Assembly: GCA_017536555.1 (NCBI GenBank)
Contig: JAFXHE010000012.1
Location: forward strand, 1 to 41,417
Length of the DNA: 41,417 nucleotides
Source of the DNA: Alistipes sp.
GTDB taxonomy: Bacteria; Bacteroidota; Bacteroidia; Bacteroidales; Rikenellaceae
Direction of reading: 5' to 3'
The notes beneath the pieces are model-generated. The model was not told the origin of the DNA. It saw only the letters and a program-made list of their open reading frames with translations, and did no database searches. Below are positions 1 through 41,417 of this stretch, one piece after another. Position numbers and translations under genes: made by a program. Positions within the stretch are counted from its first letter, which is position 1, and each line of letters starts with the position of its first letter.

Positions 1-5
1 ACACT

Positions 6-956
6 ATGGAGAACAACTACAAAAGAACCATCGCTGGCTCAGTAGGTGCTGGTATGGGTGCTATTTTCAATGCTTCAGGTCGTCGCTACTACATCTTGGA
101 GCACAAGACAGAGTCGGAGTTCCACCACCGCGGCGAGTCGCAGAAGATCATCGTCGACGAGATTGAGTTGGGTCGTGACGCTGCTTGTCAGGTACGCTTC
201 GGCGAGTCTTTCGAGACTGTGAGCCGTCGTCACGCTGCTATTGTACGTGATGGCGAGAACTGGAAGCTTATTCCGCTTTCACAGACAAATGCGACTATCG
301 TGAATGGTCAGCCTGTAAACGGCGAGTGGCACCTTAACTCGGGTGATGAGATTCGTCTCTCTTCAAACGGCCCCGTGCTCGGATTTATCGTTCCGCAGGG
401 CGCACAGAGTATGGTTAAGAGCATAGGTCTTACAGAGCGTATGAACCTCTTCCGCAAGCAGGCTCTCGCTCCTTACAAGCGCGCTATCCTTATCTTGGCT
501 ATCATCCTCGTTTTGGCTATCGCTGGTCTTGTTGCTTGGAACATCTATCAGGCACAGCAGTTCGACAAGGAGTTGGCAGAGAAGCAGCAGCAGATTGAGC
601 TCGTACAGAGCAACCTTGAGGAGAGCGACTTGCTCATAAACGAACTCAACGAGGAGTTGGAGAAGAGCACATCGGCATCGGCTGCAGAGCGCGCACGTGT
701 TCAGAAGAGACTCGAGGAGGCACAGGCAGAGCGCGAGGCGTTGTTGAAGGAGGCTGCAGCCTTGCAGGCAGACTTGCAGGCAGCTGAACAGAGGGTAAAT
801 GACGCTACCAAGAGTGCCGACGAGACAAAGAAGATGGTCGATGACCTCAACCAGAAGATTGAGGAGAAGGAGGTTAAGGAGAATGAGGCACAGCAGGAGC
901 CCGACCTCAACGCTATCATCAACAAGAACAAGGCTACAAAGCCCGTATTAGAGTAA
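6..956 (+). CDS. Membrane-anchored FHA-domain protein with coiled coil
   Basis: FHA domains bind phosphothreonine peptides, so this is probably a reader of phosphorylation by the kinase encoded three genes downstream. Residues 54-128 form the FHA domain: GR at 56-57, the SRRHA strand at 73-77, N95 and NG at 100-101 match the conserved binding positions. A single hydrophobic segment at about 160-180 is followed by a long Glu/Gln/Ala-rich coiled coil (about 182-290). There is no signal peptide, so the FHA domain should be cytoplasmic and the coiled coil outside the inner membrane. The ATG lies five bases from the window edge, so its promoter and any upstream operon partner are not visible. The FHA assignment is firm; the partner is inferred from the neighbouring PP2C and kinase genes. 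Confidence 0.88.
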   Translation: MENNYKRTIAGSVGAGMGAIFNASGRRYYILEHKTESEFHHRGESQKIIVDEIELGRDAACQVRFGESFETVSRRHAAIVRDGENWKLIPLSQTNATIVNGQPVNGEWHLNSGDEIRLSSNGPVLGFIVPQGAQSMVKSIGLTERMNLFRKQALAPYKRAILILAIILVLAIAGLVAWNIYQAQQFDKELAEKQQQIELVQSNLEESDLLINELNEELEKSTSASAAERARVQKRLEEAQAEREALLKEAAALQADLQAAEQRVNDATKSADETKKMVDDLNQKIEEKEVKENEAQQEPDLNAIINKNKATKPVLE

Positions 957-1023
957 TGCGGATAACGCCTTAATGCAAAACATTTACAGAAACTAACAAT
1001 TTAACAATTAACATTTTACAACT

Positions 1024-1437
1024 ATGAAAAGAATTATCGCTATCGCTATTGCAGCGTTGTTCATCTTCGCAGGTGACGCTAATGCACAGTCTCGCAACGA
1101 CGTAATCGTACCTTACGAGCAGTTGGCTTTGGATGCTTCATTCAAGCAGTTCAAGAAGGCAAGCAAGGCTAACCAGATTGAGATTCTTAACTATCTCGTA
1201 GCACGCGCTAACGAGGAGTACCTCAAGTGCAAGAACATTGACGACTTGTACAACGTTAAGGAGGGTCTTAATATGATTAAGTTCTACAACAACGAGGCAA
1301 AGCAGAAGTCAATCTCTGTAACTAACGCTATTCGTAGACTTGACAACGAGATTACACAGACAGAGGCTGCTTACAAGAAGGAGACTGTAATCGAGAGCAA
1401 TAGAACAATCTACCAGAACAAGGGTCAGGAGTATTAA
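1024..1437 (+). CDS. Small exported protein of unknown function
   Basis: This is a 137-residue protein that I do not assign to a family. It begins with a clear Sec signal peptide (MKRIIAIAIAALFIFAGDANAQ; cleavage probably after the ANA-type motif near residue 21), and the mature part is charged and predicted mostly helical. It lies 67 nt after the FHA gene and before the PP2C gene, and a GC-rich hairpin follows its stop. The position suggests a periplasmic or surface component of the same signalling cluster, for example something that meets the extracytoplasmic tails of the neighbouring proteins, but that is inference. Codon use looks like the flanking genes. Confidence 0.75.
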   Translation: MKRIIAIAIAALFIFAGDANAQSRNDVIVPYEQLALDASFKQFKKASKANQIEILNYLVARANEEYLKCKNIDDLYNVKEGLNMIKFYNNEAKQKSISVTNAIRRLDNEITQTEAAYKKETVIESNRTIYQNKGQEY

Positions 1438-1468
1438 TCCACTGATCTACTTGTTTTAAACTATTTGA

Positions 1469-1500
1469 GGGGTGGCGCATAGCCGCCGCCCCTGTTTTAT
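1469..1500 (+). terminator. Hairpin terminator or attenuator inside the signalling cluster
   Basis: GGGGTGGCG (1469-1477) pairs with CGCCGCCCC (1484-1492) around a 6-nt loop, with one T-G wobble, followed by TGTTTTATTT. It sits 31 nt after the small exported gene and 25 nt before the phosphatase ATG. It may end the first transcript or only partly reduce read-through, because I see no clear TAnnTTTG promoter before the phosphatase. Confidence 0.7.
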
Positions 1501-1524
1501 TTAAGGACATCATCTTCACACATT

Positions 1525-3069
1525 ATGACCGATATTACCTTTAAACTTACTGCTGCAACAAACGTAGGACTTATACGTAGCAACAACGAAGATAACTTTA
1601 TTGTATGCCCTAACTTAGACTCAAAGAGTGCGTGGTTTGTGCCCGATACTCCCGACCAGACGTTGACACTATCGAAGAATGGTGCGCTGTTTGTCGTGGC
1701 TGACGGTATGGGTGGTATGAATGCTGGCGAGGTAGCATCGGCAATAGCGATTGAGACTGTGCAGGAGATGTTCTCACAGGATGACTATTCATCTATCATC
1801 AACGACGACAACAAGATATGTAAATATATGAAGAGGGTCGTCGAGAAGGCTGATCGCAACATCAAGGACCGCGTAAAGAGGGATAGCAGCACCGAGGGTA
1901 TGGGCACCACAATCGTTATGGGTTGGGTGATTGGCTGCCGTGTGCATATATGCTGGTGTGGCGATAGCCGTGCCTATCTGTTTAACCCGCAGGTGGGTCT
2001 TAAGCGTCTTTCGAAGGATCACTCATACGTGCAGCAGCTCGTAGACGAGGGTAAGCTCGATCCAGAGTTGGCATTCGACCATCCCAACAGCAACATCATC
2101 ACACGTAGCCTTGGCGACTCATCGCAGAAAGCGATGCCCGACTACATGTCACAGAGACTATCATCAGGAGATATCATCCTGCTATGCAGTGACGGTCTGT
2201 GTGGACTATGTGACGACCCAGAGATATTGGAGGTTATGAGTCAAGAGGCAGAGAGCATTGATGATGTCAAGAACAGGCTTATCACAGCGGCTCTCAACGC
2301 AGGTGGTCACGACAATGTAACACTCACGCTCTTCCAAGTAGTACACGCACCCGAGGCTACATCATTCGGTATGCAGACACACGCCGAGGGTCTCACCTCA
2401 AAGCGTAAGGAGACAGCGGCGAGCGTCGTGGCAGAGGAGCCTAAAGAGGTAGAGCCTAAAGATGACAGTAGCACACAGAGTGCCGAGATAGAGATGACAA
2501 GTGAGGTAGCAGATAAGAAGGTGGAGACACCCGACAACATAAACTCTACGTTGGAGCCCAAGAAAAAGCAAAAGCGCAGCAAGGGGCGTGGCTGCTTTAT
2601 CACCCTTGCAATACTTCTGATATTGGTGGCAGCAGCCTATATGTTGCGTGCCGAGCTACAGCCCATAGCAGAGAAGACGTGGGCAGAGTGCAAGAGCTGG
2701 GTTATGGAGAAGTTGCAGAGGGCAGAGGTGGCAGAACAAGCCGAGGAGGCTGTTGACGGCGACGATAGTAGCGTAGCAGAGACCGAGGAGGTTGCAGAGG
2801 GTGATAAGAGTAGAGTTGAGAGCGATGCCGCAGCAGAGCAGCCCGTAGAGGCAAAGCCCGCTAAAGCAAACACAGCCTCAAACAACGGCGAGAACACTCC
2901 CGCAGCACCCACCAAAGAGGAGAGTGCGCCCGCAGCTAAAACAGCTGCCGAGGAGAGTGCGCCCGTAGCTAAAACAGCTGCCGAGGAGAGTGCGCCCGCA
3001 CCCGAAACAGCACCCGAAACAGCACCCACAGCCGTGGAGAGTACATCTGCGGAGGTAGTGGCTGAATAG
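1525..3069 (+). CDS. Membrane-anchored PP2C-family Ser/Thr protein phosphatase
   Basis: This is a metal-dependent PPM/PP2C phosphatase, expected to remove phosphate from Ser/Thr residues modified by the adjacent kinase. The catalytic domain spans about residues 5-272: the NNED motif at 20-23, DGMGG at 60-64, GDSRA at 146-150, SDG at 222-224 and HDN at 262-264 supply the metal-binding aspartates. A basic linker (KKKQKRSKGRG) precedes one transmembrane segment at about 357-374. The remaining tail of about 140 residues is Ala/Glu/Pro-rich and should lie outside the inner membrane. The tail contains an 11-residue tandem repeat (EESAPAAKTAA type), seen as a 33-bp DNA repeat at 2917-2982 plus a partial third unit. 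The gene is followed after 63 nt by the kinase gene. The family call is secure; substrates are unknown. Confidence 0.93.
   Translation: MTDITFKLTAATNVGLIRSNNEDNFIVCPNLDSKSAWFVPDTPDQTLTLSKNGALFVVADGMGGMNAGEVASAIAIETVQEMFSQDDYSSIINDDNKICKYMKRVVEKADRNIKDRVKRDSSTEGMGTTIVMGWVIGCRVHICWCGDSRAYLFNPQVGLKRLSKDHSYVQQLVDEGKLDPELAFDHPNSNIITRSLGDSSQKAMPDYMSQRLSSGDIILLCSDGLCGLCDDPEILEVMSQEAESIDDVKNRLITAALNAGGHDNVTLTLFQVVHAPEATSFGMQTHAEGLTSKRKETAASVVAEEPKEVEPKDDSSTQSAEIEMTSEVADKKVETPDNINSTLEPKKKQKRSKGRGCFITLAILLILVAAAYMLRAELQPIAEKTWAECKSWVMEKLQRAEVAEQAEEAVDGDDSSVAETEEVAEGDKSRVESDAAAEQPVEAKPAKANTASNNGENTPAAPTKEESAPAAKTAAEESAPVAKTAAEESAPAPETAPETAPTAVESTSAEVVAE
2917..3003 (+). repeat. 33-bp coding tandem repeat in the phosphatase tail
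   Basis: Two near-identical 33-bp units (2917-2949 and 2950-2982) and a partial third encode EESAP(A/V)AKTAA. The first two differ at a single base (gcagct versus gtagct). In-frame units of this kind can change in number by slippage, which would alter the length of the extracytoplasmic tail. Confidence 0.85.
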
Positions 3070-3132
3070 CTACCACGGTGCAACAACACAAACAACACAC
3101 ACAACGGATAACAAAGAATAGAGATACTAAAT

Positions 3133-4962
3133 ATGCGATATTCCGAAGGTCAATTATTGGATGAACGCTACGAACTAAAGAGATTTATCGGTAGCGGAAG
3201 CTTTGGTGAGGTGTGGTTGGCTATAGATAGCCAGACCGATCTTGAGGTTGCCGTCAAGATATATGTATCAATGGATGATCAGGGTCTCGACGACTTTAAG
3301 AAGGAGTTTAAGTTGTCGTTTAACCTCAACCATACCAACCTACTACACGCCAACTATCTCGGTGTAAACTCACAAGATAGTCGTCCATACTTGGTTATGC
3401 CCTTCTGCCCCGATGGCTCGGCGAGCAAGCGCGCAGGAAAGATGCCCGAGAAGGAGCTATGGCGATTTATCCGCGACGTAGCATCAGGCTTGGCATACCT
3501 ACACGAGCAAGACCCACCTATCATACACCAAGACATCAAGCCCGACAACATCCTTATACTTAAGTCTGGCGGCTATGTCATCACCGACTTTGGTATCAGC
3601 AAGCAGCTAAAGAGCTCGTTGCGAAGGAGTGCTATGCAGCAGCTCAACTCGACAGGCTCAATAGCATATATGGGCCCCGAGCGTTTCAGCAAGCAATATC
3701 AGGCTATCAAGGCGAGTGATATATGGTCGTTGGGTGTCACCATCTATGAGCTTATTATGGATGATATGCCCTTCAATGGTATGGGTGGTAATTTGCAGAA
3801 GCACGGTGCCGAGATTCCCGATCTTCCAGAGGAGTTCTCGGAGAATATGACCATCATCTTCACATCGTGCTTGGCTCTTGAGCCGTGGAACCGTCCCTCG
3901 GCACGTCAGGTGGCAGAGTTTGCTGCGAAGTGCTACGCTGGCGAGACCCCAAAGATTACGTGGAACTATGTGCCACCAACCGAGACTCCCGAGATAATAC
4001 CAACACCGCCCGTAACACCTCCAGCGACAGAGGCGGAGACAGAGGTAAAGACGGAGGTAAAGACGGAGACAAAGACGGAGACGGAGAAAGAGAAGCCGAG
4101 CAACGACACCAAGACATCAGGTAGCGGTGCAGAGGTCGTTGGCACAATCGTATCAGATGGCGACACAGAGGTTAAGGACACGGAGTCGTCTGGTGGCGGT
4201 GCGCAGCCAAATATTGGCACAAGCACCATACCCATAAGCAGCGTTACAGGTGGAACAAGCTCTAATCAGCCAGTGACACCCGTAGAGACGGAGGAGCAAC
4301 GTAAAAAAATCCCGAACCCTGTATTCAGCTCAAATGACTACAAGGTTACTAACAGCTCAAAGAGTGGAAATAGGCTTGTGTGGTTAATTCCTCTGTTGCT
4401 AATAGCACTTGGCGGTTTAGGATTTCTGGCATACACTATGCTTGCAGGCGACAAAGCCGAGGTTAAGCCCGAGATAGCAGAGATAGCGAAAACGCCAGAG
4501 CCAAAGGTTGAGACACCCGCAGCAGCCGTCGAGGAGAAGGCTACGGAGGTAGAGCCGAAACCCGCAGAGGAGGTAAAGCCAGCCGTAGAGCAACAGAAAA
4601 CTGTTGTGGAGACAAAGCCCGCAGCCGAGCAGCCCAAGCCTGCGGAGAACGTGGTTGCGCCAACCAAGACCGAGAAGCCTACTCTTACCGATAATAAGCC
4701 CGCCGAGGAGCCTAAAAAGGTGGAGAGACTGAGTAAACAATTCATAAAGAATTATTTGATATATGGAAACATAGCCGACAGGCAAAAAATAAATGATAGT
4801 TTTGCTCCAACAGGATCTAACATCTATTTTGAAAATGATAGACTTAGTGCTCGCAATATAGATATGTTAAGGAACGAACTTAATGATGTGAACGATTTTG
4901 ACGTAGAGGTTGCATACAATAATAATAATCAAATTACACTCATTCGTGTTATCCCTCTATAA
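3133..4962 (+). CDS. Transmembrane Ser/Thr protein kinase (Hanks type)
   Basis: This is a eukaryotic-like kinase expected to phosphorylate Ser/Thr on cytoplasmic targets. The kinase domain spans about residues 13-268: glycine loop GSGSFG (20-25), VAVK with catalytic lysine K42, HQDIKPDN (132-139) with catalytic D134, DFG (152-154), a GPER in place of APE (181-184), and DIWSLG (196-201). The usual HRD arginine is Gln133, so activation may not depend on activation-loop phosphorylation in the standard way. A Thr/Glu/Lys-rich linker (about 280-410) leads to one transmembrane segment (415-437), a Pro/Glu/Lys/Ala-rich stretch, and a C-terminal domain of about 75 residues that I do not recognise. 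DNA for that last domain is much more AT-rich (20 G+C of 60 at 4861-4920) than the linker (34 of 60 at 4021-4080). It ends the cluster at a strong terminator. Confidence 0.93.
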   Translation: MRYSEGQLLDERYELKRFIGSGSFGEVWLAIDSQTDLEVAVKIYVSMDDQGLDDFKKEFKLSFNLNHTNLLHANYLGVNSQDSRPYLVMPFCPDGSASKRAGKMPEKELWRFIRDVASGLAYLHEQDPPIIHQDIKPDNILILKSGGYVITDFGISKQLKSSLRRSAMQQLNSTGSIAYMGPERFSKQYQAIKASDIWSLGVTIYELIMDDMPFNGMGGNLQKHGAEIPDLPEEFSENMTIIFTSCLALEPWNRPSARQVAEFAAKCYAGETPKITWNYVPPTETPEIIPTPPVTPPATEAETEVKTEVKTETKTETEKEKPSNDTKTSGSGAEVVGTIVSDGDTEVKDTESSGGGAQPNIGTSTIPISSVTGGTSSNQPVTPVETEEQRKKIPNPVFSSNDYKVTNSSKSGNRLVWLIPLLLIALGGLGFLAYTMLAGDKAEVKPEIAEIAKTPEPKVETPAAAVEEKATEVEPKPAEEVKPAVEQQKTVVETKPAAEQPKPAENVVAPTKTEKPTLTDNKPAEEPKKVERLSKQFIKNYLIYGNIADRQKINDSFAPTGSNIYFENDRLSARNIDMLRNELNDVNDFDVEVAYNNNNQITLIRVIPL

Positions 4963-4990
4963 GTTAGACATACTATCCACCACAAACAGT

Positions 4991-5024
4991 AAGCCCTCGA
5001 GAGTGTTCTCGAGGGCTTCTGTTT
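4991..5024. terminator. Bidirectional terminator between kinase and C10 peptidase genes
   Basis: A perfect 12-bp stem, AAGCCCTCGAGA (4991-5002) with TCTCGAGGGCTT (5007-5018), closes a 4-nt loop and is followed by CTGTTTTC. It lies between two convergent genes (kinase ending 4962, peptidase ending 5064), so it can serve both strands. Confidence 0.88.
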
Positions 5025-5063
5025 TCATCAATGCGGCGTGTTGCGCTAATGCCACAAGTACAA

Positions 5064-6821
5064 CTACAAGCGTATCACAAGATTATAGCTCTCGCCGCCA
5101 GAGGTGAGGCTCAAGGTATAGCTACCTGCGTTATACTCCGACATATCTACACCAACAGATGAGTGCGCCTCAATGCTACCCGATGCCACCTGCATAATAC
5201 CACTTGTGATTGTGTAGTTAAGCGCGATGGGAGCACCCAGCGTAAGGGTCTTGGTCACATTTGAGTACTTCAGGTTCAGCTTCTCGGCAATATCGGCAGC
5301 CGATGACTTTATAACAATCTCGCTCACGCACGTATCGTCGCTTGTACGCGCCCACGACCACTCCGTAGCACCATCAGCCATATAATAGATGCGCAGACGG
5401 TCGCCATTGGCGACATCCGTGTTTATAGTAACACTGGGTGTTGCATACTCATTATAATTTGGTTTAATAGTTACAGTTTTTGTATAAAGCTCCTGCTTGA
5501 CACTACCGCTCTTATCGCACAAAACCAGGGCTACCTTACCTGTAAAGTTCTCATAACCAGTGTTCCTTATTCCACCGATTTTGCAGGTAAAGGTTGTGCC
5601 ATTGCTATACTCCGTAGCACTCGAGATTATGCCCTTGTAGATCGGCACAAAGTTGCCATAAGCATCATACGAGCCCAATGCTATCAACTGCAAATCGCCA
5701 CGATAGACGGTTGTTCCTGCGGGGTCGGGCTCAAGATAGCAGATAGCCGCCTGCTCCTTATAGAACTCAATATCGGGGAGCTTGAAGTAGCCATTACCCA
5801 AGCCATCCCAGCCGAAGTTTACACTAAAATAGTATTTCGAGGTATAGCCGTCGATGATAAATGCGTGACCACCAGCATCACTACTTCCTCGGAAGATTGT
5901 GGGGCCATACTTATCGAGATTCTCCTTAAGCACAGCGTTCCACTCCTTATCGGTATAGTCTCCGCGCGAGACGCTCATAGTCGCCTTGCTATAACCGAAA
6001 TATTTGCTCAAAGCCTGCGGTATAGCTGTGTGGAATGAGCCAGACTCGGCAGGTGAGTACTGCATCTGCACGGCTGTGCCCATATCATACATCAGCGCAG
6101 CAACGGCACTGCCCTGTGCTGACGTATAACCTTCGTTATAGCTTAACGGCATATTGTCATAGTCGTATGTGCGTCCGAGCGTATTTGCCGCAATGGTCTT
6201 TGTTGAGCCATTCAGTGTGTAGCTATATGACGGTATAGTGCCGACACCCTTTTCGGGGTATCGGTGGTAGCGCGCAATAATAGCCATTGCCGTAGCCACA
6301 CAGCCCGTAACAGATTGCGAGCCACTATACACGGGAGCCTCACCATTAAAGGGGGCATTCTGACCCCACTGCGCTGTGACATACTTCTTAACGACACTGC
6401 CTATTGCAGCATCGTCGGCACGCGTAACAGGCTTTGCCACACGGCGCGATGCCGACACCTGCTTGCCCCACGCAGCGAGGATTGCACGTGTCGCCTCTGC
6501 CATATTATTCACATCAATACTATTCTCAAACGAGTAGGCGACGATAGGTGCTACGGTATCATCACCCGCAATAACGACAAAGCCCTTTGCATCGGTAGGC
6601 TCATAGATATAGAGCATAGCGAGGTCTACGTCCGTGGCTGCTACACCCGCCTCGATGTCGTCGCCAGCCCACGCGAGGGCAACATCCGTAGAAGAGCTGC
6701 GCGTGGCATTCTGCATAAAGAAGCTCTTTGCAATCTCGCGTGCACGCTGCTCTCCAATGGGCGAGCCATATACGAGTGCCGAGATAGAGATAAACGCTAA
6801 AAGTAGAAGTATCTTTTTCAT
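5064..6821 (-). CDS. Secreted C10-family (streptopain-like) cysteine peptidase
   Basis: C10 peptidases are papain-fold secreted proteases made as inactive pro-enzymes. I choose the ATG at 6821 (585 aa, MKKILLLL...) because the in-frame upstream start would be a TTG touching the previous stop codon. A signal peptide covers about residues 1-20, followed by an inhibitory-type prodomain to about 140. The catalytic cysteine is C174 in SVTGCVATAMA, and the catalytic histidine is H319 in AGGHAFIIDGY; NFGWDG follows at about 335-340. After the protease, beta-rich domains end in DMSEYNAGSYTLSL...NLVIRL, which resembles a type A secretion-system IX sorting domain. It starts 12 nt after a fimbrillin-like gene, so the two are co-transcribed. 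The protease call is firm; secretion by T9SS is inferred. Confidence 0.92.
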   Translation of the reverse strand: MKKILLLLAFISISALVYGSPIGEQRAREIAKSFFMQNATRSSSTDVALAWAGDDIEAGVAATDVDLAMLYIYEPTDAKGFVVIAGDDTVAPIVAYSFENSIDVNNMAEATRAILAAWGKQVSASRRVAKPVTRADDAAIGSVVKKYVTAQWGQNAPFNGEAPVYSGSQSVTGCVATAMAIIARYHRYPEKGVGTIPSYSYTLNGSTKTIAANTLGRTYDYDNMPLSYNEGYTSAQGSAVAALMYDMGTAVQMQYSPAESGSFHTAIPQALSKYFGYSKATMSVSRGDYTDKEWNAVLKENLDKYGPTIFRGSSDAGGHAFIIDGYTSKYYFSVNFGWDGLGNGYFKLPDIEFYKEQAAICYLEPDPAGTTVYRGDLQLIALGSYDAYGNFVPIYKGIISSATEYSNGTTFTCKIGGIRNTGYENFTGKVALVLCDKSGSVKQELYTKTVTIKPNYNEYATPSVTINTDVANGDRLRIYYMADGATEWSWARTSDDTCVSEIVIKSSAADIAEKLNLKYSNVTKTLTLGAPIALNYTITSGIMQVASGSIEAHSSVGVDMSEYNAGSYTLSLTSGGESYNLVIRL

Positions 6822-6833
6822 TGTTCGATGCAA

Positions 6834-7943
6834 TTAAAAGTTTGACAAATCAATCTCGGTAACACCGCTACAACTCTCAAGCTCGACAGCCGTTGCGCCA
6901 AGTGTAACAACCTCGATAACGTGCGTAGCCGCGCCATCGGTGTATGTGTACTCGTCATACTCGCCAAATGGCGACATATAGCCATCACCCCAATATATCT
7001 CACCCGACAGCGAGGATGCTCCATACATAATAGGTGCTGCGACAACAGAGCCTGCGTGGTATATCTTAACTCGCTGCCACTCAACCTCGCCGCCAGTGTC
7101 AATATTCGCCATAGGCAGTATAGTGTTGCGCTTAATCGTTACACTCTTCGAGGTAGACTTGGGATAGATTGTCTCGTCGGTAAAGTTTACCGAAATAGAG
7201 ATACCCTGCTCAAATGTACATACAGGCATCACAACGTAGAAATAGGTGGGCCTGTTTGTTAGCTGCACGCCACCATCACACTCAATAGTGATAGATGTCG
7301 ATTGGTCGCTGTTCCAACCCAACGAGGAAAAGTCCGACAGGTACTTATAGATACCCGCAAGCACCTCGCTGCCATTGCCTGAAATCTCGATGCTGTCGAC
7401 AACCTTACTACCAGTAAGGCTCAAGCGCAAGTAGCCAAAGACATTCTTAAACGAGAAGTTCGTGCCATCGGCACTTGTGCCAAGCATTGTATTTGTGGTA
7501 AGACCGTAGCTGCCCGACATATAGTTCTGCGTAGCTGGCAGCTGCGTATAGAAGACAGGTGTGCCCTTACCATCGTTGAGCCAACCATAAGTGGTTGAGT
7601 GATTATACATTGCATAATACTTGTCATACTTAACTCTTGTGTCGATGCCAGAGTATGAGCCTACATAGGAAAAACTACCCGATCTATCGCCCGTCTTACC
7701 GTTAAACTCCCATAGATCCATCGTCGGGTTACCAGCGTTATCGCTGCCGTAGCGAATTATCCTATCGCCCGCAGTCCACACAGTCTGCACCTTATCGTTG
7801 AGCTGGACACGTGTGTCATCCTCCTCAATGGTGGCATATATAAGCTCGCCACCCGCCTTGTCTAACTCATTAAGTGAGGCAACATCCTCGGTACACGCCA
7901 CACAAAATGCAGCAAACAAGCACCATACTAAAACTTTTTTCAT
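6834..7943 (-). CDS. Fimbrillin-like surface lipoprotein, possibly C-terminally truncated
   Basis: This 369-residue protein has a lipoprotein signal ending in FCVAC (Cys17). Its body resembles Bacteroidales fimbrillin-family (Mfa-like) lipoproteins: an early DDTRVQLNDKVQTVWTAGDR segment, then KNVFGYLRLSLTG, then a PTYFYVVMPV strand. The C-terminal 85 residues look like a separate module (IYWGDG...), and the final GVTEIDLSNF matches the opening of a BspA/DUF285-type repeat that stops after a few residues. That suggests a lost repeat domain, although a natural end cannot be excluded. It is the first gene of a two-gene operon with the C10 peptidase. Its function as a pilus subunit or adhesin is inferred from the family only. 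Confidence 0.72.
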   Translation of the reverse strand: MKKVLVWCLFAAFCVACTEDVASLNELDKAGGELIYATIEEDDTRVQLNDKVQTVWTAGDRIIRYGSDNAGNPTMDLWEFNGKTGDRSGSFSYVGSYSGIDTRVKYDKYYAMYNHSTTYGWLNDGKGTPVFYTQLPATQNYMSGSYGLTTNTMLGTSADGTNFSFKNVFGYLRLSLTGSKVVDSIEISGNGSEVLAGIYKYLSDFSSLGWNSDQSTSITIECDGGVQLTNRPTYFYVVMPVCTFEQGISISVNFTDETIYPKSTSKSVTIKRNTILPMANIDTGGEVEWQRVKIYHAGSVVAAPIMYGASSLSGEIYWGDGYMSPFGEYDEYTYTDGAATHVIEVVTLGATAVELESCSGVTEIDLSNF

Positions 7944-8116
7944 ATCTTTATATTAATTTATCTCTATCCTGACTTTACCAAAATATGTGGGCAATCGAAA
8001 AATGCGCCACAACACAAGGACAAGCATAGCCCTCGCAATCTCCTATTCACATATTTTGTGGTTATCGAATCAAGGTGTGAATGTGTAAAAAATGCCAACA
8101 CTCACGCAATTATATA

Positions 8117-8146
8117 CAAAGTTACGAAAAATTATCAAATAACAAA
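8117..8146 (-). promoter_or_regulatory. Bacteroidetes-type promoter for the fimbrillin/C10 operon
   Basis: On the minus strand, TTTG (8146-8143) is separated by 18 nt from TAACTTTG (8124-8117), matching the -33/-7 consensus. Transcription would start near 8112, giving a leader of roughly 170 nt before the ATG at 7943. Confidence 0.75.
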
Positions 8147-8170
8147 ACAAAAACAGATATGTTTTAGAGA

Positions 8171-8220
8171 GTTAGGCTATATTTACAGTATAAGAGTTAG
8201 GCTATATTTAGAGTATATAT
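8171..8220. repeat. Two 25-bp tandem repeats upstream of the fimbrillin promoter
   Basis: Units 8171-8195 and 8196-8220 both begin GTTAGGCTATATTTA and then share AGTATA after one substitution. They lie 25-75 bp upstream of the TTTG box of the fimbrillin/C10 promoter and just beyond the terminator of the restriction-modification operon. The position suits a regulator-binding site. Confidence 0.8.
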
Positions 8221-8271
8221 AAAAAAAGCAACCCGAGAAGGTTATACGTATATCGTATATCCCTCTCGGGT
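8221..8271 (-). terminator. Terminator of the restriction-modification operon
   Basis: ACCCGAGAAGG (8231-8241) pairs with CCCTCTCGGGT (8261-8271) with one mismatch; the loop is itself partly palindromic (atacgtat). On the minus strand the stem is followed by TTGC and seven Ts (8227-8221). It lies about 95 nt after the stop of the DpnA-type methylase gene. Confidence 0.82.
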
Positions 8272-8319
8272 ATAATGTATTTGGTTTTATGTGCCTGTAA
8301 CGCCTATTTCGCAACATTA

Positions 8320-8339
8320 GGTTCCGTATAGGTTCAACA
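8320..8339. repeat. Left copy of a 20-bp direct repeat flanking the restriction-modification island
   Basis: GGTTCCGTATAGGTTCAACA here matches the right copy at 11044-11063 at 18 of 20 positions, in the same orientation. The pair brackets the AT-rich restriction-modification genes and could mark an old insertion or recombination. Confidence 0.6.
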
Positions 8340-8364
8340 CTTTTGTCGCACTTTGTCGTAATGG

Positions 8365-9249
8365 CTAAAAAGGTAGTTCTACCGTATATAAAGATTCTAT
8401 ATCTGACAGAATATCGCATCGAGACTCAACACTGCAAATTCGAGATTGTTTTTGCAATTTCTCAATATATTCATTCTGCTTTACAGCATCAATGATTTCT
8501 TCTTTCCTTGCCTTACTTATATGTAAAAAACTTTCCTCTTGATCTATCCCTAAAAAACGGCGACCTAACAGGTTTGCAGCAATGCCCGTTGTACTACTAC
8601 CTGTAAAAGGATCTAAAATCCAAGCTCCTTTTACTGTTGAAGCTAGAATTATTCTAGATAGTACACATAATGGTTTTTGTGTGGGATGCTTACCGCAAGA
8701 TTTTTCCCACTTAGCAATTGCAGGCAAGTGCCAAACATCTCGCATTTGCGTGCCACCATTAATCTCCTTCATAAGTTCATAATTATAGTAGTGAGGAGTT
8801 TTAACATCTTTTCTTGCCCACAAAATATACTCTGCTGAATGCGTAAAATAGCGGCATGAAAGATTTGGTGGTGGATTAGTTTTTACCCAAGTAATGCAAT
8901 TTAATATCTTAAAATTCAATTCTGTAAGACAGCGTGCAATGGAAAAAATATTGTGATATGTACCACTTACCCAAATAGTCCCATCATCTTTTAATTTATT
9001 TCTACATACAGACAACCACTCTTTATCAAAATTATAGTCTGCATCTATACCATGCGATTTATCCCATATACCTTTATTAACACTAACCATCCTACCACTC
9101 TGTACACTTATACCATCATTTGATAAATGGTACGGTGGATCTGCAAAAATCATATCGAACTTAAATTCAAATGAGTTTAATAGTTCGATGCAATCACCCT
9201 TTAAAAGAGTGAAATTCCTATCTGGCGATTTATAGAATGGAGTTATCAT
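8365..9249 (-). CDS. DpnA-type adenine methyltransferase of a DpnII-like GATC system
   Basis: A 294-residue SAM-dependent amino-methyltransferase with beta-class motif order: the catalytic DPPY motif at 37-40 comes before the SAM-binding DPFTGSSTTG motif at 213-222, with HPTQKP at 188-193. In DpnII systems this second methylase (M2, DpnA) can act on single-stranded DNA carrying GATC, which protects incoming DNA during transformation; that role is family knowledge. The ATG at 9249 overlaps the endonuclease stop by one base (TAATG), indicating translational coupling. The gene is AT-rich like its two partners and is the last gene before the operon terminator. GATC specificity is inferred from its two neighbours. 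Confidence 0.9.
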   Translation of the reverse strand: MITPFYKSPDRNFTLLKGDCIELLNSFEFKFDMIFADPPYHLSNDGISVQSGRMVSVNKGIWDKSHGIDADYNFDKEWLSVCRNKLKDDGTIWVSGTYHNIFSIARCLTELNFKILNCITWVKTNPPPNLSCRYFTHSAEYILWARKDVKTPHYYNYELMKEINGGTQMRDVWHLPAIAKWEKSCGKHPTQKPLCVLSRIILASTVKGAWILDPFTGSSTTGIAANLLGRRFLGIDQEESFLHISKARKEEIIDAVKQNEYIEKLQKQSRICSVESRCDILSDIESLYTVELPF

Positions 9250-10091
9250 TAGCTCTCCTTTATATCGCTTATAAATTCGGCAATCGATGTAAGATTATAT
9301 ACTCTTGGGATTATACTATACGCCTCTTCCAGCTTATTTTTAGCAGAATGCCAACCTTGACCATCTGTTATCCAAACAAATTCATATTGAGGATATTGGT
9401 TTATCTTGGGTGCAATATCAGAGTACGAGCGAGCTGTTTCGTTAAGCTTTGAGCCCCCTCCATTGTAATAATTTGTCTCTATCAAATATGTTTTATTCTT
9501 AGTTGTTATTACAAAATCAAAACGTTTCAGATCTGCTCCAAGTGCGGTTATTTCAGGGAACTCTGTACTATTAACCTCTGTTCGGAACTCGACACCTGCA
9601 TCCGTAAACTTTTTAGCAACAGCCGCTGCCATTATATTTCCACCACGATTTTTCCTTGCATTTGTATCAAGTCCAACCTCAACACCAAATACATAATCCA
9701 CAAGATTTGTGATCTTCTTTGAAGCAAACACCTCCGCAAGTCCAGTTTTCCCTATAAACTCAAAAATATGCTCTACATCAGAAAAATAGCACTGGACAGG
9801 AACAGGCTTATAGTCATCATTTAACACTTTTTTATTATCCAAAGACCTCACGGCAACTAGAATGTCTAGCACCTCAAAAGTGCTAGGATTCTCTTCAAAC
9901 AACTCTGTTATAGCCCTTCTTAAATCATTTTTACCTAACAAATAGTTAAGTTGATTAAGTTTGATTGCAATTCTTGCGACATTTCGCGATACTTTATCAA
10001 AATCTGTAAAAGATTCTAATGTAGCATTTGTTTCGCTTAATTGCGACATAAATAGATTAAAGTCTTTCATACGGCTATAAGTTTCCAACAT
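9249..10091 (-). CDS. DpnII/MboI-type restriction endonuclease
   Basis: This resembles the DpnII family of type II endonucleases, which cut unmethylated GATC. The probable nuclease core is D192 (KRFDFVITTKNK) with E205 in LIETNYYNGGGSKLNE, a PD-(D/E)xK-like arrangement in which the usual lysine position is Asn207. Flanking genes support the call: a Dam-type methylase overlaps its start and a DpnA-type methylase overlaps its stop. The ATG at 10091 lies inside the methylase gene (17-nt overlap); a second in-frame ATG at 10070, just past the methylase stop, is an alternative start removing seven residues. One 60-nt sample (9481-9540) has only 16 G+C, far below neighbouring DNA. Confidence 0.9.
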   Translation of the reverse strand: MLETYSRMKDFNLFMSQLSETNATLESFTDFDKVSRNVARIAIKLNQLNYLLGKNDLRRAITELFEENPSTFEVLDILVAVRSLDNKKVLNDDYKPVPVQCYFSDVEHIFEFIGKTGLAEVFASKKITNLVDYVFGVEVGLDTNARKNRGGNIMAAAVAKKFTDAGVEFRTEVNSTEFPEITALGADLKRFDFVITTKNKTYLIETNYYNGGGSKLNETARSYSDIAPKINQYPQYEFVWITDGQGWHSAKNKLEEAYSIIPRVYNLTSIAEFISDIKES

Positions 10092-10974
10092 TTGAAATCA
10101 TTATCTCAGACACCAACCCCCTATTGTTAGGATTTGCATTTATCAGTCTTGTAGCATACACTCGCTTAATCTTAAACTGATAATATATCTTTTCAAAAAA
10201 AGATTCTCCCGTCCTATTTCCTACAGGGTCTGAATTGCTCGCAATAAATATTGCATTATTTTGCGCAATGCGAGAGCAGAAGTCTCTTAATCGAACTTGT
10301 TCCGAATCGTCAAAACCATCTTTCGAATATGACGTAAAAGAAGATGTTTCAGACAATGGCTTATACGGAGGATCTAAATAATATATAGAGTTTACGCTTG
10401 CAAATTTTTCGGTTTCTGCAAAATCTCCACACATAATCTCGACTCTCTGCAAAAGTTCCGAAACAGCAAGCAAATTATCCTTGTCACATATCCTAGGGTT
10501 TACATATTTGCCGTGTGGCACATTAAACTCCCCTTTGGAGTTAACTCTATACAAACCATTAAAACATGTTCTATTTAAGAATATAAATAATGACGCTGTT
10601 TCTATGTCTGATTTGTTTTTAGTGTTAAACAATCTTCGCTTTTCCAAAAAGAAACATTTTCTGTCTTCTGAAGCTAATGACAAATATTGTGTTTGTATAG
10701 ACTCTAATTGACATATCAAGTTATGTACATCATTTTTAATCACTCTATATGTACATATTAATTCCTCGTTTATATCGTTGATAATTGCACGATTGATATT
10801 AGGATATTCTTGTAGTATCCAAAACAAAACTGCGCCACCTCCCACAAAAGGCTCAACATAAGTAAGGTTATCAAATTGATGTAAATTTGCAGGAAGAGAT
10901 TTTTTGACCTCATCCAATAGTTGAGTTTTACCTCCCACCCACTTCACAAATGGTTTCGCTCTAAACTTATTCAT
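10075..10974 (-). CDS. Dam/DpnM-type GATC adenine-N6 methyltransferase
   Basis: A 299-residue alpha-class adenine methyltransferase. The N-terminal FVKWVGGKTQLL (9-20), SAM-binding EPFVGGGAV (41-49), NRTCFNGLYRVN (134-145) and catalytic DPPY (201-204) are all features of the Dam/DpnM family, which methylates the A of GATC. It is first in the operon, so the protective activity would be made before the endonuclease. A TATTTTTG box at 10989-10982 is only seven bases from the ATG, so the transcript may have almost no leader. The gene is strongly AT-rich. The family is firm; GATC specificity is supported by the DpnII-type partner. Confidence 0.93.
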   Translation of the reverse strand: MNKFRAKPFVKWVGGKTQLLDEVKKSLPANLHQFDNLTYVEPFVGGGAVLFWILQEYPNINRAIINDINEELICTYRVIKNDVHNLICQLESIQTQYLSLASEDRKCFFLEKRRLFNTKNKSDIETASLFIFLNRTCFNGLYRVNSKGEFNVPHGKYVNPRICDKDNLLAVSELLQRVEIMCGDFAETEKFASVNSIYYLDPPYKPLSETSSFTSYSKDGFDDSEQVRLRDFCSRIAQNNAIFIASNSDPVGNRTGESFFEKIYYQFKIKRVYATRLINANPNNRGLVSEIMISNVGNL

Positions 10975-10981
10975 ACTCGCA

Positions 10982-10989
10982 CAAAAATA
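10982..10989 (-). promoter_or_regulatory. Possible -7 box just before the methylase start
   Basis: TATTTTTG on the minus strand matches TAnnTTTG and ends seven bases before the ATG at 10974. If used, the mRNA would be leaderless or nearly so. No matching TTTG -33 box is visible, so this is tentative. Confidence 0.4.
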
Positions 10990-11043
10990 CGAAATTTTCA
11001 GTTATAATCCAATATGCAATTTTGGTTCACACAATTTTTCTTT

Positions 11044-11063
11044 GGTTCAGCATAGGTTCAACA
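11044..11063. repeat. Right copy of the 20-bp direct repeat flanking the restriction-modification island
   Basis: GGTTCAGCATAGGTTCAACA, the partner of 8320-8339 (two mismatches). A second, shorter shared segment, GTACATCCCTCTCGGGT (11171-11187), matches 8255-8271 at 16 of 17 bases, but there the left copy is part of a terminator arm. Confidence 0.6.
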
Positions 11064-11131
11064 AATGTTGCGGAGAGGTTTGATTTTGCCTAATTCCGCC
11101 ACGAAACGCTGCCAAGCCAAGCGTATTTATA

Positions 11132-11169
11132 CAAAAAAAAGGACGGAAATCGTTGTGATTTCCGTCCTT
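11132..11169 (-). terminator. Terminator of the rubrerythrin gene
   Basis: A perfect 12-bp stem, AAGGACGGAAAT (11139-11150) with ATTTCCGTCCTT (11158-11169), is followed on the minus strand by a run of eight Ts (counting the two at the stem base). It lies about 60 nt after the rubrerythrin stop. A smaller hairpin (GGTCG/CGACC) lies at about 11203-11215. Confidence 0.88.
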
Positions 11170-11228
11170 CGTACATCCCTCTCGGGTCGCTAATTATTAA
11201 GGTCGTATCGACCTCGTATCCTAACTAA

Positions 11229-11780
11229 TTACTTGAAGTAGCGGTTGTAGAGTCCCTCGAAGCCCTTACCGTGGCGAGCCTCATCCTTTGCCATCTCGTG
11301 AACAGTGTCGTGGATAGCATCGAAGTTATTCTGCTTTGCAAGAGCTGCAATACGCATCTTATCTGCGCAAGCACCACTCTCGGCATTCATACGCTTCTCG
11401 AGGTTAGTCTTGGTATCCCATACGCAGTCACCAAGCAACTCTGCGAACTTTGATGCGTGCTCTGCCTCCTCAAATGCGTAACGCTTAAATGCCTCTGCAA
11501 TCTCGGGATAGCCCTCACGATCTGCCTGACGGCTCATAGCCAAGTACATACCTACCTCGGTACACTCGCCCATAAAGTGGTTATTCAAACCCTCAAGAAT
11601 CTCGGGGTGGTCAACCTTGCCATCGCCAATCTTATGCTCTGTGACGAACTCGAGAGACTTGCCCTCCTCCTGCATCTCATTAAACTTATCTTTACCTACC
11701 TTGCACAAAGGGCACTGCTCGGGTGCCTCGGGTCCCTCGTGAATGTAACCGCATACTGAACAAATCCATTTCTTTGCCAT
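11229..11780 (-). CDS. rbr: Reverse rubrerythrin (rubredoxin domain first), peroxide-detoxifying
   Basis: Rubrerythrins reduce hydrogen peroxide in anaerobes. The domain order is reversed compared with classical rubrerythrin: an N-terminal rubredoxin-like iron site (CSVC at 7-10, CPLC at 23-26) is followed by a ferritin-like di-iron domain. Iron ligands are visible as E72 and E75 in [10 protein letters not shown]105xxH108 in EEAEH, and E167xxH170 in DEARH. At 183 residues the length fits this subfamily. It is monocistronic, with its own TATATTTG promoter box and a strong terminator. The family call is secure; the exact electron donor is not shown by the sequence. Confidence 0.95.
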
Positions 11781-11846
11781 AATCTTAATAGTTTTAAAGG
11801 TGTTTATTAATCTTTTTGTTTTTTAGTTTCTTATTCTTTTCTGGTG

Positions 11847-11854
11847 CAAATATA
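11847..11854 (-). promoter_or_regulatory. -7 promoter box of the rubrerythrin gene
   Basis: TATATTTG on the minus strand matches TAnnTTTG, about 66 nt before the ATG at 11780. An exact TTTG -33 box is not visible. Confidence 0.65.
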
Positions 11855-11936
11855 CAGCTATTTTTTATTTCTGCAATAGATTTTCCTTAATGATTTCTTA
11901 TGGCACAATAAGGAAAACCTATACAGATGCTCTACC

Positions 11937-12626
11937 CTACTTTTTCTTCAGACCAATGGCGAGTATCACACCGAGAGCTACGCCCAACAACGCTGCAAAG
12001 AGCACACGCAGCTCACCTGGGAGCATAAATGTAATAGTGTGCGCAGGATACCAGAACAGCGGAATGGTCTTCTTGAAGATAAAGCCCCACTGCACATCCC
12101 AATTTATGGACTTTATAAGACGCTGCATAGGTATCGGCGTGATGAGGGCGCGCAACGAGCCACCACACTCGGCGATATGAGCATCGGTAATCTTATGGAA
12201 GGTCATAAAGACGGGCGCAAAGAAGGTGTTCATCATAACAGATATTGAGAGAGCTACGACAAACTTGCCCCACGTGATGCCATCGGCATAGAAGTCGGCA
12301 ACGAGGCTCGCACCACCCATATTTGTAATAAATGCGGGGATGCCTGCGGCAAAGACCGTCATCGCCATAGATATCGCCATACCGAGCAGACCCCACACCA
12401 CCATACGTGGCATAGCTCCAAACGTGGGATGTGTATAGTTGCCTGTAGATATGCGGCAGCCGAGCATCTCGCCGAGCGTTGATAGTATAGCAAACTTGAG
12501 GAATGCCATAATCATAGCGTGCTCCGCATTAAATGTCTTATACCAAGCATAAAGCTCTGGAGAGATGAAGAATGGCACAAATATCGCCAACATAACGAGG
12601 GCGAAGTAGAGGTCTTGACGTTTCAT
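11937..12626 (-). CDS. Multi-pass membrane protein resembling Mpv17/PMP22
   Basis: This 229-residue protein has about four to five hydrophobic segments. The C-terminal third (WGFIFKKTIPLFWYPAHTITFMLPGELRVLFAALLG) follows the pattern of the Mpv17/PMP22 family, in which a W-x-W/Y-P-x-x-x-x-x-F-x-x-P-x-x-x-R motif precedes the last membrane segment. Eukaryotic members sit in organelle membranes with debated channel roles; no bacterial function is established to my knowledge, so none is assigned. It is monocistronic, with its own -7 box and a short leader. Confidence 0.68.
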   Translation of the reverse strand: MKRQDLYFALVMLAIFVPFFISPELYAWYKTFNAEHAMIMAFLKFAILSTLGEMLGCRISTGNYTHPTFGAMPRMVVWGLLGMAISMAMTVFAAGIPAFITNMGGASLVADFYADGITWGKFVVALSISVMMNTFFAPVFMTFHKITDAHIAECGGSLRALITPIPMQRLIKSINWDVQWGFIFKKTIPLFWYPAHTITFMLPGELRVLFAALLGVALGVILAIGLKKK

Positions 12627-12654
12627 TTACCTTCGGTTTTAGTTAATACATACA

Positions 12655-12662
12655 CAAAGGTA
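12655..12662 (-). promoter_or_regulatory. -7 promoter box of the Mpv17-like gene
   Basis: TACCTTTG on the minus strand, 28 nt before the ATG at 12626, matches TAnnTTTG. Confidence 0.65.
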
Positions 12663-12712
12663 TGTAAAAAAAGTGAAAATAAAAATGAGATATCGCCTAT
12701 ATTTACAAAAAA

Positions 12713-12785
12713 GCCGTCGACGGGTAGCACTCGGCATAGGCGTCCCAATGGCGGCAGAGGGTGTTAGCTGCGGCAGATGATGTCC
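12713..12785. repeat. Degenerate copy of the rimP-nusA spacer repeat
   Basis: A GC-rich patch inside otherwise AT-rich intergenic DNA. It contains in order ATAGGCGT, CCCA-TG-CGGCA, GTTAGC and GCGGCAGATG, the same blocks and order as the direct repeats at 19814-19900 and 19940-20025, with indels. The rest of the 312-nt spacer between 12627 and 12938 holds only the two promoters. Confidence 0.5.
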
Positions 12786-12887
12786 TATAATAGAAATTAG
12801 ATAGTTTATGAAGGAGTAAACTTTAGCAACTTTATTCGATATATAGTTGTAATATGCCACTATATTGCCATCTTAACATATAATGTT

Positions 12888-12919
12888 TTTGCTTTGTTGC
12901 TCAAAATTTGCTAACTTTG
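12888..12919 (+). promoter_or_regulatory. Promoter of the 65-residue protein gene
   Basis: TTTG (12888-12891), 20 nt, then TAACTTTG (12912-12919), matching the Bacteroidetes -33/-7 consensus. The leader would be only about a dozen bases before the ATG at 12939. Confidence 0.7.
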
Positions 12920-12938
12920 CAAATAATGTATCACTATT

Positions 12939-13136
12939 ATGTCGGAGCAGGAGTTAAAAAAATATAGACTTACGGGGGCCGAGGAGCCCTCGGATGAACA
13001 ATTGGAGGCATTGATGCGTGCAGCAGGTGATGAAGCTCGCCGTCGTGGAGCTGAGGCAGAGGCACAGTTTCAGGCAGAGTTGGAGCAGTTGGTATCGGAT
13101 AATTTAGCTAATTACTCGTGCAGCAATGGTAAGTAA
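12939..13136 (+). CDS. Small acidic protein of unknown function (65 aa)
   Basis: I do not recognise a family. The protein is highly charged with a helix-forming middle (EEPSDEQLEALMRAAGDEARRRGAEAEAQFQAEL), has no signal peptide or membrane segment, and ends in a short polar tail with one cysteine. A well-formed promoter immediately upstream supports it as a real gene. It precedes the ORF6N gene on the same strand, but that gene has its own promoter. Confidence 0.7.
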   Translation: MSEQELKKYRLTGAEEPSDEQLEALMRAAGDEARRRGAEAEAQFQAELEQLVSDNLANYSCSNGK

Positions 13137-13223
13137 TCATAAACCTGTCTTGATTGAGCAAGCCGAGTAATGAAAACAATGTGCGAAAGCACTTGTGACG
13201 ACTATATAAACTCTGAATAATTC

Positions 13224-13254
13224 TTTGTTAATTGGGCGTAATTTATTATATTTG
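13224..13254 (+). promoter_or_regulatory. Promoter of the ORF6N-domain gene
   Basis: TTTG (13224-13227), 19 nt, then TATATTTG (13247-13254): an excellent match to the Bacteroidetes consensus, 21 nt before the ATG at 13276. Confidence 0.8.
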
Positions 13255-13275
13255 TAATATATTAATCTACATATC

Positions 13276-13845
13276 ATGGAGCTACAGGTTATTCAGAATA
13301 AGATATACGAAATTCGTGGGCAGAGGGTGATGTTGGATAGAGATTTGGCAGAACTGTATGATGTACAGACAAAAGTACTTAATCAGGCTGTTAAGCGTAA
13401 TATCAAAAGATTTCCTGCTGATTTTATGTTTCAACTCACCAAAGATGAGTTTGAAACCTTGAGGTCACAAATTGTGACCACAAGATGGGGTGGCACGAGA
13501 ACAAAGCCCTATGCTTTTACCGAGCAAGGTGTTGCTATGCTATCAGGACTATTACATAGCGATAGGGCTATTAGAGCTAATATTGCCATTATGCGAGCCT
13601 TTGTAGCGATGCGTAACTATATCACCTCGGCATCGACTGTTACGGCAGAGCTTGCAGAGATAAGAGCGAAACTTGCACTCTTGGAGCGCAACGACGAGGA
13701 CAATATGGAGGCGGTAAATGACCTCTCTGAGGATGTGCGCAAGGAGTTGGATAATATCTATCAGGCGATAGCGGCACTATCCGTTAAACCCCAACAAGCA
13801 CAACCTCCTCGCAATCCTATTGGATTCACGGTTGATAATAAGTAG
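13276..13845 (+). CDS. ORF6N-domain DNA-binding protein
   Basis: The first 95 residues (MELQVIQNKIYEIRGQRVMLDRDLAELYDV, then KRNIKRFPADFMFQLT, then RTKPYAFTEQGVAMLS) are the ORF6N domain, found in phage antirepressor-like proteins and very common as single genes in Bacteroidetes chromosomes. The remainder is helical and charged (about 115-170), probably for oligomerisation, and ends in a Pro/Gln-rich tail. The gene has its own promoter and terminator. No phage structural or integrase gene is nearby, so it is a lone regulator or a phage relic rather than part of a prophage. Target DNA is unknown. Confidence 0.9.
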   Translation: MELQVIQNKIYEIRGQRVMLDRDLAELYDVQTKVLNQAVKRNIKRFPADFMFQLTKDEFETLRSQIVTTRWGGTRTKPYAFTEQGVAMLSGLLHSDRAIRANIAIMRAFVAMRNYITSASTVTAELAEIRAKLALLERNDEDNMEAVNDLSEDVRKELDNIYQAIAALSVKPQQAQPPRNPIGFTVDNK

Positions 13846-13855
13846 ATGTAATTAT

Positions 13856-13893
13856 GAGGCCGGCTAAAAAGAGATTTTTAGTCGGCCTCCTTT
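13856..13893 (+). terminator. Terminator of the ORF6N gene
   Basis: A 15-bp stem with one G-T wobble, GAGGCCGGCTAAAAA (13856-13870) with TTTTTAGTCGGCCTC (13875-13889), closes a GAGA tetraloop and is followed by CTTTC. Confidence 0.85.
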
Positions 13894-13931
13894 CATAACA
13901 AGCTATCTTTCAAAGCATTACTTTGACATAT

Positions 13932-14076
13932 AACCCTTGGAGGTCGGTAGCAACAGTGAGTAAGTCCCCCTTTGTCAGCGTTGCGATTAAGGCGAGAGCA
14001 GAATAAGTTTACTTGTTATGACGAGCCGAAGCAACGAAAAGGAGCGAAGCGAACTTAAAGGGGGATTTAGAGGGTT
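13932..14076. repeat. Long intergenic fold-back element
   Basis: Nested inverted arms span 145 nt: AACCCT (13932-13937) with AGGGTT (14071-14076); TAAGTCCCCCTTT (13961-13973) with AAAGGGGGATTTA (14057-14069), 13 bp with one wobble; GTTGC (13980-13984) with GCAAC (14031-14035); GGC/GCC; and AATAAG (14002-14007) with CTTGTT (14012-14017). It lies between convergent genes and has no open frame of note. A short palindrome, GGTGGT-GAC-ACCACC, follows near 14090-14104. Confidence 0.65.
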
Positions 14077-14116
14077 TGTAAATATGAATGGTGGTGACAC
14101 CACCACTATATTAAAA

Positions 14117-14150
14117 GCAAGGGAGGTCATCGCATTATCGACAACCTCCC
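14117..14150 (-). terminator. Terminator of the CoA-transferase gene
   Basis: GGGAGGT (14121-14127) pairs with ACCTCCC (14144-14150), with an inner TCG/CGA pair set; on the minus strand it is followed by TTGCTTTTAATA. It lies 29 nt after the stop codon. Confidence 0.65.
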
Positions 14151-14178
14151 AAAGCCTTAAAGCCTTAACTATTAGTTA

Positions 14179-15492
14179 TTACTTCATATAGCTTTTAATA
14201 TAGTGGTGGTGTGAGCCGTAGCGGTTGAACGCTGCCTCATCCAATGCCTCCTGTGCGCTGGGGTGAGCAACAGAGATGATAAGGCGTGCACGCTCCTGCA
14301 AGCTCTTGCCGTAGAGGTCAACAGCACCATTCTCCGTTACAAACCAGTGGATGTGGTTACGTGTTGTAACGACACCTGCACCCTCGGTAAGAACGTCCGA
14401 AATCTTCGATACGCCCTTGTTTGTGATTGAGGGCATTGCGATAATAGCCTTACCGCCCTTTGAGAGCGATGCACCATAGATGAAGTCGATCTGACCACCT
14501 ACGCCAGAGTAGAACTTACGACCAAGCGAGTCGGCACATACCTGACCTGTGATATCCACCTGAAGTGCAGAGTTGATGGCTGTAACCTTGTCGTTCTTGG
14601 CGATAACAAAGGGGTCGTTGGTGTAGCCTACGTCCATCATCAAAACACCTGGGTTGTCGTCGATGAAGTCATATACCCTCTGTGAACCCATCAAGAAGGT
14701 AGATACCATCTTACCCTTATCAATATTCTTCAACGCACCGTTGATAACACCCTTCTCAACCAAGGGGAGTACGCCGTCAGCGAACATCTCGGTATGTACA
14801 CCAAGGTTCTTGTGACCGCCAAGCTGCGCGAGAACAGCGTTAGGAATAGCACCGATACCCATCTGAAGGGTAGCACCATCCTCGATAAGACCTGCACAGA
14901 GGTTACCAATCTTTGTCTCCACCTCGTTAGGTGTAGAGAAGTGTGCCTCCTCAAGGGGCTGATCGTCCTCAACAAAGAAGTTAATCTTTGATGAGTGGAT
15001 CATAGCGTCACCAAATGAGCGAGGAACATACTTATTTACAACTGCGATAACGTAGTCTGCGCACTCAACAGCTGCCAACGTAGCATCTACCGAGGTACCG
15101 AGAGATACGTAACCGTGCTTGTCGGGGCGAGATACCTGAATCATAGCAACATTACAGGGAACTGCGCCTGAACGATACAACTTCTGAGTCTCGCTCAAGA
15201 AGATTGGAATATAGTCGGCGTAGCCACTCTGTGTCACCTTACGAACATTGCCTCCAACGAAGAATGAGTCGAGCTGGAATACGCCCTCGAACTCGGGATC
15301 TGCGTAGGGTGCAGGGCCCTCGGTGTGGAGGTGGTGGATATGCACATCCTTAAACTCACCGTTACGACCACGGTCGCACATAGCTTTGATAAGGCACTGG
15401 GGAGCTGATGCCACAGAGCTGAGGTGAATATGGTCACCCGACTTGATACACTTAACTGCCTCTTCTGCAGTTGTAAACTTAATGTTGTTCAT
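14179..15492 (-). CDS. Acetyl-CoA hydrolase/transferase family CoA-transferase
   Basis: A 437-residue class I-like CoA-transferase resembling 4-hydroxybutyrate or acetate CoA-transferases. Expected features are present: GIGAIPNAVLAQL, the catalytic glutamate in GVHTEMFADGVLPL (about residues 232-245), and the CoA-binding GVGGQIDFIYGA. Such enzymes move CoA between acetate and another acyl group such as succinyl, butyryl or 4-hydroxybutyryl; the acceptor cannot be told from sequence. No fermentation partner gene is adjacent. The gene follows infB on the same strand after a 280-nt spacer occupied mostly by a structured repeat. Confidence 0.85.
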   Translation of the reverse strand: MNNIKFTTAEEAVKCIKSGDHIHLSSVASAPQCLIKAMCDRGRNGEFKDVHIHHLHTEGPAPYADPEFEGVFQLDSFFVGGNVRKVTQSGYADYIPIFLSETQKLYRSGAVPCNVAMIQVSRPDKHGYVSLGTSVDATLAAVECADYVIAVVNKYVPRSFGDAMIHSSKINFFVEDDQPLEEAHFSTPNEVETKIGNLCAGLIEDGATLQMGIGAIPNAVLAQLGGHKNLGVHTEMFADGVLPLVEKGVINGALKNIDKGKMVSTFLMGSQRVYDFIDDNPGVLMMDVGYTNDPFVIAKNDKVTAINSALQVDITGQVCADSLGRKFYSGVGGQIDFIYGASLSKGGKAIIAMPSITNKGVSKISDVLTEGAGVVTTRNHIHWFVTENGAVDLYGKSLQERARLIISVAHPSAQEALDEAAFNRYGSHHHYIKSYMK

Positions 15493-15637
15493 GTCTTTAA
15501 GCTTTATTTTAGGTTAAATCTGTTTGTTTTCGTTTAACTATCGAAGCGAAGTTGTAAATAGTTGTTTCAGCCTCGCCACACGGCAATAGGCTTTTGTTGT
15601 TAGACGAAGAGGTACTATCACGCCCTACTCGTCCGCA

Positions 15638-15763
15638 GCAAAGTCATTGGGTTGAGGCTATTTTGAAGCTGCTCGCAGAGTGACAGACCGCAGCATACTG
15701 AAACGTATGTGAGGATCTGTCACTCAAGGCAGATGCCGAAAGAGCCCAACAGAATGGCTTTGC
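15638..15763 (-). ncRNA. Structured intergenic element 2 (downstream of infB)
   Basis: Outer arms GCAAAGTCATT (15638-15648) and AATGGCTTTGC (15753-15763) enclose CTGC/GCAG and a perfect 10-bp stem, GAGTGACAGA (15678-15687) with TCTGTCACTC (15716-15725). The core has internal-loop strands CCGCAG (15688-15693) and TGAGGA (15710-15715) around CATAC-TGAAAC-GTATG. It begins 9 nt after the infB stop, so it should be transcribed with infB; it is drawn on that strand. Elements at 20013-20113 and 30629-30746 share the core. It could equally be a DNA-level repeat. Confidence 0.55.
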
Positions 15764-15772
15764 CCTTATAAA

Positions 15773-18505
15773 TTACTTTCTCTTCACCTCTACCTGCTCA
15801 TAACCCTCGATGATATCGCCAACCTTGATATCGTTGAACGACTCGATGTTAAGACCGCAGTCCTGACCTACGGTAACCTCCTTCACGTCATCCTTGAAAC
15901 GACGCAACGAGCCGAGCTTACCCGTATAGATTACGATACCATCACGGATGACACGTATGAGGGTGTTACGCTGCATCTTACCCTCACGCACGATACAGCC
16001 CGCAACAGTACCCACCTTCGAGATCTTGAAGGTCTCCATAACCTCGGTAGAGCATACAATCTCCTCCTTCATAACTGGCTCAAGCATACCCTCGATAGCA
16101 TCCTTAATCTCGTTGATAGCATCGTAGATGATTGAGTAGAGGCGGATATCAATCTGCTCCTTCTCGGCAGCCTTACGTGCCGCAGCCGAGGGACGTACCT
16201 GGAAACCAACGATAACGGCATTAGATGCTGCTGCAAGCAATACATCAGACTCCGAAATCTGACCCACAGCCGAGTGGATGACGTTAACCTGCACGCTCTC
16301 CTTCGAGAGTTTGATAAGCGAGCCTGTCATAGCCTCAACAGAGCCATCCACATCACCCTTAACGATGATGTTAAGCTCCTTGAACGAACCGATAGCGATA
16401 CGACGACCAATCTCGTCGAGTGTAACGTGCTTCTGCGTCATTATACCCTGCATACGCTGCAACTGCTCACGCTTATTGGCAATCTCACGTGCCGAGCGGT
16501 CATCCTCCATAACATTGAAGGTGTCACCCGCCTGCGGTGCGCCATTAAGACCAAGCACCTGAACAGGTGTCGAAGGCCCTGCCTCGGTAACCTTCTTACC
16601 ATTCTCATCGAACATCGCCTTAACACGACCTGTATATGTTCCCGACAGGAGGACATCGCCAACACGCAGTGTACCATTCTGCACAAGGATTGTAGCAACA
16701 TAGCCACGACCCTTATCCAACATCGACTCGATGACAGCACCCGTAGCCTTACGGTTGGGGTTTGCCTTGAGCTCGAGCATCTCTGCCTCAAGCAACACCT
16801 TCTCAAGCAGCTTGTCGAGGTTCATACCCTTCTTTGCCGACACCTCCTGACACTGGTACTTACCGCCCCAGTCCTCAACGAGGTAGTTCATCTGTGAGAG
16901 CTGCTCGCGGATATGGTCGGCATTAGCCTGCGGCTTATCCATCTTGTTGATAGCAAACACCATAGGCACGCCAGCCGCTGATGCGTGGTTGATAGCCTCA
17001 ACGGTCTGGGGCATCACGCTATCGTCGGCAGCGACGATGATAATAGCCACATCCGTCATCTTCGCACCACGCGCACGCATCGCTGTAAACGCCTCGTGAC
17101 CAGGGGTATCAAGGAAGGTTATCTTCTGTCCATTAAGCTCCACAGAGTATGCACCGATGTGCTGGGTGATACCTCCCGCCTCACCTGCGGTGACATTTGT
17201 CTTACGTATATTATCCAGAAGCGAGGTCTTACCGTGGTCTACGTGACCCATAACGGTCACCACAGGGGGACGCGCCATAAGTTCGTCGGCACTATCCTCC
17301 TCGCTCTCGATAGCCTCCTGTATCTCTACCGAGACAAACTCTACGGTGAAGCCAAACTCCTCGGCAACAACCACCAAAGCCTCGGCATCGAGACGCTGGT
17401 TGATAGAGACCATAAGACCGAGGTTCATACACGCCGAGATAACCTCCATAGGCGACACGTTCATCATTGTAGCCAGCTCGCTCACGGTAACAAACTCTGT
17501 CACCTTGAGTACGCTGCGCTCCATCTCCTCGCGCTCTATCTCCTCGTTCATACGCTCGCGTACCTCGTCGCGCTTCTCCTTACGATACTTTGCACTCTTT
17601 GTCTTTGTGCCCTTCGCAGTAAGACGTGCCAAAGTATCCTTAATCTGCTTCTGTACCTCCTCGTCAGATACCTCGGGACGTACCACAGGCTTGGGCTGCT
17701 GCTTCTTCTGCTTCTTATTGTGGTTAGGCTGGTTGTGCTGACCGCCCTGTGCGTGGCTCTGGTTGTTGTTCTTACCACCACCATTATTGCCCTTATCCTG
17801 CTTGCCGCCACCCTTGCCAGCCTTGTTTACATCTATCTTCTCCTTGTCGAGACGCTTACGCTTATGCTTGCCACCAGGTGTCATATTTGAGACATCCATA
17901 GTACCCAATATCTTGGGGCCACCAAGCTGCTCCACCTGCGGACGGAAGACGCTATCGCGCTTCGGCTCGTCGTGGCTCTCCGTCTGGGGCTTTGGCTCGC
18001 TCTTGGGCTGCACAGGCTTCGCCTCCTCACGCTTCGGCTCCTCCTTTTTAGGCTCCTCCTTTTTTGCCTCCTCCTTTTTAGGCTCCTCACGCTTGGGCGC
18101 AGGCTCAACGGGTGCCGCCTGTGGCTTGGGCTCCTCACGCCTCTTGCCGTCGAGGTCTATCTTACCCAAAATCTTGGGGCCACGCACCTCCTCCTTGACA
18201 TTTACAACGTTGCTCTTCACGACGACCTCCTCCTCGATGTCGTCACCCTTCTGTCCTGGGTCGTTGATGCTCACCGTTACCTGCTTCTGCTGAATACGCT
18301 CACGTATGGCGTTACGCTCATTGCCAGACTGACGGTTACCACCAAACTCCTTCTCAAGGGCTGCATATACCTCGGCTGTCACAGGTGACGAGGGCGAGCA
18401 GTCGCTCTGCAAGCCCTTGCGCTGGAGAAAATCAGCGAGAGTGTTGAAACCCACCTTAAACTCCTTGGCAACCTGTATAAGCCTTATCTTTTTGCTATTA
18501 TCCAT
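15773..18505 (-). CDS. infB: Translation initiation factor IF-2
   Basis: IF-2 is the GTPase that brings initiator tRNA to the ribosome. The 910-residue protein has an N-terminal IF2_N domain (about 1-55), a long Lys/Glu/Pro-rich and Gly/Asn/Gln-rich linker (about 100-275) in which GPKILG occurs twice (109-114, 196-201), a second IF2_N-like region (about 335-395), and the G domain: GHVDHGKT (420-427), DTPGH (466-470), NKMD (520-523). C-terminal domains follow to VEVKRK. It is the last gene of rimP-nusA-infB, 32 nt after the nusA stop, a conserved bacterial arrangement. A structured repeat follows its stop directly. Confidence 0.98.
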
Positions 18506-18537
18506 CTAAATCTCCTTTCGTTGTTAATCGTTATACC

Positions 18538-19770
18538 CTACTCCTCGAACTCTGCCTTGAGAATCTCCACTACAGCCTCTGCCTGCTCAATCTCAAGGTC
18601 GGCACGCTGCGCTATCTCCTCTACAGACAACTCGAGAACACTCTTGGCGGTGTCGCAGCCCGCACCCTTGAGAGCCTCAATAATCCAGCCCTCAATCTCG
18701 TCTGCGAACTCTATGAGTGCAACATCCTCCTCCTCAATCTCACGATATACGTCGATATCGTAGCCTGTGAGCATCTTCGACAGGCGGATGTTCAAGCCAC
18801 CCTTACCGATAGCCAAAGATACCTCCTCGGGCTTGAGGTATACCGATGCTGTCTTACGCTCCTCGTCGATGACGATTGACGACACCTTTGCAGGGTTGAG
18901 TGAACGCTGAATCATCAGCGATGTGTTTGCAGTGTAGTTTACAACGTCGATATTCTCGTTACGCAACTCCTTGACGATGGTGTATATACGCGAGCCCTTC
19001 ATACCGACACAAGCACCTACGGGGTCTATACGCTCGTCGTATGACTCCACAGCAACCTTGGCGCGCTCACCAGGGATGCGGGCAATCTTCTTGATGGTGA
19101 TTAGACCATCATATATCTCGGGTACCTCCTGCTCGAAGAGACGCTCCAAGAACTGGTTGTCGGTACGCGAAAGGATGATACGGGGCTGGTTGTTGGTCAT
19201 CTCGACGCTCTTTACTATCGCCTTGATGGTGTCACCCTTGCGGTAGAAGTCATTGGGTATCTGCTCCGACTTGGGCAATGAGAGGTCGTTGTCCTCGTCG
19301 TCGCGCACCAATACCTCCTTCTTCCACACCTGATATACCTCGCCTGAGATAATCTCGCCAACCTTCTCCGAGTACTTCTCGAAGAGGGCCGCCTTCTCCA
19401 AATCGAGGATGCGTGATGCAAGGTTCTGGCGTAGCGACAACACAGCACGGCGACCAAACTTTGACATATCAATCTGGTCAACATACTCGTCACCAATCTC
19501 GTAGCTGGGGTCGATGCTCTTAACATCCGAGAGAGATATCTCGGTGTTCTCGTTTTCTACGGCATCATCCTCCACTACTACGCGGTTACGCCAAATCTCC
19601 AAATCGCCCTTCTCGGGGTTGATGATAACGTCGAAATTCTCGTCACTCTCAAACTGCTTCTGCAATGCGTGACGGAAGACATCCTCCAACACACCAATCA
19701 GAGTTGTGTTGTCGATGCTCTTAAGCTCCTTAAACTCAGCGAAGTTGCTGATAAGATTAATGTACTTCAT
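18538..19770 (-). CDS. nusA: Transcription termination/antitermination factor NusA
   Basis: NusA binds RNA polymerase and nascent RNA to control pausing, termination and antitermination. The 410-residue protein has the N-terminal polymerase-binding domain, an S1 domain, and two KH domains with recognisable GxxG loops (VGMKGSRI in the first, IGKGGLNI in the second), then an acidic C-terminal tail with a short helix-hairpin-helix-like stretch (AGCDTAKSVLELSVEEIAQRA). It lacks the longer repeats of E. coli NusA, which is normal for this phylum. It starts 353 nt after rimP, an unusually long spacer for this operon, filled with repeats. Confidence 0.97.
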   Translation of the reverse strand: MKYINLISNFAEFKELKSIDNTTLIGVLEDVFRHALQKQFESDENFDVIINPEKGDLEIWRNRVVVEDDAVENENTEISLSDVKSIDPSYEIGDEYVDQIDMSKFGRRAVLSLRQNLASRILDLEKAALFEKYSEKVGEIISGEVYQVWKKEVLVRDDEDNDLSLPKSEQIPNDFYRKGDTIKAIVKSVEMTNNQPRIILSRTDNQFLERLFEQEVPEIYDGLITIKKIARIPGERAKVAVESYDERIDPVGACVGMKGSRIYTIVKELRNENIDVVNYTANTSLMIQRSLNPAKVSSIVIDEERKTASVYLKPEEVSLAIGKGGLNIRLSKMLTGYDIDVYREIEEEDVALIEFADEIEGWIIEALKGAGCDTAKSVLELSVEEIAQRADLEIEQAEAVVEILKAEFEE

Positions 19771-19813
19771 CTCTGTATATTTTTATTTTGTTTTTGTTTT
19801 TCAGTTTTTATAT

Positions 19814-19935
19814 GCGTACTGCCCATTGACGGCATATTTTGTTAGCGGCAGCAGATAGCCCTTTATCGCAACCCTAATTTTCGTTAGAAAGGGTTAGATG
19901 CAACGCTCGGCAAAATTGACGGCGATGGGCTGTAC
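19814..19935 (-). repeat. Structured repeat, copy A, in the rimP-nusA spacer
   Basis: The 87-nt segment 19814-19900 is duplicated at 19940-20025. Copy A folds back with its right side: GTAC-t-GCCCAT near 19816-19826 with ATGGGC-t-GTAC at 19925-19935, then ATTTTG with CAAAAT, GCG with CGC, and AGCCCTTT with AAAGGGTT closest to the loop. It lies within the region that must be transcribed to connect rimP with nusA. No open reading frame of note is present. Confidence 0.7.
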
Positions 19936-19939
19936 ATAG

Positions 19940-20025
19940 GCGTACTGCCCATTGACGGCATATTTTGTTAGCGGCAGCAGATAGCCCTTTATCGCACCCT
20001 AATTTTCGTTAGAAAGGGTTAGATG
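19940..20025 (-). repeat. Structured repeat, copy B, in the rimP-nusA spacer
   Basis: This is an 86-nt direct copy of 19814-19900, identical except for one missing base (gcaccc instead of gcaaccc). Its right-hand partner arm is replaced by element 1 (20013-20113), which begins inside this copy and shares the GCAGATAGCCCTTTATC end sequence. The arrangement suggests tandem insertion or recombination among related elements. Confidence 0.8.
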
Positions 20026-20113
20026 TGGGGGCTGGTCGCAGGCGTTGAAAGCGGAGCATACCTGACGTATGTGAGCATTTCAACGACAAGCCAGACGCCG
20101 CAGATAGCCCTTT
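20013..20113 (-). ncRNA. Structured intergenic element 1 (downstream of rimP)
   Basis: Outer arms AAAGGGTTA (20013-20021) and TAGCCCTTT (20105-20113) enclose CGTTGAAA (20043-20050) with TTTCAACG (20078-20085), internal-loop strands GCGGAG (20051-20056) and TGAGCA (20072-20077), and a small hairpin CATAC-CTGAC-GTATG (20057-20071). It starts about 10 nt after the rimP stop. The core is shared with 15638-15763 and 30629-30746 although the stems differ in sequence. Function is unknown. Confidence 0.55.
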
Positions 20114-20123
20114 ATCACGAAAA

Positions 20124-20591
20124 TTACTTGAAGTCGAGATACTCTTTAGTATACTTTATCTCCTCCCAACGATACTCCTTCGTGACCTGCACCACCTGCT
20201 TACGCTTCTTACCCTCTACGCTCTGCTTCTCCTCGTAGGAGATGACAATGCCATCGTCTGACACGGAGTCCAACTTTGCCAAAATCTTGACACCATCCTT
20301 GAGCAACACCTCTACTGACTGACCTAAAATCTTACGATACTGTCGCAACTGCTTCAGCTCGGAGCCTATGCCTGCCGATGCCACCATCAGCGCGAAGTCC
20401 TCAACTTCACGATCCAGCTCGCTCTCGATAGCGCGATTTAGTGCTGCGCAATCTTCGAGTTTTACAGCGGTGTCGCTATCAATAAGCAGCTCAATCTCGC
20501 CCATAGGCGTAATCTTGCAGTCGACAACGAACATATCGCTACTTTCGAGGTGTCGCTCGGCAATCTCTATAACTCTTTTAGCATCAATCAT
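20124..20591 (-). CDS. rimP: Ribosome maturation factor RimP
   Basis: RimP assists assembly of the 30S ribosomal subunit. The 155-residue length and the sequence (VVDCKITPMGEIELLIDSDTAVKLEDCAALNRAIESELDR, then FALMVASAGIGSELKQLRQYRKILGQ) match the family: an N-terminal alpha/beta domain and a C-terminal SH3-like domain. It is first in the conserved rimP-nusA-infB order, which confirms the call. The transcript has a leader of about 90 nt containing a strong hairpin. Confidence 0.96.
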   Translation of the reverse strand: MIDAKRVIEIAERHLESSDMFVVDCKITPMGEIELLIDSDTAVKLEDCAALNRAIESELDREVEDFALMVASAGIGSELKQLRQYRKILGQSVEVLLKDGVKILAKLDSVSDDGIVISYEEKQSVEGKKRKQVVQVTKEYRWEEIKYTKEYLDFK

Positions 20592-20646
20592 ATACGGCTT
20601 GTAATTTATAATATTTTCAATAAATCTTTTGCTACAAAGTACGAAA

Positions 20647-20669
20647 TAAGGGGACTCTCCGTCCCCTTA
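20647..20669 (-). promoter_or_regulatory. Hairpin in the rimP leader
   Basis: A perfect 9-bp stem, TAAGGGGAC (20647-20655) with GTCCCCTTA (20661-20669), around a 5-nt loop, between the promoter box and the rimP ATG. It is followed on the minus strand by TTTCG and could attenuate the rimP-nusA-infB transcript. NusA autoregulates its operon in other bacteria, but the use of this hairpin is speculation. Confidence 0.55.
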
Positions 20670-20688
20670 CTTTCGCTCAATAACGCCA

Positions 20689-20696
20689 CAAAGGTA
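20689..20696 (-). promoter_or_regulatory. -7 promoter box of rimP-nusA-infB
   Basis: TACCTTTG on the minus strand matches TAnnTTTG, about 98 nt before the rimP ATG. The -33 region has only a weak TTGG near 20716-20719. Confidence 0.65.
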
Positions 20697-20790
20697 TAAA
20701 TTATTTTTGGATTACCAATATATATAAGGTATTTTTTTAGTGCAACAGAGGTATTTTAGGGTCGGTGGTGATCTTGGGGGGGGTGGATAG

Positions 20791-20927
20791 GGAGGTTAGG
20801 GAAATTAGGGAAATTAGGGAAGTTAGGGAAGTTAAGACTTTCCTTAAACTCCCTAAACTCCTTAAACTCCTTAAACTCCCTAAACTCCTTAACTCCTTAA
20901 ACTCCTTAAACTCCTTAAACTCCCTAT
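20791..20927. repeat. 9-bp-period minisatellite in two opposite orientations
   Basis: About five units of the type RRTTAGGGA (from 20791 to about 20835) are followed by about ten units of the type YTAAACTCC (20843-20927). The second unit is close to the reverse complement of the first, so the tract is a large imperfect inverted repeat with one G-rich and one C-rich arm. It lies between the divergent rimP and panB genes. Because 9 is a multiple of 3, open frames run through it on both strands, but they are pure repeat. Confidence 0.88.
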
Positions 20928-20990
20928 TCCGCCAGATTAAATTCAGCGCAGAGGGCAGAGGGTTATATGGCAAGCAAAAAATAGAGGGGT

Positions 20991-21023
20991 ATTGTTGTAT
21001 TATACGAAAAATTGCTATCTTTG
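20991..21023 (+). promoter_or_regulatory. Promoter of panB
   Basis: TATCTTTG (21016-21023) matches the -7 consensus 24 nt before the panB ATG. The -33 position carries ATTG (20991-20994) rather than TTTG, spaced 21 nt. Confidence 0.7.
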
Positions 21024-21047
21024 TATAATAAACCAAACGCAAAGACT

Positions 21048-21863
21048 ATGTCAGTAGAAAGCAATGTAAGGGCGGTGACGACACTACGACTTACAGAGAT
21101 GAAGCAGCGTGGCGAGAAGATTGCTATGCTCACCTCGTATGATTACTCTATGGCGAAGATTGTGGATCAGGCGGGTGTCGACGTGATACTCGTCGGCGAC
21201 TCTGCAGCCAATGTTATGGCGGGCTACGAGACCACACTCCCCATAACCCTCGATATGATGATTTACCACGCGAGATCGGTGGTACGCGCCGTGAAGCGTG
21301 CCTTGGTCGTTGTAGACCTGCCATTTGGCACATATCAGGGTAACTCAAAGGTGGCTCTCGACTCGGCAGTACGCATTATGAAGGAGACCGAGGCAGATGC
21401 CGTAAAGTTAGAGGGCGGCGAAGAGGTTTTGGAGTCGATAAACCGCATTTTATCGGCGGGCATCCCCGTAATGGGACACCTCGGACTAACGCCACAGTCG
21501 ATACACAAGTTTGGCACGTACAACGTGCGCGCAAAGGATGAGGCAGAGGCGACCAAGCTGCTGCACGATGCCCACCTATTAGAGGAGGCTGGATGCTTTG
21601 CCATAGTCATAGAGAAGGTGCCCGCGACACTCGGCAAGCGCGTATCGGAGGAGCTACACATACCCATCATAGGCATTGGTGCTGGTGGCTCAACAGACGG
21701 TCAGGTGCTTGTGGCACACGATATGTTGGGTATAACACAGGCATTCTCGCCGCGCTTCCTGCGTCGCTATGCCGACCTCGGCACAGAGATATCAGAGGCT
21801 GTAGGACACTATGTAGACGATGTCAAGAGCCGCGACTTCCCCAACGAGAAGGAGCAATATTAA
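21048..21863 (+). CDS. panB: 3-methyl-2-oxobutanoate hydroxymethyltransferase (ketopantoate hydroxymethyltransferase)
   Basis: PanB makes ketopantoate from 2-oxoisovalerate and methylene-tetrahydrofolate, the first committed step of pantothenate and CoA synthesis. I choose the ATG at 21048 (271 aa); the longer frame begins with a TTG inside the promoter. Motifs: LTSYDYSMA (28-36), VGDSAANV (49-56) with metal-binding D51, [10 protein letters not shown] with D90, K120 in AVKLEGG, and the catalytic glutamate E189 in [11 protein letters not shown]. The length is typical. It is followed by its own terminator; no panC or panD is in the window. Confidence 0.96.
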
Positions 21864-21900
21864 CAGCCACAGAGCATAGTAATAACGACGGCATACAACA

Positions 21901-21945
21901 AGCAGGGGTGCGTCTAACAAGCGGTTAGCACACCCCCGCTTTATA
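21901..21945 (+). terminator. Terminator of panB
   Basis: A long stem with a few mismatches, AGCAGGGGTGCGTCTAAC (21901-21918) with GTTAGCACACCCCCGCT (21924-21940), around a 5-nt loop, followed by TTATA. It lies 37 nt after the panB stop. Confidence 0.75.
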
Positions 21946-21977
21946 GAGGGCTCACAACAACATATATCATCAGCGAT

Positions 21978-22430
21978 ATGACGACACTCACTCAACTCTC
22001 CGCAACACTTCGCCACGCCGTGGAGCTACGACGCAACAAGGGTGTGTCGTGCGTAATCATTAGTGGCGGTGATGTTTTGTGCTTTGAGCGTCGCGGCATA
22101 GCCGACCTGCACATATTGCTACACACGCATCCCGAGATATTGCACAGCTGCGTCATCGCCGACAAGGTTGTGGGCAAGGGTGCTGCCGCGCTAATGGTTG
22201 CAGGCGGCGTAGCAGAGGTATTTAGCGAAGTTATGAGCCGTCCCGCCGCCGAGCTCCTGGAGGAACACAACATCAAATATGGGTGCGACACGCTTGTCGA
22301 CAACATCATAAACCGCACGCAGACAGGGCTATGTCCCGTTGAGAGCATCTGTTGCGAGCTACACACAATAGGCGAGATGGTAGAGTCCATCGACAGCTTT
22401 GTGGCAAAGCCGCACGACAATAATAATTAA
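21978..22430 (+). CDS. DUF1893-family protein
   Basis: The 150-residue protein matches the DUF1893 family: SCVIISGGDVLCFERRGIADL, then CVIADKVVGKGAAALMVAGGVAEVFSEVMS, then YGCDTLVDNIINRTQTGLCPVE. Members have a cytidine-deaminase-like fold in a solved homologue, but no reaction is established. Several cysteines (C25, C31, C104, C120, C126, C127) are present, including the conserved GLCPVE. It starts a probable operon with an ECF S-component (21 nt spacing) and an aldo/keto reductase (6 nt spacing). The neighbours suggest a vitamin- or cofactor-linked role, as inference only. Confidence 0.85.
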   Translation: MTTLTQLSATLRHAVELRRNKGVSCVIISGGDVLCFERRGIADLHILLHTHPEILHSCVIADKVVGKGAAALMVAGGVAEVFSEVMSRPAAELLEEHNIKYGCDTLVDNIINRTQTGLCPVESICCELHTIGEMVESIDSFVAKPHDNNN

Positions 22431-22451
22431 CGTAACTAACACACTGATAAT

Positions 22452-22964
22452 ATGAGTAATAGGACACTACAACTACACAGCTTATCGCTACAAGAGGGTC
22501 GCACATACCTCTTTGCCACGCTCTTTATTGCGGGTAACATCATCCTTCCGCAGCTCTGCCACCTGATACCAGAGGGTGGACTACGCCTGCTGCCCATATA
22601 CCTATTCACGCTTATCGGCGCGTACAAGTATGGTGCAAACGTGGGTATGCTAACAGCTGTGGCATCGCCCGTAATCAACTCGCTACTCTTCGGAATGCCC
22701 GCAGCGGCAATGCTGCCCATCATCGTAATAAAGTCGATACTGCTCGCACTCGCAGCAGCCTATGCCGCACAGACGACACGTCGCGCAACGCTCCTTACGC
22801 TGGTGGCTGTGGTAGCCTTCTATCAAGGCGTAGGCGCACTTATAGAGTGGGCAGCAACAGGCTCATTTGCAGCAGCCACGCAGGATATTGTGCTGGGCAT
22901 ACCTGGCATCGCCATACAGATATTTGGCGGCTGGTTTATCATAAACAACATCCTCAAAAGGTAA
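22452..22964 (+). CDS. ECF transporter S-component-like membrane protein
   Basis: This 170-residue protein with about five to six membrane segments resembles the substrate-binding S-components of energy-coupling factor vitamin transporters. The pattern GAYKYGANVGMLTAVASPVINSLLFGMPAAAMLP and the C-terminal GIPGIAIQIFGGWFII fit that family. S-components need an ATPase pair and a T-component, none of which is in the window, so it would use a shared module elsewhere or work alone. The substrate is unknown; panB upstream has its own terminator, so pantothenate should not be assumed. Confidence 0.72.
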   Translation: MSNRTLQLHSLSLQEGRTYLFATLFIAGNIILPQLCHLIPEGGLRLLPIYLFTLIGAYKYGANVGMLTAVASPVINSLLFGMPAAAMLPIIVIKSILLALAAAYAAQTTRRATLLTLVAVVAFYQGVGALIEWAATGSFAAATQDIVLGIPGIAIQIFGGWFIINNILKR

Positions 22965-22970
22965 GCAACT

Positions 22971-24098
22971 ATGTTTGGCACAAAGAGATTAGGTTTTGGA
23001 TGTATGCGTCTACCCATCACCGAGCCAGGAGAGTTCAAGAAGGTGGACATAGCACAAGTGGAGCGTATGGTTGATGAGTTTATCGCGCGCGGCTTCACAT
23101 ATTTCGACACGGCGTATATGTACCACGACTTTGAGAGTGAGCGCATTATGCGCGAGACCCTCGTAAAGCGTCATCCGCGCAACAGCTACACGCTCACAAC
23201 AAAGCTGCCTGTGATGATGCTTAAGACCGAGGAGGATCAGGAGCGCGTATTCAACGAACAACTTGAGAAGTGCGGCGTAGACTTCTTCGACTTCTACCTG
23301 CTGCATAGCATAAACCTCAAGACATACTCGCGTGCAAAGCGTCTCGACAGCTTCGGCTTTGTGCAGAAAAAGCGCGACGAGGGTAAGATACGCCATATAG
23401 GTATGTCGTTTCACGACACCGCCGACCTGCTTGATGAGATACTCACCGAGCATCCCGAGCTGGAGTTCGTGCAGTTGCAGATAAACTACCTCGACTGGGA
23501 GAACGACAGCATACAGTCGCGCAAGTGCTATGAGGTGGCACGCAAGCACAACAAGCCGATACTCGTAATGGAGCCCGTAAAGGGTGGCACACTTGCACGT
23601 GTCCCCGAAGAGGTGGAGAGGCTGTTCAAAGCCGAAAGAGCCGATATGTCTATCGCCTCGTGGGCTATACGCTACGTGGCGAGCCTCGATGGTGTGGAAG
23701 TGGTGCTCAGTGGAATGTCCGATATGTCACAACTTGAGGACAACACCTCGTATATGCGCGAGTTTCAACCCCTTAACAGCACCGAGAGTGCTATTATCGA
23801 CAAGGCGGTAGAGATCATCAACGCCTCGATACCCATTCAGTGTACAGCGTGCAGATACTGTGTTGACGGCTGTCCGAAGCATATCGCCATACCAGAGTAC
23901 TTCAACCTGTATAACGCCAATAAGCAGTCGCTGAACCACCTCTTCTCGACGCAGGAGTTCTACTATGACACATATACAACACGCCACGGGCGCGCTGGCG
24001 ACTGCATAGCGTGTCGCAAGTGTGAGCAGGTGTGCCCGCAACATCTGCCAATAGTGGAGCATCTAAAGCGTGTGAGCGAGATGTTCGATAAGAGATAG
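22971..24098 (+). CDS. Aldo/keto reductase with C-terminal ferredoxin domain
   Basis: An NAD(P)H-dependent oxidoreductase domain (about 1-280) is fused to two [4Fe-4S] cluster motifs. The aldo/keto reductase catalytic set is visible: D46 and Y51 in YFDTAYMYH, K78 in TTKLP, H112 in YLLHS. Cluster motifs CxxCxxCxxxCP are at about 291-302 (CTACRYCVDGCP) and 345-356 (CIACRKCEQVCP). At 375 residues it fits the ferredoxin-containing subfamily common in anaerobes. It begins 6 nt after the S-component gene and ends the operon at a terminator. The substrate is unknown. Confidence 0.93.
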   Translation: MFGTKRLGFGCMRLPITEPGEFKKVDIAQVERMVDEFIARGFTYFDTAYMYHDFESERIMRETLVKRHPRNSYTLTTKLPVMMLKTEEDQERVFNEQLEKCGVDFFDFYLLHSINLKTYSRAKRLDSFGFVQKKRDEGKIRHIGMSFHDTADLLDEILTEHPELEFVQLQINYLDWENDSIQSRKCYEVARKHNKPILVMEPVKGGTLARVPEEVERLFKAERADMSIASWAIRYVASLDGVEVVLSGMSDMSQLEDNTSYMREFQPLNSTESAIIDKAVEIINASIPIQCTACRYCVDGCPKHIAIPEYFNLYNANKQSLNHLFSTQEFYYDTYTTRHGRAGDCIACRKCEQVCPQHLPIVEHLKRVSEMFDKR

Positions 24099-24116
24099 CC
24101 GCATCAGGCACAAATA

Positions 24117-24160
24117 GAGAGGGGATGACTTCAAAGTGATAGTCATCCCCATCTCGTTTA
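24117..24160. terminator. Bidirectional terminator between the aldo/keto reductase and clpB genes
   Basis: GAGAGGGGATGACT (24117-24130) pairs with AGTCATCCCC-a-TCTC (24141-24155), with one bulged base, around a 10-nt loop. It lies between convergent genes. The T-tract is weak (CGTTTA), so efficiency is uncertain. Confidence 0.75.
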
Positions 24161-24214
24161 TGGGTCGCAATAAGTGGTAGGGTTTGGAAGCGACGATACT
24201 TAATTATGAGGTAC

Positions 24215-26803
24215 TTAATTATAAAATATTAAGCCGTCGCCGTCGGCATCAATGCGTATCGGCTTGGTGCGGTCTACCCTACCCGCAAGTATTCGCTTCG
24301 ACAAGTCGTTGACAACCTCGCGCTGTATGGTACGCTTCACGGGGCGTGCGCCATACAGAGCATCGAAACCGACATTGGCGATATGACGGCGCGCCTCGGA
24401 GGTATATATAAGCTCTATGCCGTTGTGGTGCAACATCTTGGCAACACTGCGCAGCTGCATATCTACAATCTCCTCGACAGCCTTGCGGCTGAGTGGCTCG
24501 AACATCACAATCTCGTCGACACGGTTCAAAAACTCGGGCTTGAGGCTCTGCTTCATAAGCTCGATAACATCGTTGCGCGTCTGCTCCACAAGCTCGGGTG
24601 ACGGCTCGCCATCGCACTGCGCAAAACGCTCCGAGATGAGGTGTGAGCCCATATTGGAGGTCATAATGATAATGGTATTGCGGAAGTCCACCGTGCGCCC
24701 CTTATTGTCGGTGAGTCGTCCATCGTCGAGCACCTGAATCAAGATGTTGAAGACGTCGGGGTGTGCCTTCTCAAACTCATCAAGCAGCACCACCGAGTAG
24801 GGCTTGCGGCGCACCGCCTCGGTGAGCTGACCGCCCTCATCGTAGCCCACATATCCTGGAGGCGCACCCACCAAGCGCGATACAGAGTGTCGCTCCTGAT
24901 ACTCCGACATATCTATACGCGTAAGCATCTGATCGTCATTGAACAAGAACTCGGCGAGAGCCTTTGCTAACTCGGTCTTTCCGACACCTGTTGTACCGAG
25001 AAATATGAACGAGCCCACAGGACGACGACCATCCGACAAGCCCGCACGCGAGCGACGTACAGCATCCGATATCGCCTCAATCGCGACATCCTGCCCCACT
25101 ACTCGCTGGTGCAGCTCCTGCTCCATATTGAGTAGCTTCTCGCGCTCCGACTGCAACATACGCTTAAGCGGTATTCCCGTCCAACGCGACACCACCTCGG
25201 CGATGTCATCTGCCGACACCTCCTCCTTTATCATTGCCGTTGCCGACTGTAGGCGCAGCTCCTCCTCAAGCGTAGAGACACGCTTCTCAAGCTCCACGAT
25301 GGTGCCATAGCGCAGCTCTGCCACACGTCCATAGTCGCCCGCACGCTCTGCCTGCTGCGCCTCGACCTTTGAACGCTCAATCTGCTCCTTGAGGTGCTGT
25401 ATCTCCTGTATGCGGTCACGCTCCGACTGCCACTTGGCACGTAGCGATGCATAGTGCGCCTTCTGCTCCTCAATGTCGGCATCGAGTCGCTCGATACGCT
25501 CGGCATCTCCCTCACGGCGTATAGCCTCACGCTCAATCTCAAGCTGGCGTATACGACGGTCAAGCTGGTCAATCTCCTCGGGCACAGAGTTCATCTCAAG
25601 ACGCAAGCGCGAGGCGGCCTCGTCGACAAGGTCTATCGCCTTATCGGGAAGGAAACGGTCGGTAATATAGCGGTGCGACAGCTCCACAGATGCCACTATA
25701 GCCTCATCCTTGATACGCACGCGGTGGTGGTTCTCGTAACGCTCCTTAAGACCACGCATAATAGATATAGCATCCTCCATCGTAGGCTCATTCACCATAA
25801 CCTTCTGGAAGCGTCGCTCCAACGCCTTATCCTTCTCAAAGTACTTCTGGTACTCGTCGAGGGTCGTCGCACCTATCGTGCGCAACTCGCCACGTGCAAG
25901 TGCAGGCTTAAGGATGTTTGCCGCATCCATAGCTCCGTCACTCTTACCTGCGCCCACAAGCGTATGTATCTCATCAATGAAGAGCAGCACCTCGCCCTCG
26001 GCAGCAGTAACCTCTTTTACGACAGCCTTTAGACGCTCCTCAAACTCGCCCTTATACTTTGCTCCAGCTATAAGCGCACCCATATCGAGCGAGTAGACTA
26101 CCTTATTTTTGAGGTTTTCGGGCACATCGCCATCGACGATACGGTGAGCAATGCCCTCGGCAATAGCCGTCTTGCCGACACCCGCCTCACCAACGAGTAT
26201 AGGGTTGTTCTTCGTGCGGCGCGAGAGTATCTGCAACACACGTCGTATCTCCTCGTCACGCCCGATAACGGGGTCAAGACGACCTGTGCGCGCCCCCTCA
26301 TTGAGATTTATGGCATACTTGCCAAGCGCATCAAACTCCATTGTCTCGGTCTGCGAGTCTATGGTCTGCCCCTTGCGGAACTCCTTGACAGCATCGACAA
26401 TCTGTCGCTCGCTCGCGCCGTTGCGATTGAGGATGTCGCGCGCTGTGCCACGCTCCGCAGCAAGTGCCGCGAGCAGGTGCTCCACAGAGGCGTATCTATC
26501 CGAAAATGTGCGTGTTAGCTCTACGGCACGCTGCACGACAGCCGATGCCTCGCGCGAGAAGTAGACATCGTCAGCATTCGCCACGCGCGGAAGATGCGAC
26601 ATAGCCTCATTTAGCTCCTTACGCAAAAGTGCAACATTGGCACCTACACGTCCGAGGAGGTAGCTCGACAAAGAGTCGTCATCGGCGATTGCCGCCGACA
26701 AGATATGCAGCGGATCGAGCGACTGCTGCTGCTGTCCGCGAGCAAGAGTCATTGCACTCTGCAAAAGCTCTTGCGCCTTGATTGTAAGTGTGTTAATGTT
26801 CAT
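24215..26803 (-). CDS. clpB: ATP-dependent disaggregase ClpB
   Basis: ClpB threads aggregated proteins together with DnaK. The 862-residue protein has the N-terminal Clp domain (about 1-145), a first AAA+ domain with Walker A GEAGVGKT (205-212), the long coiled-coil middle domain (about 400-525, with [18 protein letters not shown]), and a second AAA+ domain with Walker [11 protein letters not shown]. The middle domain and the absence of an N-terminal zinc finger or ClpP-binding loop separate it from ClpA, ClpX and ClpC. It is monocistronic and divergent from the S46 peptidase gene. A cluster of TGTCA/TGACA half-sites upstream is the likely control region. Confidence 0.97.
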
Positions 26804-26875
26804 AATATCTTTGATTTTTGTAATTTCACTGCCGTTTTGCTACTACAATGTCAAAACTCTTGCCACAACCCAAAA

Positions 26876-27000
26876 GACGAAATTTTGTCAGTTGTAAAAG
26901 ACATTTCGTCAGTCGCAGGTGTCATCCAACCGACATTATGGCACCTCGGCGTGACAGGTGTGACACCAAGAGCGCAGAGCTCGTAGGCGACAATTGTCGC
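26876..27000. promoter_or_regulatory. Inverted repeats and TGTCA half-sites between clpB and the S46 gene
   Basis: GACGAAAT-TTT-GTC (26876-26889) and GACATTTCGTC (26900-26910) are an 11-bp inverted repeat with a 3-nt insertion. TGTCA or TGACA half-sites recur (TTGTCAG about 26886, GTGTCA about 26919, GTGACAGGTGTGACACC at 26951-26967), and a perfect 14-bp palindrome GCGACAATTGTCGC lies at 26987-27000. The 329-nt spacer otherwise holds only the S46 promoter box. Confidence 0.6.
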
Positions 27001-27076
27001 AACAGAGCATCCACATAACCGTTGTATTGGTTGTTATTTTTTTCACATATAGGACAATATTTCAAAAAAAATTGCG

Positions 27077-27084
27077 TACCTTTG
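27077..27084 (+). promoter_or_regulatory. -7 promoter box of the S46 peptidase gene
   Basis: TACCTTTG matches TAnnTTTG, 48 nt before the ATG at 27133. No TTTG -33 box is evident. Confidence 0.65.
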
Positions 27085-27132
27085 TTTGGTTTGATGTGTA
27101 CTTTAAATTTTTAAACTTAAATAATTAATTCT

Positions 27133-29214
27133 ATGAAAAGACTATTGACACTGTTGGCAGCCGTAGGCGTATGCTTCTCGGCTATTGCTGACGAGGGTAT
27201 GTGGCTGTTGCCCTACATCAAGAAGATGAACAGCAAGGATCTTAAGGAGCACGGTTGCAAGCTCAAGCCAGAAGATATCTACTCGGCAGAGAAGTCATCA
27301 CTCAAAGATGCTATCGTCGTATTTGGCGGTGGCTGCACAGGCGAGATTGTATCGCCCAACGGTCTACTCTTCACCAACCACCACTGCGGCTACTCATCTA
27401 TTCAGAAGCTCTCATCCGTAGAGCACGACTACTTGAAGGATGGCTTCTGGGCACAGAATAATGCCGAGGAGCTTCCTGCAGAGGGTCTCTCTGTTCGCTT
27501 CGTGCGCCACATCTTCGACGTTACGGCAGAGATCAAGGGCAACATCCCCTCGACAGCATCGCAGCAGGAGTATATGACGCTCGTTGAGCAGAACAAGACT
27601 GCACTTATCACAAAGTTGAGTGAGCAGCACCCAGGAATGCAGATTATCGTCCCCTCGTTCTTTGGCGACAACCAGTTCTTTGCATTTGTCTATGAGGTAT
27701 ATACCGACGTGCGTTTAGTAGGTACTCCCCCCTCGTCTATCGGTAAGTTTGGTGGCGACACCGACAACTGGATGTGGCCGCGTCACACTGGCGACTTCTC
27801 AATCTTCCGCGTATATGCAGGCAAGGATAATCGCCCCGCAGCATACTCGCCCGACAACGTACCATACAAGGCGGAGAAGTGGCTCAACATCTCGCTCAAG
27901 GGTATCGACGAGGGTGACTTCGGTATGATTATGGGCTTCCCAGGCTCAACAGAGCGTTATATGACCTCTTACGAGATTGACTATATGTTGGAGGTAGACA
28001 ACCCACAGCGCATCTACATCCGTGGCGAGCGTCAGAAGATTTTGCGCGCCTTTATGGATGCAGACCAGGCTGTACGTATCAAGTACGACTCGAAGTATGC
28101 ACAGTCGGCGAACTACTGGAAGAACTCTATAGGTATGTCACGCGGCATCGAGAAGCTCAACGTACGAGAGAAGAAGGTGGCACAGGAGGCTGCATACACA
28201 GCTTGGGCAGCGAAGAGCACCCTGCCCGAGGAGCGTTATATCGACGCACTCTCGCTCATCGAGCAGTCGCAGGTGGAGGCAAAGCGTGAAAACGCTACAT
28301 TGCAGTATCTCTCGGAGGCATTTATCCAGTCTGTGGAGCTTATACAGACTATGCTTGGTGTAAACGACTATGAGCAGTTCTACAAGGACTACGATGCAGC
28401 GGCTGACCGCGCCGTAGCAAAGCGTATGTTCCAGATATACCGCGAGAACAACGAGATACTACCCTCGATATACACCAAGATTGACAACGAGTTTGGTGGC
28501 GATAGCGACAAGTATGTTGACTGGCTATATGACAACTCACAGCTCACAAGCTATGAGGACTACCTCGCCGTAGCCAACCTCTCGGCAGAGGAGCGCAAGG
28601 CTGCGTCGGAGAGCGACCCCGCCTACGAGCTAACAATGTCGATTATCACCCTTTACCGCCAGCTCATCCCCGCAATATCGGCTGCACAGGAGAAGTATTC
28701 GGAGGGTCATCGTCTATACATCGACGGTCTTATGAAGATGCAGCCCAACAAGGCGTGGGCATCGGATGCCAACTTCACCATCCGTCTTACATACGGTAAC
28801 GTCCTGCCATACAGCCCTGCTGACGGCATCATCTACAACCACTACACAACACTTGATGGTGTCATCGCCAAGGAGGATCCATCTAACCCCGTAGAGTTCA
28901 CCGTTCCCGAGCGTCTTAAGGAGCTATATGCCAAGAGGGATTATGGTCGTTATGCCGATAAGAATGGTGAGCTTCCCGTAGCATTCCTCGTAAACTGCGA
29001 CATTACAGGTGGTAACTCGGGCTCTCCCGTAATGAATGCCAAGGGCGAGCTTATAGGTCTTGCATTTGATGGCAACTGGGAGGCTATGTCTGGCGACGTT
29101 GCCTTTGAGCCAGAGTTGCAGCGCACAATAGCTGTCGACATCCGCTACGTATTGTTCATCATCGAGAAGTATGCTGGCGCAGGCTGGCTGCTCGACGAGC
29201 TTACAATAAAATAG
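27133..29214 (+). CDS. S46-family dipeptidyl-peptidase, DPP7-like
   Basis: S46 enzymes are chymotrypsin-fold serine exopeptidases of the bacterial envelope that release dipeptides for asaccharolytic growth. A signal peptide ends near residue 19 and the mature protein begins DEGMWLL. The catalytic histidine lies in FTNHHCGY (H84) and the catalytic serine is S629 in GGNSGSPV. Eighteen residues after it is G647 (AFDGNWE). In Porphyromonas gingivalis the equivalent residue is Gly673 in DPP7 (hydrophobic P1) and Arg673 in DPP11 (acidic P1), so this enzyme is predicted to be DPP7-like. The 693-residue length is typical. The gene is monocistronic. Confidence 0.93.
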   Translation: MKRLLTLLAAVGVCFSAIADEGMWLLPYIKKMNSKDLKEHGCKLKPEDIYSAEKSSLKDAIVVFGGGCTGEIVSPNGLLFTNHHCGYSSIQKLSSVEHDYLKDGFWAQNNAEELPAEGLSVRFVRHIFDVTAEIKGNIPSTASQQEYMTLVEQNKTALITKLSEQHPGMQIIVPSFFGDNQFFAFVYEVYTDVRLVGTPPSSIGKFGGDTDNWMWPRHTGDFSIFRVYAGKDNRPAAYSPDNVPYKAEKWLNISLKGIDEGDFGMIMGFPGSTERYMTSYEIDYMLEVDNPQRIYIRGERQKILRAFMDADQAVRIKYDSKYAQSANYWKNSIGMSRGIEKLNVREKKVAQEAAYTAWAAKSTLPEERYIDALSLIEQSQVEAKRENATLQYLSEAFIQSVELIQTMLGVNDYEQFYKDYDAAADRAVAKRMFQIYRENNEILPSIYTKIDNEFGGDSDKYVDWLYDNSQLTSYEDYLAVANLSAEERKAASESDPAYELTMSIITLYRQLIPAISAAQEKYSEGHRLYIDGLMKMQPNKAWASDANFTIRLTYGNVLPYSPADGIIYNHYTTLDGVIAKEDPSNPVEFTVPERLKELYAKRDYGRYADKNGELPVAFLVNCDITGGNSGSPVMNAKGELIGLAFDGNWEAMSGDVAFEPELQRTIAVDIRYVLFIIEKYAGAGWLLDELTIK

Positions 29215-29237
29215 TGGCCTAAAAAGTATAAATAGTT

Positions 29238-29269
29238 GGGTTGTCGTTAGCGCGGCAACCCATTTTTTG
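29238..29269 (+). terminator. Terminator of the S46 gene, overlapping the queA promoter
   Basis: GGGTTGTCG (29238-29246) pairs with CGGCAACCC (29253-29261), followed by ATTTTTTG. The queA -7 box begins at 29270, so terminator and promoter share this DNA. Confidence 0.82.
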
Positions 29270-29277
29270 TATCTTTG
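29270..29277 (+). promoter_or_regulatory. -7 promoter box of queA
   Basis: TATCTTTG matches TAnnTTTG, 20 nt before the chosen ATG at 29298, and directly follows the U-tract of the preceding terminator. Confidence 0.7.
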
Positions 29278-29297
29278 CACCGTTTAAGCGAAGTATA

Positions 29298-30515
29298 ATG
29301 GAGCGATATATCGACATAAACGACTTTAACTACACGCTGCCCGACGAGCGCATAGCGAAGTTTCCGCTCGCAGAGCGCACATCATCAAAGCTGCTCGTAT
29401 ACGACAACGGAGAGATAACTGAGAGCTATTTCCACGCTGTGGCAGACCACCTGCCCGAGGGTGCACTGTTAGTATTCAACAATACGCGCGTGGTGCGCGC
29501 ACGTATGGTGATGCACAAAGCGTCGGGAGCACGCATCGAGGTATTCTGCCTTGAGCCTCACAACCCCAAAGACTATGAGCGAGCCTTTGCCACGCGTCAC
29601 CAGAGCGAGTGGAGCTGCATTGTGGGCAACCTCAAGAAGTGGAAAGAGGGCGAAGTGGGCATTGACTTTGAGCTTGGTGGCGAGCAGCACACACTACGCG
29701 CAGAGATTATAGAGCGCGGAACACGCGAGCATATAGTACGCTTCAAGTGGTCGGCAGAGTGTACCTTTGGCGAGCTGCTTGAGACACTCGGACGCATACC
29801 CATACCACCCTACCTCAACCGCGAGAGTGAGGAGGTGGACAACACCCGCTACCAGACGGTATATGCGCGCTACGAGGGCTCTGTGGCAGCACCCACAGCG
29901 GGTCTGCACTTCAGCGACGAGCTGATGAGCAGGATGCGCGACACGGGCTTTGAGTTTGACGGCGTGACACTCCACGTCGGAGCAGGCACATTCCTCCCCG
30001 TAAAGGATGACGATGCCACGAAGCACCCTATGCACACCGAGCACTTCTCTGTAACACGCGCCACAATAGAGCATCTACGCGCCAAGTATGACAACATCGT
30101 CGCCGTGGGCACTACATCTGTACGCACGTTAGAGTCACTCACAGCCCTTGCGTGGCGCATACACATATCGGGCAGTGCCGACACAGAGCGTACCATAGGA
30201 CAGTGGGAGCTATACGACATCCCCGAGACGTTCTCTGGCTACGACGCACTCACAACGCTACTCGACTATATGCAGCAGCACAACCTCGCGGAGCTAAAGT
30301 CGGCAACACAGATAATGATTACACCGTTAGGATACCGTTTTCGTATTGTTAAGTACATAATAACCAACTTCCACCAGCCCAAGTCAACGCTGCTGTTGTT
30401 GGTTAGTGCATACGTTGGCGACAACTGGAGGCGCATATACGACTATGCCCTCGAAAACGACTTCCGCTTTTTGAGTTACGGCGACTCGTCGCTACTCAAA
30501 GTAGATAGAGGCTAA
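29298..30515 (+). CDS. queA: S-adenosylmethionine:tRNA ribosyltransferase-isomerase
   Basis: QueA transfers and isomerises the ribosyl part of SAM onto 7-aminomethyl-7-deazaguanine in tRNA, giving epoxyqueuosine. I choose the ATG at 29298 (405 aa, MERYIDINDFNYTLPDERIA) because the longer frame starts upstream of the promoter box. Family motifs are clear: LLVFNNTRVVRARM near the N-terminus, then RIPIPPYLNR, then YQTVYARYEGSVAAPTAGLHFS, and LHVGAGTFLPVK; the C-terminus has ITNFHQPKSTLLLLVSA. The protein is somewhat longer than typical QueA (about 345-355), the extra length lying mostly in an insert near residues 60-120. No other queuosine gene is in the window. Confidence 0.95.
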   Translation: MERYIDINDFNYTLPDERIAKFPLAERTSSKLLVYDNGEITESYFHAVADHLPEGALLVFNNTRVVRARMVMHKASGARIEVFCLEPHNPKDYERAFATRHQSEWSCIVGNLKKWKEGEVGIDFELGGEQHTLRAEIIERGTREHIVRFKWSAECTFGELLETLGRIPIPPYLNRESEEVDNTRYQTVYARYEGSVAAPTAGLHFSDELMSRMRDTGFEFDGVTLHVGAGTFLPVKDDDATKHPMHTEHFSVTRATIEHLRAKYDNIVAVGTTSVRTLESLTALAWRIHISGSADTERTIGQWELYDIPETFSGYDALTTLLDYMQQHNLAELKSATQIMITPLGYRFRIVKYIITNFHQPKSTLLLLVSAYVGDNWRRIYDYALENDFRFLSYGDSSLLKVDRG

Positions 30516-30585
30516 AATTGGTCTATTTCAGAGATAGCAACATATACGCCTCATAGAAAACAGCGTCAAAAATAGGCACAAACAA

Positions 30586-30624
30586 GGAGGTGACTAAAAA
30601 GTTAATTAGCCACCTCCATTTTGT
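30586..30624 (+). terminator. Terminator of queA
   Basis: GGAGGTG-a-CTAA (30586-30597) pairs with TTAG-c-CACCTCC (30606-30617), followed by ATTTTGTT. Confidence 0.82.
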
Positions 30625-30628
30625 TATA

Positions 30629-30746
30629 AGGTTGAATAAAAAGATGTAGTTTTAGGCCTGCGATGCCCGAAAAAGCGGAGTTTACTGAGCGTAAATGAGC
30701 ATTTTGAGGGCGAGCATAACGACAAAATACACTTATTATTCAGCCT
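30629..30746 (-). ncRNA. Structured intergenic element 3 (downstream of lacZ)
   Basis: Outer arms AGGTTGAATAA (30629-30639) and TTATTCAGCCT (30736-30746) enclose TGC/GCA, GCCC (30665-30668) with GGGC (30708-30711), tandem GA/GA mismatches, AAAA/TTTT, internal-loop strands GCGGAG (30675-30680) and TGAGCA (30696-30701), and the hairpin TTTAC-TGAGC-GTAAA (30681-30695). The inner stem replaces the CATAC/GTATG of elements 1 and 2 with a different but still paired sequence. It starts 22 nt after the lacZ stop and lies beyond the queA terminator, so lacZ transcription is the likelier source. Confidence 0.55.
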
Positions 30747-30768
30747 CTTACTGCTAAACCGCTCCTTG

Positions 30769-33888
<3,120 letters not shown>

Positions 33889-34518
33889 TTACTTGATTAT
33901 AAGTTCTTCAACATTTATTTTAGGGACGTAGTGTATGTTATCACGACGGTAGTAGTTGAGGTTATCGCCTGCGCTACACTCCACAAGCTCGATATGCTCC
34001 TTCGGGCGACCTATGGCAACCACCAACAGCGGCTCGTAACATAGCGACAGCTCACGACGCAACGCCTCGTGGTCAAAGGCTCCGATGCATATACCCCCAA
34101 GACCAATCTCCACCGCCTGCAACAGAATAGACTGCGCCAAGATGCCAAGGTCGATATCGACATACTTCGACTCCTCGACAGTGGAGCATATAACGATAAA
34201 GGCGCGCGGCTCGGTGCCAGCAAAGGGTAGATGTAGCTCGGGAAGTGCCCCGCCAAGACGTATATGGCGCAACACGACATCTGCCTCATCGTCGAGCACG
34301 GGGCGCATACGCAGCACCTGCTGATTGCGTGCCGAGGGGATAAGCGTAGCCACCTCCATAAGGCGGTGCAGCTGGTCGGGACGCACCCTATATGTGGTGT
34401 CGTAGCCTCGATAGCTGCGATTGGCGCGCAGCAACCTACGCAATGTCGCCACACGTCGCTTCACAGAGGGTTGGTGCAGATAGTCCTCCATACGCTTCTC
34501 AAGATAGTTATCAGCCAT
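33889..34518 (-). CDS. Nitroreductase-family FMN flavoprotein
   Basis: A 209-residue protein of the nitroreductase fold; FMN is the usual cofactor and NAD(P)H the usual donor. I choose the ATG at 34518 because the longer frame runs across the TATCTTTG promoter box. Features: RANRSYRGYDTTYRVRPDQLHRLMEVATLIPSARNQQ, the typical RSxR and PSxxNxQ flavin-binding pattern, then DLGILAQSILLQAVEIGLGGICIGAFD and LLVVAIGRPKE. It is the first gene of a two-gene operon with lacZ. The substrate is unknown. Confidence 0.9.
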   Translation of the reverse strand: MADNYLEKRMEDYLHQPSVKRRVATLRRLLRANRSYRGYDTTYRVRPDQLHRLMEVATLIPSARNQQVLRMRPVLDDEADVVLRHIRLGGALPELHLPFAGTEPRAFIVICSTVEESKYVDIDLGILAQSILLQAVEIGLGGICIGAFDHEALRRELSLCYEPLLVVAIGRPKEHIELVECSAGDNLNYYRRDNIHYVPKINVEELIIK

Positions 34519-34546
34519 TACAACGCTTTTTATTGGTTTATGGTTA

Positions 34547-34554
34547 CAAAGATA
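34547..34554 (-). promoter_or_regulatory. -7 promoter box of the nitroreductase-lacZ operon
   Basis: TATCTTTG on the minus strand matches TAnnTTTG, 28 nt before the ATG at 34518. Its position rules out the longer reading frame. Confidence 0.7.
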
Positions 34555-34626
34555 AGTAATTAATTCAAAAATCACTGCACGACAACACCATTTTCACAAC
34601 ATTGTAACATTTGTACGTTATCGCCT

Positions 34627-34670
34627 AAAAAAAGAGTCTCCCCAAGTCGGCAAGTGGCCAACTTGGGGAG
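34627..34670 (-). terminator. Terminator of the 911-residue lipoprotein gene
   Basis: CTCCCCAAGT (34638-34647) pairs with ACTTGGGGAG (34661-34670), with inner GGC/GCC, and on the minus strand is followed by ACTC and seven Ts. Confidence 0.85.
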
Positions 34671-34704
34671 AGAGGTATGCCGCGCCTTGCGGCTCATAGA
34701 TTGT

Positions 34705-37440
34705 CTATTTGAACTTGATGCCGTAAGCCTTCTCAAGGTAGGCCTCTGTACGCTCGTGGAAGGCATCAACGCCACTCTCAATCTTTGTCTTGGGAGCAAT
34801 ACGCTCGTAGGTGACAATCTTTGAGATGTCCATAGGAGTCATACTATAAGGACGCGCCTTCGGAGTAGGTGTCTTGCCAAGTGAGCGAACAGGTGCTGCC
34901 TTTGTATCGCCCACAGAGGCGTTGCTCTTAACGGCTGATGTAGAGGCACCCTTACGCTTGAGGACGATGTCGCCCTCGACACGAGGATTGATAGGTGATG
35001 CCATACCATACTGGAGCTGTGCTACGCAAGGATAGTATGTCTCGGTTCTACCATTTGAGTCTTTGTAGACAATAGGCTTGATGGTGATAGTGTTGCGGTC
35101 ATCAGATACCTCAACAGGGAAGCGAGCATCCAAAATCACCTTGCCATTCTCTCCATAGATAGGGCCACCAAAATAGCTATACTGACCTACGCCAAGCATA
35201 TAGAATGCGTAGTCCATACCGTAGAAGAATGTAGACATCGGGTACTCACGCTCGATATCAATAGGCAACCATACAGAGCCATCGGCATCAATCTCAAGAT
35301 TCCACTTGGGGCCGAAATCATAGAAGATGTCCGATACAATGGTGAAGCTAAACTCCTCAGACTTGAACAAATCCCACGGTGTCTGAACAACGTCGAGACA
35401 ATATGCGGGGTCTGCGAAGTCGTAACCGAGGCACAACAGACGGTTGAAACCACGTGTACGGCTATTGTACTCATCTGCCAACTGCTTGAACTCCTCGAAC
35501 AGAGCCTCGGTGTCACCGCGCGATACGCCAGCGTTAGCATAGATGTCGATAACCTCCTCGGGGAGTGTCTCGGGATAGTCAACCCTACCGCAGATGGTTA
35601 CATCGCTGGTATAGGTGCCTGCATCCTTAATCTCGTAGGTGTTGTCATCGTTAAGGCTATAGCTCTTCATAGGTGCAGATGCCTCCCACTCGCCTACCAA
35701 CTCATCGAACAACGGTGAGTTAACACGTGTAGGATAGTTTGCACGAGGTGTAGTGTACTCGCAAACAGCCTTTGAGCCTGTCTCGTTGGGGTTGTTGCCT
35801 GTACCCTCCCAGTTGTAAGCCAAAACAGCAAGACGTGTAGTAGCATTCTCACGACTTGAGAGTGTCATATTAAAGCCCTTCTCGCTGTTGATAGCGTCAA
35901 CCTCGGCTGTACCAAACTTATTACCCATAGACTGGAGGAGTGTCAAGTATGAGTACTCCTTAAGGATGGTGTTGAACTCGCGGACATAGTTACAAGCGAA
36001 GTATGCCTCGGTGATAGGCTGGTTGGTAGCGCGAATGTTGAATGTTACGCTATATGGGTCATCGCTCTCAACGGCATTAATCTCAATCTCGGGTGCAGGA
36101 AGGGTAACCTCGGGAAGCTGGAAGGTAGTAGTGTTGAAGCACTGTACGTGACCATCGTTATCGCCCATACCTGTTACCATAACGCGGATAGTCTTACCTG
36201 CCATACCCTTGGTGTCAACGAACCAGTCGGTCAGGTACAACTCCGAGTTACCGCCTGCCACAGTCTGTGTACCATAAGAGTACATAGCCCAATATGAAGC
36301 GGTGAACCACTGCAAGTAGTCGGTGTTGTTATCCAACAGAGGCAATACTGTTGCCTCATACTCGCTCTCCTCAACGAGGAAGACGATATAGAACATCACG
36401 TCATCGCTGGGGATGAAGCGGATAAGGGCATCAATAGGTGTCTTATCGGTAACCTTAATCTCGACGTTGCCCTCAAGCTTCTCGGGAGCAATGCAGTCAA
36501 CCTGAATACGCTCGTAGTAGCCTGTCCAGTAGCTCTCGCGGTCATAGGCATCGGTATCCCACTCGGCATACCACTTCGCCCAGTCGAACTCTGCTACGTA
36601 GTAGCCCTCGCCCCAACCATAGGGACCTGAATCTGTCTCACCTGTCTCGGGATCGGGATCCTGAAGGTGGTACCACGAGAACTCACCTGCCATAAAGATA
36701 CCAGGCTCACCAGGGGTCTTGGGGTCAGCATAGGTTGCAGAGGCATAGTTACCATTCTCATCATAGATCTCGTTACCATTCTCATCGCGCTCAACGCTGT
36801 GATACTCATCATAGATGATGGTCTTGCTCTTTGTGGTGTACTGACCAGCATTGGTAAGCAGCATATCTGCCTCAATCACCTCGCGCATAATCTGGTAGTT
36901 GTACATAGGAAGTGACGTAGTAGAGTAACGGATAGCGTTACCTGCCTTCTGAACCTCCTCGGGGATGTTGATATGCACCTTGAAGCCGTCGTACATAGTC
37001 TCAACAACGGTCAACGCCTGACCAAAGTTTGTGGTAACAAAGTCAACCTTGATGACATCCTCGTAAATCTCGCCCTTGTATGTGTGGAAGGCGAAGTATA
37101 CAGAGTACGCAGTGTTAGGCTCAAGGTCATCGAGCTCCACGACATTCTCCGTAGAGACGTTCATATCCTCAATGGCAACCTTGGTACCGCCACCGAAGAT
37201 AGCTGAAGCAACAACCTCCTTGTCGCTCATAAGGTAGGCGAAATCTGCCATACCCTGTGTAGTAACCTTGAGGGATGCCTGAATCTGCTCAATAGATGCG
37301 ATATCTACATTAGCAGACACCTCCTGCTCGGGCTGGGGTTCTGGCTTGGGCTCCACTGTGGGATCCTCACCGCAAGCAGCAAATGTTAAGCCTGCTACAA
37401 GTGCAATCGCAGCAAACAGATAGTGTTTAATGTTTTTCAT
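34705..37440 (-). CDS. Large surface lipoprotein of unknown function
   Basis: This 911-residue protein starts with a lipoprotein signal (LTFAAC, Cys23), then a Pro/Glu-rich spacer (EPKPEPQPEQE). Residues about 40-140 resemble a fibronectin type III-like domain (VELDDLEPNTAYSVYFAFHTYKG), and similar strands recur (about 445-540). The middle is rich in aromatic and acidic residues, with a short internal repeat around DENGNEIYDENGN. The C-terminal 90 residues are basic and low in complexity. I recognise no enzymatic motif. It has its own promoter and terminator. Surface exposure is inferred from the lipobox followed by an acidic segment. Confidence 0.75.
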   Translation of the reverse strand: MKNIKHYLFAAIALVAGLTFAACGEDPTVEPKPEPQPEQEVSANVDIASIEQIQASLKVTTQGMADFAYLMSDKEVVASAIFGGGTKVAIEDMNVSTENVVELDDLEPNTAYSVYFAFHTYKGEIYEDVIKVDFVTTNFGQALTVVETMYDGFKVHINIPEEVQKAGNAIRYSTTSLPMYNYQIMREVIEADMLLTNAGQYTTKSKTIIYDEYHSVERDENGNEIYDENGNYASATYADPKTPGEPGIFMAGEFSWYHLQDPDPETGETDSGPYGWGEGYYVAEFDWAKWYAEWDTDAYDRESYWTGYYERIQVDCIAPEKLEGNVEIKVTDKTPIDALIRFIPSDDVMFYIVFLVEESEYEATVLPLLDNNTDYLQWFTASYWAMYSYGTQTVAGGNSELYLTDWFVDTKGMAGKTIRVMVTGMGDNDGHVQCFNTTTFQLPEVTLPAPEIEINAVESDDPYSVTFNIRATNQPITEAYFACNYVREFNTILKEYSYLTLLQSMGNKFGTAEVDAINSEKGFNMTLSSRENATTRLAVLAYNWEGTGNNPNETGSKAVCEYTTPRANYPTRVNSPLFDELVGEWEASAPMKSYSLNDDNTYEIKDAGTYTSDVTICGRVDYPETLPEEVIDIYANAGVSRGDTEALFEEFKQLADEYNSRTRGFNRLLCLGYDFADPAYCLDVVQTPWDLFKSEEFSFTIVSDIFYDFGPKWNLEIDADGSVWLPIDIEREYPMSTFFYGMDYAFYMLGVGQYSYFGGPIYGENGKVILDARFPVEVSDDRNTITIKPIVYKDSNGRTETYYPCVAQLQYGMASPINPRVEGDIVLKRKGASTSAVKSNASVGDTKAAPVRSLGKTPTPKARPYSMTPMDISKIVTYERIAPKTKIESGVDAFHERTEAYLEKAYGIKFK

Positions 37441-37503
37441 AAAAATTAGTTATTTGGTTATTAATGTGTTTCAGCAATAAAAAGTGCGCAGTAAACAGTT
37501 TGA

Positions 37504-37532
37504 CAAAGGTAGTAATATTTTGCAAATACAAA
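37504..37532 (-). promoter_or_regulatory. Promoter of the 911-residue lipoprotein gene
   Basis: TTTG (37532-37529), 17 nt, then TACCTTTG (37511-37504) on the minus strand. The leader to the ATG at 37440 is about 60 nt. Confidence 0.72.
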
Positions 37533-37696
37533 ATAGCCATATTGAATTATTTTTGCATATATGCTCATTTTCTGCATAAAACACCCTATTTAATGCATTG
37601 ACAGATGCATACATCCAACATATTGGTTATTTTGTGTGACGAGGCGTGGTTAAAAATATATTCTTTTTACAGCGTAGCAACGCTAAATTTCACAAA

Positions 37697-37743
37697 ACAA
37701 AAAAGGCCCGCGCGGGCAACGCTGATGGTTGCGCCACACGGGC
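37697..37743 (-). terminator. Terminator of the PepSY-like lipoprotein gene
   Basis: GCCCGCGCGGGCAAC (37706-37720) pairs with GTTGCGCCACACGGGC (37728-37743), with wobbles and one bulge, and is followed on the minus strand by a run of Ts (37704-37697). Confidence 0.82.
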
Positions 37744-37783
37744 AGGGCTCGAAGCATCGAGAATATCTATTCGCGCATCGGAC

Positions 37784-38275
37784 TCACAGATAGTAGTAGA
37801 CATTTTCGTAGTTCTCTACATCCACCGATGTACGCAGCAATGTTCCATCCTCAAGATAGTCGAGGTAGATATCGGCAAGGAAACCGTTAACCACGACTGT
37901 CGCCTCGATAAAGTAGATGGTGTCCTGTTTATTGCGCTCGAGTCGCTTGACATCATCCACGGGGGTCTGCGTGCCATAGCTACCCTCAAACGAGTCGCGC
38001 ACACTCTTTGGCAACTCCGAGTAAGGGATGTCGAACTGGGTCATAACCCATACCCCGTCCAACGTATACCACGCTTCACAATCATTCGAAACACCTGGCA
38101 GGTGGAAGTCGGCAACGGCGTGACCGCGACGACGCTCCCACTCAACGTCGATAGCTCCAGGATACTGCTTAAGGAGCGTATCTCGCATAGACTGTGGCGC
38201 ATTGTAGTCATCGTCACAGCCGACAATAAGCATAGCCGCGAGAGCCATCGACATTACAAACATAAATTTTCTCAT
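37784..38275 (-). CDS. PepSY-like (DUF2874-type) lipoprotein
   Basis: This 163-residue protein has a lipoprotein signal with LIVGC (Cys20). The rest shows the pattern of Bacteroidales PepSY-like (BLIP-fold) exported proteins: a LLKQYPGAIDVEWERRRGHAVADF strand-turn-strand unit, repeated as ELPKSVRDSFEGSY... and ...IYFIEATVVVNGFLADIYLDYLEDG. These small periplasmic or outer-membrane proteins are often next to two-component systems. It follows a second PepSY-like gene on the same strand, 80 nt downstream. Function is unknown. Confidence 0.78.
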   Translation of the reverse strand: MRKFMFVMSMALAAMLIVGCDDDYNAPQSMRDTLLKQYPGAIDVEWERRRGHAVADFHLPGVSNDCEAWYTLDGVWVMTQFDIPYSELPKSVRDSFEGSYGTQTPVDDVKRLERNKQDTIYFIEATVVVNGFLADIYLDYLEDGTLLRTSVDVENYENVYYYL

Positions 38276-38354
38276 AACACAAACACATTATTAACCTAAC
38301 TAACTTGGGAGTAAGTTACTCTCGAAAATAATCGGACAGAAAGACTCTTTTTGA

Positions 38355-38810
38355 CTAATCGTCGATGTCAACGAGCTTGAAGTTATCATTGAACGTAAGC
38401 TCCAGACCGCCTGTGAGCTTTACCTCCCAGCCACGGTAGTCGTGCTTAAGCTCCACAATCTTGCTCTCGGGATAGTACTCATTTACATAACCAACGATTG
38501 CAGAGGGTATCAACGCCTCGGGAACAGCCGTATAGCGACAATCAATCTCCTTCCACTCGCCTGAACCTACAAACTCAAGTTTCGTGCCACTCATAAAGAC
38601 CACCTTATACTCTGTGCCGATAAGGTCGCGGTCGATGGTCACGTGCGACACCTTCTCCTTGCTGAAATACTCATCAATAAAGCTCTTCGACTCTGCGGGG
38701 AGCTCCTCATACTTTATTGGTCTGTCGTCATCACACAGGGTGAATACTGCAGCAGAGGCTGCTGTAACCGTGAAAATTAGCGATGCGGCGATAACAAAAA
38801 ACTTCTTCAT
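38355..38810 (-). CDS. PepSY-like (DUF2874-type) exported protein
   Basis: I choose the ATG at 38810 (151 aa); the longer frame starts with a GTG three codons earlier. A Sec signal peptide covers about residues 1-20 (ending AASA). Two half-repeats of the fold are visible: KYEELPAESKSFIDEYF...VSHVTIDRDLIGTEYKVVF and EALIPSAIVGYVNEYYPESKIVELKHDYRGWEVKLTGGLELTF, the usual PepSY-like layout. It lies directly downstream of the histidine kinase gene, separated by a region with four regularly spaced TAGTG boxes, so it is a likely target of that two-component system. Confidence 0.82.
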   Translation of the reverse strand: MKKFFVIAASLIFTVTAASAAVFTLCDDDRPIKYEELPAESKSFIDEYFSKEKVSHVTIDRDLIGTEYKVVFMSGTKLEFVGSGEWKEIDCRYTAVPEALIPSAIVGYVNEYYPESKIVELKHDYRGWEVKLTGGLELTFNDNFKLVDIDD

Positions 38811-38851
38811 AATTAACACATTTTATAAATTAATACCTTATTCTTACCTTT

Positions 38852-38919
38852 TAGTGTTTTATTCTAACCTTTTAGTGTTTTACTTCTCACTATGTAGTGT
38901 TTTGCTCTGTTTGGTAGTG
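38852..38919 (-). promoter_or_regulatory. Four TAGTG boxes at two-helical-turn spacing, probable operator
   Basis: TAGTG occurs at 38852, 38873, 38895 and 38915, spaced 21, 22 and 20 bp. The two units nearest the gene are nearly identical over 21 bp (TTCT[T/A]ACCTTTTAGTGTTTTA). The array lies between the histidine kinase stop and the PepSY ATG. Direct repeats in phase with the DNA helix are typical of OmpR-family response regulator sites. Confidence 0.75.
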
Positions 38920-39008
38920 CAAAGATTATACACAAATTTGAAATGAATTTGAAATTTTAAGATGTTGCCCACTTTTTTTGGCTAAACAATAAAAAAATCC
39001 GCTTTTTT

Positions 39009-40283
39009 TTAGAAGCGGATTGTGAATATATGGCGGCAAGTGCGCTCGTCGTAGCTATATGTAACCCTGAAGTTATAGTGCTCGCATATCGACCTTACGA
39101 TAGGTAGCCCAAGCCCCGTGGAGCCTGCGCGCGATGTCGCAGTATAAAATCTCTCGAAGAGGCGACTGCCATCAAGCGGGGTATCGCCACTATTGGTGAC
39201 GCACAGCACCTTGTCGCCAACCGAGACATCCACGTCGCCACCCTCGGGCGTATGGGTAAAGGCATTCTTGATGACGTTGCTCACAAGCACACGCAGCAGC
39301 GACTCATTTATATATATGTATAGGTGCGCAGCAAGGCTCATCGAACACCTTATGCCACGCTCGGCATATATCTCGCCGAGGCTCTCGACAACATCTCTCA
39401 CAACCTCAACGACATCCTCCTCGCTACTCTCTGCCACCTGTCCGCTCTCAATGCGCATAAGCAGCAGCAATGTGCGGTTCAGGCGCACGCTATGGCGCAA
39501 CGAGTGCTGTATCTTGGCAAGCTCCGCAAGCTGCTCCTCGCTGGGCGACGTGTGGTCAATGAGGTACTCCACGCGGTTGCCTATAACAGCCAACGGCGTT
39601 TGCAGCTCGTGCGAGGCATTACCTATAAACTGATTTTGTCGCTCCAGGAGCATCTCCGAGCGGGTTATGGCACTCTGCGCCGCAGCATTGAGGCGACGGA
39701 ACTCCGAGACATCGGTGTCGTTAGGCACCTCGACGATGCCACGTCCTGGGGTGTAGCCATCGAGCCAGCGCAGCAGCGCGTAGAGAGGTCGCAGCGCGTG
39801 GCGGAATACAAGCAGCGATATCAGCACAACAACAAAGAGCAACAGAGCAAAGAGCGTCACCACCCAGTAGAGTATCGTCTCACGCAGGTCATCCTTCTCG
39901 AAGGTGGGCATAGCCACCTCCAAACGCAGATACTGCCCCTTGCCATTATTAAATATCTTTGTGAGCACACGCGCAGGCTCGGTCTCGCCCCTCTCTGGGA
40001 TATAGACCTCACGGTCACTATACACAGCACCGCGCGACTGCATAGCCTCCCACTGCTCAACAGGCTCAATGGTATAGCTGTTGTTTGAGCCACTGTTGAG
40101 TGCTGGCAGCTCACGCCCCTCGCGGCAACGCCTGATGATAAGCTCGGCGTAGTTCTCCAGCGACTCGTCAGCCTCGTCGTTTATCTCACGCGCCACAGCA
40201 TAGTAGAAGAGTACCGCCCACAATGCCATAATGGGCACGAGGGCAGCAAGAAGGCTTATCGTAATGCGGAAAAAGAGCTTCAT
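39009..40283 (-). CDS. Sensor histidine kinase
   Basis: A 424-residue membrane sensor kinase. Transmembrane segments at about 9-30 and 138-160 flank a small extracytoplasmic domain of about 107 residues; a HAMP-like stretch follows. The phosphoacceptor is H225 in NASHELQTPLAV; the N box ends at N340 (SNVIKNAFTH) and the G box is STGLGLPIV (388-396). It starts 7 nt after the response regulator stop, so the pair is co-transcribed. The signal is unknown; the adjacent PepSY-like exported proteins could tune or report envelope state, as inference. Confidence 0.95.
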   Translation of the reverse strand: MKLFFRITISLLAALVPIMALWAVLFYYAVAREINDEADESLENYAELIIRRCREGRELPALNSGSNNSYTIEPVEQWEAMQSRGAVYSDREVYIPERGETEPARVLTKIFNNGKGQYLRLEVAMPTFEKDDLRETILYWVVTLFALLLFVVVLISLLVFRHALRPLYALLRWLDGYTPGRGIVEVPNDTDVSEFRRLNAAAQSAITRSEMLLERQNQFIGNASHELQTPLAVIGNRVEYLIDHTSPSEEQLAELAKIQHSLRHSVRLNRTLLLLMRIESGQVAESSEEDVVEVVRDVVESLGEIYAERGIRCSMSLAAHLYIYINESLLRVLVSNVIKNAFTHTPEGGDVDVSVGDKVLCVTNSGDTPLDGSRLFERFYTATSRAGSTGLGLPIVRSICEHYNFRVTYSYDERTCRHIFTIRF

Positions 40284-40290
40284 ATTACCT

Positions 40291-40974
40291 CTATCTCTCT
40301 TTATGCGTTAGTTTATAGCCGAAGCCGTAGACCGAGCGCAGCTCAATGTCGGCACCAGCATCCTCTAACTTACGGCGCAGGTTCTTTATCTGGGCATAGA
40401 CAAAGTGGAAGTTGTCGGACTCATCGGCATAGTCGCCCCACACCGCCTCGGCAAGCACCACCTTATCGACGATATGGTCGGGACGCTGCATAAAGTGGAG
40501 CAGTATGTCGTACTCCTTCTTAAGCAGGTCGACCATAGCCCCCGCCACCGTAACACGCCGCGACGCAGGGTCGAGCACAACATTTCCTAACTCAATAGTG
40601 AGGCTGCCACCACTACGTCCACGACGCAACACCGAGCGCACGCGCGCCACAAGCTCCGCCATATGGAAGGGCTTTGCAAGGTAGTCATCTGCGCCCATCT
40701 CCAAGCCTGCGACCCTGTCGTCAACGGAGTCGCGCGCCGAGATGATTATAACATTGTCACCACGCCCCATACTGCGCAACTTATCAAGCAGCGTAAGACC
40801 CGAGCCTCCAGGCAGCATAACATCGAGAAGGATGCAGTCGTAGTTATAGCCAACAATCTTTGTCTCGGCAGAGATAAAGTCGGCAGCCGCCTCCACAACA
40901 TAGCCCTCACCCGACAGCTCCCTTGCGATAAGCTCGCGCAAGGATGGTTCGTCCTCAATAATTAGTATCTTCAT
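40291..40974 (-). CDS. OmpR/PhoB-family response regulator
   Basis: I choose the ATG at 40974 (227 aa, MKILIIEDEPSLRELIA), because the longer frame runs into the promoter box. The receiver domain has the acidic pair ED (7-8), phospho-acceptor D51 in LLDVMLPGGSG, and K101 in LAKPF. The C-terminal winged helix (about 125-225) ends in LRSVYGFGYKL, typical of OmpR-type DNA binding. The -7 box TATCTTTG ends four bases before the ATG, suggesting a nearly leaderless transcript. It heads the operon with the histidine kinase. Confidence 0.96.
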   Translation of the reverse strand: MKILIIEDEPSLRELIARELSGEGYVVEAAADFISAETKIVGYNYDCILLDVMLPGGSGLTLLDKLRSMGRGDNVIIISARDSVDDRVAGLEMGADDYLAKPFHMAELVARVRSVLRRGRSGGSLTIELGNVVLDPASRRVTVAGAMVDLLKKEYDILLHFMQRPDHIVDKVVLAEAVWGDYADESDNFHFVYAQIKNLRRKLEDAGADIELRSVYGFGYKLTHKER

Positions 40975-40978
40975 ACCC

Positions 40979-40986
40979 CAAAGATA
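40979..40986 (-). promoter_or_regulatory. -7 promoter box of the response regulator operon
   Basis: TATCTTTG on the minus strand, ending only four bases before the ATG at 40974. It directly follows the T-tract of the preceding hairpin. Confidence 0.65.
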
Positions 40987-41029
40987 CAAAAGGATTTTGA
41001 AACAGAGTTAAAATCTGTCACAAAATCCT
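40987..41029 (-). terminator. Hairpin terminator upstream of the response regulator
   Basis: AGGATTTTG (40991-40999) pairs with CAAAATCCT (41021-41029) and, inside, ACAGA with TCTGT; on the minus strand it is followed by TTTTG. It probably ends a transcript arriving from beyond the right edge, although a regulatory role before the promoter is possible. Confidence 0.7.
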
Positions 41030-41109
41030 CTCATTATCCAATATTTCGGCTTGTCAGCCACAATAGCTACTATAACCCGCACTACTCGACTACACCCGAA
41101 GCCCCATTT

Positions 41110-41310
41110 TTAGATGCGGCAGGCTCCGATGTGTTGGCAGGCTCCGATGGTTTTCAAGGTTAGTGGGGCGGCATTTTTCCCCGAAAGCTTGCGGATCCAT
41201 ACCTTGGAGGTAAGCCTATCGTTGATGGTGACAAGTGCTCCTTTATGGTTGCTTCCTATAACTGTAAGTTTACGCTTACTATCTGTGATGTCTGGGTAAT
41301 TCGTGCCTAA
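41110..41310 (-). pseudogene. Remnant of an IS30-family transposase
   Basis: On the minus strand a frame ending in TAA at 41110-41112 encodes LTVIGSNHKGALVTINDRLT and continues SKVWIRKLSGKNAAPLTLK, which matches the catalytic core region of IS30-family transposases (VIGKNHKGALVTI..DR pattern). The N-terminal helix-turn-helix part, most of the catalytic core and the whole C-terminus are missing, and the last residues come from a small tandem duplication (GGCAGGCTCCGATG at 41118-41131 and 41136-41149). No terminal inverted repeats are visible. The left limit of the remnant is uncertain. Confidence 0.65.
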
Positions 41311-41346
41311 ATAATTGTTGGTGTTTTGCCTGCTCTTGAGCCCCGA

Positions 41347-41417
41347 TTATATTCCAAGAATATAAGCCAACGAACCGATGCTGATTACTATCCAGAGCAA
41401 AACCCCTTGCACGAGCG
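41347..41417 (-). CDS. Partial C-terminus of a possible membrane protein
   Basis: The last 22 codons before a TAA at 41347-41349 encode a hydrophobic stretch (VQGVLLWIVISIGSLAYIL). It could be the final membrane segment of a protein whose gene continues past the right edge. It is too short to assign, and the frame could be fortuitous. Confidence 0.35.
   Translation of the reverse strand, partial: LVQGVLLWIVISIGSLAYILGI

Follow-up and report, generated by a model that had tools for sequence, protein, structure and literature searches.

The three intergenic elements in the window, the whole 41,417-nt stretch of Alistipes sp. DNA analyzed here, belong to a dispersed, many-copy family with covarying stems, conserved loops, and a bias to gene 3' ends. 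The earlier sequence-only reading had proposed such a family; its observation is confirmed, and the extent is larger than was described. They seem to be related to ERIC, a classic repeat that has long served for typing and fingerprinting of enterobacteria. We lean toward reading them as a non-autonomous mobile hairpin within the structural family of ERIC, with ends that would be read in trans and a core that would be read by a bacterial factor. Elements 1 to 3 (E1–E3) were found where they had been placed (20013–20113, 15638–15763, and 30629–30746, respectively), and their full hairpins and neighboring features are listed in Table 1.

Table 1 Features of the elements and their surroundings in the window, with E-values under models R1 and R2
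Feature	Position	Strand	Description	Basis
Element 2	15638..15763	+	Full hairpin, 3' of infB; R1 E 1.1e-8, R2 E 3e-5	
Core of element 2	15688..15715	+	Variant CCGCAG..TGAGGA	Sequence
infB	15773..18505	-	Stop codon adjoins element 2	ORFs
Part of 126-nt repeat	19810..19880	+	Outer frame of element 1, different inner part	
Second copy of 126-nt repeat part	19936..20006	+	93% identical to 19810..19880	
Element 1	20001..20126	+	Full hairpin, type II; R1 E 5e-14, R2 E 7.1e-8	
Core of element 1	20051..20077	+	GCGGAG-CATAC-loop-GTATG-TGAGCA	Sequence, pattern
rimP	20124..20591	-	Stop codon at right end of element 1	ORFs
Terminator-like hairpin	30586..30617	-	Separate, left of element 3	Terminator scan
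Element 3	30629..30746	+	Full hairpin, type III, 3' of lacZ; R1 E 1.6e-21, R2 E 4.5e-13	
Core of element 3	30675..30701	+	GCGGAG..TGAGCA	Sequence, pattern
lacZ-type beta-galactosidase	30769..33888	-	Stop codon adjoins element 3	ORFs

Each element forms a single long hairpin on the plus strand, with fold z values of -7.5 (E1), -8.6 (E2), and -4.7 (E3) relative to 200 dinucleotide shuffles of each element. The minus strands fold more poorly (-4.0, -6.9, and -4.4, respectively). The shared core was present as described, with GCGGAG..TGAGCA in E1 and E3 and CCGCAG..TGAGGA in E2; in the fold, the E2 variant is a compensated G-C to C-G swap of the pair below the loop. This variant is also found at another locus (L094), and CCGGAG..TGAGGA occurs at L088 and L090 and in the family f42. 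E3 carries the outer loop TTTTAGGCCTGCG / CATAACGACAAAA. The core pattern by itself gave two matches in the window (shuffle mean, 0.25; two were reached in 4 of 100 shuffles) and, in one window, is not decisive. The best three window matches of model R1, whose training set contains E3 but not E1 or E2, were E3, E1, and E2, and the next had an E-value of 0.18. Apart from E1–E3, model R2, which was built without window or genus sequences, gave no match with E < 1.

As the sequence-only reading had noted, the stems differ on both sides yet stay paired. In 21 Bacteroidota rows, 91.4% of alignment cells were paired (22–51% once slid), and both-side changes numbered 70 cells versus 22.3 in shuffles. 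The corresponding numbers in 18 rows from other taxa were 69 and 19.6. From alignment A1, 6 of 27 candidates were left out (four of another type, one chimera, and one deletion); from A2, which holds 16 Proteobacteria, 1 Desulfobacterales, and 1 Pedobacter MAG record, 1 of 19 rows was left out. The outermost modeled helix of A1 pairs in 78.1% of cells with zero both-side changes, and two measures in A1 were weakly above shuffles (23/500 and 39/500). G.T pairs outnumbered A.C pairs, 67 to 7 in the genus and 84 to 32 in the "other" loci, a set that includes the Alistipes loci L220, L225, and L228 as well as other Bacteroidota and was also used for gene context. This asymmetry was absent from f42 (16:15). 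In most sets, one strand folds better than the other. At one orthologous site (L030/L078), the outer arms are equal and the inner stem has been replaced wholesale by a stem common to other copies in the same genome (G015); paired stems therefore also spread by conversion between copies. The surplus of G.T relative to A.C pairs supports the proposed selection on structure, but such conversion is a second source of paired stems.

The covariance model from the 21 Bacteroidota copies located at least 12 copies in the genome of the window, so further copies exist, and it found copies in 32 of 41 genomes of the genus, with 0 to at least 90 in each. Among 20 named genomes, selected for holding the core pattern, 18 were positive, with up to at least 150 matches. 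These copy numbers are lower bounds because limited candidates per genome were scored (at most 121, 16, and 150 in three counts). The family extends far outside Bacteroidales, to Pseudomonas, Halomonas, Salinicola, Chromobacterium, and others; the set of 67 sources includes two Alistipes records (L220 and L225). Beneath the NNTAC/GTANN apex, the loops AAGGC/AACGC, GA/GA, and GGA/GA recur with equal spacing across these taxa. Of 73 core-selected paired matches, 13 of them in Bacteroidota-titled records, 33 carried both AAGGC on the upstream side of the core and AACGC on its downstream side, versus 0.4 expected when letters were shuffled. The distances were mostly 21–22 and 16–17 nt, and the swapped motifs were found in 2 and 4 of the 73. 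The core is conserved from phylum to phylum, unlike the ends.

ERIC shares with the elements the fold, the AAGGC/AACGC loops, and the GGAG..TGA apex in the arrangement GGAG-NNTAC-loop-GTANN-TGA. By hand count on the printed consensus, the distances of AAGGC/AACGC from this apex are nearly equal (25/21 nt in ERIC and 24/19 nt in the elements). By eye, the loops and apex of the window elements agree with ERIC, whereas the stems do not. ERIC was the best match of its locus in 20 of 30 ERIC loci with R1 and in 23 with R2 (10 and 7 missed, respectively), and neither model contains enterobacterial sequence. One ERIC, L447, coincides with the one in L253. It was also the best match in 5 of 8 stretches with each model. 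Its E-values were weak, ranging from 0.007 to about 8, and its alignment to the models fell in one or the other of two registers. All 28 copies that were located fold better as the reverse complement of the printed ERIC form. ERIC differs from the elements in its GA/GA loop, where theirs is GGA/GA with a bulged A, in having an extra GA loop and a second AACGC further inward, and in showing no stop-codon polarity (6:4). In the available text of PMC10969869 and PMC2759123, ERIC (RU-1) is a 127-nt imperfect palindrome with many, mostly intergenic copies, and the hosts given in that of PMC10969869 are Enterobacteriaceae and Vibrionaceae. The genus of the window is in Rikenellaceae, outside this range, and the elements are therefore regarded as a relative of ERIC, not ERIC itself. 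A literature search found no statement linking these hairpins to ERIC. To our knowledge, the mobilizer and function of ERIC are still unsettled.

The described proximity to minus-strand stop codons was borne out: the elements lie 10 nt (rimP), 9 nt (infB), and 22 nt (lacZ) from them. E1 sits between nusA and rimP, with the rimP stop codon inside its right arm. All three elements are antisense to the adjoining gene, as is the better-folding strand, which argues against a simple role in the mRNA of that gene. In four sets, the end lying against an antisense stop codon was the right one in 110 of 118 abutting cases (62:4, 29:4, 12:0, and 7:0, with two Salinicola elements, L323 and L162/L345, counted in both the "other" and Salinicola sets). 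TAA was used at 56 of 73 abutting stops and at 88 of 167 in the control.

In Salinicola, the ends were recognized in 25 of 30 loci; TNA was found at both sides in 8 of 10 (7 identical) and YTAR in 12 of 15 (7 identical). We take these to be the duplications of IS5-family groups. With terminal inverted repeats and TNA or YTAR duplications, the Salinicola copies look as MITEs would, and the elements differ from prokaryotic MITEs in that one folded core is common to families with unlike ends. In the genus of the window, ends and duplications were not clean, and no transposase was identified there as the mobilizer. TA, the target duplication of ERIC, flanks E1, L030, L034, and L069 by eye and is absent at other copies. 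The empty-site comparison covered 19 parsed rimP loci out of 30 retrieved, and the ends of those without the element (e.g. G004, G017, and G064) were too diverged to define borders. In one Salinicola genome and for one of two end types, no parent transposon with the same ends was found, as the pairs span 141–211 bp and none is wider. No replication-strand bias was apparent by eye, as the strand on which each of the 66 Salinicola copies lies does not follow the sampled GC skew. Modular chimeras were seen among the copies, both in the 126-nt repeat of the window and in the genus.

Here, we propose that each element is a copy of a mobile hairpin, non-autonomous and some 120–145 nt long. Host transposases reading the ends would move the copies in trans, in the mode of MITEs. 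With a TNA or TA target, insertion of a copy at a stop codon could restore that codon. Less surely, the core may be kept because a widespread bacterial factor reads its single-stranded fold. The fold would most likely be read as RNA, altering decay or read-through at the 3' ends of genes, by analogy with Yersinia ERIC, which affects transcripts, including at these steps, in the available text of PMC10969869 and PMC2267715. Such an RNA role of the core at gene 3' ends is our leading guess. A broader reading, which we put forward tentatively, is that a single superfamily of mobile structured hairpins spans the phyla, with ERIC as its first described member. Its core would be an ancient signal, in the form of RNA or a single strand, that a factor shared by most bacteria reads and that has been coupled repeatedly to different transposon ends.

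The conserved core could instead serve spreading and not the host, if a mobility enzyme recognizes the plus-strand hairpin, either as single-stranded DNA or in an RNA intermediate. Strand asymmetry without a gene role of the sense strand, the stop-codon polarity, and the conservation of the core while copies move are all consistent with this, but the unlike duplications (TNA and YTAR, and TA in ERIC) suggest different end-reading transposases, and Y1 HUH enzymes were not found in the 41 genus genomes; we regard this alternative as rather unlikely. Arm complementarity might also be kept without selection, if templates are switched within the hairpin and copies convert one another, as the L030/L078 replacement and the modular chimeras would suggest. 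Neither the retention of non-complementary loops across phyla nor the G.T over A.C asymmetry is expected from such a process, which makes it improbable.

A terminator, like a 3'-end stabilizer, had been suggested as a possible role, and many copies do lie between convergent genes (28 of the 75 genus loci that have a gene on either side), with outer arms that are A-rich and T-rich by eye. However, a scan covering loops of 3–8 nt gave no terminator-like match, that is, no short GC hairpin with a T run, at E1–E3; E1 lies inside the rimP-nusA-infB gene run, and the loops are common to several phyla. Ordinary bidirectional terminators, alike by convergence, are thus a very improbable explanation. 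Most of the type III copies read in G028 have the same arrangement as E3, with a terminator-like hairpin on the left.

A family uniting ERIC with hairpins of Bacteroidota, pseudomonads, halomonads, and others provides a large comparative set, in which the invariant loops point to what must be recognized and the strand asymmetry to which strand. In its strain-rich hosts, fresh insertions could be caught. The family is also a structured one without a match among the Rfam models searched, and it reaches 150 copies or more per genome.

Other known families were compared. Integron attC, with its GTTRRRY core, was rejected, as this core is not kept across copies by eye. At the gathering score, Rfam gave no match in the window and, across 18 loci from other taxa, just a tRNA; below threshold it gave a mixture of microRNA and Salmonella sRNA models, which we attribute to chance similarity with long hairpins. 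The suggested REP type was rejected, since a Y1 (HUH) tyrosine transposase (Y1_Tnp) was found in 0 of 41 genus genomes by a search that was positive in 5 of 14 controls. REP/BIME sequences with RAYT are likewise palindromic and intergenic but differ in size, REPs being 20–40 bp in the available text of PMC3733652. In the RU-2/YPAL and RU-3 sequences printed in the available part of PMC2759123, the core was not seen by eye. Bordetella BRE was considered as a candidate from its description in the accessible text of PMC3110155. Long palindromic structures in Bacteroidetes are likewise described for HMP2_4078, HMP2_4205, HMP2_1065, and HMP2_1032 in the available text of PMC8040213, and the comparison with the elements is one of descriptions.

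The three hairpins lie in the window where the sequence-only reading had placed them (table), and the stop codons that it assigned to them lie 10 nt (rimP), 9 nt (infB) and 22 nt (a lacZ-type gene) away. The + strand of each element forms a single long hairpin (fold z -7.5, -8.6 and -4.7 for elements 1, 2 and 3), and the - strand folds worse in every case. Because all three genes are on the - strand, the + strand of the elements is antisense to the adjoining gene. The partial repeats beside element 1 share its outer frame, and their inner hairpin is a different one that lacks the GCGGAG/TGAGCA core. Units like them occur at the rimP end in one genus genome (G025) and beside some copies in another (G035). 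The terminator-like hairpin to the left of element 3 has a counterpart, also on the left, beside most of the type III elements (the type of element 3) examined in G028 (L048-L064).

Positions and parts of the elements (parts assigned by eye, from the apex outward)
Feature	Position	Sequence or length
Element 1	20001..20126 (+)	
Element 2	15638..15763 (+)	
Element 3	30629..30746 (+)	
Two partial copies of 126-nt repeat	19810-20006	
Second, terminator-like hairpin	30586-30617, left of element 3	GTGGGTGACTA...TAGTCACCCAC type
Apical loop	apex	3-8 nt
Apical stem	next outward from apical loop	NNTAC/GTANN
Internal loop	outward of apical stem	GGA opposite GA
Two G-C pairs	outward of GGA/GA	swapped in CCGCAG/TGAGGA variant
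Stem, GA opposite GA (many copies), stem	outward of the two G-C pairs	
Stem with terminal loop motif		ending AAGGC (or TAGGC) opposite AACGC or AACGA
Outer stems	outside AAGGC/AACGC	vary among copies
Insert, ~70 nt	L050, L053, L055, L062 (G028); L087, L104 (G035)	TTAAGTTCC...GCGGCG

The proposed covariation of the stems was borne out in an alignment of 21 gap-free Bacteroidota copies selected out of 27 (A1). The structure is paired in 91.4% of 441 cells, against 22-51% for slid structures, and 70 cells changed on both sides compared with 22.3 after shuffling. Two measures were weaker: pairs with a both-side change (10 versus 7.4) were matched by 23 of 500 shuffles, and further pair types by 39 of 500. 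The outermost helix is 78.1% paired, with no both-side change. In an alignment of 18 rows from other taxa (A2), pairing was 96.2%, with 69 both-side-changed cells versus 19.6 shuffled. Covariance models were built from A1 (R1) and A2 (R2), both without any enterobacterial sequence; R2 recovers all three window elements.

The elements had been read as members of a dispersed family, and R1 found at least 12 copies in their own genome (E <= 0.001). At this threshold, 32 of 41 genus genomes were matched, with a per-genome maximum of at least 90, and nine gave no match, in a search that scored at most 121 candidates per genome under stricter filters. A scan with the strict core pattern hit 26 of 61 genomes (25/37 of the genus, own included, and 1/24 order-mates; maximum 68 matches in one genome), and the reversed control pattern matched once in total. 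Among 296 genomes drawn from the phylum, with 16 candidates scored in each, at least 33 had R1 matches: the own genome, 31 genomes of one Bacteroidota family (f42) and one other. Copies turn over at fixed places. The rimP end carries three unlike element types in three species, 45-47 nt from the stop, and a remnant or no element at other rimP loci (19 of 30 loci parsed by script). At one orthologous site (L030, L078), the outer arms are shared and the inner stems are wholly different yet paired; since the version in G015 also reappears in other copies of that genome, this swap is conversion between copies.

A core-pattern scan of genome contigs returned at least 118 stretches. Among the matches listed, 127 fitted the pattern, and 73 had the apical and next stems both paired, 13 of these from records titled as Bacteroidota. 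Within 60 nt of the core, AAGGC lies upstream in 44 of the 73 (7.5 expected from letter shuffles), AACGC downstream in 47 (3.6) and both in 33 (0.4); with swapped motif positions, the counts are 2 and 4. The usual distances, 21-22 nt for AAGGC and 16-17 nt for AACGC, equal the spacing in A1. The flanking loops are independent evidence because the scan selected by the core alone. Rhizobial matches, by eye, have the core in common and different outer loops. R2 matched 18 of 20 named genomes, all picked for containing the core pattern, including Chromobacterium haemolyticum (at least 150 copies), Pseudomonas sp. EpS/L25 (137) and Salinicola tamaricis (66). No match came from Rhizobium paknamense or Pleomorphomonas oryzae. 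A canonical-core copy is also present in a Rickettsia endosymbiont MAG (L213).

The order of motifs recurs in ERIC, the 127-nt imperfect palindrome of enterobacteria. The reverse complement of its consensus (PMC2759123, Table 1a) reads AAGGC, GGAG-CTTAC-ATAA-GTAAG-TGA, AACGC (twice) and folds at -61.8 kcal/mol, versus -45.2 for the printed strand. In 30 ERIC loci of ~3.1 kb, ERIC was the top match on the expected strand in 20 by R1 and 23 by R2, with no match at E <= 10, or a tie (one), scored as a miss; about 1 in 30 would be expected from length alone. Among eight longer stretches, each model ranked ERIC first in five. With weak E-values (0.007 at best) and alignments that fall into two alternative registers, the models support a common fold with common loops rather than prove common descent. 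In the accessible portions of open-access texts (including PMC5082802, PMC3110155 and PMC6006769), no link of ERIC to elements beyond gammaproteobacteria was found. PMC8040213 lists palindromic Bacteroidetes candidates, which may include some of these elements. Canonical-core elements coexist with ERIC, for example in Klebsiella oxytoca (L474; R1 E 1e-5, R2 E 1.6e-7).

The suggested bias to gene 3' ends is seen in the genus loci and is polar. By a simple script (ORFs of at least 100 codons), 62 of the 151 genus loci have the stop of an antisense gene 40-62 nt to the right of the core, and 4 have a sense stop at this distance to the left. The corresponding ratios are 29:4 of 96 other loci, 12:0 of 29 in Salinicola, two elements of which enter both counts, and 7:0 of 24 in f42. 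This polarity, strong in all four sets, is absent from ERIC (6:4 of 28, at 40-66 nt). Among abutting stops, TAA is enriched (56/73 versus 88/167; Fisher p 5e-4), and TGA numbers 3 versus 20 (p 0.06). In Salinicola, TNA flanks both sides of 8 of 10 elements with one end type, and YTAR both sides of 12 of 15 with the other.

The strands are also asymmetric. When helices were called with no G.T pairs allowed, the single mismatches beyond the core were mainly G.T, not A.C, in the genus (67 versus 7) and in the other loci (84 versus 32; a set with three Alistipes records and other Bacteroidota in it), and evenly split in f42 (16 versus 15). Strict deduplication leaves 37:7 and 69:29, at 18 and 35 positions for G.T and 6 and 18 for A.C; p-values here are only a guide, given the non-independence of related copies. 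The + strand is the better folder in 95/98 genus, 97/106 other and 15/23 f42 copies, and in all 28 located ERIC copies.

Here, we propose as the leading reading that the family is a MITE mobilised in trans, the core fold of which would act as an RNA at the 3' ends of genes. A TNA or TA target may be a stop codon, which insertion would rebuild; this can account for the closeness to stops, not for the polarity. A precedent for the RNA role is described in PMC10969869 and PMC2267715: in Yersinia, an RNase E site is reported to alter transcript levels where ERIC stands at gene 3' ends. The chief difficulty for such a role is the antisense placement, and the nearest rival holds that the core is needed for mobility.

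Variants of the trans-mobilised MITE candidate were also seen. In G028 and G035, the ~70-nt insert occupies one fixed site inside the AGGC loop, in some of the type III copies. Two Salinicola elements (L439, L440) are 211-bp versions with the same ends and a second hairpin nested in the arm, and Pseudomonas copies carry inserts similar to it. Near-identical units form tandem arrays (L016, L018), spaced 128 nt in the own genome and ~122 nt in G028.
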